Shown in pieces: positions 1 through 64,000 of a stretch of 64,000 bases of DNA; positions within the stretch are counted from its first letter, which is position 1; every line of letters begins with the position of its first letter. Position numbers and translations under genes: made by a program. Source of the stretch: Microbulbifer sp. YPW16 (GTDB lineage Bacteria; Pseudomonadota; Gammaproteobacteria; Pseudomonadales; Cellvibrionaceae); assembly GCF_021290385.1 (NCBI RefSeq), contig NZ_CP089928.1, positions 2,216,501 through 2,280,500 on the forward strand. The letters are read 5' to 3'. The notes under the pieces were generated by a model that worked only from the letters and a program-made list of their open reading frames with translations, did no database searches and was not told where the DNA came from.

Positions 1-888
1 GGCAATCATTACCGACACAATCAGAATCTTTTCAGCGTACTCATATGCTCTTCTTAGCGTTTCATCTCTTTCATCTCGATCTTCAATGACGTTTAATACA
101 AAGCCAAGATTCACGACGGCACTGCTGATTAACTGCCCTTCAGGGTTATGGACTGGGTCCCATCCAGAGCAATCAATTCCATGAGCCTCAAGCTCTCTTA
201 AATCGTCACCTTTTCCGCAACCATAATCGAGAATGCTATATTCACCATCGAGATAGTTATGCCTCGCTAAAATTTGCATTGGTTGAGAGAGCTGATTACG
301 ATCTATTGCTGTCAGATGTCGATCGATTTTTCCTCCGCACTCCGAGCTCTCTAGCGAGTATCGTTTTTCAGATAAGCGGACAAGTCGCCCATCACTATTC
401 AGGGCATAGCCCTTTTTCTTAATAAGTCGTTCCCAGTTTTGCTTGAACCCGATATTCCTAGCGTTTTCATAAAGGCCTACCGACTCACCTTCTCGTGTAA
501 TTTCTTCAAAAACCTTAATAAGAGAATGTGTCTCAGCTACAAAAGCTTCCTTCCGATGCAGAATAGGTGGGTTATCGGATTTGGAGTAGTCGGCCTTTCT
601 TACTGTCAGCCTCTCAAGGTCGATGGTATAGCTTTGATGTAAAGAGGGATAACTGTCACACTCAAATCCTGGGTAGTTTAAAAGAGTAACTTTGAAATCT
701 CGTTTGTTGAATTTTATGACATTCCAGATATCATCTGGAATTTTAAGAGCTCTTGCAATCTTAATTACGACTGAGTGTAATTCGTCGGGCAACGTGCTAA
801 AGGCAGATACATGCACATACACTGCATCAGGAAGCTGTTTTCCCACTTCAATCTGGTGTACTAGATCTCTAAATGTAGGAAAATCCAT
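1..888 (-). CDS. DNA phosphorothioation-associated putative methyltransferase (partial, C-terminus beyond window)
   Basis: Reading the minus strand from the ATG at 888 gives 296 open codons to the left edge. About residue 190 begins HLTAIDRNQLSQP, followed near residue 218 by ILDYGCGKGDD, an S-adenosylmethionine motif I, and then a GWDP and a VVNLGFVLNVIEDRDERDE stretch. This order is the signature of the family named DNA phosphorothioation-associated putative methyltransferase. The N-terminal 180 residues are not recognised. The ATG is 6 bases after the stop of the NERD-kinase gene, so it is the last visible gene of the defence operon. Its target is unknown; by family context it may modify DNA or restrain restriction. 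Family assignment is from motif memory; the catalytic C-terminal part is outside the window. Confidence 0.8.
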   Translation of the reverse strand, partial: MDFPTFRDLVHQIEVGKQLPDAVYVHVSAFSTLPDELHSVVIKIARALKIPDDIWNVIKFNKRDFKVTLLNYPGFECDSYPSLHQSYTIDLERLTVRKADYSKSDNPPILHRKEAFVAETHSLIKVFEEITREGESVGLYENARNIGFKQNWERLIKKKGYALNSDGRLVRLSEKRYSLESSECGGKIDRHLTAIDRNQLSQPMQILARHNYLDGEYSILDYGCGKGDDLRELEAHGIDCSGWDPVHNPEGQLISSAVVNLGFVLNVIEDRDERDETLRRAYEYAEKILIVSVMIA

Positions 889-894
889 GATAAT

Positions 895-3297
895 TCACTT
901 ACCGAATGCTGGTTGACTGTCTTCCCATGCTTGAAGAAAACTATTGGTGAGCCTGATTTTAGCTCCATGCTCTTCAACTACATTTGAGGACTTAAGAGCG
1001 CTGATTGCAGAGCTTACGGATTTCTTATTTGGCTTGTTACCAACGATATCGTTTGCCTTAAGAGTGTTGCGAACAATAACTTGTCTAGACCTTGGTTGCA
1101 TATCGGCTAACATACACTTTAAAACTTTAAGCATGTAGCCCTTATTTATATTCCACTGAATCAAAATTCGCTCGGGAATCTCGAGTTCAAGCCGATCAGA
1201 TATACCAAACCAAGAGCAATAATCCTGAATTCCATCCCAGTTGACATCGCCTCTTAATACCTGATCAAATTTAGATCTAACAACTGCAGGAAAGCTTGAG
1301 CTTGTTTTCATGAGCTGAGGCGTGCAATCAACACTCGGTATATCATCATTTTCAACAAAAGGATGTTGTTTTGATAAAGCCTCAGCAAATGTGACCACTA
1401 GAGAATAAATATCGGAAAAATATGTCCACCCTGATGCTTTAACTGTAGGATCTTTATATCTAGTTGTCCCTATTAACCTACTGTCGAGCATAGATATGTT
1501 AAAATCGATAATACTAGCATTGCCGTGGCTGATAATGATGTTTTCTGGCTTAATATCCTTGTGAATTCTTCCAAGACGATGTAGGTATTGAAGCGCACTC
1601 AATATTTGCCGGAAGTAGTTAAGGAGTTCCCCACTAGAAGAAAATTCAGTCTGATCTAAAGTATCACCTTCAAGGTATTCACAAGTTAAAAAGTATTGAT
1701 CACTGTTATGTATTACATCAAGATCAAATATTCTTACAATGTGTGGGTGGTATAGAACTCTAAGCACCTCAAACTCTTTTCTTGCCAGCTGATCAGCGCC
1801 ATCAAATGTATCTACGACCTTTAAGCAACAAATATACTCACCAAGTAGATGTTTAGCCCTCCAAATTGAAGAAGTACCTCCCCTTCCGATACAATCAATT
1901 AATTCATATTTATCGTTGATTTTGGCACCCGGCCGAAATCGGAACTCTTCGATTTCACTGGATTCATTTGCTTCACTACCAAAGCACTCAATAAAGTCTT
2001 CGAGTTGTGGTCTAACAGACTCATCAATATTACAGGCACCCGAAAGCCATTCAAATGCTTCTGCAATTGATGGATCCAGGTGTGATTTTTCCAGGCAATA
2101 CCTTTCACTCACGAAATCAAGCGTCGAAGCCGAAGCGGGGGGATTACTGGAAATTCTGGGCAAGAAAATATGTGCAAACTGGTAACTCAGAGAACCTGTA
2201 GTGTAGACGCCGCTTTCAATATACTCAGGTGGAAGCCAAGGATTTTCTAGCTGGCCGGCAGTAACGAGAGTTTTGGCTTGTCTTGACCGAGCATACCCGA
2301 CGTCCAGTAACTGAACCTTTCCATCATCAGATAAAAAGATGTTCTCTAAGGAAAGTGCGCGATGATGAATGCCTTTTTTGGACATTTCAATAAGCGCTGA
2401 AGCGACATCTAACATCACCCTTCTTTTATCAAAGTGATCCAATTCCGACAAAGAGTGCCCAACAATATTCTGGTGCACTAAGGCAATAGACTCTCCGTCA
2501 TCGTGATAAGACAATGCCGCAGGGACCGCCGGTAAGTCAGCTAATTCACTTAGCAGATAGAACTCCTTTTTAAGTCGAGCACGTAATTCCGCTATTTTAG
2601 ATGAGCTCTTTCCAGATATATCGACAAACTTCATCCAGTACTGAAAATTAAAAGTATGACCTTCTGGCTCTACCACCCATAGTTCCATGTCATCATCAAT
2701 CGAGAGCAGCTTTTTCTTTGTGTAGTTGCCGACTTTCTGCTCTTGTTCTCTTAGTAGCTTGAAATCACAGATAGCACTTAAAGCGATTTCCTTTTGCGAT
2801 TCTTGCAATTTGTGCTTGTGAAAAGCTGTTACATAATTAGGGGAGGTTAATGCTTGAATAATATTACTTTTATGATAGACAGGCAGACTATTCTCACCTT
2901 TGACTAAAGCAATTTCTCCACCCAATCCGCCCGTAATAAATGCAACACCTTGGCACCAAGGTGCATGTTGATTCTGCCTAAGCTTTAAACGACACCTCGA
3001 TGCTAAGGTTCGCGCGTTTTGATGTAATTTTGGCAGTGGATTTTCAACGCTCCTGCTACCATGAAGCCATACGTCTTTGCCAGCACTTAGCCTACCTTGG
3101 TAGCCTTTTACATCAACTATATATATAGCCCAGTCTCCAACAATGATTGCATCGCACTCAAATGGCTGTCCGTGATCCGAATAGACGTCAACGTTTGCGA
3201 CGATGATATAGTGCTCTGGGAGTTCTTTTTTTAGGAAATCAAAGGCCCACTTTTCAGCATCGTTAGCCGGCTTCCCAACTTGCAGTAGCTTCGCCAT
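895..3297 (-). CDS. NERD nuclease-like domain fused to two protein-kinase domains (PglW-like)
   Basis: An 800-residue protein with no signal peptide or membrane segment. Residues about 10-130 form a NERD domain with acidic positions in FECDAIIVG and IYIVDVKGY, a PD-(D/E)XK-like core. Residues about 210-440 resemble a kinase whose catalytic loop reads HHRALSLEN and whose DFG is DVG, so the HRD aspartate is missing: probably a pseudokinase. Residues about 460-720 form a second kinase with glycine loop GRGGTSS, lysine in CLKVVD, catalytic loop IHKDIKPEN near residue 579 and metal-binding DFN, so it looks active. A winged-helix-like tail follows. NERD plus Ser/Thr kinase is the architecture of PglW in type 2 BREX, though that protein is longer. 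Starts 6 bases after the PLD gene stop, so it is co-translated. Probable role: sensing or signalling in the defence system (inference). Confidence 0.85.
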   Translation of the reverse strand: MAKLLQVGKPANDAEKWAFDFLKKELPEHYIIVANVDVYSDHGQPFECDAIIVGDWAIYIVDVKGYQGRLSAGKDVWLHGSRSVENPLPKLHQNARTLASRCRLKLRQNQHAPWCQGVAFITGGLGGEIALVKGENSLPVYHKSNIIQALTSPNYVTAFHKHKLQESQKEIALSAICDFKLLREQEQKVGNYTKKKLLSIDDDMELWVVEPEGHTFNFQYWMKFVDISGKSSSKIAELRARLKKEFYLLSELADLPAVPAALSYHDDGESIALVHQNIVGHSLSELDHFDKRRVMLDVASALIEMSKKGIHHRALSLENIFLSDDGKVQLLDVGYARSRQAKTLVTAGQLENPWLPPEYIESGVYTTGSLSYQFAHIFLPRISSNPPASASTLDFVSERYCLEKSHLDPSIAEAFEWLSGACNIDESVRPQLEDFIECFGSEANESSEIEEFRFRPGAKINDKYELIDCIGRGGTSSIWRAKHLLGEYICCLKVVDTFDGADQLARKEFEVLRVLYHPHIVRIFDLDVIHNSDQYFLTCEYLEGDTLDQTEFSSSGELLNYFRQILSALQYLHRLGRIHKDIKPENIIISHGNASIIDFNISMLDSRLIGTTRYKDPTVKASGWTYFSDIYSLVVTFAEALSKQHPFVENDDIPSVDCTPQLMKTSSSFPAVVRSKFDQVLRGDVNWDGIQDYCSWFGISDRLELEIPERILIQWNINKGYMLKVLKCMLADMQPRSRQVIVRNTLKANDIVGNKPNKKSVSSAISALKSSNVVEEHGAKIRLTNSFLQAWEDSQPAFGK

Positions 3298-3303
3298 GTA
3301 TTT

Positions 3304-4230
3304 TTATCTCTTTAGGCTTAATACTTGAGAGTAATTTGGCTGGCACACTTCAAAGTCACTATCAAGAAATTCAGCCCATTCAAATAATATTCGGTTGTAT
3401 GTTTTTATATCGATTCTATACGGTTTAGGATCGTCGAGAATGGCTGCGTGCAATCGGGCCGAGACAGCACCAAAGCTCAAACTGTCGTCCCTCACTATAG
3501 AGTGCATCCATCTGTAGAGGCGCTGACGCTTAAATGCACGTCTCAATGAATCTTTGCAAATATCGTCTATGTTGAGACCTAACAGCTCGAAGTCATGTGC
3601 ACACTTCTCGTCATCCAAGTTAAGTGTCAGAAGATCGGAAGGTGTTGTGAATAGAAGCTCTCGGACCCAAAGAAACTTTACAGGTTTCTGGACAATTTCA
3701 TCGATAGCTCTCGACCAATGAACTGAAGTAACCGGCGTTTTATCTTTTTTGGATCTCTGGACCTCATTAGAAATCATTTCATATAATTCGTCAGTCATCC
3801 AAGTGACCTCTGAATTTATGAACTCACTAATTTTTTTCAGATCGGCCTGTTCAGCAGAAATTTTTGTTCCAAATTCGTGGTTTCCGGCCAAGCCAATATG
3901 CAAGCCTTTCTGTGTTAGATTCGCGGAGCCAAGGAAAATATCCGTATCGTCAATGAGAAAAATTTTCCCATGCAAATTGAGGTCAATCCCAAACTTCCAA
4001 CCATATCTTTTACATAGTGCATAAACGTCCAAGTCGGATGCGCCAGAAAGTAGATCATGCTTTTGCCATCTAGCGATAACTTCAACATCCTTGTCATTAA
4101 GTTTCGCTGTGAACCTATCGTCATGCAGTGCCATTAATTTGATAAAGGCACTACAAACCTTAAATGATTTATGGCAACTGGAAATCGACTTGAATAACTG
4201 CTCTGCAAATTGGGAACTGTCTAGAAGCAT
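3304..4230 (-). CDS. Phospholipase D-like domain protein (putative nuclease)
   Basis: A 308-residue cytoplasmic protein. It has one clear HKD motif near residues 84-92, reading LHGKIFLIDD, followed by GSANLT, the usual pattern of PLD-superfamily nucleases. A single HKD motif means an active site would need a dimer. The N-terminal part (SFKVCSAFIKL) fits the start of a PLD fold. The C-terminal 150 residues are unrecognised and helical. Similar single-HKD proteins occur in defence clusters (DrmC in DISARM is one). It sits 11 bases downstream of the GHKL ATPase gene and 6 bases upstream of the NERD-kinase gene. Likely the DNA-cleaving effector of the operon, by inference from motif and context. 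Confidence 0.85.
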   Translation of the reverse strand: MLLDSSQFAEQLFKSISSCHKSFKVCSAFIKLMALHDDRFTAKLNDKDVEVIARWQKHDLLSGASDLDVYALCKRYGWKFGIDLNLHGKIFLIDDTDIFLGSANLTQKGLHIGLAGNHEFGTKISAEQADLKKISEFINSEVTWMTDELYEMISNEVQRSKKDKTPVTSVHWSRAIDEIVQKPVKFLWVRELLFTTPSDLLTLNLDDEKCAHDFELLGLNIDDICKDSLRRAFKRQRLYRWMHSIVRDDSLSFGAVSARLHAAILDDPKPYRIDIKTYNRILFEWAEFLDSDFEVCQPNYSQVLSLKR

Positions 4231-4241
4231 GGATTACTTCC

Positions 4242-6038
4242 TTAGACATCTTCGCCATCACTACCCAAATAATCATCTAACAGCTGGCCCCAGTCCCTTC
4301 TAGCCATTTGCAACTGTTCAAGCCGCCTTTGACTAGTACACTCTCTTTCCATACGCGCCCAACCGGCCAAACAAATTTCAAGGGCCTCTTTTTGGCTGTC
4401 CGGAATTTTTTTAAGTATTTGGGTTGAAAATACATGGTTAGAATTAATTTGCAGGAGCGTCCAACCTTTCTTAGTCGACACATCGAAGAAGGCGTTGGTT
4501 GCCATCGGGACTTCTTCCACCCAAACCTGAAGCTGACGATCTAAGATGGTCTTCGCCTTTTCCTGGGCATTTTCGGCGCCGATTCCTTGGAGTTCTCTCT
4601 CAATTTCTTCTTTGGTAATTGAAGGGGACTCAGTTGGGTGCTTTTCTTCGCGTTCTTTATGCTTAATATTCACCGCAGCCGTTACTGGATTGACCCCTCC
4701 TCGCTCATGCTCCTCAGATCCTTGCGGACCGCTAGCAGCACCTTTGAAATCATATGCTCGAATTCGATTAATAAGTTTGGTCTCGACTTCCTTAATATGC
4801 CGTACGATTTCATAGATTCTCAGCTTGGGATCATTATTCGCACGAAGATCTGAGTAATAATCCTGCTCAGAATCAAAGCCTTCCCTTTCATAATCTTCTG
4901 ACGCTTTCATTGGCCTTAGATTGACCACATGTTGCTTATTGTTAGTCACGCCAAAAATGTTATCGAGAGAGGGGCTAAACTCCACTTGAATACCATAAAA
5001 TCTTGCCCAACCCTTATCTTTCGCCTCAGGCTTAATAAATTCGGCAGTTAATGCAAGTTCTCGACCGGATCGAACAACTGAAAGCCCCATGTTCTTGGCA
5101 GCATGCTTACCCCAAGGCGTGTGGCCAACGGTCTTAGTAGTTGTCTTTCTGATTTCGTCAAGTACTGATTTTTTTAGAACTGTGCCGGTAATCTTCACAG
5201 CTTGTTTTCTGCCGTGCTCATCAGCAATATTAAACTCGTATTGGCAGTCGTTACACAGCTCAAACATCGTTTCCCCCTTAAAATCCCCAGGGAGCTCTGG
5301 AAGTGAGGTGTTCTTCATTAGATATAGAGGATCATTGGCTGAAAACTTATGTTCTTCACTAACGATATAGATTGATCCATTTGACTCCGTTGATTTGAAG
5401 CGAATCGAAACCTTTTCAGAGCTGAGGAAGTTACGATACATACGGCCAACAATATCTTGTGTATGCTTAAAAATTGACTTCCCGGTCTTCCACTGGCATC
5501 TATCGATTTTGCTCCATAAAACCAGCGTTCCAGAATTAGGAAGCGATTCACCACAAGCGCCTAAAAGGTCGTCAGGTATTGCTTTCTTTACTGGCTCGGG
5601 GATAGTTTCAAGTTGTCCGTCTTTGATTTCATCGATATCAAGATACGTATAGTATATTTCACCTGGTCTCTCCCAGCTCCATACATCAACATGCTTGCAT
5701 TGAGAGATAGAGGAGTTCGGAAGGCCCATGCCAAACTTGCCAATACCTAGACTATCCTTTCTATTTTCAGATGCGCCGAACTCCAATGCCAGGTGAAGTG
5801 TCTCTGGAGACATGCCGCGACCATTATCTAACACCCCAATTTTTTCAATTCTTTTAGTAGCCCTCTCGCCATTGCCTCTAGCATCCTTCTTTATTTCAAA
5901 AGTTATAAGTTCAACCCTATCCGCTCCTGCTTGGATACTATTATCCATCAGCTCCGCGAGGGCGTGAGCAGCACTCAGAAATCCGTTATCTCGCATTGAA
6001 TCAATGGCGACTTGTCCCCTAATAAATGGTCTACTCAT
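4242..6038 (-). CDS. GHKL-type ATP-binding protein (MutL/MORC-like)
   Basis: A 598-residue protein with an N-terminal GHKL (HSP90/MutL/histidine kinase-type) ATPase domain. The N box ELMDNS lies near residue 30, the G1 box DNGRGM near 72 and the G2 box GIGKFGMGLP near 98. All key residues (Glu and Asn of the N box, Asp of G1) are present. No histidine phosphoacceptor domain or membrane segment is visible, so it is not a sensor kinase; MORC-like and MutL-like ATP-driven clamps are the closest relatives. The C-terminal half is charged and probably coiled coil. It starts 20 bases after the helicase stop. In phosphorothioation-linked defence operons such ATPases belong to the restriction side; the mechanism is not known to me. 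Confidence 0.85.
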   Translation of the reverse strand: MSRPFIRGQVAIDSMRDNGFLSAAHALAELMDNSIQAGADRVELITFEIKKDARGNGERATKRIEKIGVLDNGRGMSPETLHLALEFGASENRKDSLGIGKFGMGLPNSSISQCKHVDVWSWERPGEIYYTYLDIDEIKDGQLETIPEPVKKAIPDDLLGACGESLPNSGTLVLWSKIDRCQWKTGKSIFKHTQDIVGRMYRNFLSSEKVSIRFKSTESNGSIYIVSEEHKFSANDPLYLMKNTSLPELPGDFKGETMFELCNDCQYEFNIADEHGRKQAVKITGTVLKKSVLDEIRKTTTKTVGHTPWGKHAAKNMGLSVVRSGRELALTAEFIKPEAKDKGWARFYGIQVEFSPSLDNIFGVTNNKQHVVNLRPMKASEDYEREGFDSEQDYYSDLRANNDPKLRIYEIVRHIKEVETKLINRIRAYDFKGAASGPQGSEEHERGGVNPVTAAVNIKHKEREEKHPTESPSITKEEIERELQGIGAENAQEKAKTILDRQLQVWVEEVPMATNAFFDVSTKKGWTLLQINSNHVFSTQILKKIPDSQKEALEICLAGWARMERECTSQRRLEQLQMARRDWGQLLDDYLGSDGEDV

Positions 6039-6058
6039 AACTTAATTCTCTATTTTTG

Positions 6059-7714
6059 TTAAACTTCGTTCCAAAGGCGATCCCAGTGGGTAAATGCCTG
6101 CGCTACACTAGTGAATGCTGGTATATCATCCCTCACAGTATAAATATTACATTCCTTGTTCCCCCCGCTCCGCTGACCGCGCATCGCACGCCCGGCCATT
6201 TGAGAGTATTGAACGAGAGAATCTGTCGGCCTTGCGATAACTGCTACATTTGTAATTGGAGCATCAAAGCCTGCTGTAAGAATATTATAGTTAATTAAAA
6301 CTCGGACATTCCCATTTGAGTAATTGGAAATCTTATACCTTCGAGTTTCATCATTATCATACTTGCTATCAAGTGAATATGCTTTGACTCCACTAAATGC
6401 AAGCATAGAAGCTAGGGCTATAGAATGTTCGACGCTACAGGCAAAAACAATTATTGAGCTCCCCGCTTCGTACTCTTGCTTAATGACTTCTAGTAATTTT
6501 AAGTTCCTGTTTTCATCCTCAGAGAGCGCCTGTCTAATTTCATTACTACGCTTTTGGTTAGAGAACTCTTCAGCCAAAAGTATTTTTTTGCCGTTATATT
6601 CAATGTTCTTAAAGTTGGCCTTCGCTAAATATTTTTCCTCAACCAGGTATTTTATTGGTGATTCATACCCTGCGACCTGCATAGTGATCTTGTTGCCATG
6701 GAAAAAGCTCGTCAACTTTTCATCTTCATCACTATTATGCTCTAGCTTCCTTCCTGGTGTAGCACTTAAGCCAAGTAAGAAAGTTTTTTTCTTGGCATTA
6801 ATCATATCGCTGACAGTTTTTGCATAAGTAGGAGCAATAGCTTTGTGCGCCTCATCAAAAATGATCAGCGTTACATATTTTCTTAGTTGTTCATATAGTA
6901 TTCTATACTCATCGCTTCCACGAGCAGCGTTAAGCTTCTGTAAACCTGCCACAAGAAAACCGCTATCTATTCCACCTAGGGAGATATTGGTATTAGAATA
7001 ATATGCATATAACTTAGTGTCTCGATTGCCCAAGCTACACCAGGCTTTAGCAAATTCTTCCGAGGCTTGTGAGCAAAGCTCTGATGTGTCGGCCAGCCAT
7101 AATACTAAGCCGTTTTCATTTTCTCTAAGGTGCTCCGCTGCTATATTCATAGCAGTTCTAGTTTTACCTGCACCTGTTGGCAGGTGAAGTAGACATCTAT
7201 GCTCTTTCGATGAAGCAATTACACTATTAACTTTTTTAACCATCCGCTGCTGATACGGATACATGGGATAAGAGCTTTCAATCCTTGAAATTCCCTTAAC
7301 GCTTGATACAGCGGTTAAAGCGAAGTCAGCCGCATCTTGATAGCCAAAAAATGAAATAAAGCGTTCCGGCCATCGATTTGCCAGATGAATAAGGACTTCA
7401 AATTTGTCCAAATCACTGTCTATTGAAATCCCCTTTTCATTAAGAAAAGTATTGATAATGGTTTGGACTTGTTCCTGGCTCATCCGGTCAATCAACTTTT
7501 CGCGCTGATCTTTTTGAGAAACAAGCTCGAATCCGTATAACGTATGAACAGCGCTAATTAAATCCGATTTTTCAACCGGCCGACCTATCAGTTTCTCGTA
7601 TTCGCCGATAATATCCTTGCCAATCAGTGATGACAGCTCACCATAGGAATATGCATTTAGTATCTCAATAATCAAGGTCACATCCTCTTCATCTATAGCG
7701 AGCAAATTAAACAA
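6059..7714 (-). CDS. DEAD/DEAH-box SF2 helicase of a phosphorothioation-linked defence module
   Basis: A 551-residue superfamily 2 helicase/translocase. Walker A LPTGAGKT is near residue 180, the DEAH box IIFDEAHKA near 285, motif III GLSATPGR near 318 and motif VI QMAGRAMRG near 506, so both RecA-like lobes are complete. The first 150 residues form an unrecognised helical domain. The gene overlaps the end of the sspD-like gene by 22 bases, indicating translational coupling. The helicase is followed by the GHKL ATPase and PLD genes, so these three take the position that sspF, sspG and sspH take in reported sspBCD-sspFGH cassettes; I cannot assign the individual letters from sequence alone. 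Confidence 0.87.
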   Translation of the reverse strand: MFNLLAIDEEDVTLIIEILNAYSYGELSSLIGKDIIGEYEKLIGRPVEKSDLISAVHTLYGFELVSQKDQREKLIDRMSQEQVQTIINTFLNEKGISIDSDLDKFEVLIHLANRWPERFISFFGYQDAADFALTAVSSVKGISRIESSYPMYPYQQRMVKKVNSVIASSKEHRCLLHLPTGAGKTRTAMNIAAEHLRENENGLVLWLADTSELCSQASEEFAKAWCSLGNRDTKLYAYYSNTNISLGGIDSGFLVAGLQKLNAARGSDEYRILYEQLRKYVTLIIFDEAHKAIAPTYAKTVSDMINAKKKTFLLGLSATPGRKLEHNSDEDEKLTSFFHGNKITMQVAGYESPIKYLVEEKYLAKANFKNIEYNGKKILLAEEFSNQKRSNEIRQALSEDENRNLKLLEVIKQEYEAGSSIIVFACSVEHSIALASMLAFSGVKAYSLDSKYDNDETRRYKISNYSNGNVRVLINYNILTAGFDAPITNVAVIARPTDSLVQYSQMAGRAMRGQRSGGNKECNIYTVRDDIPAFTSVAQAFTHWDRLWNEV

Positions 7715-8559
7715 GCCTGATCATCGGCGTCATCATCATCAGACTCACGTAAAATATCTTGCCATCTAACAGAAGAAGTCTTAGAACTTGCAATTATCCC
7801 TTGCTCTTTTTCTCTTTTCTCAGCGCGGGCGACTAACTCATCAATGGTACCTTGTGAGGACCATGTATATCCATAGCCCCCGACTGCTACTTCCCCATCT
7901 TGCCAGTCGAACTTCTTGCGCTCACGCTGCTCGAATTCCTTGGCCTTTTCAAACAACTCAGGGTGGTTCCTTTTTAAGCCTAGCCATTCGTCCTGTCGTT
8001 GAAAGAAGCAGAAGTAGCATCCCGACCTTGAGCGCCACTTGTAATATTCGGGTATACCAACGGTATCTTCTAGTATTTGAAAAATATCATCGCGGACAAG
8101 GCCATCATCAATGAAAGGGAATACCGCCTTGATAGATTCTTTCTGGCTAATGTAACCTTCGCGATTTTCATCCGCCCTTATGCCGATATAGCTTATTACA
8201 GGATCGTCTCCAACAAATTCCTCGAATGGCCGGATCTTCATGACACGAGTGCACCAGCGCTGTTTGGCCGATGGCAAATAGCCGTTATGTACTTTCAGCC
8301 AGTGCTCAAAGCTTCTTCCACTATCTAATCGTATAATTTCTTTTCCGAGAAAAGACTCTAGTCGATCGAGAAAATCATAAATCTCCTGTAGTTCAGCGCC
8401 AGTGTCAGTAAAAAAGTATTCGACTTTTTCGTGGATTTTTGGATAGCGTAGCTTTATGTGAATTGCTAGTGCGGCACTATCTTTCCCGCCGGATATGCCC
8501 AGTACGTGTCTAGAGCCATTAACCGCTGCGGCCTCTTTTATCGACATCTTTTCAGCCAT
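7693..8559 (-). CDS. sspD: SspD-like PAPS-reductase/PP-loop ATP pyrophosphatase (DNA phosphorothioation)
   Basis: A 288-residue PP-loop enzyme with ISGGKDSAALAI near residues 22-33. This motif adenylates a substrate; in DndC and SspD it is thought to activate the DNA backbone phosphate before sulfur insertion. Cysteines in CTRVMK (near 112) and SGCYFCFF (near 180) could carry sulfur or a metal cluster. The length fits SspD, which is much shorter than DndC. Overlaps the sspC-like gene by 8 bases and the helicase gene by 22 bases. A plain sulfate-assimilation PAPS reductase is excluded by the neighbours (DUF4007 and large P-loop ATPase). The symbol rests on family and context, not on a database match. 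Confidence 0.82.
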   Translation of the reverse strand: MAEKMSIKEAAAVNGSRHVLGISGGKDSAALAIHIKLRYPKIHEKVEYFFTDTGAELQEIYDFLDRLESFLGKEIIRLDSGRSFEHWLKVHNGYLPSAKQRWCTRVMKIRPFEEFVGDDPVISYIGIRADENREGYISQKESIKAVFPFIDDGLVRDDIFQILEDTVGIPEYYKWRSRSGCYFCFFQRQDEWLGLKRNHPELFEKAKEFEQRERKKFDWQDGEVAVGGYGYTWSSQGTIDELVARAEKREKEQGIIASSKTSSVRWQDILRESDDDDADDQACLICSL

Positions 8560-11500
8560 TACGTACCCTCGTTAGATTTCTCTTCCTCGCCTTGCTACCT
8601 TTATTTTGAGTGGCAAATTGTCTTTCATTTAGGAATTCGTCGACTAACTCCGCAAGTGCCGCGAGCTGTAGCTCACTGTCATTATGCGATTGCAAGGTTT
8701 TCTTAAGTAAATTCTTTACGCCCTGAATCGCTTCATGTCGCGCTTGGTCAATCGCTACTACCTCGTCGATCGGCTCCTGGCCTTTTTTAAGAGTTTTGAG
8801 CAAAATAACATCAAAGTCACCTTCGAGCTTTTCTGCGGATCGATCATAATGCAGCCGTAAGGTCTCTAGATCTAAAATTCGCTTAGCAAAGTCACTCAAC
8901 TTGACATCTGCCTCACCCACGTCTGTGTCGGTCCACTTAGCGGATGGCTTTCTGCCTAAAAACATGAGGATGTTTTCTAACCAAGAGGCGTCATCCCCCT
9001 CCCGTTTAGTCAGCCGTTTTATGAAGGCCCGAAGTCCATCAATGTCAACTGTATGCTGGTCAAGCCCCTCATAGCGCCCGATTGCTTTTCTTCGAAGGTC
9101 CGAAAGATTCTGCCCTTCATCCATATGAAGGGCTTTTGATAAGTTACGAACTTGCTTTTCCAGCATCTTGGGATACGCCGACTTTAGCTCTTGCAGGCAT
9201 TCCTGTAGAGATGCTGCCATACCCTCCAAATTAGGTTCTTTTTGCTTTAGTTCGCTCTCGTACCCTAGGGCCTTTGGCAGGCCTTCAAATAGCAAGTTCT
9301 CCGGCGATTTAGCTAGCTGGAAGGCCCCCCTCACTCGCTTGGACTTCTCACTTATATCGGGACTATTGGTTTTCTGTGTATATGGTTCTAGGGCACCCAT
9401 CCAACTTGCTAGTGGTCTAACGAGCTGGATAACTGTTCTCTTTGCCTGGTCGCCACCCTGGATGACCTTGCAGTACTCTTCATAGATAGAAGCTCGTAGG
9501 CCAGAGATCCTAAACCGCTGGACTGTAAACTCGTCAGGGCGTTTAACAAACCGCTCTACCATCTCTTCCGTAAAAAACGGACGGTAGCGCCGCTCTTCGT
9601 ATAAGGCAAGTTCATGCTGATAAACTACATAAACCGCCATATACAAGATTGGCAACACACCAGCTTTAACGCCATAGGGTGGCGCTATCAACTCCTGATT
9701 AAGTTCAGCAAACGATTTTGGCGCTTTTTCTGTTTGGTCTAAGAAATCCTCTATCCGCTGCCAAACTGGGTATAAGGTCGAAGTTTTCGGCGGTACACAG
9801 AAATTCAATGTTCTCTGGCAGTGGATTCCTGTCTCTCGCAATATTGAGCGGTAGATGGCTTTTTCCGGCGGAAACTTGCGTATACCCAAGTCGACTTGGT
9901 CGGCGTGGTTCAGCATCGCCACCATAAGTTTGTTTCGAGCTGCGTTTGCCTGGGAAGATGGCCGATCGCGATTAATCAATTCATTGTGCAAAAATGGCGA
10001 TTTGTTATATGCATTAGCAAGAACGTATGATACAGCCTCTTGAAACTCTCGCTTGCTTGAGACCGTAAGCTGTTTGCCCGCGTGATACCATAATGCTTGT
10101 TCTGGCCGATCTAACAGGTCCTGTAACAAGACAGACTGTGCACTTTCGGCAGCTGTGAGCCGATCCTCAAATTCCCTCTTAGCGACAGGGTCGGTATTTA
10201 ATTCCTGTCGATTAATCTGGACTTGTCTTAACGCAAGTACTTCGGCTGTTGCTTCTCGCAGCTGGCTCCCATTAAGGCAGAGTGAGGTGATGTCCAAGAT
10301 CGAATAGTAGTTTGCGATATCACTCAGAAAATATTTTTCATCATCTTGTGCGGCAGCTAAGTAGAATAAGATTCTAGGTTGCTCTGCTTGAACTTCAGAT
10401 CTTTTGTAAGTCTGGGCGTCAATGAACTCGGGGAAGAAATAGCGTAAGGCGCCACTTCGGATTGTGTACTTTCTCGCCACTATAGGCATTAGCGCTTTTT
10501 CTTTATTCAGCTGTTCCGCGAGCGAGAACTCACCCAGGTTATTTAATTCCTCCTCAACGGCAGCTTCTAAATCAAAATCACTTCCCTGCCACACTCGATA
10601 TTCGTTGCTAAATTTTCGATATGTGATAATTGATTTTTCAACAAGCGGCTTAATCCCGACTCTTTTGAGGGAGCTAGAACAGCTTTGCAGGATCGATTTC
10701 GAAGCTTTAAATCCGCCTTTTGCGCCAACAATGTTTAATATGCCAATTGTCTTCAACATATTAATCTGATATTCAGGTGCGTCCCCAAGCCGTTCTATAG
10801 AAGTTACTACTTCAGCCCAACGTCGGTGAGTGGTGTAGTCTCCAAGAGCCGCCGGCTGATTGGTAATGAAGTAATCATAGATGTGATGGGGATATATCCA
10901 GCCATCGACATTATCAATACGGCTCAGCATATCCTGCAGGCCGTGCTCTTCGTGACTCCCCAGATAACTAAACAAGGTCCGTTCGTTTTGCGCGACCTTT
11001 TGGCACAAAACCGGCAAGAGAATCGCGCTGACTGGGTGTAACGGATAGCAGCTTTTAAAAAGCTCCGTGGCGGACGCTTCATCTAAAACGCCCGGTAGCG
11101 CGTCCTCAGCATTCAAGGCTCCAACCACCGCTTTTGTGTAATTGGTGATTACTTGATCTTCTTTTTTTGAAAAATTCTGAGAAAATGCAGCGCTAACAAT
11201 TCTTAGCGTCTGTTCGCTCGATTCTAAGAAGGGGACTTCCTCAAAGCGGCCCTGAACTTTAGACCACTCATTTTTAAGGCTCTCTCCAAGCCCCTTTGCA
11301 TACTGGTCAAATGATTGATGCAAGAGCACAAAGAGGAATAGCTTACTCTCCCCTTGCTCACAGGCGTGCTCGGCCAAGGCCTGGAGAAGGTAAATATCGT
11401 TAGCGCCATAGTGGCGTGCTTCATACTCTAGAAACTTCCCTAGCTCATCAATAACTAGGAATATTCCGTTACTGCTTGCTTTTAGTAAGGCAACTTGTAA

Positions 11501-12031
11501 CTTCTTGACAAGAGCTATTACAGTCGTTGTCGATACACCAGGCTTCTCACTTTCCTCTTTCAGTAATTTAATAACTCTGGGCTTGGCGCCAGCCTGTGCA
11601 GACCAAAACTTTTCTGCAGCGACAAGCATACCTTTGACTATCTTATTCGCCATCGGCTCTGGCGAACCCGTGATCAGGACTTTTAAATACCCTCTTGTAC
11701 CTTTGACTTCCTTCGCGAACAACTTTGAAAGTTCAGGCGCGACGGATTTTAGGGTATTAACAGCAGCTTTTGTCGTCTTTTCAGTGGGGTCGGACAAAAG
11801 GTGGGCAGAAAACCCCTGACATGAGGACTTACCGGAACCATATGGACCAACTACCGACCAGGCCCTTGGAGCCTGCTCATATGAAAAGCCCTCGGCGATA
11901 CGGCGAAACAAGCTTAGAGAGCGAGAGGTCGGAATATAGGATTTAACGACATCCAACGAGTCTGCGTCACGCTCTAGATTAATAGAGCGAGTATAGTGCG
12001 TATTAACTTTTACTTTTTCTAGTAGACTCAT
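8552..12031 (-). CDS. sspC: SspC-like large P-loop ATPase (DNA phosphorothioation)
   Basis: A 1159-residue protein with a Walker A GPYGSGKSS near residues 62-70 and a Walker B FLVIDELGKF near 190. No helicase motifs, membrane segments or methylase motifs are seen; the rest is a long helical protein resembling the ATPase partners found in Ssp (SspC) and BREX type 2 (PglY) clusters. Its placement between a DUF4007 gene and a PP-loop pyrophosphatase gene is the sspB-sspC-sspD order, which decides the call. The start codon overlaps the stop of the sspB-like gene by 4 bases (ATGA), so the two are translationally coupled. It is expected to power assembly or movement of the sulfur-inserting complex on DNA; that role is inferred. 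Confidence 0.82.
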   Translation of the reverse strand: MSLLEKVKVNTHYTRSINLERDADSLDVVKSYIPTSRSLSLFRRIAEGFSYEQAPRAWSVVGPYGSGKSSCQGFSAHLLSDPTEKTTKAAVNTLKSVAPELSKLFAKEVKGTRGYLKVLITGSPEPMANKIVKGMLVAAEKFWSAQAGAKPRVIKLLKEESEKPGVSTTTVIALVKKLQVALLKASSNGIFLVIDELGKFLEYEARHYGANDIYLLQALAEHACEQGESKLFLFVLLHQSFDQYAKGLGESLKNEWSKVQGRFEEVPFLESSEQTLRIVSAAFSQNFSKKEDQVITNYTKAVVGALNAEDALPGVLDEASATELFKSCYPLHPVSAILLPVLCQKVAQNERTLFSYLGSHEEHGLQDMLSRIDNVDGWIYPHHIYDYFITNQPAALGDYTTHRRWAEVVTSIERLGDAPEYQINMLKTIGILNIVGAKGGFKASKSILQSCSSSLKRVGIKPLVEKSIITYRKFSNEYRVWQGSDFDLEAAVEEELNNLGEFSLAEQLNKEKALMPIVARKYTIRSGALRYFFPEFIDAQTYKRSEVQAEQPRILFYLAAAQDDEKYFLSDIANYYSILDITSLCLNGSQLREATAEVLALRQVQINRQELNTDPVAKREFEDRLTAAESAQSVLLQDLLDRPEQALWYHAGKQLTVSSKREFQEAVSYVLANAYNKSPFLHNELINRDRPSSQANAARNKLMVAMLNHADQVDLGIRKFPPEKAIYRSILRETGIHCQRTLNFCVPPKTSTLYPVWQRIEDFLDQTEKAPKSFAELNQELIAPPYGVKAGVLPILYMAVYVVYQHELALYEERRYRPFFTEEMVERFVKRPDEFTVQRFRISGLRASIYEEYCKVIQGGDQAKRTVIQLVRPLASWMGALEPYTQKTNSPDISEKSKRVRGAFQLAKSPENLLFEGLPKALGYESELKQKEPNLEGMAASLQECLQELKSAYPKMLEKQVRNLSKALHMDEGQNLSDLRRKAIGRYEGLDQHTVDIDGLRAFIKRLTKREGDDASWLENILMFLGRKPSAKWTDTDVGEADVKLSDFAKRILDLETLRLHYDRSAEKLEGDFDVILLKTLKKGQEPIDEVVAIDQARHEAIQGVKNLLKKTLQSHNDSELQLAALAELVDEFLNERQFATQNKGSKARKRNLTRVRNG

Positions 12032-12957
12032 GCGACCCTCTCTTGCTGAGATTGCGCGTAGTGTTTCTTAATTAAATCCATTGCATCAATGCTCTCGGAC
12101 ATATATAGCTGATGCTGGCCGGCTGTATCGCGAATCTCAAAAACTCCGGGAATAAATACCGTCAACTCTTCTAACTTTGTAACCAGGGAAGCTTCCGTTA
12201 ACCTAAATACGGATCCGGGCGCAACATACTCATCACGGCTGTACATCAAGTCTTCGATAGGAACAACGGTGGTTTTTTTGGCTTCAAGCAACTGGCAGAT
12301 CGCAAACCCAAGGACTCCCACAGGCAGTTCGGGGCGCGCCATGGGACGAGACTGGTAACTACGTCCGCCAGCAGACTGTGTTACTAGCTTCAATAATGCA
12401 AATGGGGAATCCAAAGCATCTTCTAGTGGGGTTCGGGTATTCCCTTTGGATTGCGTATACATCCTGGTAAGCAATCCAGCATCATTTTTTATCGTCGTTG
12501 CCGCGGGCTTCTTTTTAGCAATGACTTGATCATGCACGAAGTCGACTAAGGCAGTCGCCAACTCTTGTCCGGTAAATTCAGGCTTATGAAAACGATTGAA
12601 GAACCAATACCATGATGTAGCGAGTCCGGTATTGCTCACTAACAACCAATGCAATAGCCAAACAGTAGCTTCATCTTCTAAATAGGGGTCGAATCCGTTT
12701 TCACTTAGCAGAGCGACACCCAATTCTGTCGGCGCTCCAGAAACAGCATCGGTCATTCCACAGGCACGTAGCCAATACCGTATGGAGGTGACCATGTTCT
12801 TGCCAACACCGAGAACTACGGTCGCATCATCGTCTTCGAATACCTTGGCACCCTTTTTGCTGCTTAGAATAGCGTTGAAACCCTTGGACAGCCAACCATA
12901 TCTCAGAGCAAAGGTTTCATGACGTCCAAAAGCCATACTGTCGACATTAAATTTCAC
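12028..12957 (-). CDS. sspB: SspB-like DUF4007 protein (putative DNA-nicking component of phosphorothioation)
   Basis: A 309-residue protein opening with FGRHETFALRYGWLSKGF and followed by DDDATVVLGVGKNMV and SIRYWL, the hallmark N-terminus of DUF4007. In single-strand phosphorothioation systems SspB is reported as the DNA-nicking component; I associate DUF4007 with SspB from memory of the family. No cysteine desulfurase (SspA) gene is visible upstream, so sulfur must come from a gene elsewhere, as in many sspBCD cassettes. It overlaps the regulator gene upstream by 11 bases and the sspC-like gene downstream by 4. Cytoplasmic, no signal peptide. Confidence 0.8.
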   Translation of the reverse strand: MKFNVDSMAFGRHETFALRYGWLSKGFNAILSSKKGAKVFEDDDATVVLGVGKNMVTSIRYWLRACGMTDAVSGAPTELGVALLSENGFDPYLEDEATVWLLHWLLVSNTGLATSWYWFFNRFHKPEFTGQELATALVDFVHDQVIAKKKPAATTIKNDAGLLTRMYTQSKGNTRTPLEDALDSPFALLKLVTQSAGGRSYQSRPMARPELPVGVLGFAICQLLEAKKTTVVPIEDLMYSRDEYVAPGSVFRLTEASLVTKLEELTVFIPGVFEIRDTAGQHQLYMSESIDAMDLIKKHYAQSQQERVA

Positions 12958-13162
12958 GATTGGTACCTTTTAAATTCTCTCTCATACGCGTTTCGGCACT
13001 ATCTTGCCCCGCCCGCCCGGACAAAAAATGGTCCACATTTTCTAAAAACCAAGACTTCAAATTGACACCGTCTTCTCGTAATGCGCTATGGAGTTTTTGC
13101 TTTAGATCCGGCTCAATCTCTATGACGATGCGGCCGCTACTGCCTATGCTCATTTTTTGCAC
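12947..13162 (-). CDS. Ribbon-helix-helix (CopG/Arc-type) regulator, first gene of the defence operon
   Basis: A 71-residue protein. Residues 10-30 read GRIVIEIEPDLKQKLHSALR, a beta strand followed by a helix as in ribbon-helix-helix DNA-binding proteins, then DGVNLKSWFLE for the second helix. The annotated start is a GTG at 13162; an in-frame ATG at 13153 is an equally good start and neither has a strong Shine-Dalgarno sequence. Overlaps the sspB-like gene by 11 bases. A perfect inverted repeat lies just upstream at 13170-13182 and could be its operator. Proposed autoregulator of the phosphorothioation operon; alternatively an accessory DNA-binding subunit. Confidence 0.72.
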   Translation of the reverse strand: MQKMSIGSSGRIVIEIEPDLKQKLHSALREDGVNLKSWFLENVDHFLSGRAGQDSAETRMRENLKGTNREI

Positions 13163-13169
13163 ACCAATG

Positions 13170-13182
13170 TTATGTTACATAA
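13170..13182 (-). promoter_or_regulatory. Inverted repeat, candidate operator of the RHH regulator
   Basis: TTATGT-T-ACATAA is a perfect inverted repeat with 6-base arms and one central base. It begins 8 bases upstream of the GTG start of the RHH gene and lies between that start and the LexA-like box, where repressor binding would block transcription or initiation. Binding by the RHH protein is inferred from position only. Confidence 0.4.
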
Positions 13183-13207
13183 ACTGAACGATACGCGAGC
13201 TCGCAGC

Positions 13208-13227
13208 GGCTGTCTATATATACAGTA
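13208..13227 (-). promoter_or_regulatory. LexA (SOS) box upstream of the defence operon
   Basis: On the minus strand the 20 bases read TACTGTATATATAGACAGCC, matching 17 of 20 positions of the E. coli LexA consensus and keeping both CTGT and ACAG half-sites with the 8-base spacer. The box lies 46 bases upstream of the first start codon of the phosphorothioation operon, and no plus-strand gene starts within 680 bases, so the operon is the only plausible target. The TATATA core could overlap the -10 element; no convincing -35 is seen. Confidence 0.7.
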
Positions 13228-13910
13228 AGGTGCTGCAAGTGATGTATGTAGAGCGCCATTTTCGATTGAATTTTGATCGATGGAGTTCTACTAAGGGATA
13301 TAACTTTCCCGTAGGCGACAATGGTTTCGGCCGGCGCTTAGCAGTTTTAGGTCATTAATTGGGGAGATTGGGCTAGGTTGGCCGGGCGTTGGCGATGCCG
13401 ACCGCATCCACACAGGCAATGAGCACTCACTCAACGGTGCCGAGGCACCGGCTTCCACTGGTAACACCAGAGTGGCCAGACTGAGCTTGGCCGCTAGATC
13501 GGTTAAATATTGCTGAGCTATTTCCCTTGCCATGCCTCGTGGATCATGGATCATCACCATAGCCATCGCATCCAGCTCACAGTAATTGGCCCTCAAGCTC
13601 ATAATCGGTCATGTACGGGGAGTGAACCTTTGCGTAAGCAGTTAGTAGGCTGCTCCCCACCTTCTAAGGGAAACGTCGTAACTAAAGGCAGTCCCACATG
13701 AAGATGGTCAATTATCAAACAAAGGGCGCTACTCTATCCTTAAATCAATCTACTCGGAGGAATTATTCTTATTCAGCTCAAATTAAGGTTGAATTCCGTA
13801 ACCTCCACTACAACAGTCTTTCCTACGGCAGCTGCAAAAGCAGCTTTTGGACTGTATAGGCAAATAGCTACGCAAAATTCATTGTTCACTCAACCATTAG
13901 GAGCCTGACT
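13228..13910. other. Junction zone between defence island and core genome, no recognised gene
   Basis: About 680 bases with no gene I can support. A minus-strand frame of 103 codons (13291-13602) has no recognisable motif and weak coding character. Base composition changes across this stretch, from the AT-rich island to the GC-rich right side. The segment around 13,610-13,690 has an imperfect GGGGAG/CTCCCC pairing and might be a remnant of a mobile element. A small hairpin GCTGC-AAAA-GCAGC followed by TTTT lies at 13831-13848. No tRNA or clear attachment repeat is seen. Confidence 0.4.
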
Positions 13911-14408
13911 ATGAAGAAGGCACTCCCGTATCTGGTAACAAGCCTCGTACTCTCCGCCCCGGCTCTGGCCCAGCAGCCCGATGCCGCCGGCAAGGAGATG
14001 AAGGAAACCAAGATCCCGGCCGAGGCCCAGGCCCGCATGGACGAGAAGCGCGCCATGGCCGAACAGAAGCGCATGATGGCGGAGCAACAGCGACTGAAGG
14101 CTGAGCAGATGCGTGAGGAGGCCATGGAAGAAGGCGAAGTATCGGAAGAGAAGCGCATGGAAGGCAAGAAAAAGCGCATGATGGCCGAAGAGAAGGCCGA
14201 GATGATGCAAGACGAGCACATGATGGCCGAGAAAAAGACTGAAATGATGCACGACAAGCACATGAAAGGCGCCAAGGACAACAAGGGCATGGCCAAGCAG
14301 GCTGAGAAGAAGGCCGAACAGGAGCGTAAGGAGCTGGGCAAGGGCTCCGAGCAGGGCCAGGCCGCGCGTGAGGAGAACAGCAAGAAGTGGTGGCAGTTCT
14401 GGAAGTAA
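13911..14408 (+). CDS. Met/Lys/Glu-rich periplasmic coiled-coil protein, function unknown
   Basis: A 165-residue protein with an AGGAG ribosome site 7 bases before the ATG and a Sec signal peptide ending LSAPALAQQ. The mature part is almost entirely helical and charged, with degenerate repeats such as EEKAEMMQDEHMMAE and KKTEMMHDKHMKG. There are 19 methionines, several paired and flanked by His, Asp or Glu. The C-terminus KKWWQFWK is aromatic and basic, unlike the rest, and might bind membrane or peptidoglycan. Single gene, closed by a good terminator at 14426-14449. Not a family I recognise. Low-complexity composition also makes chance similarity to metal-binding or chaperone-like proteins possible. 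Confidence 0.75.
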   Translation: MKKALPYLVTSLVLSAPALAQQPDAAGKEMKETKIPAEAQARMDEKRAMAEQKRMMAEQQRLKAEQMREEAMEEGEVSEEKRMEGKKKRMMAEEKAEMMQDEHMMAEKKTEMMHDKHMKGAKDNKGMAKQAEKKAEQERKELGKGSEQGQAAREENSKKWWQFWK

Positions 14409-14425
14409 GCGCCACTTGACCCCGG

Positions 14426-14449
14426 GGGCCGCCGCACTGGCGGCCCTTT
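14426..14449 (+). terminator. Rho-independent terminator after the Met-rich protein gene
   Basis: GGGCCGCC-GCACT-GGCGGCCC is a perfect 8-base-pair stem with a 5-base loop followed by TTT, 17 bases after the stop codon. Confidence 0.75.
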
Positions 14450-14566
14450 GCCTTGGTGGGGGTAGTCATCACCCCCACTACACTCTCTTTACTGCCTTTA
14501 CTCTCTTTTCCTTCCCCTTCCTCGCCGTGCATACTTTCCCCACGCTGTAACTGCTGAGGATGCACC

Positions 14567-15001
14567 ATGCAACTGACACCCTTTCACCTGGCCATCCAGG
14601 TCCGCGACATTGCCGAGGCGCGGGATTTCTATGGCAACAAGATGGGCTTTGCCGAGGGCCGCAGTTCCGACCAGTGGGTGGACTGGAACTTCTTCGGTCA
14701 CCAGCTGGTGACGCACCTGAATCCGGCCATTGGCCGCGATGGCCAGGTGCCGGCCATTGCCAACCATGTGGATGGCCACGGGGTGCCGGTGCCGCACTTT
14801 GGCGTGGTGCTGCCGTTTGACCAGTGGCAGGCGTTTGCCGAGCGGGCGCGGGGGTTTGTGCAGGAATTTGTGATTGAGCCCTATATCCGCTTTGCCGGGC
14901 AGCCCGGGGAGCAGGGCACCATGTTCTTTATGGACCCCTGTGGCAATGCGCTGGAGTTCAAGGGCTTCCGGGATATTGAGGCGGAGCTGTTTGCCAAGTG
15001 A
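14567..15001 (+). CDS. VOC-family (glyoxalase/dioxygenase-like) protein
   Basis: A 144-residue single-gene protein of the vicinal oxygen chelate superfamily. It starts with [19 protein letters not shown], the usual first beta-alpha-beta unit with a metal-ligand histidine, and ends with [16 protein letters not shown], the matching second unit with DP.GN and a ligand glutamate. An AGGA sequence precedes the ATG. Substrate cannot be told; such proteins include lyases, dioxygenases and antibiotic-binding proteins. It stands alone between a terminator and a long non-coding stretch. Confidence 0.85.
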
Positions 15002-15635
15002 CTTGCCTGCGGGCAATTACCTGGTCGCTCGCAGGCCGCGCCTTCAGTCCCCAATAGGCCTTTAACCTTATGGTGTTCCGGAGTGCCGGCCTGCGTTGGT
15101 GCCCCGGCCCAGCGACAGGACGACGCGGGGGCCGACCCGTCGTCCCTGCACCCACGCTCGCTTTATATTACCTGTCATAAATTAACTGCCTCCACCTACC
15201 TTAATTTTTCAGCCGACATCACTTTCTTCGCTTCTGCTTCATCGCCTGTAACTGGTATGCCCAGAGGGAAATTGAACCGCCCATGGGCGGAATTTAGCCC
15301 TATTGGGCTATTTACGGTTTGTGCGCCAGTCGGCACTTTGTAGGTGTTCACCGTAACCGTGAGCAGACAGGAGGTGTACGGGACAGGGAAGTTCACATTT
15401 AAGGTAATGGATTGCCTTCACTCAGGGTGACGCTGTGCTTTGGCCGGCTAGCCTCTGTTCATTGTTGCAGCGTTGCAGCCCGCTTGTCCGGCCCATTTAC
15501 TCTTCTCTTCGGGCTTGCCTCTCCCACCTGGAAAACTCTGCCTGTGCTGCGCCTTTTTTTGGGTACTTGCCCGAGAAGCGGCAGCCCGCAGCGGAGTTCT
15601 AAATACGCTTACTAATAAAGTTTGGGGAAACAAGT
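15002..15635. other. Intergenic stretch with two palindromes, no gene seen
   Basis: No frame here has a ribosome site or family motif. Two hairpins stand next to each other: CCGCCCATGGGCGG at 15277-15290, a perfect 14-base palindrome, and TAGCCC-TATT-GGGCTA at 15295-15310. They might end transcription or mark a degraded element. The promoter of the downstream secreted protein must lie in the last part, but no clear -35/-10 pair is seen. Confidence 0.4.
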
Positions 15636-16271
15636 ATGACCTTGAAGGGTATCTATTCCGTACTGTTGTCGGCGGTAATCCTGTTCAGTGGCGCGGCGGC
15701 CGCGCAGCCGCCTGCCGAGCCCGGTCCCGCCGCGGGCGGTGGCGGGCAGCTGGCCGAACTGTACGACGCTATCGAGGCGCTCTCTGCACGGGTGGCAGAG
15801 TTGGAGGCCGAAGCCGGCGTCAACATGACCCTCTCCGACCTTATGTCCGGCAGCACCTATCGCATGTACTGGAAAGACAGCGAGGTGGGCGCGGGCTGGA
15901 CTACCGTCGGCATGGGTACTGGGCAGGTTGTGCTGAATTCCGACGGCACCTTCGCCTATCCGCAATACCTGAAGGCGAAGCAGAACAACGGCACAGAGCT
16001 GAACGAAACCTGGTCCTACGATACCTGGGGCGACCTGTCGGTGCTGGGAGAATGGGTTGTCGATGAGGCCAGCTCTTCACTGGAGCTGCAGTTCTATGGC
16101 GATGACGGTGTCTATACCCCGGGTGAGGATATGCGCTACTGGTACCAGGTATCCCACGACGGCACAGTGCTGATGTCTTGGGTGCTGGATGACAATGTGG
16201 ATGCCGGTTACTTCTTTACCGAGTATGTGGCCGGCCTGCGCGTGCATGACAGCGCTTCGCTGCACCAGTAA
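15636..16271 (+). CDS. Small secreted protein with beta-rich domain, function unknown
   Basis: A 211-residue protein with a Sec signal peptide (cleavage after GAAAAQ, about residue 23), a Pro/Gly linker, a short coiled coil at about residues 38-60 (QLAELYDAIEALSARVAELE) and a C-terminal 145-residue beta-rich domain rich in Trp, Tyr and Gly (MYWKDSEVGAGWTTVGMGTG, YDTWGDLSVLGEWVVD). The coiled coil suggests trimerisation or dimerisation. The fold resembles lipocalin-like or META-like small barrels, but I do not recognise the family. Single gene with a strong terminator 55 bases downstream. Confidence 0.7.
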   Translation: MTLKGIYSVLLSAVILFSGAAAAQPPAEPGPAAGGGGQLAELYDAIEALSARVAELEAEAGVNMTLSDLMSGSTYRMYWKDSEVGAGWTTVGMGTGQVVLNSDGTFAYPQYLKAKQNNGTELNETWSYDTWGDLSVLGEWVVDEASSSLELQFYGDDGVYTPGEDMRYWYQVSHDGTVLMSWVLDDNVDAGYFFTEYVAGLRVHDSASLHQ

Positions 16272-16326
16272 GCATATCGGCACATGAAGTAGTGTGAGCT
16301 GAAAGGCGCACTGCTGCCCCCCCCCC

Positions 16327-16360
16327 AAAGCCCCATCTTCATCGGTGGGGCTTTTTATTT
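16327..16360 (+). terminator. Rho-independent terminator after the secreted protein gene
   Basis: AAAGCCCCA and TGGGGCTTT pair around a 10-base loop and are followed by a T-rich run (TTATTTT). A run of ten cytosines sits directly before it (16317-16326), a likely sequencing or slippage hot spot. Confidence 0.8.
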
Positions 16361-16652
16361 TACGTGTGGTCTGGCCGCTGTCGGTTCGGATTCGGCACCT
16401 TGTTTCTTTTTGCGGTACAGCGGTTCTTTTCCTGTTTCCCGTCCCGGTTCTAACTGCGTCACATTTCCTGGCACGCAGATCAACTTTTTAACTTTTGTCT
16501 ATCTCGACAGCTTCCGCGTCGCCGCGCATATGATCCGCCCCGGCGATTTGGCCAGTGCTTCAACAGCCCGCCGCTGTGCAGGTTGCTAACTTGGTGCGCG
16601 CACCGCACCAATTGGAGGCGGTGCTTTGAAAATAAAATCGAGGAAATCGAGT
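16361..16652 (+). promoter_or_regulatory. Leader region of the first GH16 gene with a 5' hairpin
   Basis: No gene is seen. GCACCGC (16600-16606) and GCGGTGC (16618-16624) form a perfect 7-base-pair stem with an 11-base loop, ending 28 bases before the chosen ATG. The second GH16 gene has a similar hairpin at 19872-19906. No clear promoter hexamers could be fixed. Confidence 0.35.
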
Positions 16653-18812
16653 ATGCACAGCGATAAGAGAAATAAATGCGTGCTGTTCGGCGCGGCGATG
16701 CTGGCATCGTCCCTGGCCTTCGGGCAGCAATGCCAGAGTCCCACTCCCGTATGGGAAGACAATTTCGACGGTACCGCCCTGGACACCACCAAGTGGGAGC
16801 CGATGATCGGCGACGGCTGCACCTACGGGATCTGCGGCTGGGGCAACAACGAGTTGCAGTATTACCAGGCCGAGAATGCCGTGGTGGAAAACGGCATCCT
16901 GACCATTACCGCACGCAAGGAGCGGGTAAAAAGCAAGGGCTATACCTCCGCGCGCCTGCGTACCGCCAACATGCCCAACGGTGGCGAGTGGACCAACGGC
17001 CGCTTCGAGGCGCGCATCAAGCTGCCGGACGGCGCCGGCATGTGGCCCGCCTTCTGGATGCTGCCCACCGACCCGGACGTGGGCTGGCCCACCAGCGGCG
17101 AGATCGACATCATGGAGTCCACCGGCCAGGCGGACGAGTATGTGTCCGGCACCCTGCACTACGGCCAGCCCTACCCGGACAATTCCTTTACCGGCAACCG
17201 GCTGCTGACCCAGCCCGAGCCCTGGTCGGCCGACTTCCACACCTATGCGCTGGAGTGGGAGCCGAACGAGATGCGCTGGTATGTGGATGACCAGCTGTAC
17301 GCCACCCTCACGCCCCAGGACCTGACGGATTCCTCCTACTGGACCTTCGAGAACTACCAGTACCATTTCCTGCTGAATATGGCCGTGGGCGGCAACCTGG
17401 GCGGCCCGGTGGATGACTCGGCGCTGCCGCAGACCATGCAGGTGGATTACGTGCGTGTGTACGACTACGGCCAGCCGGCCATCACCGGCGACCGCATCGT
17501 GGAGAACGGCTCCACCACCACCTATTCCGTGGCCGGTACCGTGGGCGGCAACCCGGGCTTCAGCTGGAGCCTGCCCGCCGACGCCACGCTGGTCTCCGGT
17601 GCCGGCAGCGACACCATCACCGTGCAGTGGGGCAGCAACGGCGGCGACGTGGCGGTAAGCGTGAGCGACAGCTGCGGCAGCGCCGACCTGAGCCTGCCGG
17701 TGTACGTGGCACCGAAGCTGGTGCAGGAGCAGGTGCTGGATGACTTCGAGGCGAACCGCCAGCTGGCCTACACCACCGCCGACGGCACCTTTGTGCAGGA
17801 CGCGGCCAACCCGGCCCCGGACGCCACCAACGGTTCCGGCACCGTGGCCATGTACACCCGCGATGCCGCGGCGCAGTACGATGTGATCATCGCCGACACC
17901 AACGCCATCCCGGACGCAGACCCGTTCCTGGCCGGCAACAAGGCGTTCTATATGGACGTGTTCACCAGCGCCGCCCCGGGCACGCAGATCCTGGTGCAGC
18001 TGGAGGACAGCTCCACGGCCACCGCCACCAACTACCCCACCGGGCGCCATTCCAAGTACGCCGCCTACGTGGGCGAGGGCAGCGGCTGGCAGCGGCTGAA
18101 GTTCGAGCTGGACGACCGCATCGACGGCGGCACCCCGGCGAACGCGGTGGACAGCCTGGTGATCCTGTTCGACCCCAACACCTTCAATGGCGACACCTAC
18201 TACTGGGACAACTTCGATATCTACGGCCTGGACGGCAGCAGTAACCAGGCACCCGTTGCCAGCGGCAGCGGCAGCTGTGACGGGCTGGGCTGCAGCTTCG
18301 ACGGCAGCGCCAGCGCCGATGCGGACGGCTCCATCATTAGCTACGCCTGGGACTTCGGTGACGGCAACAACGGCAGCGGTGTCGCGCCCTCACATACCTA
18401 TGCCGTGAGCGGTACCTACACCGTCACCCTGACGGTCACCGACGACCAGGGTGCCACCGACCAGGACAGCTTCGATGTCACCGCCAGCGACGGCGCGGCG
18501 GCCACCACCATGTATGTCTCCAGCGTGGTGACCGGCACCCAGTCCGCCGGCCGCGGCCAGAAGTACGCCACCGCCACCGTCACCGTGCTGGACGACCTGG
18601 GCCGCGGCGTGGGTGGCGTGACGGTGACCGGCAACTTCAGCGGCGACATCACCGAGAGCGGCGCAACCGCCACCACCGATGCCAGCGGCATTGCCACGGT
18701 GGTGAGTTCCGGCACCGCCGGCGGCAATGTACAGGTGGGCTTCTGCGTGAGTGACCTGGCCGGCGGCAACCTGAGCCACGACACCGGCGCCAGTGCGGGG
18801 CTGTGCCAGTAA
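16653..18812 (+). CDS. Secreted GH16 endo-beta-1,3-glucanase (laminarinase), multidomain, copy 1
   Basis: The start is set at the ATG at 16653 (GAGGAAAT lies 7 bases before it), giving 719 residues; an upstream in-frame TTG at 16626 has no ribosome site. Order: signal peptide (cleaved near SLAFGQ), GH16 jelly roll to about residue 265 with catalytic GEIDIMEST (E150 nucleophile, D152, E155 acid/base), an Ig-like domain (about 270-355), a beta-sandwich resembling a carbohydrate-binding module (about 365-535, starting VLDDFEANR), a PKD domain (about 540-620, with WDFGDG) and an unrecognised C-terminal domain of about 95 residues containing GNFSGDITESGATATTDASG. It should hydrolyse laminarin outside the cell. 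Single transcription unit ending in a terminator. Tandem paralogue of the gene at 19948 with equal length and conserved domain order. Confidence 0.93.
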   Translation: MHSDKRNKCVLFGAAMLASSLAFGQQCQSPTPVWEDNFDGTALDTTKWEPMIGDGCTYGICGWGNNELQYYQAENAVVENGILTITARKERVKSKGYTSARLRTANMPNGGEWTNGRFEARIKLPDGAGMWPAFWMLPTDPDVGWPTSGEIDIMESTGQADEYVSGTLHYGQPYPDNSFTGNRLLTQPEPWSADFHTYALEWEPNEMRWYVDDQLYATLTPQDLTDSSYWTFENYQYHFLLNMAVGGNLGGPVDDSALPQTMQVDYVRVYDYGQPAITGDRIVENGSTTTYSVAGTVGGNPGFSWSLPADATLVSGAGSDTITVQWGSNGGDVAVSVSDSCGSADLSLPVYVAPKLVQEQVLDDFEANRQLAYTTADGTFVQDAANPAPDATNGSGTVAMYTRDAAAQYDVIIADTNAIPDADPFLAGNKAFYMDVFTSAAPGTQILVQLEDSSTATATNYPTGRHSKYAAYVGEGSGWQRLKFELDDRIDGGTPANAVDSLVILFDPNTFNGDTYYWDNFDIYGLDGSSNQAPVASGSGSCDGLGCSFDGSASADADGSIISYAWDFGDGNNGSGVAPSHTYAVSGTYTVTLTVTDDQGATDQDSFDVTASDGAAATTMYVSSVVTGTQSAGRGQKYATATVTVLDDLGRGVGGVTVTGNFSGDITESGATATTDASGIATVVSSGTAGGNVQVGFCVSDLAGGNLSHDTGASAGLCQ

Positions 18813-18891
18813 CGGCTGGTTGATGGGGGCGGGCCCTGTGTCCGCCCGTGTAAAAAAATAAAATTTGGTACCACAGGATGTGCCTGTGTGG

Positions 18892-18930
18892 GCCCTGTCT
18901 CCGGTGCTGCCGGGGCAGGGCTTTTTTTTT
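18892..18930 (+). terminator. Terminator of GH16 copy 1
   Basis: GCCCTG (18892-18897) pairs with CAGGGC (18916-18921), with an inner CCGG pairing, and is followed by nine T. Confidence 0.8.
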
Positions 18931-18950
18931 GGCTCTGCTCCAGTGGGGTA

Positions 18951-19601
18951 TCGCGGCCATGGGCCGCTCCCGCGGTGTGCGCGCAGTATTGTAGGGGCGG
19001 ATCTTGTATCCGCCCTTTGTGCTTGCGGTTAGCAGGGCGCACACAAGGTGCGCCCCTACGAACAGCCACCAGAGATTAATCCAATTATCGCGGCCAGCGG
19101 CCGCTCCTACGGCGTGTTGCGGTTCTGTAGGGGCGGATCTTGTATCCGCCCTTTGTGCTTGCGGTTAGCAGGGCGCACACAAGGTGCGCCCCTACGAATA
19201 GCCACCAGAGATTAATCCCATTATCGCGGCCAGCGGCCGCTCCTACGGCGTGTTGCGGTTCTGTAGGGGCGGAGCTTGTATCCGCCCTTTGTGCTTGCGG
19301 TTAGCAGGGCGCACACAAGGTGCGCCCCTACGAATAGCCACCAGAGATTAATCCCATTATCGCGGCCAGCGGCCGCTCCTACGGCGTGTTGCGGTTCTGT
19401 AGGGGCGGATCTTGTATCCGCCCTTTGTGCTTGCGGTTAGCAGGGCGCACACAAGGTGCGCCCCTACGAACAGCCACCAGAGATTAATCCAATTATCGCG
19501 GCCAGCGGCCGCTCCTACGACGTGTTGCGGTTCTGTAGGGGCGGATCTTGTATCCGCCTGTTGTGCAATTGAGCCTGATCGCGGCCATGGGCCGCTCCTA
19601 C
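18951..19601. repeat. REP-element cluster containing a 136-base tandem array
   Basis: The motif GTAGGGGCGG begins at 18991, 19127, 19263, 19399 and 19535, an exact 136-base period. Each unit holds three palindromic GTAG-headed elements: type A (GTAGGGGCGGATCTTGTATC then CGCCC), type B in reverse (GGGCGCACACAAGGTGCGCC then CCTAC) and type C in reverse (TCGCGGCCAGCGGCCGCTCC then TAC), joined by constant spacers (CAGCCACCAGAGATTAATCC). Copies differ at only a few positions. A type C copy stands at each end (18951 and 19579). GTAG heads and palindromes are typical of REP sequences mobilised by RAYT transposases; no RAYT gene is in the window. Confidence 0.92.
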
Positions 19602-19947
19602 AGGGGGCTGTTGCCCTGGCGATAAATTTCTATGGAATATTTCTTTAGTGGAACTTTGTTCCTGCGGGATATTTTCCCGTTTTCTGCCCCGCCTTCCCGC
19701 CTGAAGTGCGCTTTATTTCCCGCCGGGCTGGTAATGGGTGAATTTTGTTCGCCAATGCCCCCTGCACCCTTATGGTTCATAACAGTGATGCTGCACCCAA
19801 ATCGGGCCACATCGCCGTGCATTTGACCCGCCCCGACGTTTCGACCCGTGTCTCCACCACTTTTCTTTTTTACCGCTGATAACTTGCTTGGTCGCATGGC
19901 AGCGGTCGTGGGCTGTGCAGATAATAATGACTTCGAGGAAATCGAGA
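19602..19947 (+). promoter_or_regulatory. Leader region of the second GH16 gene with a 5' hairpin
   Basis: No gene seen. ACCGCTG (19872-19878) and CAGCGGT (19900-19906) form a perfect 7-base-pair stem, ending 41 bases before the ATG. The last 14 bases before the ATG (CGAGGAAATCGAG) are nearly identical to those of GH16 copy 1. Confidence 0.35.
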
Positions 19948-22107
19948 ATGTACAGCGACAAGAGAGCGAAGAGCGCCATCTTCGGCGCGGCGATGCTGAG
20001 TTCATCCATCGCCATCGGGCAGCAATGCCAAAATCCCGCCCCCGTTTGGGAAGATAATTTCGACGGTACTGCAGTTGATACCACCAAGTGGGAAGTAATG
20101 CTCGGCGATGGCTGCAGTTACGGTATCTGCGGCTGGGGCAACAACGAATTGCAGTCCTACCAGGCCGAGAATGCCACTGTAGAGAATGGCATCCTGACCA
20201 TCACTGCGCGCAAGGAGCGCGTGAAAGCCAAGAACTACACCTCGGCGCGCCTGCGCACCGCCAATATGCCCAATGGCGGCGAGTGGACCAACGGCCGCTT
20301 CGAGGCGCGCATCAAGCTGCCGAACAGCTCCGGCATGTGGCCGGCGTTCTGGATGTTGCCCACCGACCCGGCCGAAGGCTGGCCGATCAGCGGTGAGATC
20401 GACATCATGGAGGCCACCGGCCAGGCGGACATGTTCGTGTTCGGTACCCTGCACTACGGCGAACCCTACCCGAATAATTCCCACACCGGCAACAAGGTGC
20501 TGAGCCAGCCGGAACCCTGGTCGGCCGACTTCCACACCTACGCGCTGGAGTGGGAACCCAACGAGATGCGCTGGTATGTGGACGACCAGCTGTACGCCAC
20601 ACTCACCCCGGATGATCTCACCGATGCGTCTTACTGGACCTTCGAGAACTACCAGTACCACTTCCTGCTGAATATGGCCGTGGGCGGCAGCCTGGGCGGC
20701 CCGGTAGACGATTCACAGCTGCCGCAGACCATGCAGGTGGATTACGTGCGGGTGTACGACTACGGCCAGCCGAGCGTGGTGGGCGACCGCATCGTGGACA
20801 ACGGCGAGAGCACTACCTATTCCGTGGCCGGCGCCATCGGCAACGGCGCCAGCTACAGCTGGTCTGTCCCGGCCGACGCCACCCTGGTTGCCGGTGCCGG
20901 CACCAACACTGTAACCGTACAGTGGGGCAGTACCGGCGGTGAGCTGGGCGTGAGTGTGACCGACGACTGCGGCAGCCGCAGCCTGTCCCTGCCGGTGCAC
21001 GTATCTCCGCAGATGGCGCAGGAGACGGTGCTCGATGATTTCGAGGCGAACCGCAGCCTGGGCTACACCTACTTCGATGGCACCTTCATCATGGACGCGG
21101 CCAACCCGGCCCCGGACGCCACCAACGGTTCCTCTACCGTGGCGAGCTACACCCGCTCCGCGGCGGCCCTGTACGACGTGATCGCGGCTGATACTTCTGC
21201 GGTTGCGGATGCGGCGCCCCTGCTGGCAGGTACCAAGGCGTTCTATATGGACGTGTTCACCACCGCGGCACCGGGTACCGAGATCCTGGTACAGCTGGAG
21301 GACAGCACCCAGGCCACGCCCGACAACTACCCCACCGGACGCCACTCCAAGTACGCGGCCTACGTGGGCGAGGAAGCGGGCTGGCAGCGGCTGAAGTTCC
21401 AGCTGGCCGACCGCATCGACGGAGCTACGCCGGACAGCGCGGTTAACAGCCTGGTGGTCCTGTTCGACCCGAACAGCCTGAACGGCGACACCTACTATTT
21501 CGATAACTTCGATATCTACGGTGCCGCCACCGGTGCCAACCAGGCTCCCACGGCCAGCGCCAGCCACAGCTGCGACGGCCTGAGCTGCAGCTTCGATGGC
21601 AGCGCCAGCAGCGACAGCGATGGTTCGATTGCCTCGTACCAGTGGGACTTTGGTGATGGCGCAACCGCGTCGACCGCCACCCCATCCCATACCTACGGCG
21701 CGGCGGGCACCTACACCGTGACCCTCACCGTGACCGACGACCAGGGTGCGAGCGACCAGGCCAGCTTTGATGTATCCGTCAGCGACGGCGCGGCGGCCAC
21801 CACCATGTATGTGTCCAGTGTGGTGAACGGCACCGCGTCGGCCGGCAAGGGCCAGAAGTACGCCACCGCGACCGTAACCGTGCTGGACGACCTGGGCCGC
21901 GGCGTGAACGGCGTAATCGTCAGCGGCAACTTCAGCGGCGATATCACCGAGAGCGGCGCGACGGCGACCACCGATGCCAACGGCATGGCCACCGTCACCA
22001 GCTCCGCTACGGCCGGTGGCAATGTGTCCGCCAGCTTCTGTGTCACCGACCTGAGCGGCGGTGGCCTGAGCCACGATACCGGCGCCAGCGCGGGCCTCTG
22101 CCAGTAA
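19948..22107 (+). CDS. Secreted GH16 endo-beta-1,3-glucanase (laminarinase), multidomain, copy 2
   Basis: Start set at the ATG at 19948, preceded by GAGGAAATC at the same spacing as in copy 1; 719 residues, the same length as copy 1. Signal peptide ends near SIAIGQ. The GH16 domain has GEIDIMEAT with E150, D152 and E155 in register with copy 1. The Ig-like, CBM-like (VLDDFEANR), PKD (WDFGDG) and C-terminal domains follow in the same order, so the pair is a whole-gene duplication. Differences concentrate in the substrate-facing loops near residues 158-170 and in the Ig-like domain, suggesting different chain-length or branching preference (inference). It ends in its own terminator, so it is transcribed separately from copy 1. 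Confidence 0.93.
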   Translation: MYSDKRAKSAIFGAAMLSSSIAIGQQCQNPAPVWEDNFDGTAVDTTKWEVMLGDGCSYGICGWGNNELQSYQAENATVENGILTITARKERVKAKNYTSARLRTANMPNGGEWTNGRFEARIKLPNSSGMWPAFWMLPTDPAEGWPISGEIDIMEATGQADMFVFGTLHYGEPYPNNSHTGNKVLSQPEPWSADFHTYALEWEPNEMRWYVDDQLYATLTPDDLTDASYWTFENYQYHFLLNMAVGGSLGGPVDDSQLPQTMQVDYVRVYDYGQPSVVGDRIVDNGESTTYSVAGAIGNGASYSWSVPADATLVAGAGTNTVTVQWGSTGGELGVSVTDDCGSRSLSLPVHVSPQMAQETVLDDFEANRSLGYTYFDGTFIMDAANPAPDATNGSSTVASYTRSAAALYDVIAADTSAVADAAPLLAGTKAFYMDVFTTAAPGTEILVQLEDSTQATPDNYPTGRHSKYAAYVGEEAGWQRLKFQLADRIDGATPDSAVNSLVVLFDPNSLNGDTYYFDNFDIYGAATGANQAPTASASHSCDGLSCSFDGSASSDSDGSIASYQWDFGDGATASTATPSHTYGAAGTYTVTLTVTDDQGASDQASFDVSVSDGAAATTMYVSSVVNGTASAGKGQKYATATVTVLDDLGRGVNGVIVSGNFSGDITESGATATTDANGMATVTSSATAGGNVSASFCVTDLSGGGLSHDTGASAGLCQ

Positions 22108-22179
22108 AAAAAGAATGCGACCGGGTGGGCCCCCAGCCGCCCGGATTGCATCACGAGGTATCCTCTCCTTTGATCATTG

Positions 22180-22217
22180 GGCCCCGTTTCCGGCATTGCC
22201 GGAGCGGGGCCTTTTTT
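22180..22217 (+). terminator. Terminator of GH16 copy 2
   Basis: GGCCCCG pairs with CGGGGCC, with an inner TCCGGC/GCCGGA pairing, followed by TTTTTT. Confidence 0.85.
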
Positions 22218-22249
22218 ATTTCTGGTGCAGGCTCTGGCCCGGTGTGGTA

Positions 22250-22842
22250 TCGCGGCCAGCGGCCGCTCCTACAGGTGTATGAGCGGTTTCGTAGGGGCGG
22301 ATCTTGTATCCGCACGTGGTGCCTGCGGAGTCGTGCCTCAACCGAGATCGATCGCGGCCATGGGCCGCTCCTACGAAGGGGGGAGTGCGGAATACAGTGC
22401 GGGTCCTGTTTTTTGTAGGTGCGGCCCATGGCCGCGAACCAGGCCCGGTAAAAACAGTTTTTGCGGGCGAAATCCCCTCTCCTGTAGGCCCGGTGCCGGC
22501 TGTGGGCAGGGCGCACACGAGGTGCGCCCCTACAACGAGGCGTCGATAAATATTGAGAGGTACGCCGCTGCGTTCCGGGGGGCAATGCCCCGGGCATATT
22601 GCGGCGGAAAAGATTCCGTAGGGGCGAACCTTGTGTTCGCCCGGCTTGGGGATTGCCTCCAGGCTCGGGGGTTGGCCGGGGACAGGGCGCACACAAGGTG
22701 CGCCCCTACGTGGGGTGCCCCGATCGAGCTGGATCGCGGCCATGGGCCGCTCCTACGGGGTGCGCGAGGCTTGTAGGGGCGGATCTTGTATCCGCCCGTT
22801 TGTGCGTGCGGTGAGCTGGGCGCACACAAGGTGCGCCCCTAC
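22250..22842. repeat. Mixed REP-element cluster between convergent glucanase genes
   Basis: At least nine GTAG-headed palindromes fill this stretch in both orientations: type C near 22250, 22352, 22415 (reverse sense) and 22734; type A near 22291 and 22772; type B near 22508, 22684 and 22818; and a variant with GGCGAACCTTGTGTTCGCC near 22620. Unlike the array at 18,991 the spacers differ, so these are separate insertions. Open frames of up to 199 codons here are by-products of the GC-rich repeats and are not genes. Confidence 0.88.
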
Positions 22843-22851
22843 GGGTGCGGG

Positions 22852-23901
22852 TCAGGCTTCCGGTGTCTGTTTACCGGAATTGCTGACGCCGGGATTGAGG
22901 ACAGAGTCGTCGCCGCGGGAGGCGCAGCCCTTGCCGGTCTCCCGGTCGCGGGTGCATTGATAGACGCGCACGTAATCCACTTCCATCTGTTGCGGGAAGG
23001 CGCTTTCGTCGATGCCGGTGTCGTTTTCCTTGCCGGCCCAGTTGCCGCCAACCGCCAGGTTCAGCAGCAGGTGAAACCTGCGGTCGAACGGTGCGTGGGG
23101 GCTGTCGGGTTCGGCGGTGGAGTACCAGCCGTCGCTGGTCTGGGTGGCGTAATGCACGCCGTCCACGTACCAGCGGATCTCGCCCTGCTCCCACTCCAGC
23201 GCGTACTCGTGGAAGCCATCGGCGGGGTTGGCGCCACCCGGCAGGCGATAGACCTCACCACTGTGCACGTTGTCCGGCGCGGGGCCGCCATAGTGCAGGG
23301 TACCGTGCACCCGGTCCTCGCCGCCCACATGCAGGTTGACCGCCTCCATGATGTCGATCTCACCGGAGCTGGCCCACTTGCCGTAGTCCCAGTCGGTGGG
23401 CAGCATCCACACGGCGGGCCAGGTGCCCTGGCCCTGTGGCAGCTTCGCGCGGATCTCGAAGCGGCCGTATTTCCAGTCGCCCTTGCCGGCGCTGCGCAGG
23501 CGGCCCGAGGTGTAGGTGCCGCTGCCGCTGGTATCGCCGGCATCGTAATCCGGGTGATCGTCCATCACCGCCGGGCCCGTGGCATCCTCGCGGATGGCCT
23601 TCAGGTGCAGGTGCCCGTCTGCCACCCAGACGTTGTCCGGGTCGTCCACGTAACATTGCGACTCGTCGTTGCCGCCGCCCCAGCAATTGCGCTCGTAGCT
23701 CCACTTGTCGGTATCGAGTTGTTCACCGTCGAACTCATCGCCCCATACCAGGCAGTAGCCGGATTCCAGCGGCGCGGTGAGGCAGTTGCGGGCCCCGGCG
23801 GTCGCAGTGGCCGGGTCGCCACTGTCACTGCAGGCAGTGATGGCAACGGTGACGGCAGTGAGCGCGGTAAGGGCCAGGGGGCCCTGCCATTGTGTATTCA
23901 C
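22852..23901 (-). CDS. GH16 beta-glucanase lipoprotein
   Basis: A 349-residue protein with a lipoprotein signal (AVTVAITAC, Cys near residue 24), so it is probably anchored in the outer membrane. The GH16 domain fills the mature part, with catalytic GEIDIMEAV and the RLRSAGKGDWKYGRFEIRAK strand typical of laminarinases. It has no accessory domain, unlike the two secreted GH16 enzymes. The first codons overlap the GH3 stop by 4 bases (ATGA), which ties it to the laminarin operon as its last gene. Likely cuts glucan into oligosaccharides at the cell surface or in the periplasm. Confidence 0.92.
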   Translation of the reverse strand: MNTQWQGPLALTALTAVTVAITACSDSGDPATATAGARNCLTAPLESGYCLVWGDEFDGEQLDTDKWSYERNCWGGGNDESQCYVDDPDNVWVADGHLHLKAIREDATGPAVMDDHPDYDAGDTSGSGTYTSGRLRSAGKGDWKYGRFEIRAKLPQGQGTWPAVWMLPTDWDYGKWASSGEIDIMEAVNLHVGGEDRVHGTLHYGGPAPDNVHSGEVYRLPGGANPADGFHEYALEWEQGEIRWYVDGVHYATQTSDGWYSTAEPDSPHAPFDRRFHLLLNLAVGGNWAGKENDTGIDESAFPQQMEVDYVRVYQCTRDRETGKGCASRGDDSVLNPGVSNSGKQTPEA

Positions 23902-25841
23902 TGCTGCTCCCCCGCTGCCCGCTTCTGCTCCTCCCCATTATCTGCTGCATAGGTCAGGCCGTGGCCGAACGGGAACAGCGGGTCGTAGTCTGCGTCGCCC
24001 TTGTTGATCGGGATCTGCTTGAGGCTTTTCGGCCAGGTGACCGGCAGCTTGCCGGTGGGGGCGTAATCGCCGAACAGCACGTCCGCCACGCCGGCGCCCT
24101 CGGAACCGGGCAGCCAGGCGGCCACCAATGCATCCCATGCGGGCAGCTGGTCGGCGACCAGCAGCGGGCGGCCGGAAACCAGTACCACGACCGTGGGGAT
24201 ATCCGCGGCCTGTACTTTCTCCAGTACCGCCAGCTGCTCGTCGCCCAGGGTCAGCGGCTTGCACAGCTCGCACGGGGCCTCGCGGTAGTCACCCATGCCC
24301 TCGGCGTAGGGCTGCTCGCCCACCACCACGATGGCCAGGTCGTGGCCCGCGGCACCTTCACCCTCTGCGCTGAAGGTGACCGGGCCACCGGCGACATCCT
24401 TGATACCCTCGAGGATGGTGGTGCCCTCGGTGATATCACCGGCCTTGCCCTGCCACTCGATGGTCCAGCCACCGGACTGCAGGCCGATATCGTCGGCGTG
24501 GGCACCGGCGACGAATACCTTCTGGCCCCTGGTCAGTGGCAGCAGGTTGCCGTCGTTTTTCAGTACGACTAACGATTCGCGCACCGCCTGGCGGGCCAGG
24601 GCGCGGTGGTCCGGGTGGCCGAGCAGTTCACCGGCCTGCGGGCCATTGGCCAGCGGCGGCAGCGGGTTGTCGAACAGGCCCGCCTGCAGCTTGGTTTTCA
24701 GGATGCGGCTGACGGCATCGTCGATGCGCTCCATCGACACCTCGCCGGCCTCCACCGCGGCGGTGAGGTCGGTAATGAACTGCTGCCATTTCTCCGGCTC
24801 CATCACCATATCCACACCGGCGTTCACCGCACGCACCACGCGCTCGCGGTTGGTGTCTGCGGGGATCTCCTTCAGTGCCTCCCAGTCGGAAATGGTGAAG
24901 CCGTCGAAGCCCAATTCTTCCTTGAGCACGTCGGTCACCAGCTCCTTGTGCTCGTGCATTTTCTTGCCGTTGACGCTGCTGTAGGAAATCATCACGGTGC
25001 CCACGCCGGCGTCGATCGCCGGCAGGTAGGGGGCGATATGCTGCTCGCGCAGCTCCTCGTCGGACACCCGGGTATCGCCGCGGTCCATGGCGTAGTCGGC
25101 ATCACCGGTGCCATAACTGGTGCCGCCGTCACCGACCCAGTGCTTGGCGGTGGCGACAATCTTGTTATTGGCCAGGGTATCGCCGTTCATGGGGCCGCCC
25201 TGCAGGCCGAACACCAGCGGCTCGGCGAACTCTGTCACCAGCTGCGGGTCCTCACTGAAGCACTCGTAACCGCGGCCCCAGCGCTCGTCGCGGGTGACGC
25301 ACAGGGTGGGCGCAAAGGTCCAGCTGACACCGGTGGCGGCCACTTCCCGCGCGGTGGCTTCGCCGATCTTCTGTGCCAGTTCCGGGTTGCGCGTGGCACC
25401 CAGGCCGATGTTGTGCGGGAAAATCGTGGCGCCCACCACGTTGCTGTGGCCGTGCACGGCGTCGGTGCCGTAAATGATGGGGATACCCAGGCGCGTGGAG
25501 GTGGCGGCGTCCTGGTAGTCGCTGATCATCTGCACCCACTCCTCGCGGGTGTTGTCGCCGGGGAAGGAGCCACCGCCGTTGAGGATCGAGCCCAGGTGAT
25601 AGTTTTTCACATCTTCCGGGGTGGCGTGGCGACGCTCGGCCTGGGTCATCTGGCCGATCTTTTCCGCCAGTGTCATACGGCCCACCAGCGCGGCCACGCG
25701 GCTGTCGATATCGCCCGCTGCCGCTTTAGCGGATTCTGTTTCGGCGGGTTTCACTGCATCCGGCTCGGCGGTGCAGCCCCCCAGGGCCAGCAGCAGTGCC
25801 ATTACACAGGCGCCGAATCGGCCAGGATTATTGGCAAACAT
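23898..25841 (-). CDS. GH3 beta-glucosidase lipoprotein, copy 1
   Basis: A 647-residue lipoprotein (LLALGGC, Cys near residue 23). It has the GH3 two-domain form: a TIM-like barrel with VATAKHWVGDGG and the nucleophile aspartate in FTISDW (near residue 318), then the alpha/beta sandwich with VVLKNDGNLLPL and VVVVGEQPYAEG. The expected product is glucose from beta-glucan oligosaccharides. Shorter than the neighbouring GH3 protein because it lacks the C-terminal beta-sandwich. Separated from the upstream GH3 gene by 150 bases holding a strong hairpin, and overlaps the GH16 lipoprotein gene by 4 bases. Confidence 0.93.
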   Translation of the reverse strand: MFANNPGRFGACVMALLLALGGCTAEPDAVKPAETESAKAAAGDIDSRVAALVGRMTLAEKIGQMTQAERRHATPEDVKNYHLGSILNGGGSFPGDNTREEWVQMISDYQDAATSTRLGIPIIYGTDAVHGHSNVVGATIFPHNIGLGATRNPELAQKIGEATAREVAATGVSWTFAPTLCVTRDERWGRGYECFSEDPQLVTEFAEPLVFGLQGGPMNGDTLANNKIVATAKHWVGDGGTSYGTGDADYAMDRGDTRVSDEELREQHIAPYLPAIDAGVGTVMISYSSVNGKKMHEHKELVTDVLKEELGFDGFTISDWEALKEIPADTNRERVVRAVNAGVDMVMEPEKWQQFITDLTAAVEAGEVSMERIDDAVSRILKTKLQAGLFDNPLPPLANGPQAGELLGHPDHRALARQAVRESLVVLKNDGNLLPLTRGQKVFVAGAHADDIGLQSGGWTIEWQGKAGDITEGTTILEGIKDVAGGPVTFSAEGEGAAGHDLAIVVVGEQPYAEGMGDYREAPCELCKPLTLGDEQLAVLEKVQAADIPTVVVLVSGRPLLVADQLPAWDALVAAWLPGSEGAGVADVLFGDYAPTGKLPVTWPKSLKQIPINKGDADYDPLFPFGHGLTYAADNGEEQKRAAGEQQ

Positions 25842-25924
25842 TTTCTCTCCTCCACTGGTCGGCCAGTCCGGGCTGCAACACTGCCGCTACCCGGCTGGCG
25901 ATTATTTTTCGTAGTGTAAATCAC

Positions 25925-25950
25925 AATGCCCGGGCGAGTGCCCGGGCATT
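25925..25950 (-). terminator. Strong hairpin between the two GH3 genes
   Basis: AATGCCCGGGC and GCCCGGGCATT form an 11-base-pair perfect stem with a 4-base loop. On the minus strand it is followed by GTGATTTAC, not a good T run, so it may act as an attenuator or mRNA 3'-end stabiliser inside the operon and not as a full terminator. Confidence 0.5.
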
Positions 25951-25991
25951 GCGTTGTGCCAGTCGGTGCTGGCGGTAAAGAGCAACGGTTA

Positions 25992-28583
25992 TCAGCCCTG
26001 GCAGCGGATCACCGCGTCGCCGGCCTTGTTGGGCACGTACTTGATATTGGCCACGGCCAGCTCCAGCGCGCCCTCGCTGCGCAGTGCCACGGCGTTGGAT
26101 ACGCGGCTGAAATCGGCGCCCTTGTCGACGAAGCACTGCAGGTCGATGGACAGCTTCTGCCACTCGCCCGGCTGCAGTGCCTGCAGGGCGTTCTGCAGCG
26201 GCAGTTCCGCGGTGCAGTCGTCACCACAGGCAATCACGGCGTTCACCGGTTGCTCGGGCTTGCTGTCCACGCGGATATCCAGGGTCAGGGCGGCACCCTC
26301 TTTCAGGTAGCGGCTCAGGTCCTGGGGCTGTTCCGCGGCCAGCTGCACGCTGCCCGGGCGCAGGCCTTTCCACTGGATACGGCGCGCGTCTTCCTGGGAT
26401 TCCATATCGATGGAGGCCACGGTGATGTTCTCATCGTCACCGCTGGCGGCGCGGTTGCCGGCGACGGTCACCGGTGCCTGGCCGGCCTCGGTGATCTGCA
26501 GCTGCCACGGGGAGCGCGGGCGGGACACCAGCATCCACGCATCTTCCAGGGCACCGTCGGCATAGGTCTGGCCGTCCTCGGTAAGCTCATTGCTCACCAG
26601 CGACTCCTGGCCGGCGCGGAGGCCGTAGCCCAGCTTGAACAGCGGTGCGTATTCCTTGTGGTAGGGATTCAGTACGGTCTGGTGTACCTGCTCCGGCCAG
26701 CTGAACGGCAGGGTGCCGGTAAAGTCGTAGCGCACATTGCCCTCGGCGTCGGTGAACAGTACATCCGCCACACCGGCGCCCTCGGAACCCGGCAGCCAGG
26801 CGGCGACGAAGGCGTCGGACGCGTTCATTTCCTTGTTCACCCACAGCACGCGGCCGGACAGGAATACGCTCACTACCGGGATGCCCTGGGACTTGAGTTT
26901 TTTCAGCAGCGCCAGGTCAGCCTTGGTGGCCACCTGGTATTCCAGGCTGGACAGGTCGCCGTGCCATTCCGCGTAGGGGTTCTCGCCGAACACCACGATG
27001 GCCACATCCGGCTTTTCGCCGTTGGCAAAACTGTCGGCGGCAAACTCGCCCTGCTCGCTCAGGACCGCTTCACCACCGGCGCCTTTCACGGCTTGCTCGA
27101 TCCCCTCGAAGATGGAGGTGGCACCGGGGAAATCCTCGCGGGTGGTACCGGTGCCCTGCCAGGTGATGGTCCAGCCACCGGACTGCTTGGCCAGGTTGTC
27201 GGCGCCATCGCCGGCGACCAGGATATTCTGGGTCGGCTTCAGCGGCAGCAGCTGGTCGTTGTTCTTCAGCAGCACCAGCGACTTGCGCACCGCCTCGCGC
27301 GCCAGCGCGCGGTGCTCGTCATTGCCGACGATATCTTCCTTGCCGGCCAGCGGGCGGTTGTGCTCGAACAGGCCTGCGCGGACCTTGACCCGCAGGATGC
27401 GGCGCACCGCGTCGTCAAGGCGCTCTGCGGGAATCTCGCCGCTCTGCGCCTGGGCCAGGGTGTTCTTGTACAGCTCTTTCCAGTCGGACGGCACCATGAA
27501 CATGTCCAGGCCGGCGTTGATGGCCGCGGCACAGCTGTCGACGGTGCAGCCGGGCACGAACTTGTGGCCATTCCAGTCGCCCACCACAAAGCCGTCGAAG
27601 CCCAGGCGCTCCTTGAGCACGTCGGTCAGCAGGTATTTATGGCCGTGCAGGCGCTCGCCATTCCAGCTGTTGAAGGAGGCCATCACTGCCTGCACACCGG
27701 CGGGCAGGGCACCGAAGTAACCGGCGGCATGCACCTCGGCCAGTTCCTTTTCCGGCACCTGGTTGTCACCGCGATCGATACCGCGCTGGGTGCCGCCGTC
27801 ACCGATCCAGTGCTTGGCGGTGGCTACGAGTTTCTCGCCGCCGAGGAACTCCTCGGAGTTCTTCTCGCCCTGGGTCCCCTTGACCATGGCCTCGGCGTAG
27901 GCTTTCACCACAGCCGGGTCCTCGGAGTAACTTTCGTAAGTACGGCCCCAGCGGTCGTCGCGTACGACAGCCACGGTGGGGGAGAAGGTCCAGTCGATAC
28001 CGGTCACCGCCACCTCGCGTGCGGTGGCCTCGCCGATGCGGCGGATCAGGTCCGGGTCGCGGGCGGCGCCCAGGCCGATATTGTGCGGGAACAGGGTGGC
28101 CCCCATGACATTGTTGTGGCCGTGCACGGCGTCGCTGCCCCAGATGATGGGGATGGCGGTGCCGCCGTCGGAGGTGTCCATGGAGGCCTCATAGAAAGCC
28201 TCGGAGAGAGCGTGCCATTCCTGCGGGGTAGCCAGCTTGTTGTTGTGCGGGTAGCTGCCGCCACCGTTCAGGATCGAGCCCAGGTGGTACTTCTTCACGT
28301 CTTCCGGGGTGACGTACTTGATCTCCGGCTGGATCAACTGGCCGACTTTTTCCTCCAGCGACATCTGCGCCATCAACTCATCGATGCGTTTCTCGACAGC
28401 CGGGTCTTTCGGCAGCGCCGGTTCCAGTTTCGGCCACACGCTGATATCGCCGCCGCTTGCCTCGACTTGCGCCGCGCTGCTCGTCTCGGGTTTTGCTTCG
28501 CTGGTCGCCGCGCGCTCGCCGCAACCGGCGAGGATTGCGCTGCACAGCAACAGGCCGGTGCCCATCTGCCGGGAAAAAGACAT
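25992..28583 (-). CDS. GH3 exo-beta-1,3/1,4-glucanase lipoprotein with C-terminal beta-sandwich, copy 2
   Basis: The ATG at 28583 is chosen because GAGGAGA stands just before it and it yields a lipoprotein signal (LLLCSAILAGC); an upstream in-frame ATG at 28637 would spoil the signal. The protein is 863 residues. The GH3 barrel has VATAKHWIGDGG and nucleophile D336 in VVGDWNGH, the alpha/beta sandwich has VLLKNNDQLLPL, and about 190 C-terminal residues form a CBM-like beta-sandwich ending in AVIRCQG. This layout matches the ExoP type of marine exo-glucanases. It starts about 60 bases after the glucokinase stop. Role: release of glucose from laminarin oligosaccharides in the periplasm. Confidence 0.92.
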   Translation of the reverse strand: MSFSRQMGTGLLLCSAILAGCGERAATSEAKPETSSAAQVEASGGDISVWPKLEPALPKDPAVEKRIDELMAQMSLEEKVGQLIQPEIKYVTPEDVKKYHLGSILNGGGSYPHNNKLATPQEWHALSEAFYEASMDTSDGGTAIPIIWGSDAVHGHNNVMGATLFPHNIGLGAARDPDLIRRIGEATAREVAVTGIDWTFSPTVAVVRDDRWGRTYESYSEDPAVVKAYAEAMVKGTQGEKNSEEFLGGEKLVATAKHWIGDGGTQRGIDRGDNQVPEKELAEVHAAGYFGALPAGVQAVMASFNSWNGERLHGHKYLLTDVLKERLGFDGFVVGDWNGHKFVPGCTVDSCAAAINAGLDMFMVPSDWKELYKNTLAQAQSGEIPAERLDDAVRRILRVKVRAGLFEHNRPLAGKEDIVGNDEHRALAREAVRKSLVLLKNNDQLLPLKPTQNILVAGDGADNLAKQSGGWTITWQGTGTTREDFPGATSIFEGIEQAVKGAGGEAVLSEQGEFAADSFANGEKPDVAIVVFGENPYAEWHGDLSSLEYQVATKADLALLKKLKSQGIPVVSVFLSGRVLWVNKEMNASDAFVAAWLPGSEGAGVADVLFTDAEGNVRYDFTGTLPFSWPEQVHQTVLNPYHKEYAPLFKLGYGLRAGQESLVSNELTEDGQTYADGALEDAWMLVSRPRSPWQLQITEAGQAPVTVAGNRAASGDDENITVASIDMESQEDARRIQWKGLRPGSVQLAAEQPQDLSRYLKEGAALTLDIRVDSKPEQPVNAVIACGDDCTAELPLQNALQALQPGEWQKLSIDLQCFVDKGADFSRVSNAVALRSEGALELAVANIKYVPNKAGDAVIRCQG

Positions 28584-28643
28584 GGGTTCTCTCCTCATTT
28601 CTTCGGGAACTCTGTTATTCGTACTTTTTGTTCGCACTTGCTT

Positions 28644-29681
28644 TTATTCATTGCTGCCCGGGAACGCCGCCGCCCCGTGCAGGGCCGGGAACGGGTGGTG
28701 CACCAGGTACACCGGCAACTCGGCCAGGTAGCCGGACATGGGGCCCTTGGCCCGCAGCCGGCGCTCAAAATCACTGCGCACCAGCAGCGGGTGCATCTTC
28801 GGCAGTATGCCGCCACCCAGGTACAGACCGCCGCGGGCACCGAGCACCAGTGCCACGTCGCCACAGAAGCCGCCCAGCAGGCCGCAGAATGTGTTTACCG
28901 CATCGCGGGCCAGCGCACATTCGCCCACCAGCGCCGCAGCGCCGATGTCGGCGGCGCTGCGGGCCGGCACAGCGGCATCCCGCACGGCGACCATTGCCCG
29001 GTAGATATTTTCCAGCCCCGGGCCACTCAGCAGGTGCTCCGCGGAGACATGGTCGAACTCGCGGTGCAGGTAGCGGATGATGGCGAATTCCTCGTCAGTG
29101 GCCGGGGCGATACTGGCGTGGCCGCCCTCGCCGGGGCGGGCCTGCCAGCCCGCTGCCGTACGCTGCAGGCCGCAGACACCCAGGCCGGTACCCGGACCCA
29201 CCACGGCGCGCACGGGCTCACTTTCCGGCAACGGGCCGGTGAGGTTGTCGATTCTTTCCAGGTGGGTGCCATCCAGGCCGGGACAGGCCAGGGCCAGGGC
29301 GGCGAAGTCATTCAGCAGGGAGACGCGGCGATAGCCCAGGGCCTCCGCCAGCGCGGCGCCGGTAAAACTCCATGGCAGGTTGGTCACCGCCACCCGGTCC
29401 CCGTCCACCGGCCCGGCCACGGCGATACAGGCCTCACCGATTTCCGCCGCCGCGGCGGCGGGAATCGCCTCCAGGTAGGCGCGGATGGCATGCTCAAGGG
29501 AGGCATGGCTGGCACAGGGCAGGGTGAGGATCTCCTCTACCGCGGCGTCGCCCGGGGAGGTAATGCCAAAGCGGGCGTTGGTGCCGCCGATATCGGCAAC
29601 GAGCATCCGCTGCCGGCCTGTTATTGAAGTCACACCGGCGTCGTTTCCCGGCTTTCCTACCTGTATCGCTGCTGCCTGCAT
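28644..29681 (-). CDS. glk: Glucokinase
   Basis: A 345-residue cytoplasmic ROK/bacterial glucokinase-family enzyme: ATP + glucose to glucose 6-phosphate. The phosphate-binding loop is ADIGGTNARFG near residue 29, the sugar site has NDFAALALA (near 126) and VGPGTGLGV (near 167), and PGEGGHASIAPATDEE follows. The first 25 residues look like an extension; a start nearer MLVADIGG cannot be excluded, and no strong ribosome site decides it. Lying between the sugar transporter and GH3 genes, it closes the pathway from extracellular glucan to glycolysis. Confidence 0.92.
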   Translation of the reverse strand: MQAAAIQVGKPGNDAGVTSITGRQRMLVADIGGTNARFGITSPGDAAVEEILTLPCASHASLEHAIRAYLEAIPAAAAAEIGEACIAVAGPVDGDRVAVTNLPWSFTGAALAEALGYRRVSLLNDFAALALACPGLDGTHLERIDNLTGPLPESEPVRAVVGPGTGLGVCGLQRTAAGWQARPGEGGHASIAPATDEEFAIIRYLHREFDHVSAEHLLSGPGLENIYRAMVAVRDAAVPARSAADIGAAALVGECALARDAVNTFCGLLGGFCGDVALVLGARGGLYLGGGILPKMHPLLVRSDFERRLRAKGPMSGYLAELPVYLVHHPFPALHGAAAFPGSNE

Positions 29682-29861
29682 ATCCGAACCCGCTTACCCC
29701 TTTAACCTGCTGGTTATCGTTATTCTTGGCCGCCACGTGTAACGCACGACCGGCAGCATGACAAAATGCAATTACCTGCCTTCGCTGCCAAGGGGCCGCG
29801 GCGGGATAGTCGGCGGGGTGGTCTGAATTCCGGACAAGAGGGAAGCTGCCCGGCGCGCAAC

Positions 29862-31190
29862 TCAGGTGCGGTTGCGCAGCAGCGGGGAGAATGTGCCGTA
29901 GTAGACGATGTAGCAGTAGCACAGCAACGGCACCAGGAACGACAGCTGGATACCGATCTGGTCCGCCAGGATGCCCTGCAGCAGGGGCACGAAGGCACCG
30001 CCGACGATAGCCATGCACAGGATGCCGGAGCCCTGGCTGGTGTGCCGGCCCAGGCCCTGCAGGGCCAGGCTGAAGATGGTGGGGAACATGATCGAGTTGA
30101 ACAGGCCCACGGCAATGATGGCCCACACCGCCTGCATGCCCGAGGTGGCCATGGCCAGCACGATCATCACCGCGGCTCCCAGCGCACAGGTGGCCAGCAT
30201 CACGCCGGCGGAGATATAGCGCAGTAGCAGGGCACCGGCGAAGCGGCCGATCATGGCGCCGCCCCAGTAATAGGACACATAGCGCGCGGCCTCACCGGTA
30301 CTCATGCCGGCCACGCCGGGCTCGCCGAAGAAGTTGACCAGGAAGCTGCCGATTGCCACCTCGGCGCCCACATAGACGAAGATCCCGATGGCACCCAGGG
30401 ACAGGCGGGGATGGCGCAGCAACTCCAGCTTGCTGTCGGCGCCGGGGCGCACCTGCGACGGCAGCTGGTGGCCGGGAATGCTGGGCAGGCGGATCCAGGA
30501 GAAGAACGCCACCATCAGCAGCAGCACCACCGCCAGCCAGAAATAGGGAGCCTCCACCAGCGCCGCTTCCTGCGCCCGGAAGGCCTGCAGCCCCTCGGCG
30601 GTGGAACGGTCGATACCCACCGAGACGCCGGCAAAAATCACCAGCCCGCCGAAGAATGGCGCCAGGGTGGTACCCAGGGAGTTGAACGCCTGGGTCAGGT
30701 TGAGCCGGCTGGGGGCGGTAGCGGCACTACCCAGGGCAATCACGTAGGGATTGGCGGATACCTGCAGGATGGTAATGCCCGCGGCCAGGACGAACAGGCC
30801 CAGCAGGAATACCTCGTAGACCTGCATGCGTGCGGCGGGGATAAAGATCAGGCAGCCGGCACAGGCAATCAGCAACCCCATCACCAGCCCCAGCTGGTAG
30901 CCGACGCGCTTCAGCAGCTTGCCGGCGGGAATGGAGACGATGAAGTAGGCGGCGAAGAAGCTGAACTGGACGAAGATCGCCTTGGTATAGCTCAGCTCGA
31001 ATACGTTCCGCAGGTGCGGCACCAGGATATCGTTGAGGCTGGTGATAAAGCCCCAGATAAAGAACAGGGAGGTGAGCACCACCAGGCCGGTGCGCGTCGG
31101 CACAGTGGCCGATGCGGCCGACTCGATCGGCGTTGCCATGCCCGCATGGGATCCGCCTATCTCGCCCGTGCCGGTGACTAACTCTTTCAT
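29862..31190 (-). CDS. MFS sugar transporter of the FucP/GluP (glucose/galactose) type
   Basis: A 442-residue inner-membrane protein with 12 predicted membrane helices. FFIWGFITSLNDILVPHL in the first helix and [12 protein letters not shown] in the middle are the hallmark of the FHS family (FucP, GluP). It imports glucose or galactose with protons. First gene of the laminarin operon, 180 bases upstream of glucokinase. The start may instead be the internal ATG encoding MATPIESAAS. Divergent from the histidine kinase gene across a 510-base regulatory gap. Confidence 0.92.
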   Translation of the reverse strand: MKELVTGTGEIGGSHAGMATPIESAASATVPTRTGLVVLTSLFFIWGFITSLNDILVPHLRNVFELSYTKAIFVQFSFFAAYFIVSIPAGKLLKRVGYQLGLVMGLLIACAGCLIFIPAARMQVYEVFLLGLFVLAAGITILQVSANPYVIALGSAATAPSRLNLTQAFNSLGTTLAPFFGGLVIFAGVSVGIDRSTAEGLQAFRAQEAALVEAPYFWLAVVLLLMVAFFSWIRLPSIPGHQLPSQVRPGADSKLELLRHPRLSLGAIGIFVYVGAEVAIGSFLVNFFGEPGVAGMSTGEAARYVSYYWGGAMIGRFAGALLLRYISAGVMLATCALGAAVMIVLAMATSGMQAVWAIIAVGLFNSIMFPTIFSLALQGLGRHTSQGSGILCMAIVGGAFVPLLQGILADQIGIQLSFLVPLLCYCYIVYYGTFSPLLRNRT

Positions 31191-31700
31191 CGGGAATCCG
31201 GTCTATTGCACCTGCCTAGCTCGCTGGAAACAGCCTGGTTAAAACGCGTGGCGGCTGCTCGCGCAAGCCGCCCGCGGGCGCGAACCTGTGCGGCTCGCAG
31301 CAAGAGTCCTGTGAGACTGTCTTTGCGTCGCTGGGTCGTTTTTATCACGGCGTTGCCGCTTTTCTTTTGCCCCGCACATGGCGGGGGCCCTGCAGAGGGC
31401 GGGACGACCCTACCCTACTACACCGGCGCACTCTAGCACAGCTGCAGTTTGCACCCCCCCTGCGCAGCGGGCGCTCGCGGTGACCCGGACTGAAACTGCG
31501 CCGGACAGGATAGGCAGGTGTTTCCGTGACCGTATCCACCGGCCCGGTGACCGCAACCGACAAGGCGGTCCAAAAACCCGACAGGGCGGATCGGGAGTCA
31601 GGTACGGCGCTGGCCGGCCCGGGGCCCGCGGGTTAATATCTGTGCAGCGGCAAAACACCGCTAAAGATGAGAGAGAGATAACATTTATTACCGGGCCACT
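31191..31700. promoter_or_regulatory. Divergent intergenic region between laminarin operon and two-component system
   Basis: This 510-base gap must hold promoters for both the MFS operon (minus) and the sensor-kinase pair (plus). A -10-like TTAATAT occurs near 31634 on the plus strand without a matching -35. I could not find a convincing direct repeat for the LytTR regulator by eye. No gene is seen. Confidence 0.35.
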
Positions 31701-32882
31701 ATGGCAGAGACTCCCCCGCAGCAATCGGACCTGTCGGTCAGGCTGCATTCCCAGCGCTGGTTCTGGAAACTGCAGCTCATCAGCTGGCTGGGGATTCTGG
31801 TGGTTACCTTCCTTTCCCTGACTTTCTGGCACAGTTCAGTCGAGTGGCCGCGGTTCGAGCCCGGCAACACCCTGTTCCAGTGCTCGGTGGCCTTCCTGCT
31901 GTCGCTGCTGTTGCGGCCGATCTTCGATATCGCCTGGGACACTCCCATCGCGCTGCGCACCTTCCTCTACCTGGTGGCGGTGGCGGTGATTGCCGGCATC
32001 TGGACCCTGGTGCGCATGGAGATGTATATCCGGCTCACCGGTGAGCACTCCCTGTGGTCCGAGTTCGGCGGCTGGTATTACGCCTCCCTGTTCGTGTTCC
32101 TGTTCTGGAGCGCCCTCTACTGCGGGGTGAAATACTACCTGCTGCTGGAGCACGAGCACGAGAAGATGCTGGAGGTGGCCGCGGTACACGAGCGGGAGCA
32201 GATTCGCCGGCTGCACGCCGAGGCGGTGGCCAAGGAGGCGCAGCTGAAGATGCTGCGCTACCAGCTCAACCCGCACTTCCTGTTCAACACCCTGAATTCC
32301 ATCAACGCGCTGATCCGCTTCGAGCAGGCCAGCGAGGCCCGCGACATGGTGGTGCGCCTGAGCCAGTTCCTGCGCCACTCCCTGACCGAGGACCCGGTAC
32401 AGAAGGTGACCCTGGAGCAGGAAATCAACGCGGTGCTGCTGTACCTGGAGATCGAGAAAACCCGCTTTGCCGACCGCCTGCAGGTGGAACTGGAGATCCC
32501 CGCGGAGCTGAATACTGCCCGCGTGCCCAGCATGCTGCTGCAGCCGCTGGCGGAGAACGCGGTGAAGTATGCCATTGCCCTGAGCGAGTCCGGCGGCCTG
32601 ATCAAGATCGGTGCGCGCCAGCTGGACGACAGCCGGCTCGAGCTGAGGGTCTGCGACTCGGGCAGCCGTGACGACAATTCCGGGGCGGGCGCACCGGAGC
32701 AGGCCTCCACCGGCGTGGGCCTGGCCAATGTGCGCGACCGCCTCAGCACCCTGTATTCCAATAACTACAGCCTCAGCCAGGAGCGCAAGGAGAACGGGGG
32801 CATGATGGTCCGCATCAGCCTGCCGCTCGAACTCGCCGCCACCGGAGCCGGGGCAACAACACGACGGGAGGTAGTCGCATGA
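31701..32882 (+). CDS. LytS/YehU-type membrane sensor histidine kinase
   Basis: A 393-residue inner-membrane kinase. Four hydrophobic segments lie in the first 155 residues (LISWLGILVVTFLSLTFW and others), with no periplasmic sensor domain. A coiled linker follows, then the His_kinase family box QLNPHFLFNTLNSINALI with phosphoacceptor H192, the N box PLAENAVKYAI near residue 283 and the G box GVGLANVRDRL near 339. Its stop overlaps the start of the response regulator by 4 bases (ATGA). Position between the two sugar operons suggests it senses the carbohydrate state and controls them; that is inferred. Confidence 0.93.
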   Translation: MAETPPQQSDLSVRLHSQRWFWKLQLISWLGILVVTFLSLTFWHSSVEWPRFEPGNTLFQCSVAFLLSLLLRPIFDIAWDTPIALRTFLYLVAVAVIAGIWTLVRMEMYIRLTGEHSLWSEFGGWYYASLFVFLFWSALYCGVKYYLLLEHEHEKMLEVAAVHEREQIRRLHAEAVAKEAQLKMLRYQLNPHFLFNTLNSINALIRFEQASEARDMVVRLSQFLRHSLTEDPVQKVTLEQEINAVLLYLEIEKTRFADRLQVELEIPAELNTARVPSMLLQPLAENAVKYAIALSESGGLIKIGARQLDDSRLELRVCDSGSRDDNSGAGAPEQASTGVGLANVRDRLSTLYSNNYSLSQERKENGGMMVRISLPLELAATGAGATTRREVVA

Positions 32883-33730
32883 GCCACCTGAGAGCGGTGA
32901 TTGTCGATGATGAACCACTGGCCCTGCGCCTGCTGCAGGCCATGCTGGAAGAGCTGCCGGATATCGAGGTGGTGGCCAGCTGCCGCAACGGCCGCGAGGC
33001 ACTGAATGCGGTGGCCCGGCACACACCGGACATCCTGTTCCTGGATGTGCAGATGCCGGGCATGAACGGCTTTGATGTGGTGCGGCGCCTGCAGGGCGAC
33101 ACCATCCCGCTGGTGGTCTTCACCACCGCCTACGACCAGTACGCCGTCAACGCCTTCGAGGTGCATGCGGTGGACTATGTGCTCAAGCCCCTGGAAACCG
33201 AGCGCCTGCAGACCGCACTGTCGCGGGCGCGGGAACGCCTGCACGCGGGTGCGGGCCAGTCCGGCGCCGGCGGCAATGGCGAGAAGAACCGCCTGCTGGC
33301 TTCCATGGAGGATATCGAGCAGCGCGAACAGCCGGATACCGGCGCGCCAGCCGAGGCGCCGGCGCGGGAGGGCAAGGCCAAGCTGGCAATCAAGGACCGC
33401 GGCCGTATCACCATGATCTGCCAGGCGGATATCGAGTGGATCGACGCCGCCGGCGACTATATGTGCGTGCACGCCAGTGGTGAGACCCACGTAATGCGCA
33501 GCACCATGAAGGAACTGCAGGAACAGCTGTCGTCCGAGACCTTCAAGCGGGTGCACCGCTCGACCCTGGTGAACCTGAACTTTATCGAGCACATCAAGGT
33601 GCTGAGCAAGGGCGAGTACCTGCTGACCCTGGCCAGTGGCTCGGAGGTCAAGGTAAGCCGCAACTACCGCCAGCCGATCAAGGAATACCTGGACGCCAGC
33701 CGCGGCCAGGCCGCCGCGACACCCCGCTGA
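32879..33730 (+). CDS. LytTR-type response regulator
   Basis: A 283-residue transcription factor. The receiver domain has the acidic pair in IVDDE, phosphoacceptor D56 in FLDVQMPG and the conserved Lys in DYVLKPLETERL. After a variable linker (about 120-165, Gly/Ala/Glu-rich) comes a LytTR DNA-binding domain (about 168-275) with FKRVHRSTLVNLNFI and VSRNYRQPIKEYL. Partner of the kinase just upstream, with a 4-base overlap. LytTR proteins bind pairs of short direct repeats; likely targets are the flanking transporter operons. Confidence 0.94.
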   Translation: MSHLRAVIVDDEPLALRLLQAMLEELPDIEVVASCRNGREALNAVARHTPDILFLDVQMPGMNGFDVVRRLQGDTIPLVVFTTAYDQYAVNAFEVHAVDYVLKPLETERLQTALSRARERLHAGAGQSGAGGNGEKNRLLASMEDIEQREQPDTGAPAEAPAREGKAKLAIKDRGRITMICQADIEWIDAAGDYMCVHASGETHVMRSTMKELQEQLSSETFKRVHRSTLVNLNFIEHIKVLSKGEYLLTLASGSEVKVSRNYRQPIKEYLDASRGQAAATPR

Positions 33731-33738
33731 CGTTTCCT

Positions 33739-33761
33739 CCGGGATGCGTGTGGCATCCCGG
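33739..33761 (+). terminator. Hairpin after the LytTR regulator
   Basis: CCGGGATGC-GTGTG-GCATCCCGG is a 9-base-pair perfect stem, 8 bases after the stop, followed by TTCCTCTCC. The T run is poor, so termination is only likely. Confidence 0.55.
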
Positions 33762-33798
33762 TTCCTCTCCTCCCTGTTATCGGCACGATCCATCCCGG

Positions 33799-34126
33799 TC
33801 GCGGCCAGCGGCCGCTCCTACGTCAGGGGGCGACAGGCAATCCCTATCGCGGCCATGGGCCGCTCCTACAGGAGAGTAGCCGCACTCCGGTGCACGATCC
33901 CCGTGTAGGGGCGCACCTTGTGTGCGCCCTGCTCTCCGCACGCACAAAGGGCGGATACAAGATCCGCCCCTACAAACCTCGCGTACTCCGCAGGAGCGGC
34001 CGCTGGCCGCGATCCAACTCAATCGGGGCATCCAACGTAGGGGCGCACCTTGTGTGCGCCCTGGCAGGAGCCCGCAACAGGACCAGAAAAAAACCTCAAC
34101 CCGGGTGCACACAAGGTGCGCCCCTG
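33799..34126. repeat. REP-element cluster after the LytTR gene
   Basis: Seven GTAG-type palindromes in mixed orientation: type C near 33799, 33847 and 33992; type B near 33904, 34037 and 34101; type A in reverse near 33949. It fills the gap between the convergent regulator and MFS genes. The sequences are the same three subtypes as in the 18.9-kb and 22.3-kb clusters. Confidence 0.88.
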
Positions 34127-34165
34127 CCGGACCGGTTTTGAAGACCGCAGGTTTCCGGCAGGCAT

Positions 34166-34196
34166 AAAAAAGCCCGGCAAGCTTGCGCTGCCGGGC
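34166..34196 (-). terminator. Terminator of the TonB/halogenase/MFS operon
   Basis: On the minus strand GCCCGGCA pairs with TGCCGGGC around a 9-base loop and is followed by TTTTTT, 34 bases after the MFS stop. Confidence 0.85.
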
Positions 34197-34229
34197 GAAC
34201 CCTTTCCTAGGGAGATGATGAAAAGCCTC

Positions 34230-35501
34230 TCAGCTTTCCATGGCGATACGGTGTCCACGGATACCGTAAAAGAGGATGTAGAGATAACAGACGATGGGCA
34301 GGACGAAGGCCAGCTGGATGCCGATCTGGTCGGCCAGCACGCCCTGCAGCAGCGGCACCACGGCGCCGCCGACGATGGCCAGGCAGAGGATGCCGGAGCC
34401 CTGGCTGGTCGCCGGGCCCAGCTTGGCCAGTGCCAGGCTGAAGATGGTCGGGAACATGATGGAGTTGCACAGGCCCACCGCGAGGATGGCGACCATCGCC
34501 ACCTTGCCGGTGCCGCCTATGGCCAGCGCCAGTAGCACACAGGCGCCGGTGGCACAGATGCCCAGCACCTTGCCAGCGGGGACATGGCGCATGACAACCG
34601 CACCGATAAAGCGACCCACCATGGCGCCGCCCCAGTAGTAAGCCACGTAGTAAGCTGCCTTTTCCTCGGTGAGGCCGGCGATATGCGACTCGGAGAGGAA
34701 ATTCACCAGGAAGCTGCCGATAGCGACCTCGGCACCCACGTAAACGAAGATGGCCAGGGCACCCAGTACCAGGTGCGGGTGACGCCAGGCGGAATCACTG
34801 TTGCCAGCCGACTCCAGGGTCGGTGCATGCCCATCGATGCGCGGTAGCTTCAGGAATGCAAAGGTGATGGCCAGCAACGCCAGTGCGCCCGCCAGGATCA
34901 GGTAGGGCAGCTCCACTGCCGCAGCCCGCTCCTCGGTGGACAGTTCGCCCGAACCGATACCGGCAACCGACAGGATCAGGAAGGCACCGAAGAAGGGCGC
35001 CACGGTGGTGCCCAGCGAGTTGAAGGCCTGGGTCATTGTCAGGCGACTGGCTGCGCTCTTCTCGTCTCCCAGTGCGGTGACATAGGGATTCGCGGAAACC
35101 TGCAGGATGGTGATACCGGAAGCCAGCACAAACAGCGCAATCAGGAACAGGGTATAGACCTGCAGGCGCTCCGCGGGAACGAACAGCAGGCAGCCAACCA
35201 CCGCCACCGACAGCCCCACCACGATACCGCGCTGGTAGCCGATAGCGCCCACCAGCTTGCCCGCCGGCAGCGAGATCAGGAAGTAGGCCCCGAAGAAGCA
35301 GAACTGCACCAGCATCGCCTGGGTGTAATTCAGGTCGAAGACACCCTTCAGGTGCGGAATCAGGATGTCATTGAGACAGGTAATGAACCCCCACATGAAA
35401 AACAATGAGGTGAGTGCCACCAGCGCGAATTGCTGGCTGGACTGCGAGGACGAAGGCGCGCTGACCGCTCCCGTCTCCAGGTTTGTTCCCAGTGTTGCCA
35501 T
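34230..35501 (-). CDS. MFS sugar transporter of the FucP/GluP type, copy 2
   Basis: A 423-residue inner-membrane protein with 12 helices and the FHS family marks [18 protein letters not shown] and [12 protein letters not shown]. Clearly homologous to the transporter at 29862, but a different paralogue. It is the last gene of the operon with the TonB receptor and halogenases, 316 bases downstream of the halogenase gene, and followed by a strong terminator. Likely imports a monosaccharide released from the glycan handled by this operon; substrate not determinable. Confidence 0.92.
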
Positions 35502-35817
35502 CTTTATTTTTCCCAGTACATCAATTTTTTGTTCGGGCTTATCTACCCCGCTGCCGCGCTCTCATCATTCGCGGCACCGGTTGTGCGAGGCTTGATTGGA
35601 GCTATTTCTATCACGCGAAACGGCGCGGGCGGGGGGCTTTTCGATAAGAAGGATCAAATGGGGGGTAGCAGGGACCAGGATAGACGCATGAATTCAGGCC
35701 CCGCAGCATCCGGCCAATTACCCCTGCCACGGGACAGTAGCGTAATCCCTGCTGGGACAAATTGAGATGACCCGGGTGCCACTGCGGTGGGGCACCCGGG
35801 TTGCAGCAACAGCCCGG
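35502..35817 (-). other. Gap between halogenase and MFS genes with a strong hairpin
   Basis: ACCCGGGTGCC (35770-35780) and GGCACCCGGGT (35791-35801) form a perfect 11-base-pair stem 17 bases after the halogenase stop. The minus-strand continuation CATCTCAATTTG has only a weak T run, so partial termination or attenuation before the MFS gene is likely. An own promoter for the MFS gene may lie in 35,510-35,650. No gene seen. Confidence 0.45.
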
Positions 35818-37308
35818 TCAGGCCGGCATTGCCTTGCAATAGTGGTCGATAAACTGCCGGTGGTCGGGCAGGTTGTCCACCTGTCGGCGAACGCCCTTGC
35901 GGATATTGTCGAGAAAGCTCTTCAGTTCCTCATCGCCCATCAAATCCACTATCGGGTGGTAGCGCTCCGGCATCAAGCCCTGTCCAAGCATTACCTGCAG
36001 CCAAGAGCTCTCGCCAAAGAGTTCCGGCGGGAATTTAAACACTACCCCGCTCTCGCGAAACATCTCAAGCCGGTGCGCCAGCGAATCCGGGATTGGCATC
36101 GAGCGGCAATAGCGCCAGAACTTGCTGTCCGTGCGGTCGGTGACATTGTAGTGGAGGATGATGAAGTCGCGGATGTTCTCCATCTCCCGCACCGTCTGCG
36201 CATTGAACTCATCGATATCGGCCTGAACGATCCCCCGCGAGGGAAACAGCTGCATCATCCGCACGATATTGCGCTGGATGAGGTGAATACTGGTGGACTC
36301 CATCGGCTCGATAAAGCCACTGGATAAGCCCACGGCAACGCAGTTCTTGTTCCAGTGCTGGCGGCGGGTACCTGTCCGGAACGGGATGATCCGGGGTTCA
36401 TTGAGCAGCTCGCCCTCGATATTGCCCAGTAGCAACTCCCGCGCCTGCTCATCGTCCAGGTAACGGCTGCAGTACACCAGGCCATTACCGACGCGATTCT
36501 GCAACGGAATCTGCCATTGCCAGCCGGATTCGTGCGCGATAGCCCGGGTAAAGGGCACCGCCGGCCTGGTGGACTCGGTCTGCACTGCCATAGCGCGGTC
36601 ACAGGGGAGCCAGTGGGTCCAGTCCTCGTAGCCCGTATGCAAGGCACCCTCGATCAGAAGACCACGGAAGCCGGTACAGTCGACAAATAAATCACCCTCG
36701 ATTACCTGGCCGCTGTCGAGCTGCAGGCCCTCGATAAAGCCAGTGTCGGCATTCAGGCGCACGTCTTCAATCTTTCCCTCGACCCGCTTCACGCCGTGGG
36801 ACTCGGCAAATTTGCGCAGGAATTTTGCGTAGAGGGTGGCGTCCAGGTGGTAGGCATGGTTGCGGTCCTGGTCCGGCAGCACGGCGAAGCGGTGCTCACG
36901 CGCCGCCAGGTGTTCCTTGCAGTAGTCACCGATCGGGTACTCAATCCCCTGCTCAAGCCCCTTGAGCCAGAAGTGCTGGAAGCCGCAGGCCCAGCAGTCC
37001 TTACCCAGGAAGCCGAAGGAGTGCAGGTAATCCTCGCCCGGCACGCGCCAGTTCTCGAAATTAATACCCAGCTTGAAGGTGGCATTGGTGGCAGCCATGA
37101 CCTCCGACTCTTTCAGCCCCAACAGCTGGTGAAAGACATGCAGAGTGGGAATGGTGGCTTCGCCCACCCCGACAGTGCCGATCGCATCCGACTCCACCAG
37201 GGTAATGTCCAGGTTTTTCCCGATCAGCTTGCCCAGCGCTGCCGCGGCCATCCAGCCTGCAGTACCGCCACCGGCGATCACCACCCGGCGAATTCTTTCT
37301 GTGTCCAC
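35818..37308 (-). CDS. Tryptophan halogenase-like flavoprotein, copy 1
   Basis: A 496-residue FAD-dependent enzyme of the PrnA family. The FAD-binding GGGTAGWMAA is near residue 13, the catalytic lysine position is kept in NATFKLGINF (near residue 82), and the halogenase motif WQWQIP (the W-x-W-x-I-P fingerprint) is in GWQWQIPLQNR near 266. PMESTSIHL keeps the active-site Glu-Ser pair. It would make hypohalous acid from reduced FAD, oxygen and halide. No flavin reductase gene is close by. Located in a TonB-receptor operon, where such proteins occur widely, but the true substrate of this group is not known. Confidence 0.9.
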   Translation of the reverse strand: MDTERIRRVVIAGGGTAGWMAAAALGKLIGKNLDITLVESDAIGTVGVGEATIPTLHVFHQLLGLKESEVMAATNATFKLGINFENWRVPGEDYLHSFGFLGKDCWACGFQHFWLKGLEQGIEYPIGDYCKEHLAAREHRFAVLPDQDRNHAYHLDATLYAKFLRKFAESHGVKRVEGKIEDVRLNADTGFIEGLQLDSGQVIEGDLFVDCTGFRGLLIEGALHTGYEDWTHWLPCDRAMAVQTESTRPAVPFTRAIAHESGWQWQIPLQNRVGNGLVYCSRYLDDEQARELLLGNIEGELLNEPRIIPFRTGTRRQHWNKNCVAVGLSSGFIEPMESTSIHLIQRNIVRMMQLFPSRGIVQADIDEFNAQTVREMENIRDFIILHYNVTDRTDSKFWRYCRSMPIPDSLAHRLEMFRESGVVFKFPPELFGESSWLQVMLGQGLMPERYHPIVDLMGDEELKSFLDNIRKGVRRQVDNLPDHRQFIDHYCKAMPA

Positions 37309-37368
37309 GTTACACCTCAGCTTTTATTTTGTGGGCCCGCTGCCGACAGCGACGACACAGGCTCGCTT

Positions 37369-38406
37369 TCAATTTTTCATTCGTTCCAACAGGTCCGCCC
37401 GCAGCTTCTGTGCGGCCTGCTCATCCAGTGGCTCCTGGCGCAGGCCCCGGGCGCTTGCGGGGATATGGCTCGGGCGTCCCGGACCAGCTTCGAACACGTA
37501 ATAATCGAACAGTGCTTTCCATGCCTGGCGCAGCTCTGGTGAGAGACCCCGCACGCTCAACATGGCATGCAGCAGCGCACTGCTCGGCGCCCCCGCGTAG
37601 TCCGGTGATTCGTTCCACCAGTGGCTGTAGAGCACATTGAGGGCATCCAGCCCCTCGACGTGGTGCCACCACATGCCCGGCAAAAAGAGCGCATCGCCGG
37701 GATTCAGCTCCGCCACCTGCGCCGCTTCCAGCGCTTCGCGGAACCCGGGGAAGCGCTCGAAATCCGGTTGCCGGAAATCAACCAGGCTGATCTCCTGACC
37801 GCCCGGTGCGAACCCAAGAGGACCCGGGTACAGGTTCGCCACCTGCTCCGGCGGGAACAGGGTAAAGCGACGGCGGCCGGCAATATTGCAGGCCAGGTTG
37901 TGGGGAAAATCGTAATGGGCCGCGATGCGCGTGCGGTTGCCGAGCCACAGGAAGCCGATAGGCGAGAGGTCTTCCAGGCCAGCTGAATTCTGCTCGGCAA
38001 ACCCCGGGAACCAGCGACTCACATCGGTAGAGGCCATGTAAAGCGTTGGCGGTGACGGCTCATCGGCACAGTCGAGCATTTCCTGCAGCAGGCGACGCAG
38101 GTCTACGCGGCCGTTGCGGAAATTGAACCCATCGAGTGCCTCGTTATAAAACACCCGCCCATCCAGAGCGGGCTCGCCGTAAGCCGCGTTGACGGGCATA
38201 CCGTTGTAAAATTTGTTCAGGTAGGCAGCCGCATCTCGCGGCGAGGCCGCACAGGCTTTCACTGCAGGCCAGTCGCTGCAGAAGTTGCGCAGCACAACCG
38301 GCTGCTCCGACTGGAACAGCTCTGGCGGTACGACGCCGGGGCGGCAATCGTCCCGCTCGGCGGCGAAAGCCAGGCCGAATTCGGCGAGGCACGGCTGCTG
38401 GTTCAC
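37369..38406 (-). CDS. Cupin-8/JmjC-like protein
   Basis: A 345-residue cytoplasmic protein of the cupin-like (Cupin_8, JmjC-related) family. The iron-binding pair is seen as AHYDFPHN (H-x-D, near residue 165) and the distal histidine in MWWHHVEGL (near 252), so it may be an Fe(II)/2-oxoglutarate oxygenase. Its start overlaps the SapC-like gene stop by 4 bases, so the two are co-translated. The trio of halogenase-like, SapC-like and cupin-like genes next to TonB receptors is common in marine and plant-associated proteobacteria, with unknown biochemistry. Confidence 0.85.
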   Translation of the reverse strand: MNQQPCLAEFGLAFAAERDDCRPGVVPPELFQSEQPVVLRNFCSDWPAVKACAASPRDAAAYLNKFYNGMPVNAAYGEPALDGRVFYNEALDGFNFRNGRVDLRRLLQEMLDCADEPSPPTLYMASTDVSRWFPGFAEQNSAGLEDLSPIGFLWLGNRTRIAAHYDFPHNLACNIAGRRRFTLFPPEQVANLYPGPLGFAPGGQEISLVDFRQPDFERFPGFREALEAAQVAELNPGDALFLPGMWWHHVEGLDALNVLYSHWWNESPDYAGAPSSALLHAMLSVRGLSPELRQAWKALFDYYVFEAGPGRPSHIPASARGLRQEPLDEQAAQKLRADLLERMKN

Positions 38407-39134
38407 GCCTCGGCCACCCGACGATTCTTGGCTTCCAGGAGCTGCCGTACATTCGACTGAGAAGCCATGGCCATATAGATCGGCTCGAGGTAGCCCGCCT
38501 TGTGCAGGCTGGTAAGTGCGTCAGTGCCCAGGTCGCGAAGCTTGTCCTCATTGATGGTGTAAAAGCCCACCAACTGGTTTTTATCGCCGCTGTCCAGCTG
38601 CACCTCCAGGGTGAAGGGCTCGAGCAGCTCGTGCTCGACCAGGGCATCGATAAAACCTTCTGCCGCATTCAGGCCCTGGTGGATTGCCTCCAGCATGTCA
38701 CCGATGTTGTCGAGATACGGGGAATTGCCGCCGAACTCCATGAACAATCGCTCGCCGCGCTCGGTATTTACGCGCGGATTCTCCATGTCGATGTGAATCA
38801 CGCGCTGCTGTTTTTCAACACCGTCCTCGGTCACCGTTTGCCGGCCAATCAGGAAAGGCTGGCGGCGGATTGACAGCGGCACGTAGGAAGCCTGCCACTT
38901 GCCATGTTCCAGAAACAGGTTTTCTCCCTCGCGGAATCCCAGCAGCGCCAGGGCAAAAAATCGCCCGGTCTCCGGGTGCTTCTGGAAGAAAATGGGGTAG
39001 TGAGCCTGCAGGGAGCGGAATTCCAGGGGGAAGGTCAGGGCATACCAGACGTTGTCCCCGTATTCCTCTGCCCGCTCGGTGATTACCCGCAGGTCTTTAT
39101 GTTCAACGCTGTTCAGCGGTACTGCCTTTGCCAT
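38403..39134 (-). CDS. SapC-like family protein
   Basis: A 243-residue cytoplasmic protein of the SapC-like family (named after the Campylobacter S-layer export gene, although a secretion role is unproven here). Recognised by YPIFFQKHPETGRFFALALL, GFREGENLF and SYVPLSIRRQPFLI. No signal peptide or membrane segment. Sits between the second halogenase and the cupin-like gene, with a 4-base overlap to the latter. Function unknown; consistent company of TonB receptors and halogenases suggests a role tied to glycan or siderophore-like substrate handling. Confidence 0.85.
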   Translation of the reverse strand: MAKAVPLNSVEHKDLRVITERAEEYGDNVWYALTFPLEFRSLQAHYPIFFQKHPETGRFFALALLGFREGENLFLEHGKWQASYVPLSIRRQPFLIGRQTVTEDGVEKQQRVIHIDMENPRVNTERGERLFMEFGGNSPYLDNIGDMLEAIHQGLNAAEGFIDALVEHELLEPFTLEVQLDSGDKNQLVGFYTINEDKLRDLGTDALTSLHKAGYLEPIYMAMASQSNVRQLLEAKNRRVAEA

Positions 39135-39170
39135 TTTTTTATTTCCTCTCGGTTCATACCTGCGCCGGGC

Positions 39171-40742
39171 TCAGCATTGCTGGCCAGCGGCGAGGTGGAT
39201 GCGTTGCAGCAGTTCGCGATTGCTGGGCAGGGTCCGCTGCAAGCGCTCCCGGTTTTGTATATTGTCGTAAAACTGTTTGTGCGCGGCCTGCTCCATGGCC
39301 GGTCGCACGGTCCACGGGAGGGGCTCGGTCACAAACCCCATGCCATAAAGAACATACTGGTAGCTGGCGGCTGGAAACAGTTCGTCGGCTATCTCTGTTT
39401 CCTCCAGCCACGGTGATCGACGCCGCCACAGCGCCAGGGATTCCTGCAAGCGCGCGGGAATACCGGCAGGATCGCGGTGATCCATCCAGTAGGCGCTATC
39501 CTCGCGCTCAGACAGCACATAGTGGAGCTTGAGGAACTCGATAATACGTTGCCAATGGTGCGCGAACTTGCGGTTAAAGCGCACCGCAACCGCCTCCATC
39601 ATCGTGCGGTCAGGCGGTAGCTGTTCCGCCAGCATCCTGGCCGACTGTTCCACCAGGACCAGAGCCGATGCTTCCAGCGGTTCGATAAAACCTGCAGCCA
39701 TACCGATGGCAACACAGTTCTTGTGCCAGAACTGCTCGCGGTAACCGGGCTGGAAGCTGATCTTGCGCAGCTCTGCACGCTCGGCGCCGCCGGAACCCAG
39801 CGCCGGCTCAAGATAGCGCCGCAGAACCTGCTCGGCATCTTTGTCGCTGGTATGCGCACCGGAAAATGTATAACCCACGCCACGGCGGCTGGGCAACCCG
39901 ATATCCCAGATCCAGCCGGCCTCTCGGGCAGTGGAAAGGGTGCAGGACGCGATGGGGCTGTCGGCCTCGGGATAGGGCACCTGCACCGCCAGGGCAGAGT
40001 CGTTGAACAGTACATCCCGCTGCTCCCGCAGACCGATACTGTAGTGCCCACCCAGCAACAGGCTGCGCGCACCGCTGCAGTCCACGAACAGATCGCCTTC
40101 CAGCACCGCGCCCGACTTCAGCTGCAGGCCTGTGATGTAGCCGTGCCGGTCGTTGCGGATATCGGTCACCCGATCCCTAAGGTGCTCAACGCCCAGGCGG
40201 GTAGTGCAATGCTCCTGCAACAAATCAGCAAACTTCCCCGCATCCAGGTGGTAGCCGTAGTTGAGGTTGAAAGCATACTCCGGCGTGGTGACCTGCTTCG
40301 GAGCCAGGTTCAGGCGGCTGATATGCCCCTGGGGACAGACCGCATCGCCGAACGACATTTCTTCCCGATGCGGTTGCCAGAATGGAACAGGGTTCTGCTG
40401 GTGAAATCCTGCGGGGACAGTGAAAGGGTGGAAATACTCGTCGCCACCGGATGCATCGCCCCCGCGGCACCAGCCCAAAAAGCGGGTGCCCTGCTTGAAG
40501 CTGGCATTGCAACGGAGCAGGAACTCGGTCTCTGAAATGCCGATGCGCTTGAGTGTAGAGCGCATCGAGGGCCAGGTTCCCTCACCCACACCGATGGTGG
40601 GTACATCCGGAGACTCCACGAGAGTAACCTGCAGACCGCGATCAGCGCCCGCGGCATACTCTGCCGCCAGCACACCGGCGGTCAGCCAGCCCGCGCTGCC
40701 TCCACCCAGGATCACCACTTTCTTGACTGTTGTTTCACTCAT
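39171..40742 (-). CDS. Tryptophan halogenase-like flavoprotein, copy 2, with altered WxWxIP motif
   Basis: Start set at the ATG at 40742 (MSETTVKK); an in-frame GTG 12 bases upstream has no ribosome site. 523 residues. FAD-binding GGGSAGWLTAG near residue 13, lysine kept in NASFKQGTRF (near 83), and PLEASALVLVEQ keeps the active-site Glu. The family fingerprint reads WIWDIG where PrnA-type enzymes have W-x-W-x-I-P, so the last proline is lost. It is only distantly related to copy 1. First gene after the TonB receptor, but a terminator-like hairpin at 40804-40825 separates them, so it is expected at a lower level than the receptor. Confidence 0.88.
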   Translation of the reverse strand: MSETTVKKVVILGGGSAGWLTAGVLAAEYAAGADRGLQVTLVESPDVPTIGVGEGTWPSMRSTLKRIGISETEFLLRCNASFKQGTRFLGWCRGGDASGGDEYFHPFTVPAGFHQQNPVPFWQPHREEMSFGDAVCPQGHISRLNLAPKQVTTPEYAFNLNYGYHLDAGKFADLLQEHCTTRLGVEHLRDRVTDIRNDRHGYITGLQLKSGAVLEGDLFVDCSGARSLLLGGHYSIGLREQRDVLFNDSALAVQVPYPEADSPIASCTLSTAREAGWIWDIGLPSRRGVGYTFSGAHTSDKDAEQVLRRYLEPALGSGGAERAELRKISFQPGYREQFWHKNCVAIGMAAGFIEPLEASALVLVEQSARMLAEQLPPDRTMMEAVAVRFNRKFAHHWQRIIEFLKLHYVLSEREDSAYWMDHRDPAGIPARLQESLALWRRRSPWLEETEIADELFPAASYQYVLYGMGFVTEPLPWTVRPAMEQAAHKQFYDNIQNRERLQRTLPSNRELLQRIHLAAGQQC

Positions 40743-40803
40743 ATGCGGTACCACATGCCGAAAAGCACGATCCAGCAGCAGGGTATCATGAACAGAAACA
40801 GAA

Positions 40804-40825
40804 AAGCCGCTGTCACCAGCGGCTT
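40804..40825 (-). terminator. Attenuating terminator after the TonB-dependent receptor
   Basis: On the minus strand AAGCCGCTG-GTGA-CAGCGGCTT forms a 9-base-pair stem followed by TTCTGTTTC. It lies 41 bases after the receptor stop and would lower read-through into the halogenase operon. Confidence 0.7.
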
Positions 40826-40865
40826 CCCTGCTACCTCTGCTAGAAGATGTGCGTCACGCTATTGC

Positions 40866-43832
40866 TTAGAAAGCGTAGCGTGCACCCATCTGCCAGCGGG
40901 CCCCACCCTGGTATACACCCAGGGTCTGCTGGCTGGAACGGCCATACACACGGCTGTACTCATCGGTCACATTCAGGCCTTCGAGGAAGACCTCCAGACC
41001 TTCAACCTGCGGAACCTCGTAGCCGATGTTCAGGTCGATCTGGCTGTAAGCCTCAGTGTACGCCGGGTTGGCACCAGTGCCCTGACCACGGGAGTTCAGG
41101 AAGTCATCGCGCCAGTTGTAGGCGATACGCGCCTGGAAGCCGTTCTTGTCATAGAAGCCCACCAGGTTGGCAGAATCGCTCAGGCCGATCATCGCTTCCT
41201 GGTCCTGCAGCAGGTAGGGGTTGTACTCAACACCCGCCTCTACAATGGTGTAGTTAGCGATCACACCAAAGCCGGTCTCACCAAACATGTGCTGTACCGC
41301 GAATTCCCAGCCATCGATGGTTTCCTTCCGGTCACCGTTCTCGGGAATGCTCAGCAGGAAGGTCATTGCCGGGTCGGTCTCCGGGTTGCCGGTGATCGTG
41401 ACGGTACCATCCGCGCCTACGTCTACGTAGGGGTCATCGGCGAAGTTGTCACCGATATACTGGCGAATATCATTCACATCAGTGAAGCCAGCATCACGGG
41501 CCGCCTGTACCAGTGCACCCTGTGCCGGGTTCGGGATACCGAAGATCTCGGACTCGGTGGTGCCGTTGGAGATGAAGTTGGCAATCCGCTTGGTGAAGTA
41601 ACCCGCTGACGCGTAGCTGGACTCACCGTAGTACCACTCAACCGACAGGTCGAAGTTGGTGGACTCGAGCGGCAGCAGTGCCGGGTTACCGGCAGAGCCG
41701 CTGCCACCGTCGATACGGGCCAGGGAGCCAATGGAAGTACCGCCCTTGATGGCGTCGTAGCTCGGGCGACCGATGGTCTCGCTGGCAGCAGCGCGAACAA
41801 CGACGTCCTCAGTGACATCCATCTTGAAGTTCACACTGGGCAGCCAGTAGTCGTAATCTGCGGTCTGGGACAGGAAGCCAGTACCGGAATTCACCAGTAC
41901 AACCTCGTTGGCAGAACCCCAGATAGCCTGGTCGTAAGTCGGCGATGCGGATTCCGAATCCACCTCAGTGGTCTCGTAACGCAGGCCCAGGTTCAACTCA
42001 TAGGGCATCTCGCCAGCACCGGTCTGGAACGCAGACTCGAAGTTATACTGCGCGAAGGCGGCAGTAGTGGTCTCTTCGGTAGTGCGGTCGGTGGCCTGGT
42101 CATAGGCGGTAGACGGGCAGAACTGGGTGCCGCAGTCGCCGACCAGCCCCGGCCAGATATCGTCACCGTACAGGTCTTCGGCGATCGCGCGCACAGTCTC
42201 GAAATCCCAGTCGAAGTAGACATTCTGTGCATCTGCACCGCCGATCTCGGAGAAATCACCAGTGGCGATATCGAACTTGTCTTGGATGGAATCGGCCGGG
42301 AACAGGGAATCGTCCAGGTCGCTGGCCGGGCCTGCACCGCCCCAGGCGTCGCGCTGCACTACTGCCATCTGCGAGCGATTGGTAACCGCCTGCATGCTCA
42401 GGCCGAAGTCGATGTCACTGGACTCATTCAGCTCGAAGTTACCGCTGAAGCGGAATGCATCGATATCGGAGCGGTCACGGGAGTTGGTGAACACGCTACC
42501 GGTGACCAGCATGTCGGACGGCTGTACGTCGTTGCCGCCACCGACAGACAGAGCCGGGAGGGCCTCAGTGAAATCGGTGGTAGCGCTGGTGCGCACGAAG
42601 GCCGCGGTGGACAGCAGGGCATCTGAACCCCAGGGGCTGTCGGGGCGACGCTCGGCGTCAGAGGTGTGGGCATCGAATGCCAGGGACAGGCTCTCGTTGA
42701 CGTCCCACTCCAGGTTTACACCCAGGGTCTGGCCGCGGTAGGCCTCGGCGCTCTCACCGGCAGCCATGGACAGGTCAGCCGGGGCGCCGTAACTCTCGGA
42801 GTAGATCAGCGGAGTGGCGATAGGGCCATCGGACCAGACGTTTTCAGACGGGCCGAAGTTGTACCAGGCCGAGATATCGTTGTACTGCTTCGCGATATCG
42901 TTCGAATAGTACATGTAGTCCATGGTCGCAGTGATGTCGTCGGTCGGCGCCCACTGCAGGACCAGCTGGCCGTTGGTGCGCTTGCGCTGCTGCTCTTCGA
43001 ACTTATAGACGGTAGTCTGCGGCACTGAGTAGATGTCGTCAGGACCGGGACGGTTAACCTGGTTTTCCTGGGGCACGCCGCCCCACTCAGCAGTACCGGC
43101 ACCCCAGTTCTGGTCCACGGTACCCGCAAAGCTGCGCCAACCGGTGCCAACCAGACCCTGCTGGCTGCCGCTCTCGCGCTCCTGGACACTGGCGGCGATG
43201 ACTACACCGAATTCACCATCGGCGAAGGTATCGGCATAGAAACCGGAGTATTCCGGGGTGATGTTAGCCTCTTCGGAGGACTCATCCATCACGCCCTTGG
43301 TGGCGAACTGCAGGCGACGCTCGCCAATCTCGAGCGGGCGGGCAGAAAGCAGGTTGATGGTAGAACCGATACCACCGCTCGGCACCAGGGCATTGCTGCT
43401 CTTGGCGACCTGTACACCACTCACCATCTCGGAGGCAATATTCTGGAAGTCGAAGGAGCGACCGCCGGTGGTGCGCGCCAGCTGGCGACCGTTCAGGGTA
43501 ACCAGGTTGTAGTCAGGGTTAATACCGCGCACGGTAACCCGGCTGCCTTCCCCGTTAACCCGGTCGATGGACACGCCGGTGATCCGCTGCATGGATTCGG
43601 CCAGATTGGTGTCCGGGAACTTGCCGATATCCTCGGCCGAAATGGCATCCACGATACCATCGCTATCACGCTTGACGTCCATGGAACGGTTCAGACTGGC
43701 GCGAATGCCAGTAACCACTACTTCTTCCAGGGCTGCGTCCTGGGCCAGGGCACCCGAGGGCAGCATGGTTGCGCCCAGGGCCATGGAAATTGTGACCGCG
43801 AGACGGTCTTTGTGGAAAATTTTTCTTCTCAT
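40866..43832 (-). CDS. TonB-dependent outer-membrane receptor (Caulobacter type)
   Basis: A 988-residue protein with a signal peptide (cleaved near GALAQD). A TonB box-like EEVVVTGIRASL follows, then the plug domain with DAISAEDIGKFPDTNLAESM and VTVRGINPDYN, then a long beta-barrel ending in the outer-membrane signature GARYAF. This is the TIGR01782-type receptor group, used for oligosaccharide uptake in Caulobacter, Xanthomonas and marine degraders. By position it probably imports laminarin oligosaccharides or a related glycan. First gene of the operon with two halogenases, SapC-like and cupin-like proteins and an MFS transporter. Confidence 0.94.
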   Translation of the reverse strand: MRRKIFHKDRLAVTISMALGATMLPSGALAQDAALEEVVVTGIRASLNRSMDVKRDSDGIVDAISAEDIGKFPDTNLAESMQRITGVSIDRVNGEGSRVTVRGINPDYNLVTLNGRQLARTTGGRSFDFQNIASEMVSGVQVAKSSNALVPSGGIGSTINLLSARPLEIGERRLQFATKGVMDESSEEANITPEYSGFYADTFADGEFGVVIAASVQERESGSQQGLVGTGWRSFAGTVDQNWGAGTAEWGGVPQENQVNRPGPDDIYSVPQTTVYKFEEQQRKRTNGQLVLQWAPTDDITATMDYMYYSNDIAKQYNDISAWYNFGPSENVWSDGPIATPLIYSESYGAPADLSMAAGESAEAYRGQTLGVNLEWDVNESLSLAFDAHTSDAERRPDSPWGSDALLSTAAFVRTSATTDFTEALPALSVGGGNDVQPSDMLVTGSVFTNSRDRSDIDAFRFSGNFELNESSDIDFGLSMQAVTNRSQMAVVQRDAWGGAGPASDLDDSLFPADSIQDKFDIATGDFSEIGGADAQNVYFDWDFETVRAIAEDLYGDDIWPGLVGDCGTQFCPSTAYDQATDRTTEETTTAAFAQYNFESAFQTGAGEMPYELNLGLRYETTEVDSESASPTYDQAIWGSANEVVLVNSGTGFLSQTADYDYWLPSVNFKMDVTEDVVVRAAASETIGRPSYDAIKGGTSIGSLARIDGGSGSAGNPALLPLESTNFDLSVEWYYGESSYASAGYFTKRIANFISNGTTESEIFGIPNPAQGALVQAARDAGFTDVNDIRQYIGDNFADDPYVDVGADGTVTITGNPETDPAMTFLLSIPENGDRKETIDGWEFAVQHMFGETGFGVIANYTIVEAGVEYNPYLLQDQEAMIGLSDSANLVGFYDKNGFQARIAYNWRDDFLNSRGQGTGANPAYTEAYSQIDLNIGYEVPQVEGLEVFLEGLNVTDEYSRVYGRSSQQTLGVYQGGARWQMGARYAF

Positions 43833-44208
43833 CAGCCTTTCCCCGAATTATTAGGTTCTTTTGACTCTCTCTGGATACTGCCCTGGCGAAGCCTGTTCTA
43901 TCTTTATCGCGGTTACTGGCACGTCACTGGCCAGCTTTGCTGCTGTCGCCCGGCTACCACATCATTCCCGGGGCAGTGTTCCGGGTCTGATTCGGGGCGC
44001 GACAACGCTTCTTCGCTGCGATTGAATACTGCCGGGTTTGACGAGTACATCAATTCAGGGAGGGCACAAACAGGATATCCCGGATTAAATGCGCGGCAAC
44101 AGGGATTTTGCGCGTTCGGCCGGTCCAAACTGGTGCAGCGGAAGATGACCGATGGTCCACAAACCGGCCGCTGGCCGGGACTAAAATAGCCCCAAATTAA
44201 GCCGTTAC
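43833..44208. promoter_or_regulatory. Upstream region of the TonB receptor gene
   Basis: On the minus strand TTGATG (44053-44048) is followed after 17 bases by AGTATT (44030-44025), a weak promoter candidate about 190 bases before the receptor start. No operator repeat and no gene were found. Confidence 0.3.
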
Positions 44209-44652
44209 ATGTCGGAACCAGAGAAAATGAGTGATCCGTTCGACCTCGAGCGCTTTGTGAACGCCCAGGCCCCCTGTTACGAGTCGGTACTCGCGGAACT
44301 AAAGGCCGGCAACAAGCGCAGCCACTGGATGTGGTTTGTATTCCCCCAGGTCGAGGGCCTGGGCCACAGCCCCATGGCACAGCGCTATGCCATCGGCAGC
44401 CTGGACGAGGCCCGCGCTTACCTGCAGCACCCGGTACTGGGCACACGCCTCCGGGAGTGCTGCGAACAGCTACTGCAGCTGGAGGGACTTTCAGCACACG
44501 AGATCCTTGGCAGCCCCGATGACATGAAGCTGAAGTCATCGATGACACTGTTTGAACAGGTGGCGGGAGCGAACAGCCCCTTTGGGCGGGTGCTGGAGCG
44601 ATACTATGGCGGCGAGCGGGATCGCCGGAGCCTGGAGCTGCTGGGAGCCTGA
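44209..44652 (+). CDS. DUF1810 family protein
   Basis: A 147-residue cytoplasmic protein recognised by DPFDLERFVNAQAP, KRSHWMWFVFPQ and SHSP-type spacing before YAIGSLDEARAYLQHPVLG, the conserved core of DUF1810. The ATG at 44227 (MSDPFDLE) is an alternative start and fits the family's usual N-terminus better. Stand-alone gene; the family has been linked to ADP-ribose or NAD-type chemistry only by distant fold similarity, which I cannot confirm here. Confidence 0.85.
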   Translation: MSEPEKMSDPFDLERFVNAQAPCYESVLAELKAGNKRSHWMWFVFPQVEGLGHSPMAQRYAIGSLDEARAYLQHPVLGTRLRECCEQLLQLEGLSAHEILGSPDDMKLKSSMTLFEQVAGANSPFGRVLERYYGGERDRRSLELLGA

Positions 44653-44784
44653 GCCGTCCAGATACAACAAGGGGATGCAGCCGCATGAGGCGCACGAGAT
44701 CACTGCCTGACTTTCCTGTCCCAGCCCCTTTTACGGCCAGAAATGCTGCGATGTCCGCTTTCAACAGTAGAAAATATTTAGTTA

Positions 44785-44800
44785 TGTGATATAAATCACA
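44785..44800 (+). promoter_or_regulatory. CRP/Vfr-type binding site
   Basis: TGTGAT-ATAA-ATCACA is a perfect inverted repeat matching the CRP consensus TGTGA-N6-TCACA in all ten half-site positions. It lies 157 bases upstream of the PAS-LuxR regulator gene. The DUF1810 gene ends upstream on the same strand, so the regulator gene is the likely target. The rest of the 304-base gap shows no gene. Confidence 0.65.
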
Positions 44801-44956
44801 CAGATTTTGAGAACCAGTAACGCAGGAATCGCTTCCTGCACCAGCTTCGGGCCAGGGCGGCAGGGATCACAATCGCCTGTATCCACACTGTGGACAACGC
44901 GCCGGAACCTTCCCGACTGTGGCCGCTGAGAAAACCAACAACAGAAAGAGCAGTGG

Positions 44957-45733
44957 ATGAAGCCGGATACGCAGCTACTGAAAGCCGTTTGGGAATCCTC
45001 CCGCCAGCATTTGAGCGACACCCATGTGGGACTTGAGAGGTACGACCTGGATAACCTGGTGTCCTCCGTATTCAGCAGTGGACCATTTTATTTTTACGTG
45101 GTCGATTTCAAGACCTTTCACCTGGATTATGTCAGCCCATCGATCACCGCTATCCACGGGCTCCAGCCGGAAACGGTCACTTTCCAGGATATCCTCGATT
45201 GTGTGCATCCGGACGACATGGGTTTTGTTTCCCGCGCCGAGCAACGGGCGATCGAAATCGTCTACGAGCGGATCCCACCGGAGAAACGCAAGCTGTACAA
45301 GATTTCATACTGCTTTCGCTTCCGTACAGCCGATGGTTCTTACCAGCTGTTCAATCACCAGGCGATCATGCTCACAGAGGATGAAAATAACCGCCTGAGC
45401 AAGAGCCTGAATATCCACACCAATATCAGTCACCTGAGTAGCGAAAGTAATCACCGGCTGTCGGTGATCGGTATGCTGGGGGAGCCCTCCTTCCTGAATA
45501 TTGAGATCGAAAATGAGGCCCCCGTGCCGGCGGCTTCACAGCCACTGTTTACCGACCGGGAGATGGAAGTGATCCGCCTGCTATCCCAGGGAATGACCAG
45601 CCGGGAGATAGCGGCCAGGTTGTATATCGCGGTGGATACGGTCAAGAACCACCGCAAGAACATCATGAAAAAATCCGCCTGCAAAAATGTGGGGCAACTG
45701 ATTACCAAGTGCATCACGCAGGGGCTGCTGTAA
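44957..45733 (+). CDS. PAS domain LuxR-family transcription regulator
   Basis: A 258-residue cytoplasmic regulator. A PAS fold spans about residues 35-165 (YVVDFKTFHLDYVSPSITAI, QDILDCVHPDDM, RFRTADGSYQLFNHQ). The C-terminal 65 residues form a LuxR/GerE helix-turn-helix starting LFTDREMEVIRLLSQGMTSR and containing DTVKNHRKNIMKK. No receiver domain, so a ligand or redox cue through PAS is likely. Preceded by a CRP-type site and followed by a hairpin at 45775-45794. Targets unknown. Confidence 0.9.
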   Translation: MKPDTQLLKAVWESSRQHLSDTHVGLERYDLDNLVSSVFSSGPFYFYVVDFKTFHLDYVSPSITAIHGLQPETVTFQDILDCVHPDDMGFVSRAEQRAIEIVYERIPPEKRKLYKISYCFRFRTADGSYQLFNHQAIMLTEDENNRLSKSLNIHTNISHLSSESNHRLSVIGMLGEPSFLNIEIENEAPVPAASQPLFTDREMEVIRLLSQGMTSREIAARLYIAVDTVKNHRKNIMKKSACKNVGQLITKCITQGLL

Positions 45734-45774
45734 ATATACCGGCATGTCATGACGTGTAATCATGACAGCTGCCA

Positions 45775-45794
45775 AATAGCCCCAAGGGGCTATT
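45775..45794. terminator. Bidirectional hairpin between convergent LuxR and DJ-1 genes
   Basis: AATAGCCCC-AA-GGGGCTATT is a perfect 9-base-pair inverted repeat lying between the ends of two convergent genes, so it can serve both; T runs are short. Confidence 0.55.
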
Positions 45795-45885
45795 GTGAAT
45801 GGCCGGCCAACCGGGAAAATGAAATCGACCTCCCAAGAAAGGACGCAGAGCCCGAGGTTTAGCGGTACAAGGATGTACCGCGCTT

Positions 45886-46455
45886 TCAGCTACTAGTGAC
45901 TGCCATCGGTGCGGCTACTGACTGGCGCTGCTTTTCGCCATAGAGGCATTCCACCAGGGTGAGTGCAAATGCCATGGCCGTTCCCGGCGCCTGGCTGGTG
46001 ACCAGGTTGCGATCACAGACAACCGGTTCACCTCTGGCGGCAAGAGCCTGCTCGCCAAGCTCTTGCCGAAATCCCTCGTGACAGGTAGCAATCCGCTGGT
46101 CCAGCATCCCGTGCCGGCCAAGCACGACTACCGGCGCCGCGCAGATTGCCCCCAGCCAGTGGCCAGCGGCCAACTGCTCCCTGGCCATCTCCACCAGCGC
46201 TGCACAGCCGGCCAGGTCTTCCGCGCCCGGCATACCGCCGGGCAGAACAATCAGGTCCCAGGCCCGCTCACAATCAGCCAGCAGGCAATCCGCCGTTATC
46301 ACCACACCACGGGATGCGGTGATGGTTTGTGACGCCATGACCGAGGCGACAGTGACGTTCGCGCCGGCACGGCGCAGCACATCGATCACCGTGACCGCCT
46401 CGATCTCCTCACTGCCATCGGCAATGGGCACCAGTACCCGCTTTTCTGTTTTCAC
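45886..46455 (-). CDS. DJ-1/PfpI family protein (DJ-1 subgroup)
   Basis: A 189-residue cytoplasmic protein. VLVPIADGSEEIEAVTVIDV with the conserved Glu near residue 17 and the nucleophile elbow GAICAAPVVVLG with Cys near residue 105 are typical of the DJ-1/ThiJ/YajL group, linked to protection from reactive aldehydes or oxidative stress. The family has also been called deglycase, which is disputed. Stand-alone gene, convergent with the LuxR gene. Confidence 0.9.
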   Translation of the reverse strand: MKTEKRVLVPIADGSEEIEAVTVIDVLRRAGANVTVASVMASQTITASRGVVITADCLLADCERAWDLIVLPGGMPGAEDLAGCAALVEMAREQLAAGHWLGAICAAPVVVLGRHGMLDQRIATCHEGFRQELGEQALAARGEPVVCDRNLVTSQAPGTAMAFALTLVECLYGEKQRQSVAAPMAVTSS

Positions 46456-46514
46456 CTTGCCTCCCTGGCTTGTGCCTCCTGCTTAAAGATGTGCGCTGGC
46501 CCATCGGCCACGGG

Positions 46515-47081
46515 CTAGCGCCAGTACTCCCCGGTTACCGCATTCACGTACATCTTTTGCCGGTTACGGGGACTCTCAAATACTACGATATCGCCATTGA
46601 CCGCGATCAGGTTCCAGCGCAGATTGACGGCTTTCTGTACCTGCGCGGCGGCGGGGGAGTCCGCGAGTTTTTGCAATTCTGCCTCTGCATCAAATCCATT
46701 GGCAGCGGCCACACTGATACCCTCGCCGATAATGGCAAAGACCAGCTCCTCCTCCTGCTCCAGTGAAATGATCGGGTAGACGACCTCATCGTAGGCCCCG
46801 ATACGATAGCTTTCTGCATCCGGGTCCAGCGGCGTCAACATGACAATAAAGCCCCGCTTGCCCGCCCGGATACTTTCGACCTGGCGGATGCGCTCGGCTT
46901 GCCCCAGGCGCGGGTCATCTGCAGCCAGGTCGACAACAAAGACCTTGTTGTCGGCCACCTTCTCCGGGGTCCAGGTGCGCAGGAATACGTTGGTGGTATT
47001 TTCACTGCCCCAGGACCACTGGGGATTGGCCAGGGGAGCGTTAAGCACTTCGGAAAAATAGGAAGTGATGTTCATTGCCAT
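46515..47081 (-). CDS. Conserved-looking cytoplasmic protein of unknown function
   Basis: A 188-residue protein without signal peptide or membrane segment; the second ATG (MNITSYFSEV) is an equally possible start. It has mixed alpha/beta character (VFVVDLAADDPRLG, RGFIVMLTPLDPDAESYRIG, DEVVYPIISLEQEEELVFAI) and ends KMYVNAVTGEYWR. No motif I recognise. Single gene between the DJ-1 and DUF3570 genes, transcribed in the same direction as both but with gaps of 60 and 75 bases. Confidence 0.65.
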   Translation of the reverse strand: MAMNITSYFSEVLNAPLANPQWSWGSENTTNVFLRTWTPEKVADNKVFVVDLAADDPRLGQAERIRQVESIRAGKRGFIVMLTPLDPDAESYRIGAYDEVVYPIISLEQEEELVFAIIGEGISVAAANGFDAEAELQKLADSPAAAQVQKAVNLRWNLIAVNGDIVVFESPRNRQKMYVNAVTGEYWR

Positions 47082-47155
47082 TCCGGAAACCTCAGCCTGT
47101 TTATTATTTTAATCAGGCCGAGGTTAGCACGATCAGGCAACCCGGTGGACGGCAA

Positions 47156-48385
47156 TTACAGCCTTACCGACCAGAACAGCCGGATCACATTGGCCCCAAA
47201 GCTGTAGCCGGGTTCCTCCCCCGGGGCAATAGTGTTTTCCGGGTTGTGCACGGTGACATCGCGGAAATCATCGTACTCAAACAGGATATGGTCCCAGTAG
47301 AAGTTGATGGTGTTTTTGCGGTCGAACAGGGACCAGCGTTCAGGCAGCACGTAGGCGACGCCGATACCGATGGAGATATCGGAGAAATTACTCAGCTCCT
47401 TGTCCCGCGCACGGAAATTTGTGGCATCGCGGTAGGGAAAGAGGTCACTGTAAAAATCTGCAGCGTCCTGCTGGTAAAAGCGCAGCTTTCCCTCGAGGAT
47501 CCATTCATCCTGCTCCCTCAGGGGGTGGGTATAGCGAAACTCGATATTATCAGCCTCGACACCCCAGCTGTCCGCATAACGCCGGTATTCGGCCCGTATG
47601 GCAGCCCGGTAGGGCAGGCGATACTTTGCCCGCAGTGCCACTGCATCACTGTTGCGGGTGGTCGGGTAGATCTCCGGCTGGTAACTGAATCCCAGGGCCG
47701 AGGCGGGATCGGCGTAGCGTACTGTGCGATAGGGGTTGTTCAGAAAACCCTCGTCCGCGACCGTTTCCACACTCAGCTCGGCAATCAGTTTAGTGGTCAG
47801 GATCTGGTTCCAGTTGACCGCGTAACGCCGGTGCTGTGCATCGGCGGCGAAGTCCGGGTCACCATTGCGGAAAACATCGTCGTTGCCAAAGCTTACCCGC
47901 ATATCCAGGGTGCTCAGCTCGCCGAAGAATGCCTGGCTGATACCAAAGGCTACTGTCTCCGCCTGGTAATCGTTCTCCGAGCTGTTGGTATAACCAATGC
48001 TGACCGTGGTCTTGTCCACCAGGTAGTCGGCGCCCAGGGAATATTCATCCCGCTGTTCCGAGTAGGGACTGGCGGTCGCCTCCACGTCGATGGAGGCGCC
48101 GGAGATCATATCGACGTAATAGTTGGCCGACAGGGATACCGAGTTGCCCACATTTTTCCGCACCAGTATCGACGGCCCGTCGATCGTCACCCCGCCGCCA
48201 CTGTAAGAGTGGTACATGGTATCGGCGCGCTCCTCGGGGAGTACCGCGGCAAGCGCAATTACAGGAAAAGCCAGCAGGATTGCCAGCAGTCCACCGAACG
48301 TACCTGAATGACGCGAGCACCGCCGGGTGCCGAAATGTGGAGCGCAGCAGCCCTGAAGCGAATTTTTAGTTGCAGCCGCAGCCAC
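47156..48385 (-). CDS. DUF3570 outer-membrane beta-barrel protein
   Basis: About 409 residues if started at the GTG at 48385, chosen because AGGGGGGAG stands just before it; the frame is open to 48436 and the exact start is uncertain. A hydrophobic signal region (LLAILLAFPVIALA) leads into repeated amphipathic strands with aromatic ends and a C-terminal phenylalanine-rich strand (IRLFWSVRL), as in outer-membrane barrels. VDMISGASIDVEATASPYSE early in the mature part is the conserved DUF3570 stretch. It overlaps the DUF4266 gene, closing a TlpA-DUF4266-DUF3570 operon that elsewhere also travels with ApbE. Function unproven. Confidence 0.85.
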   Translation of the reverse strand: MAAAATKNSLQGCCAPHFGTRRCSRHSGTFGGLLAILLAFPVIALAAVLPEERADTMYHSYSGGGVTIDGPSILVRKNVGNSVSLSANYYVDMISGASIDVEATASPYSEQRDEYSLGADYLVDKTTVSIGYTNSSENDYQAETVAFGISQAFFGELSTLDMRVSFGNDDVFRNGDPDFAADAQHRRYAVNWNQILTTKLIAELSVETVADEGFLNNPYRTVRYADPASALGFSYQPEIYPTTRNSDAVALRAKYRLPYRAAIRAEYRRYADSWGVEADNIEFRYTHPLREQDEWILEGKLRFYQQDAADFYSDLFPYRDATNFRARDKELSNFSDISIGIGVAYVLPERWSLFDRKNTINFYWDHILFEYDDFRDVTVHNPENTIAPGEEPGYSFGANVIRLFWSVRL

Positions 48386-48596
48386 CGCCACTCCCCCCTT
48401 CCGCACCCCGGGCCGCTTCGCGGGCCTCGTACACATGATTCATATAACCGGCAGCCACCGGGTCCATTTCGAACGCCATGATCGGGTCGGCAAGGTAATG
48501 CCGCTCGTAGGGGGCCACCCAGGGACTGACAGAACAGCCGCTGAGCAGCGCCATGCCGGTGCCGAGTAGCGCCAGGCGACGCAGGGTGGAAAACAT
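48366..48596 (-). CDS. DUF4266 small lipoprotein with Cys-rich tail
   Basis: A 76-residue lipoprotein (lipobox ALLSGC, Cys near residue 21). The mature 55 residues hold WVAPYERHYLADPIMAF and NHVYEAREAARGAEGG, and finish in GGGCGCN. This short conserved form with a Gly-rich cysteine tail is DUF4266. The tail could bind a metal or be the substrate of the thioredoxin-like protein encoded 3 bases upstream. It overlaps the DUF3570 gene start. Confidence 0.85.
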   Translation of the reverse strand: MFSTLRRLALLGTGMALLSGCSVSPWVAPYERHYLADPIMAFEMDPVAAGYMNHVYEAREAARGAEGGSGGGCGCN

Positions 48597-48599
48597 GGG

Positions 48600-49076
48600 T
48601 TACTCCCGGATCAGTTCCTTGATGATTTTCTTGTAGGCCGCCTCGTCGCCCTCGCGATAGCCGCGATGGATGTGGCGCACCTTGCCGCTGCGATCAATGA
48701 ATACACTACTGGGCATGGCATCGATACCGAACTTCTTGCTTACATCGCTGCCGCTGTCGAACAGGATGGGGAAATCAACCGGGATCTTCGCCAGCATCTG
48801 CTCTGCGTCACTGCGCTGGGCATCTACATTGACGCCCCAGACCTGGAAACCCGCGGCGCTGTAGCGTGCATGCAGGTCATCCAGCAATGGCATCTCCTGG
48901 CGACAGGGACCGCACCAGGAAGCCCAGAAATTGAGCATGATCACCTCGCCGCGTTGCTCAGCCAGGCGCAGGTTGTCGCCGCTGTTGGAGGCCAGGGTAA
49001 AGTCCGGCGAGGGGGCGTTGGCGCCGGCCAAGGATGCAGTCAGTGCCAGGGTTATGGTGGCTAGAAAACGAAACAT
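48600..49076 (-). CDS. TlpA/ResA-like periplasmic thioredoxin
   Basis: A 158-residue protein with a Sec signal peptide (cleaved near LAGANA) and a thioredoxin fold: ASWCGPCRQEMPLL holds the redox pair near residues 53-57 and the cis-proline is in GIDAMPSSVFIDRSG. Such proteins reduce or isomerise cysteines of exported proteins, including apocytochrome c heme sites. Encoded between a small outer-membrane barrel gene and the DUF4266 gene, so the Cys tail of the DUF4266 protein or the nearby CxxCH proteins are natural clients. Confidence 0.92.
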   Translation of the reverse strand: MFRFLATITLALTASLAGANAPSPDFTLASNSGDNLRLAEQRGEVIMLNFWASWCGPCRQEMPLLDDLHARYSAAGFQVWGVNVDAQRSDAEQMLAKIPVDFPILFDSGSDVSKKFGIDAMPSSVFIDRSGKVRHIHRGYREGDEAAYKKIIKELIRE

Positions 49077-49166
49077 GATGGTTCCCTGTTGTTATCTGGT
49101 TATGGTTTTCTGGACGTTGTTGTCTGGATGGTGGTGAACTCAAAAAGTCCTGGTACAGCCGGCCGC

Positions 49167-49823
49167 TCAGAAATATACCGACAGGCCCAGCTGGGCGGAG
49201 AGGTTGTTGGTCACCTGGGCCTCGCCAAACAGCTCGTGCTCAAAAATATGGTCGCGCACGTCCAGCCGCAGCGACAGCCAGTCGGTGGGCAGTACACGGA
49301 TACCGGCACCGATGTTATAGGTAAAGTGGTCCTCGTCGGCGAAACTGGTATTGCCAATGCCGCCAACCAGGTAGAAACCGCCGTTCAGGGCCCAGTCGTC
49401 GAAAGCAAAGTATTCACCCGGGAACAGGTTCCAGGCCAGTGACAGGTTGTAGTAACTGAGTTCCCGCTCTTCATCGGTCAGCAGCGGCGCGGCACCGCTC
49501 AGGCGCTCAAAACTGGATTCCCCCAGCTCGGTCTGGCCGTAGCCGGCCTCCATAAAAAAGTCCTCGCTGATATGGTATGCGAGCGCGCCGCCGTAAACCG
49601 CGTTGGAGCCGAAATCCTCCACGTTCATAATGCCGCCGAGGAATGCGGTGACCTCAAAATTCTCACTGTCGATATCCGCCTCGCGAATCTCACGCCGCTC
49701 AAGGCCGGGCGAGACGATATCATCCAGTACCGTCGTATCCTGCTGCGCACTGGCCGGTCCCGCGACCTGCGCTGCCAGGTATGCGGCCGCGATTACAGAA
49801 AGACGTCGAAGCCCAGTTTCCAT
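49167..49823 (-). CDS. Small outer-membrane beta-barrel protein
   Basis: Start set at the ATG at 49823 (AGGAGA lies 7 bases before it); the frame upstream is the shadow of the neighbouring gene. 218 residues, signal peptide cleaved near GPASAQQ. The mature part has eight or so amphipathic strands (NFEVTAFLGGIMNVEDFG, FMEAGYGQTELG, LSLRLDVRDHIFEHELFG) and ends in LGLSVYF, a C-terminal Phe barrel signal like OmpA/OmpW-type porins. Its first 31 bases overlap the end of the SH3/barrel gene. Confidence 0.85.
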   Translation of the reverse strand: METGLRRLSVIAAAYLAAQVAGPASAQQDTTVLDDIVSPGLERREIREADIDSENFEVTAFLGGIMNVEDFGSNAVYGGALAYHISEDFFMEAGYGQTELGESSFERLSGAAPLLTDEERELSYYNLSLAWNLFPGEYFAFDDWALNGGFYLVGGIGNTSFADEDHFTYNIGAGIRVLPTDWLSLRLDVRDHIFEHELFGEAQVTNNLSAQLGLSVYF

Positions 49824-50581
49824 TCGTAAATCTCCTGGTTGCTCTCCCGCGAGGTGAGCAGGTAGTGATTGGCTACTTCCGCGCGCAGGGCAAACTGCCG
49901 CGACAGGTGTGTGCGCAAACCAAAGCCGGTCAGCATTGCCGTATCCTGCCGGTCTTCCGTGGCGACAATGGTGGCGTTGGGGGAGGTAATATTGATTCCG
50001 GTGCCGAGCATGAAGTAGGGCGACACCCGCCACTGCGGAAACGGTTGGTGCAACACTGCCACCTGGTAAGTCTGGCTGTCGGAAAATTCTCCCACTGCCT
50101 GGGTGGCCCGCAGCTCGCCGGAAAGGTTGGCGGTAAAGCGGTAGCCCAGGCTCACCCCCATGGCATTGGCGCCCTCGAAATCGCCGTAGGTAAAGCCGAG
50201 GTTAAAGCGTTGCGAGCGGTAGTCGCTGTAATCCGGCAGCGGGATTCGCACGGGCTCGCCCCCGGCATCACGGATCTCGGCCAGGTCGGCGATACGCGTC
50301 CAGCCACGGATATTTTTGCGGGTCGCCACTTTCACCCAGTCGGTGCGACGCTTCAGCAGCCACAGGGGCTCACCGTGCTCGGCCACATGAAAGATCGGGT
50401 AGCCGCGCCCGGGGCCGGTGTAGATGTTTACGTAGGGGGACTCGACAAATACCTGCTCCGCGTCAGCCGGCGGTGCAGTGGGTGCGCCACTGGCATGACC
50501 GATCGCCGGCAGCAGTGTGCACACCAGGGCCAGGAGCAGCCGGCGAGCGAGGAAATCCGGATGATACAACGGACTGTCCAT
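49793..50581 (-). CDS. SH3-domain protein with C-terminal outer-membrane beta-barrel
   Basis: A 262-residue exported protein. After the signal peptide (near AIGHAS) residues about 43-105 form a bacterial SH3 domain (VNIYTGPGRGYPIFHVAEHG, LLKRRTDWVKVAT), often peptidoglycan-binding. Residues about 120-262 form a small barrel (RFNLGFTYGDFEGANAMGVS) ending in KLGFDVFL. It may fasten the barrel to the cell wall. Starts 3 bases after the stop of the HzsA-like cytochrome gene and overlaps the next barrel gene by 31 bases. Confidence 0.82.
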   Translation of the reverse strand: MDSPLYHPDFLARRLLLALVCTLLPAIGHASGAPTAPPADAEQVFVESPYVNIYTGPGRGYPIFHVAEHGEPLWLLKRRTDWVKVATRKNIRGWTRIADLAEIRDAGGEPVRIPLPDYSDYRSQRFNLGFTYGDFEGANAMGVSLGYRFTANLSGELRATQAVGEFSDSQTYQVAVLHQPFPQWRVSPYFMLGTGINITSPNATIVATEDRQDTAMLTGFGLRTHLSRQFALRAEVANHYLLTSRESNQEIYEWKLGFDVFL

Positions 50582-50584
50582 GAT

Positions 50585-53233
50585 TCAGTTCACCGGCGCT
50601 TCGAACGGGTTGTTGTAATACTGCGCACCGATATCAATCCATTCAGAGATCAACCGCAGTTCCGCCGGCTCCAGGTAGCCCGCGTGGCTGGCGCCGGCTG
50701 CAAACACATCGAAGAAGCGACTGCCGTTGGCAGAATTACCGACGATACGCTCGATTTCCACCACCACCATCACCGGGATCGGGTTGCCGTTCTCGTCCAG
50801 CACCAGGTTGCCGTCCTCATCGGTCTCGTACAGCAGGTTGCCATCGTCGTCCCGGTCCTGCACCAGCACTTCCTGCAATGCACCGTCCACCAGTTCCTGG
50901 GTGGGATTGTCGAATGACAGCTCCACGTATGAAGTCATCCAGTCGGCATTAAAGGGTGAAGCCTGTGAGGCCAGGTCCAGTTGCGCGGCGGGTACCCGGG
51001 CCATGCCATTGGCGTCACGGCTGGTATGGCACTGCAGGCAGCGGTTGTCGGCCACTACATTGCCCGCGCCATCAGTAACCGGGCGCTCCCGTTCCCACAG
51101 CGGCTGGATATGCAGCGGGTAGTGGATCACGCTGCGGCAGCCGGGCGCCCAGCTGTCGCGACAGGTGGGGCTCACCGGCTGCGCGGTGGCCAGGTCGGCA
51201 TAGGGGATAGTGGTGCTGGGGTCCTTGGCGCGGACGGCGGGGTCGGTCCACAGGTCCGCGAAAGCAATATCGCCCCCGAGCTCTGCCTCACCGGCGATGC
51301 GCGCCAGCAGCTGCGCCATGGTCTCGCCCATTTCCGCCACCAGCGCGGGCTCGGTATTGGGGAAAGGGATTCCGGAGGTGGCGGCACCGCCCCAGGCGGG
51401 ATCCGGGTTCTTGTCCGGGCGCCCGTGGGGTACCTCGCTGTCGCCGGTGTGGCAACCGTTACACTGGCGCACCTCACCGGCGCGCAGCTGCAGCCAGCTG
51501 CGATGGCGCCCGGCAATGCGACGACCGTTGGCATCCACCACGCCGATCGCCAGCGGCATATCCGCCGGCAGTTTGACCCGCACCGAGCCGTCCGGCTGGA
51601 TCGGCGTATAACCGAGGATTTCGCGCATGCCCTGGGCGCGGCTGCGACCGAATGCGGAAGCATCGAAATCGAGCACACTGTCATCCGGGATACCCACCCC
51701 CTTGATCACCCGCAGGTACCGGGCCGGTCGCTCGGCAGCGGTGGTCTCTGCGGGATCTGCAAGCGGCGGGATTCCGGCGATATCCTCGCCATCAAAATCG
51801 TAGACGCTGCGGATATCCAGCACACCCGCACCCTCGTCCACCAGTTCCCGGTCCAGCTCGGTGGCCGGAATCAGCTCCGGGATATACTCCGGCACTGTGC
51901 GCGGCTCCAGGGTGACACCCTCGCTGATCATCTGACCCTCTTCGGCCACCACGATCGGCTGCTGGGTGCCCTCTGCATAGTCATAGATCCACAGCCCGTA
52001 AAGCGGGTCTGCCGGCATAATATCGGGGATTGCCAGCCACTCGTCGGTACAGGGCCGCGGCAGCTCGGTCTCCGGTTCCAGCACCCGGCACTCACTCCAG
52101 CTCACCAGCAGGCGACTGGTACCGTCGTAAAACGGCCAGGCGGACGCAAACAGCCCATGGGGGGAGAGGGTGCCGTCAGTAATGACCTCGTCCACGGAAA
52201 TGGAGGCCTGGCCCACCAGCTCCCGCGGTGCATCACTGCCCTCCACCGGCGGCGTGTAGGCCTCGGTGTATTCGATGCTGTCGATGGCCACCAGGTCACC
52301 GCCAAAAGTAATTCCCTCGGGGCCGCGCAGGGTCACCAGCAGGCGGCCGTCAGCCAGTTCCCGAGGCCGTACGAACGCTGCCTCGCTTTCACCGGTGCCG
52401 GTCTGCTGGCTGTGGTAACCGTAGTGAAAGGCCAGGCCGGTGCCATCGGGATCGACGGTATAGAGGGAGAGATTGTCCACCCCGGCCATATTGTCCCAGC
52501 GATTGAACAGCACCCGGCCATCGTCCAGGACCGTCGGGTGCAGGTCGTGGCTCTGGTTGTAGGAAATCTGCCGGATATCGGAGCCGTCCCCTTCCATGAC
52601 ATGCAGGACGAAGGCCTCCTGTTGCAGGTCTTCTGCCAGTGATGAAAACTGCGGTTTGTTATCGTCCAGCAGCAACGCCCGCGAGCGACGCTGGCGTGTG
52701 GAAGTGAATACGATACGGCCGTCGGGCAGGAAGGCGGGGCCAATATCCTCCCCCTGCTCGGCAATCAGGTCGGAGTCGATAACCCGGCGCAGGGTGTCGG
52801 AATCACGCTCGTAGACCCAGATATTCCAGGTGGGCTGTTCATCGTCATCGGCATCCTCGATCTCCGGGGCGCGCATGGCGAACACCAGGGTTTCACCATC
52901 GGGCGAGACATTCAGGTCCTTGACGTCGTACTCGCCCTCAAACAAACCGGCCGTCAGCGCCCGTTCCGGCGCACTGGGCGTGGCGCGATCCTTGATTACC
53001 AGCTCCGCCCCGGGATTAAAATTGTCCGGGCGATAAATATTGTCTTCGCTGAGTGCACCGTCGTCCTCGAAACCCAGCTGCCTGCGCACAAACGCTACTG
53101 GAAAATCTACGACTACCGGGTCTTCGGCCTGGTCACCGCCGGTGCTCGAGCCGCCATTCCCGCTGCCACCACTACAGGCGTGCAGCAGGCACAGGACTGG
53201 CAAAGTGCAAATTAATCTCGCTGTAATATTCAC
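50585..53233 (-). CDS. HzsA-like c-type cytochrome lipoprotein with beta-propeller
   Basis: An 882-residue lipoprotein (CLLHAC lipobox, Cys near residue 20). Residues about 100-300 have TolB-type propeller repeats (DLNVSPDGETLVFAMRAP, AFLPDGRIVFTSTRQRRSR, DDGRVLFNRWDN). The second half carries two heme c motifs, CNGCH near residue 590 and CLQCH near 731, with CRDSWAPGCRSVIHYPLHIQ between them. This is the architecture of the hydrazine synthase alpha-subunit-like family, which is widespread outside anammox bacteria with unknown roles. A long acidic loop (QDRDDDGNLLYETDEDGNLV) near residue 800 could bind calcium. First gene of the minus-strand redox operon; divergent from the CxxCH gene at 53424. 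Confidence 0.87.
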   Translation of the reverse strand: MNITARLICTLPVLCLLHACSGGSGNGGSSTGGDQAEDPVVVDFPVAFVRRQLGFEDDGALSEDNIYRPDNFNPGAELVIKDRATPSAPERALTAGLFEGEYDVKDLNVSPDGETLVFAMRAPEIEDADDDEQPTWNIWVYERDSDTLRRVIDSDLIAEQGEDIGPAFLPDGRIVFTSTRQRRSRALLLDDNKPQFSSLAEDLQQEAFVLHVMEGDGSDIRQISYNQSHDLHPTVLDDGRVLFNRWDNMAGVDNLSLYTVDPDGTGLAFHYGYHSQQTGTGESEAAFVRPRELADGRLLVTLRGPEGITFGGDLVAIDSIEYTEAYTPPVEGSDAPRELVGQASISVDEVITDGTLSPHGLFASAWPFYDGTSRLLVSWSECRVLEPETELPRPCTDEWLAIPDIMPADPLYGLWIYDYAEGTQQPIVVAEEGQMISEGVTLEPRTVPEYIPELIPATELDRELVDEGAGVLDIRSVYDFDGEDIAGIPPLADPAETTAAERPARYLRVIKGVGIPDDSVLDFDASAFGRSRAQGMREILGYTPIQPDGSVRVKLPADMPLAIGVVDANGRRIAGRHRSWLQLRAGEVRQCNGCHTGDSEVPHGRPDKNPDPAWGGAATSGIPFPNTEPALVAEMGETMAQLLARIAGEAELGGDIAFADLWTDPAVRAKDPSTTIPYADLATAQPVSPTCRDSWAPGCRSVIHYPLHIQPLWERERPVTDGAGNVVADNRCLQCHTSRDANGMARVPAAQLDLASQASPFNADWMTSYVELSFDNPTQELVDGALQEVLVQDRDDDGNLLYETDEDGNLVLDENGNPIPVMVVVEIERIVGNSANGSRFFDVFAAGASHAGYLEPAELRLISEWIDIGAQYYNNPFEAPVN

Positions 53234-53423
53234 TTACGCCAACCCCAATAAATTCCATTAACCTAGACTGCGGCCCATGGAATTCTCTCCGCCACCATGA
53301 CAACACTCAAGGCAATCACGCTGAAAATGCCAACTGCAACCCACTTCTCGGCAGTGGCGCTGGCAAATCGGTAGCCAGCTCTTACCATCGCAGGTCTCAA
53401 ACTCTCAGCTGGCTCCCTTTTCA

Positions 53424-54647
53424 ATGGATATGAAACCAACCCGCGTGCGACGGCAACTGGCTACCGGTATCGCACTGGGCAGTGCACTTTGCTCGGCAAT
53501 GGCCCTGGCTGCGCCACAGGAACAGGCCCTGCAGATGCACAGCCGCCTGACTGGTATCAAGCCCACTGAAACTGTCTTACTGGATATGGCCCGGGATATC
53601 GGCGATGGCAACCCGGAAGCCGCCGCCTATACGGCGATGGAAAACAACGCCTTTTACAATGTCACGCTGAAAAACATTGCCACTCCCTGGACCAATCGCG
53701 ACCGCGATGTATTCGCACCGTTGAACGACTACACCGCAACGGTGATCGGGATCGTGCGCGACGACCTGGATTTCCGCCAGGTACTGTCCGGCAATATCAT
53801 TTACACCGGTGACAGCGGGCTCGGCCTACCCGGTTACAGCAACAGCAACAACAATCACTACGAGGCCCTGGAGAGCGGAGGCTATTCCCTCCGGGACAGC
53901 CTGGTGCAACGCAGTCAGTCCTCGGTAACCGGCCTGCCGGCGGCAGCCACCGCCGGGGTAATGACCACTCGCGCCGGCGCCAAGGCGTTTTTCTATGCCG
54001 GCACCAACCGCGCCATGTTCCGCTACACCCTGCTCAACCACCTGTGCCGCGACCTGGAGCAGGTACAGGACACCACCCGCCCACCGGACCGTATTCGCCA
54101 GGATGTGAGCCGCAGCCCCGGCGGCGACAGTCGTGTCTTCCAGAACAATTGCGTTGGTTGTCATAGCGGCATGGATCCCATGGCCCAGGCATTTGCCTAT
54201 TACGACTACGCCTACGACCCGGACAGCGATCCCACCGGCGAGAATGGCCGGCTGGATTACAACGTCGCCGGCGAGACCGACCCGGCCACCGGCAGCCGGG
54301 TCAAGGCCAAGAACCAGATCAACAGCGCCAACTTCCCCCACGGCTTTATCGTCCCCGACGATCGCTGGGACAACTACTGGCGCCAGGGACCCAACCAGCA
54401 CCTGGGCTGGGACGCGGCCCTGCCTGGCGGCGGCAATGGTGCCAAGTCGCTGGGTGAGGAACTGGCCAGCAGCGATGCCTTTGCCCGCTGCCAGGTGACC
54501 AAGGTATTCCGCCAGGTGTGCCTGCGCGCGCCGGAGGACAGCAGCGACCGCGCTGCGGTGGATACCATTACCGAGAGCTTTGTGGGCGGGGGGTATCGCC
54601 TCAAGCAGGTATACGCCGATTCGGCGATTTACTGCGCGGGGGAATAG
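53424..54647 (+). CDS. Secreted CxxCH protein, putative monoheme cytochrome
   Basis: A 407-residue exported protein with signal peptide (cleaved near AMALAAP). One heme c motif, NNCVGCHSGMDPMAQAF, lies near residue 243. The N-terminal half (NNAFYNVTLKNIATPWTNRD) and the C-terminal ARCQVTKVFRQVCLRAPE recall DUF1588/1592-type planctomycete cytochromes. No good ribosome site is seen before the chosen ATG, and MKPTR two codons later is an alternative. The next gene begins 3 bases after its stop. Expected in the periplasm or at the outer surface, in electron transfer. Confidence 0.82.
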   Translation: MDMKPTRVRRQLATGIALGSALCSAMALAAPQEQALQMHSRLTGIKPTETVLLDMARDIGDGNPEAAAYTAMENNAFYNVTLKNIATPWTNRDRDVFAPLNDYTATVIGIVRDDLDFRQVLSGNIIYTGDSGLGLPGYSNSNNNHYEALESGGYSLRDSLVQRSQSSVTGLPAAATAGVMTTRAGAKAFFYAGTNRAMFRYTLLNHLCRDLEQVQDTTRPPDRIRQDVSRSPGGDSRVFQNNCVGCHSGMDPMAQAFAYYDYAYDPDSDPTGENGRLDYNVAGETDPATGSRVKAKNQINSANFPHGFIVPDDRWDNYWRQGPNQHLGWDAALPGGGNGAKSLGEELASSDAFARCQVTKVFRQVCLRAPEDSSDRAAVDTITESFVGGGYRLKQVYADSAIYCAGE

Positions 54648-54650
54648 GAC

Positions 54651-57164
54651 ATGGCCATGACAAACCAGAGGATTTTCGCCGCGCCCCGCACCGCCCTGCT
54701 GACCAGCCTGGCCATGGCGGCCGCCCTGGCGGGCTGTAGTGGTGGCAGTGGGCAGGACACCGAGCAGCTCCCGGATACCAGTGGCAATACCGGTGGCGGC
54801 GTAACCTATTCCGGCCCGGCCCCGCGGGACGAGGATGTGCAGCAGTACAAGCGCTTTATCTGGGACAACCTGGCCGGCGAGGATCGCTGCGGCAGCTGTC
54901 ATGTCGAGGGCGGCCAGAGCCCGCGGTTTGTGCGCGGCGACAATATCAATACCGCCTACGATGAGGGACGGGACCTGGTCGACCTGGCCCGCCCGGCGGA
55001 ATCGCGACTGGTGACCAAGGTGGGCAGCGGGCATAACTGCTGGCTCGACAGCGCCAGTGCCTGCGCCGAGATCATCACCAACTATATCGAGGAATGGGCC
55101 CGGGAGAGCGGCAGCCTGGTCAATACCGTGCAGCTCACCGCGCCGGTAGAGCGCGAGCCCGGCCAGAGCAAGAGCTTCCCGGCGTCCAGCGGCAGTTTCG
55201 GCAGCACCGTCTATCCACTGCTGCGCACCTATTGCGCGGGCTGCCACAGTGAGGATGCGGCCACGGCACAGCAGCCCTATTTTGCCAGTGTCGACGTGGA
55301 GCAGGCCTACGAGGCGGCGAAGACACGCATGAACCTGGACACCCCGGCCAACTCGCGCTTCTCGGTGCGCCTGGGGCAGGAATTCCACAATTGCTGGGAT
55401 GACTGCGCCGCGAACGAGGATGAGATGACCGCGGCCATCCAGGCCTTTGCCGACAGCATCCCGCTCAGTGCCGTGGATCCCGACTGGGTGATCAGCAAGG
55501 CCCTGCGCATGACCGATGGCATTGTCGCCAGCAGCGGTGGGCGCATCGAGAACAACGCCATCGCCCTGTATGAATTCAAGACCGGCAGCGGCACTACCGC
55601 CTATGACACCTCCGGCGTGGACCCGGCCATCGACCTGACCCTGTCCGGGGATGTGGAGTGGCTGGGCTCCTGGGGACTGCAGATGAAGGGCGGCAAGGCA
55701 CAGGGAGCCACGGCTACCAGCCGCAAGCTGTTCGATACCCTGACCGCCACTGGCGAGTACTCCATCGAAGCCTGGGTCGCACCGGCCAATGTATCCCAGG
55801 AGGGACCGGCGCGGATCGTCACCTATTCCGGCGGCAACAATATCCGCAATTTCACCCTCGGCCAGGCGATGTATAACTACACCTTCCAGAATCGCGGCGA
55901 CACCACCGACGCCGATGGCATGCCGGCACTGGTTACCGACGACATGGCCGAGCGGGTCCAGGCCACCCTGCAGCATGTGGTGGCCACCTACGACCCACTC
56001 GAGGGACGCAAGCTTTACGTCAACGGGGAATATACCGGCGATATGGATCCCACCGACCCGGCGCTGCTGGGCACCTGGGATGACACCTTTGCCCTGGCGG
56101 TGGGCAGCGAGGTCTCCAATGACAACCAGTGGCAGGGCTCCGTGCGACTGCTGGCGGTCCATTCCCGCGCCCTGTCGGCGGAGGACATCGCCACCAACTA
56201 CAGCGCCGGTGTGGGCGAAAAATACTTCCTGCTGTTCAAGGTGGAAGAGCACACCGGTGTGCCGCAGGGCTATGTAATGTTCGAGGTACAGCTGTTCGAC
56301 AATTACGGCTACCTCTTCAGTGCCCCCAAGTTCATCAGCCTGGACAACAGCATTGAACCCACCGGATTTCCGCTCGAGGGCATGCGCATCGGTATCAACG
56401 GGCGCGAGTCGGAAGTGGGGCAGGCCTGGGCCAACCTTTCGACCACGATCAACGCCACGGATTACACGCCCGGGGAAGGACAGCTGCTGTCGCGCCTGGG
56501 GTCGATCATTTCGGTGGACAAGGGCCCGGAATCCGATGAGTTTTTCCTGACCTTCGAGCGCCTCGGCGATGCCACCTTCGCCCGGGTCGAGCCAACCCCG
56601 GCGCCGCCGGCGCAACCGGCCGACCTGGATCCGCAGCCGCGGATCGGCCTGCGCCGCTTCGAGCAGATACTGGCCAACCTGTCCCGTGCCACCGGCATTG
56701 CCAGTAGCCATCCGCAGGTTGCCGAGACCTGGGAGAAGGTCAAACGCCAGCTGCCGGTGGAAAGTGATATACGCGGTTTCCTGGCGGCCCAGCAGATGGG
56801 CATTACCCAGCTGGCGGTGAAATACTGCAGTGTGCTGGTGGACGACGCCAGCGCGCGCAGCAACTATTTTGCCGGCTTCGACTTCAGTGCCCCGGCCAGC
56901 TCCGCCTTCGACAGCGCCAGTAAGCGTGCGCAGGTCATCGACCCGCTGGTGGAAAACCTGCTCGGCCACCAGATGAACTGGCACGACGGCACAACCTCGC
57001 AATTGTCCACTGCGCCGGACCTGGCTGCGGTGGAAGGCGAACTGGACAGCCTGATCGGCACCATGACCGCCTGCGGCAGCAGCTGCGCGGCCAACCGCAC
57101 CGAGACCACCGTCAAGGCAGTCTGTGCCGCCGCCATGGGCAGCGCGATGACACTGATCCACTGA
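54651..57164 (+). CDS. LamG-domain lipoprotein with two heme c motifs
   Basis: An 837-residue lipoprotein (AAALAGC, Cys near residue 27). Heme motifs CGSCH near residue 80 and CAGCH near 196 each sit in a small cytochrome-like unit followed by paired cysteines (NCWLDSASAC, NCWDDCAANE). Residues about 305-520 form a LamG/concanavalin-like sandwich (YSIEAWVAPANVSQEGPARI, KLYVNGEYTGDMDP). The last 200 residues are helical and hold a further cysteine set (TACGSSCAANR). A ribosome site (AGGA) overlaps the previous stop. Joins electron transfer with a carbohydrate- or protein-binding fold; substrate unknown. Confidence 0.85.
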   Translation: MAMTNQRIFAAPRTALLTSLAMAAALAGCSGGSGQDTEQLPDTSGNTGGGVTYSGPAPRDEDVQQYKRFIWDNLAGEDRCGSCHVEGGQSPRFVRGDNINTAYDEGRDLVDLARPAESRLVTKVGSGHNCWLDSASACAEIITNYIEEWARESGSLVNTVQLTAPVEREPGQSKSFPASSGSFGSTVYPLLRTYCAGCHSEDAATAQQPYFASVDVEQAYEAAKTRMNLDTPANSRFSVRLGQEFHNCWDDCAANEDEMTAAIQAFADSIPLSAVDPDWVISKALRMTDGIVASSGGRIENNAIALYEFKTGSGTTAYDTSGVDPAIDLTLSGDVEWLGSWGLQMKGGKAQGATATSRKLFDTLTATGEYSIEAWVAPANVSQEGPARIVTYSGGNNIRNFTLGQAMYNYTFQNRGDTTDADGMPALVTDDMAERVQATLQHVVATYDPLEGRKLYVNGEYTGDMDPTDPALLGTWDDTFALAVGSEVSNDNQWQGSVRLLAVHSRALSAEDIATNYSAGVGEKYFLLFKVEEHTGVPQGYVMFEVQLFDNYGYLFSAPKFISLDNSIEPTGFPLEGMRIGINGRESEVGQAWANLSTTINATDYTPGEGQLLSRLGSIISVDKGPESDEFFLTFERLGDATFARVEPTPAPPAQPADLDPQPRIGLRRFEQILANLSRATGIASSHPQVAETWEKVKRQLPVESDIRGFLAAQQMGITQLAVKYCSVLVDDASARSNYFAGFDFSAPASSAFDSASKRAQVIDPLVENLLGHQMNWHDGTTSQLSTAPDLAAVEGELDSLIGTMTACGSSCAANRTETTVKAVCAAAMGSAMTLIH

Positions 57165-57265
57165 CAGCTATCAAGTACTGGACCGCGGCCCCGGCCGCGC
57201 AGGTGAACTGAAACTCCCAAGGCATTCCGGTGGGCCGGCATGCCGCCCCAGCCCGGACAGAGACC

Positions 57266-58837
57266 ATGAGCAAGAAAAAGCATTTCGACCTCGACGAACC
57301 CCTGCGGCACCCGGACCACCACCGGCCGGTATCGCGGCGGGACTTTCTCGGCCAGGGTTTTCGTGCCGGCCTCGCCACCCTGATGGGCGGCTCGGTATTC
57401 AGCCTGTTCGCCAATCCGCAGGCGGCGCAGGCCGCACTGTCATCCGACCTGGAGGCGCTGCGCCAGCAGTGCGGTGTGAGTGCCACCGGGGCCGGCAAGA
57501 TTCCGTTTATCTGCTTCGACCTCGCCGGTGGGGCCAATATCGCCGGCTCCAATGTGCTGGTGGGCCAGCGCGGTGGCCAGATGGATTTCCTCAGCACCGC
57601 CGGCTACGGCAAGCAGGGATTGCCCGGCGATATGGTGCCCTCCATCACCGACGCCGCCGGCAACAGTTTTACCAATACCGACCTGGGGCTGGCTTTCCAC
57701 AGTGACAGCGGCATGCTGCGCGGGATTCTTGACAAGGTTACTGCCGGCACCGCAGCGGCGGTCAATGGCGCCGTGATCCCGGCGCGCTCGGAGAATGACA
57801 CCGGCAACAACCCACACAACCCCATGTACGGCATCAACCGCGCCGGCGCCGACGGATCCCTGCTGGGCCTGATCGGTTCCTCCACCAGCGAGTCCGGGGG
57901 CAACTCCATGGCCCCCGCCGCCATGATCAACCCCGAGGTGCGTCCCACCAAGGTGGACCGGGCCTCCGATGTCACCGGGCTGGTGGACGTGGGCGACCTG
58001 GTGGGCCTGCTGAGCCAGGAGGATACGGTGGCGGTGATGGAGTCCATGTATCGTATCTCCGACGCCAAACTGGGGCGGGTCAATACCCGGGTCAGCGCCG
58101 ACGCGGTGATCAAGGACCTGGTGCGCTGCGGTTATATGAAGAGTGCCGACCTGGCGGATCGGTTCGGCGACCCCGGCGCGCTCAACCCGGAACTGGACCC
58201 GGATATTGTCGGTCCCGCAGGCATCTTTACCAGTGCCGAACTGAGCGGCGACCGCGAGTTCCAGAAAACCGCCGCGGCGATGAAGCTGGTGATCAACGGC
58301 TATGCCGGCGCCGGCACCATCACCATGGGCGGATACGACTACCACACCGGCGACCGCGCCACCGGCGAGATCCGCGACCTGCGCGCCGGCCGCTGTATCG
58401 GCGCCTGCCTGGAATACGCCGCGCGACTGGGCAAGCCGGTAATGATCTATGTGTTCAGTGATGGATCGGTATTCAGCAACGGCATGCTCGACGATTCCAT
58501 CGAGGGGCGCGGCAAGGGGGTCTGGACCGGGGATAACCAGCAGACTGCCGCTTCGTTTTTCCTGGTCTACAACCCGGCCGGGCGGCCGCAGCTGCTGGGA
58601 GGCAACGCCGCCGACCAGGCGCTGCACCAGCAGCTGGGCTACATGCGCGCTTCGGGCGACGTGGAAACGGCTTCCAGCCCGGCCGCCAACAACGTCAACC
58701 TGCTGGTGGAAACGGTGGTGCTGAATTACATGGCCCTGCACGGTGAGCAGGGAAATTTCGCCAACCTGTTCCCGAACCACGGCCTGGGCAATGCCAGCCT
58801 GATGGACAGCATGACCGCTTTCGCACCCATTGTTTAA
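57266..58837 (+). CDS. Tat-exported protein of the redox locus (DUF1501-like)
   Basis: Start set at the ATG at 57266 (MSKKKHFDLDE); 523 residues. The twin-arginine signal is SRRDFLGQGFRAGLATLMGG, so it is folded before export and may carry a cofactor. The mature part begins with a rigid IPFICFDLAGGANIAGSNVL and has YDYHTGDRATGE and VYVFSDGSV-like strands, weakly like the DUF1501/alkaline-phosphatase fold often paired with planctomycete cytochromes. No clear catalytic motif. Lies between the LamG cytochrome and ApbE genes, in the same direction. Confidence 0.75.
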   Translation: MSKKKHFDLDEPLRHPDHHRPVSRRDFLGQGFRAGLATLMGGSVFSLFANPQAAQAALSSDLEALRQQCGVSATGAGKIPFICFDLAGGANIAGSNVLVGQRGGQMDFLSTAGYGKQGLPGDMVPSITDAAGNSFTNTDLGLAFHSDSGMLRGILDKVTAGTAAAVNGAVIPARSENDTGNNPHNPMYGINRAGADGSLLGLIGSSTSESGGNSMAPAAMINPEVRPTKVDRASDVTGLVDVGDLVGLLSQEDTVAVMESMYRISDAKLGRVNTRVSADAVIKDLVRCGYMKSADLADRFGDPGALNPELDPDIVGPAGIFTSAELSGDREFQKTAAAMKLVINGYAGAGTITMGGYDYHTGDRATGEIRDLRAGRCIGACLEYAARLGKPVMIYVFSDGSVFSNGMLDDSIEGRGKGVWTGDNQQTAASFFLVYNPAGRPQLLGGNAADQALHQQLGYMRASGDVETASSPAANNVNLLVETVVLNYMALHGEQGNFANLFPNHGLGNASLMDSMTAFAPIV

Positions 58838-58881
58838 CGGCCGCAGCGCAGCGGTGACCAGGAATCCCCGATAAAAATCCA

Positions 58882-59886
58882 ATGACCAAGTGGTATCGAA
58901 ATACTGTCGCCGGTTGCCTGGCACTGCTGCTGGCAACCCCGGCGCTGGCCGAGTGGCACTATGCCCGTGAGGCCATCATGGGCACCGAGGTGACCGTGCA
59001 GCTCTGGCACGAGGACCGCGCCCGCGCGGAAGATTTAAAAAAGGCAGTGCTGGCTGAATTCCGGCGACTGGACGCGGCGCTGTCGCCCTACCGCGACAAC
59101 AGCGAGCTGTCCCAGGTCAACCGCACCGCAGCAACAGGCGCGGTGGCGATTACCGACGAGCTGGCAGACCTGGTCGACAAGTCCCTGTGGTACAGCGAGC
59201 AGACTGGCGGCGCCTTCGATATCACCTACGCATCGCTCGGCCAGCACTACAACTTTCGCGCGGGTCGCCGCGCCGACACTGAAACCACAGAGAAACTGCT
59301 GCCGGCGATTGATTATCACCACCTGCAACTCGACCGGGAACAGGGCACGCTGGCGTTTGCCCACCCGGATACACGCATTGACCTGGGCGGTATCGCCAAG
59401 GGTTATGCCGTGGATCGCGCCGTGGCCATACTGCGCGGCGCCGGTGTGCACCACGCCAGTGTCAGCGCCGGTGGCGATGCGCGCATGCTCGGCGACCGCC
59501 GCGGCAAACCCTGGCTGGTGGGCATCCGCCACCCGCGGGAAAAATCGAAAAATGCCGCGGTGATCCCGCTCGAGAATACTGCCATCTCCACTTCGGGGGA
59601 TTACGAGCGTTTCTTCATCGATAACGATGAATCACGAGTGCACCATATTTTCGACCCGACGACCGGACTGCCGGCAGAGACCGGGGAAACAGATAGTGAC
59701 CGGCTGATCAGTGTCAGTGTGATCGGTCCCCGGGGTTTCGACACAGATCCGCTGTCCACCAGTGTCTTTGTGCTGGGCAAGAAGCGCGGGCTGGCACTGA
59801 TCGATCGACTGCCGGAATTCGAGGCCATTGTGATCGACAGTAACCGGCAACTGTACTTCAGCAGGGGCCTGCAACAGCCAAAATAA
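58882..59886 (+). CDS. apbE: FAD:protein FMN transferase ApbE
   Basis: A 334-residue exported enzyme with a Sec signal peptide (LLLATPALAE); VAGC at residues 10-13 lies too early to be a lipobox. It moves FMN from FAD to a Ser/Thr of target proteins. Motifs are complete: REAIMGTEVTVQLWH, DLGGIAKGYAVDRAV near residue 170, SAGGDARMLG, AISTSGDYERF and HHIFDPTTGLPA, including the Mg-binding residues. No FMN-bind or DUF2271 target gene is in view, which is unusual; the DUF3570/DUF4266/TlpA genes that often accompany ApbE are on the other arm of the locus. Last gene of the plus-strand redox group. Confidence 0.94.
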   Translation: MTKWYRNTVAGCLALLLATPALAEWHYAREAIMGTEVTVQLWHEDRARAEDLKKAVLAEFRRLDAALSPYRDNSELSQVNRTAATGAVAITDELADLVDKSLWYSEQTGGAFDITYASLGQHYNFRAGRRADTETTEKLLPAIDYHHLQLDREQGTLAFAHPDTRIDLGGIAKGYAVDRAVAILRGAGVHHASVSAGGDARMLGDRRGKPWLVGIRHPREKSKNAAVIPLENTAISTSGDYERFFIDNDESRVHHIFDPTTGLPAETGETDSDRLISVSVIGPRGFDTDPLSTSVFVLGKKRGLALIDRLPEFEAIVIDSNRQLYFSRGLQQPK

Positions 59887-59975
59887 TTCGGGTATTCGTC
59901 GCCATGGGAGAATTGCCAACCGCATCACACCCGCGACATGATCCCCTGAGATAATTCACGGCAATCGAGACTATC

Positions 59976-60050
59976 GTAGGAGCGGCCGCTGGCCGCGATC
60001 TTGCAATTGACTGATCCGCAGCGGCTTTCGCGGCCAGCGGCCGCTCCTAC
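59976..60050. repeat. Inverted pair of type C REP elements
   Basis: GTAGGAGCGGCCGCTGGCCG (59976) faces TCGCGGCCAGCGGCCGCTCC-TAC (ending 60050), about 30 bases apart. Transcribed, the pair would fold into a long hairpin, between apbE and the next gene, only 11 bases before its start. Confidence 0.88.
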
Positions 60051-60060
60051 AAGAGAAAAT

Positions 60061-60603
60061 ATGACAAAGGCTGTTCCCATGCGCCGCTGTATCCAGCAAT
60101 TCGCTTTCCTCCTCGTTTTCGCCACCGGCGTGCCGGCACAGGCCGCCGATAACGCTTACTCCGCCGGTGCCGTGGAAGACCTGAAAGAGAATGTGCTCAA
60201 GCTCAATCGCGACCTGCTGATCCTCGAGGAGGACCTGCTCTATCCGGCACAGAGCCAGGTGGCCTTCTACGTCTCGATGGACGTGGGCCATTACTTCCAG
60301 CTCGATGCGGTAAAACTGCATATCGACAACAAGCTGAGCGCGAGCCACCTGTACACCGAACACCAGCGGGATGCACTGGTCCGCGGCGGCATCCAGCCGT
60401 TGTTCAAGGGCAACCTGAAATCCGGCACTTATACCGTGACCGCATTCTTTACCGGCATCGGGCCGCAGGGGCGCGAGTACAAGCGTGCCGCCACACTGGA
60501 GCTGGAAAAGACCGACGAGCCCGCGGTGATCGAGTTGCGCATCGCCGACTCGGCCGAACGCCAGCAGCCCGAGTTTGAGCTGGTGGAGTGGCCCGCGCCG
60601 TAA
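60061..60603 (+). CDS. Periplasmic protein of unknown function, first gene of a TPR module
   Basis: Start set at the ATG at 60061, just after the REP pair; a second ATG at 60079 (MRRCIQQFAF) is also possible. 180 residues with a signal peptide cleaved near VPAQAAD. Helical start (AGAVEDLKENVLKLNRDLLI) followed by a beta-rich domain (AFYVSMDVGHYFQLDAVKLH, SGTYTVTAFFTGIGPQGREY). Six bases separate it from the TPR gene. Not a family I can name; it appears to be part of a three-gene unit running off the right edge. Confidence 0.75.
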   Translation: MTKAVPMRRCIQQFAFLLVFATGVPAQAADNAYSAGAVEDLKENVLKLNRDLLILEEDLLYPAQSQVAFYVSMDVGHYFQLDAVKLHIDNKLSASHLYTEHQRDALVRGGIQPLFKGNLKSGTYTVTAFFTGIGPQGREYKRAATLELEKTDEPAVIELRIADSAERQQPEFELVEWPAP

Positions 60604-60609
60604 ACCAAC

Positions 60610-62601
60610 ATGATGTTCCGCGTGTTTTGCTCCCGTCTTGTCCTCGCTGCGGCCCTCTCCGGCGCCGGGGCCAGCCCGTGGGCGCAGGATCGCGATGACA
60701 ATGGGGATGGTGCCGGCCAGCAGGACAGGCCTTACCAGCAGGCCCAGGATATGCGCTACGGCGCCGGCCTTTACGATTACTTCCAGGGCAATTATTTCGA
60801 TGCCCTGAGTACCCTGCAGGTGGCCGGACACCGGAGTGAACTGCATGCGCACCGCGACAACGCGGCCCTGATCGAGGGCGGCATCGCACTGGCATTCGGG
60901 CTACACGATCGCGCCGAAATTTTATTTAACGAACAACTGCAGCAGGTCGACAGTGCCGATAACGAGCGCTACCGCGCGGTAGCCTGGATGAAGCTGGCCG
61001 AGCTCAATTACCTGCGACGGGAATGGGACAGCAGCGCACGCCAACTGCAACTGTCCGGCGCCGCCGACACAACCGACCTGGGCCTCAACCTGGCGCTGCG
61101 CAACGGTGAGCTGGCGCGCGCTGAAGCCTTGCTGGACGGCCGCGGGCCGGTGGTGGAGGCCCTGCCGCCGGCAAAGCGCATCCTCGGCCACCTGAACCTG
61201 GCTGCGGCCCTGGCGCGGGGCGGGCGCCTGGCCGAAGCAACCACTCACTATCGCCTGGCGGTGGCGCTCGTGGACGGGATCGACGAACCCGCGGAGCAAT
61301 TACTGGTATTGCGGGACAAGGCGTATACCGGCGCCGGCTACAGCCTTACCCTGCAAGAGGATTTCGCTGCAGCGATGACGGAGTTCCGCCGGGTGCGCCT
61401 GCACACCCCCTGGTCCGATCGCGCCCTGCTGGGGCTGGGGTGGGCGGCCATCAAGGGCGGCGACTACAACGCCGCCAACGACGCGCTGCACTTTTTAATC
61501 CAGCGCAGCCCGCTCTCCCCCGAGGTACAGGAGGCGCTGGTAGCACTGCCCTACAGTTATGAACAGCTGGCGCGCCCGCGGGCGGCGCTGCAAAGTTACC
61601 GCCATGCGCAACAGCAATACCAGCGGGCCCGGGACGACATTGCACGCCTGGCACAGCAGCTCGATACCCTGGCGCTGGCACCAGCCGCCGGCGCCGGTGA
61701 GGCGCAGCGCTATGGCTGGCTGTTGCCGGCCGAGGTGCCCGGCCCGGTGGCGGACAAGCGTCGCTACCTGAAGCGGCTGCTGGACAGCGACCGGTTCCAG
61801 CTGCGACTTTCCGAATTGCGCGACCTGCACCAGTTGCAGCGGGTACTGGAGCGCTGGCAGGCGCGCCTGCCGCTGTTCCAGCAGTTGCTGCGTGCCCGCA
61901 GTGAGCGTCGCCAGTCGATCCTGGCGGATTACCGCAGTGCCCAGTTCGACCAGCAGGTGGACCTGGCCCGCGAAAGGTACCGGCAACTGCGCGCGGGCCT
62001 GGAAAAGATTGAACGCGAGCGCGATGCCCTGGCACTGATGCAGGCTGGCGCAACGGAAGACGATCCGGCGGTGGAGCTGCTCGCCCTGCAACAGCGGGCA
62101 GCGCGGCTCTACCGGCAACTGCAGGCGTCGGGCAAAGTCGGTGAGCGGGAGCGGCAGGTACTGGCGCGCGCCCACGGGCTGCTGCTCTGGCAGGCCGCGC
62201 AGGCCTGGCACGACAACCTGTGGCGGCAGCAGCGCGCGCTCGACAGCGTCGGTGTGGCGCTGGAACAAGCGGCGGGCAATCGCCGGCAATTACAGCAGAC
62301 TGCCGAGCGGGCTCCCCAGCTCAGCAGCCTGGGCGCGCGGGTGCAGTCTGCACTGCCCCGGGTGCGCAGCCAGCAGCGCGCGGTCAACCGCGCCAGTGCG
62401 GTGCTGGAAGCCGACATCCGGCGCGACCTGCGCGCTGAACTGGCACGGGTCGACCAGCGCCTGCGCCAATACAGTGCCCATACCCGGCTGGCTATCGCCC
62501 GGCTGCAGGATGCCGCCCTCCAGGAAGGCACCACCCACGAACAGGCACCAGGCGGGCGGGAAGCAGCCCCGGCCTCGGAACTGGCGGGGGGCGCACCGTG
62601 A
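60610..62601 (+). CDS. Exported TPR and coiled-coil protein
   Basis: A 663-residue protein with an N-terminal signal (cleaved near ASPWAQD). Residues about 40-330 hold tetratricopeptide-like helix pairs (AGLYDYFQGNYFDALSTLQV, ALLGLGWAAIKGGDYNAAND), and about 400-640 are long Arg/Gln/Ala-rich helices (QVDLARERYRQLRAGLEKIE). Such proteins are scaffolds in the periplasm. The final codons overlap the start of the downstream lipoprotein gene (GTG at 62598). Function unknown. Confidence 0.8.
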   Translation: MMFRVFCSRLVLAAALSGAGASPWAQDRDDNGDGAGQQDRPYQQAQDMRYGAGLYDYFQGNYFDALSTLQVAGHRSELHAHRDNAALIEGGIALAFGLHDRAEILFNEQLQQVDSADNERYRAVAWMKLAELNYLRREWDSSARQLQLSGAADTTDLGLNLALRNGELARAEALLDGRGPVVEALPPAKRILGHLNLAAALARGGRLAEATTHYRLAVALVDGIDEPAEQLLVLRDKAYTGAGYSLTLQEDFAAAMTEFRRVRLHTPWSDRALLGLGWAAIKGGDYNAANDALHFLIQRSPLSPEVQEALVALPYSYEQLARPRAALQSYRHAQQQYQRARDDIARLAQQLDTLALAPAAGAGEAQRYGWLLPAEVPGPVADKRRYLKRLLDSDRFQLRLSELRDLHQLQRVLERWQARLPLFQQLLRARSERRQSILADYRSAQFDQQVDLARERYRQLRAGLEKIERERDALALMQAGATEDDPAVELLALQQRAARLYRQLQASGKVGERERQVLARAHGLLLWQAAQAWHDNLWRQQRALDSVGVALEQAAGNRRQLQQTAERAPQLSSLGARVQSALPRVRSQQRAVNRASAVLEADIRRDLRAELARVDQRLRQYSAHTRLAIARLQDAALQEGTTHEQAPGGREAAPASELAGGAP

Positions 62602-64000
62602 AGCATCCCCGTCACCTGCTGGCCGCCGCAGTGTGCAGCCTGGCCCTGGCCGGCTGCAGCCAGCCACAGGTTGCCACCCTCGCGGACCTGCCCGGTGCCG
62701 GCCTGCCGGCTGAACCGGATATCCGGATTCCGCAGGTACAGATCGATACACTCCAGCGCAACTACAAGCAGGCGCTCGTGGACCAGCAGGATCCCGCCGT
62801 GCGCCGGCAGATCAGGATGCGCCTGGCCGACCTGGAAATGGAGCGGCTGGAGCAGCTGCAGGCTGACAACCCCGGGCAGCGGGTGTCCTTCCAGCCCGCC
62901 ATCGAACGCTACCGCGCACTGGTCGCCGCACAACCCGGCGATGACTACCTCAATTACCGCCTGGCACGGGCCGAGGCACTGGACGGCAACCAGGGCGCCG
63001 CACTGCAGGCACTGGAAAATATCGCCAGCGCGAGGCCGGAATCGCCATTCATTGCCGAAGTACTGTTCCGCCGCGGCGAGGCCGCCTTCAACGACCGCCG
63101 CTACCGGGACGCGGCACGGGATTTCGACGCCGTGCTGGCCCAGGGCGAATCACCGTTTACCGATAATGCCCGCTATATGCTCGGCTGGTCGCAATTCAAG
63201 GCATCCGACTACCCGGCTTCGACGCGCACCTTCCTGGGCCTGCTCGACACCCTGCACAGCCGCGCACCGCTGGATGAACTGGACAGCGGCGACCGCCGCC
63301 TGGCCGATGACAGCCTGCGCGGGCTGGCGCTGGGATTCAGTTACCAGGGCGGCGCCGGCGCCATCGAGCCCTACAACCCGGACCGCGGGGCGCGTCCCTA
63401 CCAGCACCGCATCTATCGTGCGCTGGGGGACTGGTACCGGGAGAAAGAGCGTTTCCGTGAGGGCGCCGACAGTTACCTGGCCTTCGTCGAAAACTATCCC
63501 GGCAGCGCCGAGGCGCCGGCGTTGCACCTGCGCGCCATCGAAACCCTGCAACAGGCCGGGCTGGACGCCGAGGTGATGCCGGCCAAGCGCGAATTCGTGC
63601 GGCGCTATGGCATCCACAGCGATTACTGGCAGGCGGCCGACGACACCCAGCGTGAACAACTGGGCGCCTGGCTGCGGCCCTGGCTGGCGGAGCTTGCGCG
63701 CTTCGACCACGCCCGCGCCCAGGCCCTGCAGCAAGAGCAGCCCGGCAGCCCGCGCGAACGGCGCCAGCTGGCCACCCGGGCACGCCAGGCCTATCTCGCC
63801 GCCGCAGCCATGTACCGCGAGTACACCGAGACGTTCCCGCAGGACATCGAGACGCCGGCAATGGCATTCCTGCTGGCGGAGTGCCTGGAACAGGCCGGCG
63901 ACCGTGCCGGGGCCTGGCGGGCCTACCGGAACGTGGCCTCCACTTACCCGAAACACGAGCAGGCCACCGAAGCGGGCTATTCCGCGATCCTCAACGCCGA
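62598..64000 (+). CDS. TPR lipoprotein (partial, C-terminus beyond window)
   Basis: Reading from the GTG at 62598, which overlaps the previous stop by 4 bases, gives an open frame to the right edge (467 codons). It begins with a lipoprotein signal (VCSLALAGC, Cys near residue 20), then helical repeats of TPR/BamD type: YRALVAAQPGDDYLNYRLAR, EVLFRRGEAAFNDRRYRDAA, NARYMLGWSQFKASDY and ADSYLAFVENYPGSAEAPAL. Probably anchored to the outer membrane, working with the preceding TPR protein. It has the look of the start of an envelope machine whose remaining genes lie outside the window. Confidence 0.8.
   Translation, partial: MKHPRHLLAAAVCSLALAGCSQPQVATLADLPGAGLPAEPDIRIPQVQIDTLQRNYKQALVDQQDPAVRRQIRMRLADLEMERLEQLQADNPGQRVSFQPAIERYRALVAAQPGDDYLNYRLARAEALDGNQGAALQALENIASARPESPFIAEVLFRRGEAAFNDRRYRDAARDFDAVLAQGESPFTDNARYMLGWSQFKASDYPASTRTFLGLLDTLHSRAPLDELDSGDRRLADDSLRGLALGFSYQGGAGAIEPYNPDRGARPYQHRIYRALGDWYREKERFREGADSYLAFVENYPGSAEAPALHLRAIETLQQAGLDAEVMPAKREFVRRYGIHSDYWQAADDTQREQLGAWLRPWLAELARFDHARAQALQQEQPGSPRERRQLATRARQAYLAAAAMYREYTETFPQDIETPAMAFLLAECLEQAGDRAGAWRAYRNVASTYPKHEQATEAGYSAILNA

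What the first reader, a model, noticed from the sequence alone, without database searches (positions are those of the whole stretch)
13208..13227. A LexA box in front of a phosphorothioation defence operon
Seen: 17 of 20 bases match the E. coli LexA consensus, both half-sites intact, 46 bases before the operon's first start codon. Known: LexA boxes repress SOS genes until DNA damage. Inference: the whole system would be switched on by DNA damage or by phage replication intermediates. I am not aware of SOS control being described for Ssp-type systems.
Basis: partly seen in the sequence, partly recalled or inferred. Interest (0 to 1): 0.75.

Follow-up and report, generated by a model that had tools for sequence, protein, structure and literature searches.

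The report
DNA-damage switch on a defence operon
A bacterial anti-virus gene cluster that marks DNA with sulphur carries, on its predicted promoter, a docking site for the cell's DNA-damage repressor LexA, and similar sites stand before some relatives of the cluster, which suggests that this immunity is turned up when DNA is damaged.

Summary
The site is real: GGCTGTCTATATATACAGTA at 13208-13227, 17 of 20 to the E. coli consensus. With a matrix built from seven SOS sites of this genome (window site excluded) it scores 22.5 bits; recA and the two lexA boxes, each left out in turn, score 15.1-21.4; about 0.08 such sites are expected per genome. It covers the -35 of a predicted promoter of an SspBCD operon. 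In Microbulbifer flavimaris the 16-base core is identical while the 40 bases upstream match at 9 of 40; Sediminihaliea has a box in nearly the same place. Marinomonas foliarum and a family relative have strong boxes before sspB without the leader gene. Of 72 distinct sspB upstream regions 8 reach 16 bits (null 0.6) and 6 reach 20 (null 0.07), so most Ssp loci seen lack the box. Eight text searches found no report of SOS control of Ssp systems. LexA binding and induction are untested.

The parts
13208..13227 (.). LexA box, GGCTGTCTATATATACAGTA
13188..13216 (-). predicted sigma-70 promoter, TAGACA-17-TATCGT; the -35 lies inside the LexA box
   Evidence: 9 of 12; 3 sites found in the scanned region, both strands, against 1.3 in shuffles, so weak on its own; similar TAGACA-17-TATGTT read by eye in L041 (sequence)
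13166..13186 (-). second palindrome CAGTTTATGTAACATAACATT, putative operator of the RHH-like leader protein
   Evidence: near match 220-283 bases before sspB in the 14 RHH-flagged loci tested, window included
12947..13153 (-). leader gene: 68-aa ribbon-helix-helix-like protein (alternative GTG start at 13162)
   Evidence: no match at E 0.001 in Pfam, PADLOC or NCBIfam
12028..12957 (-). sspB (DUF4007)
8552..12031 (-). sspC (ATPase)
7693..8559 (-). sspD (PAPS-reductase-type sulfur transferase)
6059..7714 (-). SF2 helicase, RadD/PbeA-like
4242..6038 (-). GHKL ATPase (weak MzaB similarity; 'MORC-like' is my label)
3304..4230 (-). PLD-family nuclease-like protein
895..3297 (-). NERD plus Ser/Thr kinase protein, MAD6/PglW-like
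1..888 (-). part of a 635-aa phosphorothioation-associated putative methyltransferase (TIGR04096) that runs out of the window on the left
   Evidence: whole gene read in L080:13481-15388

Best explanation
The site is a working LexA operator. LexA bound at 13208-13227 covers the -35 of the promoter of the RHH-sspBCD-effector operon and keeps it low. When RecA filaments form on single-stranded DNA (host damage, or phage or plasmid DNA being replicated or cut), LexA cleaves itself and the operon is derepressed. The RHH-like leader protein probably binds the palindrome at 13166-13186, just downstream of the -10, and caps or gates expression. Shown by computation: the site, its match to this genome's LexA motif, its place over a predicted promoter, its conservation, and the leader gene with its own palindrome. 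Inferred: LexA binding, induction, autoregulation by the RHH-like protein, and benefit against phage.
For: Matrix from 7 own SOS sites: 22.5 bits, against 15.1-25.8 for those seven left out in turn. Same-motif sites in the own genome stand before lexA, recA, imuA, umuD and recN. In three other genomes with ssp boxes the core pattern gives 17 places, control 0; of the 13 whose neighbours I know, two are the ssp sites and the rest include lexA (twice), recA (twice), imuA, a umuD-like, a ruvC-like and two integrase genes (some named by reading the sequence). Core 16 of 16 identical in M. flavimaris, with 9 of 40 identical just upstream; box in nearly the same place in Sediminihaliea, 13 of 16 core, 12 of 40 upstream. 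Boxes before sspB in M. foliarum (26.7 bits) and G904 (27.5 bits), without the RHH leader. 8 of 72 sspB upstream regions reach 16 bits against 0.6 in the null; 6 of 72 reach 20 against 0.07. Predicted -35 inside the box.
Against: No binding or expression data. 64 of 72 other sspB upstream regions have no site at 16 bits. Of the 8, three have one imperfect half-site (L132, L088, L104), L132 stands before apparently split sspC and sspD, and L100 lies far out at -441. Relatives lack the box: G013, G030 and G135 of the same family, and L133 and L134 of the family of Sediminihaliea. The M. foliarum site has three core mismatches and is not among the five places found there. Not every strong core match in the own genome lies at a known SOS gene: of 8 places, three are at lexA, recN and imuA, one is the ssp site, two lie by a transposase-like gene, one by an unknown ORF, and one between a glutamate-synthase-like and a radical-SAM-like gene. 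The promoter call is near the shuffle background.
Confidence: 0.83

Rival explanations
1. The palindrome is the operator of a local regulator, the RHH-like leader protein or another repressor, and not of LexA.
For: The first gene encodes an RHH-like protein, and such proteins commonly bind palindromes at their own promoters (general knowledge).
Against: RHH-led loci share a different palindrome (AATGTTATGT-N-ACATAACATT): each of the 14 RHH-flagged loci tested has a near match that at most 5 of 200 shuffles reach; of 12 unflagged loci only L055, which has a degenerate leader that the motif search missed, does, and at another place. Most RHH-led loci have no LexA-type box at 16 bits, while the two strongest boxes (L131, L044) stand at loci where no RHH leader was found.
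Confidence: 0.07
2. The site is a chance palindrome without function.
For: Half-sites CTGT-N8-ACAG occur 52 times in the genome against 24 in the control, so many are chance.
Against: Full-matrix expectation 0.08 per genome; control 0 for the core; identical core in M. flavimaris with diverged upstream flank; excess of boxes before sspB.
Confidence: 0.05
3. LexA binds, but the operon is mainly driven by another promoter or held by the RHH repressor, so DNA damage changes its output little.
For: A second conserved palindrome next to the promoter; modification genes may need basal expression to keep host DNA marked (inference).
Against: The only promoter-like site called on this strand in 12900-13910 has its -35 in the box; three loci keep box and RHH palindrome together.
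Confidence: 0.15

Closest known systems
Gammaproteobacterial LexA/SOS regulon (E. coli type)
   Same: CTGT-N8-ACAG with A+T-rich core over a predicted promoter; same motif as this genome's lexA, recA, imuA, umuD and recN sites
   Different: The target is a DNA-modification defence operon and not a repair gene; binding is untested
SspABCD-SspE and SspABCD-SspFGH systems (PMC8092258: abstract, part 1 of 2 of the Results, and passages seen)
   Same: sspB, sspC, sspD in order; no sspA among the operon genes scanned, as in Vibrio anguillarum FF-93, where iscS is used
   Different: Other effector genes (helicase, GHKL, PLD, NERD-kinase, TIGR04096) with no SspE or SspFGH match listed; RHH-like leader; LexA box, whereas that paper has no occurrence of LexA
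LexA-controlled integron integrases
   Same: A mobile-DNA-related gene under a LexA box; two integrase genes with such boxes lie in this genome (L026, L032)
   Different: Integrase and not defence; that control is recalled from the literature, and 'integron-type' is my reading of the sequences
Predicted LexA link to the type I restriction specificity gene hsdS in the gut SOS meta-regulon (PMC3998124, passages seen)
   Same: SOS control predicted for a restriction-modification gene
   Different: Another system; in-vitro validation there used B. subtilis LexA on three other sites, not hsdS

Membership tests
LexA (SOS) operator, gammaproteobacterial type | CTGT-N8-ACAG dyad with A+T-rich core | tested here: met
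LexA (SOS) operator, gammaproteobacterial type | host has LexA and uses this motif at lexA and recA | tested here: met
   (the recA site has one half-site change, CCAG for ACAG)
LexA (SOS) operator, gammaproteobacterial type | overlaps the promoter of the controlled gene | tested here: inconclusive
   one search places a predicted -35 in the box, but the promoter call is near background and no start site is mapped
LexA (SOS) operator, gammaproteobacterial type | conserved at orthologous promoters | tested here: inconclusive
   Met in M. flavimaris and Sediminihaliea, absent in most relatives
LexA (SOS) operator, gammaproteobacterial type | bound by LexA; gene induced by DNA damage | not testable with these tools
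   needs a binding assay and expression data
Ssp phosphorothioation system | sspB, sspC, sspD modification genes | tested here: met
   (SspB 303 bits, SspC 1449 bits, SspD 337 bits)
Ssp phosphorothioation system | SspE or SspFGH restriction effector | tested here: not met
   The four downstream genes list no SspE, F, G or H model (lists capped at 25 rows for the helicase and the kinase); the TIGR04096 gene has no PADLOC match. No search elsewhere in the genome
Ssp phosphorothioation system | cysteine desulfurase (SspA or IscS) | not tested
   none among the operon genes scanned; no genome-wide search was made
Ribbon-helix-helix regulator (leader gene) | beta-alpha-alpha RHH fold and DNA binding | tested here: inconclusive
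   Two helices at high confidence; many of the best-ranked structural matches are RHH proteins, but none has E of 0.001 or less; no strand was called and binding is untested

The most novel reading that the evidence does not exclude
The LexA box makes the phosphorothioation system a self-correcting circuit. When sulphur marks on the host's own DNA become too sparse, the restriction arm nicks host DNA; the damage activates RecA, LexA falls, and the operon makes more SspBCD until the marks are restored. The same loop would raise immunity when invading DNA is cut or replicated. The RHH-like leader would damp the loop. Published work gives the first half: restriction without marks damages DNA (SspFGH) or triggers SOS (DndFGH), as stated in PMC8092258.
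Probability: 0.2. Interest if true: 0.82.

Novelty: new variant of a known kind. Interest (0 to 1): 0.6.

Why it matters
When a cell should express a restriction-modification-like system that can hurt its own DNA is an open matter. A LexA operator on an Ssp operon would tie a backbone-modification defence directly to the cell's DNA-damage sensor and give a simple, testable answer for these lineages. The box stands before SspBCD coupled to different partner genes (helicase-GHKL-PLD in the window and L049; GIY-YIG with a DGQHR protein in L041; SspFG downstream in L044; divergent SspFG in L131), which suggests that damage control can be added to the modification module whatever the effector.

Tried and rejected
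Half-site counting alone was dropped as evidence, since CTGT-N8-ACAG is close to chance in the window and frequent in the genome. The idea that the box is the RHH protein's operator was rejected because RHH-led loci share another palindrome. The idea that the box goes with the helicase-GHKL effector type was dropped: of 11 other loci with both genes, 3 (L049, L088/L148, L100/L149) reach 16 bits and 8 do not. Plasmid and phage collections gave SspB matches below 60% identity (96 and 3 records; 40 and 3 listed) and were not followed for boxes; the leader protein matched one plasmid. A sequence search of solved structures with the leader alignment found nothing usable. A first reading of the flanks from the gapped alignment (3 of 40 identical) counted gap columns as differences and was replaced by an ungapped count.

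Papers. Eight searches bear on SOS or LexA control of Ssp or other defence systems; none showed a report of it for Ssp. Several lists were cut (20 of 7,440, 20 of 24, 20 of 89), and only open-access papers are held. Of the 8 papers holding both phosphorothioation and LexA I saw passages of three (PMC8569181, PMC11931770, PMC12345140); the other five I judged from title and start of abstract. Passages only were also seen of PMC10853773, PMC13192584, PMC3998124, PMC12707154 and PMC12839542. Searches (effectors; a P. aeruginosa LexA gene) were on side questions.

Full report
Site. The 20 bases at 13208-13227 read GGCTGTCTATATATACAGTA, 17 of 20 to the recalled E. coli consensus. Intact half-sites are cheap: one CTGT-N8-ACAG in the window against 0.67 expected, 52 in the genome against 24 for the reversed control. 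The full motif is rare: five places in 4.19 Mb within 3 mismatches of the 20-mer, control 0; eight within 2 mismatches of the 16-base core, control 0, of which this site and one other have a single mismatch.

Comparison with the genome's own SOS sites. lexA has two boxes, recA has one, and boxes stand before a umuD-umuC pair, imuA-imuB (two boxes) and a recN-like gene (umuD, imuA and recN are named from domain hits and my reading of the sequence). A matrix from these seven, window site excluded, gives 22.5 bits for the window site; the seven, each left out in turn, score 15.1 to 25.8 (recA 18.7, lexA 15.1 and 21.4). Expected chance sites at that score, for independent bases of the window's composition: 0.0013 per 64 kb, 0.08 per genome. 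The next best site in the window has 10.7 bits (all). Against it: of the eight core matches in the genome, three are at lexA, recN and imuA and one is the ssp site; two lie near a transposase-like gene, one by an ORF without a family match, and one between a glutamate-synthase-like and a radical-SAM-like gene (transposase and radical SAM are my readings).

Operon. On the minus strand: an RHH-like leader (12947-13153), SspB, SspC, SspD, a RadD/PbeA-like helicase, a GHKL ATPase with weak MzaB similarity, a PLD protein, a NERD plus kinase protein related to MAD6 and PglW, and a TIGR04096 phosphorothioation-associated methyltransferase (604 bits) that runs out of the window. No SspE, F, G or H model is listed for these genes (two lists cut at 25 rows). 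Only one promoter-like site was called on the minus strand in 12900-13910: TAGACA-17-TATCGT at 13216-13188, whose -35 lies inside the box; with 3 sites on both strands against 1.3 in shuffles this is weak evidence on its own.

Conservation. Aligning the window, M. flavimaris (L041) and Sediminihaliea albiluteola (L049) shows two conserved islands upstream of the leader gene, the box and a second palindrome. Without gaps, window against M. flavimaris: 9 of 40 identical upstream of the core, 16 of 16 in the core, 11 of 20 downstream; window against Sediminihaliea: 12 of 40, 13 of 16 and 3 of 20. The box lies 54, 59 and 45 bases before the leader ATG in the three. In the second palindrome the window matches them at 15 and 16 of 19. 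In the M. flavimaris genome the ssp site is one of four with a single core mismatch, the others being at lexA, an integrase gene and a place without a clear gene; in the Sediminihaliea genome it is one of six within two mismatches, with lexA, recA, imuA, a ruvC-like gene and one place not looked at. Marinomonas foliarum (L044) has a 26.7-bit site before sspB, with three core mismatches, and SspF and SspG models matching downstream. A member of its family (G904, L131/L169) has a 27.5-bit site between divergent sspF-sspG and sspBCD homologues.

Survey. sspB loci came from one scan of genome contigs (38 loci) and from searches with an SspB model in 144, 369, 390, 48, 140 and 398 genomes (hits in 5, 11, 15, 3, 4 and 11, centre genomes included, overlapping). 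I scored 480 bp upstream of 80 loci. Left out were the window's own copy (L084), L056 (104 bp upstream) and L109 (second piece of a split match). Eight of the 80 were duplicates, leaving 72. Eight of 72 reach 16 bits (first-order Markov null: mean 0.6, maximum 3 in 60 rounds); six of 72 reach 20 bits (null 0.07, maximum 1). Five of 72 have CTGT-N8-[AC]CAG: L131, L044, L049, L100, L041. Three of the eight have one imperfect half (L132, L088, L104), one of them before apparently split sspC and sspD (L132), and L100 lies at -441. A second control, the rest of the 38 loci, gives 0.2 expected and 3 observed at 16 bits in 450 bp. So the association is above chance, but 64 of 72 lack a site at 16 bits, including G013, G030 and G135 of the window's family and L133 and L134 of the family of Sediminihaliea. 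Relatedness was not corrected for: window and L041 are of one genus, L044, L131 and L132 of one family, which was searched because L044 had a box.

Leader gene. Fourteen leader proteins aligned share S6, G7, R8, K33, W35, F36 and other invariant residues and come from loci labelled with gammaproteobacterial names, Chlorobiota, Anaerolineae, Nitrospirota and Magnetococcales. AlphaFold2 with this alignment gives two confident helices and no strand; many of Foldseek's top hits are RHH proteins (RelB, ParD, MatP, AtaR, CopG, AmrZ, Arc), none with a significant E-value. Each of 14 RHH-flagged loci tested, window included, carries a near match to AATGTTATGT-N-ACATAACATT that at most 5 of 200 single-base shuffles reach. 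Of 12 unflagged loci, L055 (5 of 200, at another place) and L052 (27 of 200) have leader genes that the motif search missed; for the other ten 60 or more shuffles reach it. I read that consensus off L049 and L100, so those two match by construction. This supports an autoregulatory RHH operator distinct from the LexA box.

Effectors. Box-bearing loci carry different partners: helicase-GHKL-PLD in the window and in L049 (which also has an SspE match at 709 bits), a GIY-YIG protein and a DGQHR protein in L041, SspF and SspG in L044. Of 39 distinct other loci compared (41 entries, two repeated), 11 have both the helicase and the GHKL relative, and 8 of these also the PLD relative.

Literature. PMC8092258 (abstract, part 1 of 2 of the Results, passages) says that SspFGH damages DNA in cells without marks and that unrestrained DndFGH triggers SOS, and has no occurrence of LexA. 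PMC3998124 (passages) predicts SOS control of an hsdS gene. PMC12345140 (passages) reports a phage protein that antagonises Dnd and binds the recA and lexA promoters (first half from its title and abstract). I saw no description of SOS control of an Ssp system.

Judgement. A LexA operator is the best reading (0.83). Its effect on expression, the role of the RHH-like protein and any gain against phage are inferences.

Noticed in passing
window 3304-7714; L043, L046, L049/L151, L148, L149, L158, L161, L168: A helicase + GHKL (MORC-like) ATPase + PLD gene set accompanies SspBCD in 8 of 39 distinct other loci compared (helicase and GHKL in 11 of 39) and gave no SspE or SspFGH match in the window; it may be an undescribed Ssp restriction module.
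   Followed up: partly
window 12947-13153; L041, L042, L045, L046, L048-L052, L054, L055, L058, L060, L085, L100: A small RHH-like leader protein heads Ssp operons in several phyla, with its own conserved palindrome in most; the window's copy has no Pfam, PADLOC or NCBIfam match.
   Followed up: partly
L026 and L032 (own genome, about 2077920 and 21786): Two integrase genes, integron-type by my reading, each with a strong LexA-type box (23.4 and 26.7 bits).
   Followed up: no
L116 (own genome, 4091339 and 4091523): Two near-identical LexA-like palindromes 184 bases apart by a transposase-like gene; possibly a repeat and not an SOS site.
   Followed up: no
L151:10584-12902: In Sediminihaliea an SspE match (709 bits) follows helicase-GHKL-PLD on the same strand, so two effector types may share one operon.
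   Followed up: no
L169:8601-8808: In G904 the LexA-type box lies between divergent sspF-sspG and sspBCD homologues and could serve both.
   Followed up: partly
L147:1869-6001: In G908 sspC and sspD relatives read as split ORFs, behind a LexA-like site with one imperfect half.
   Followed up: no
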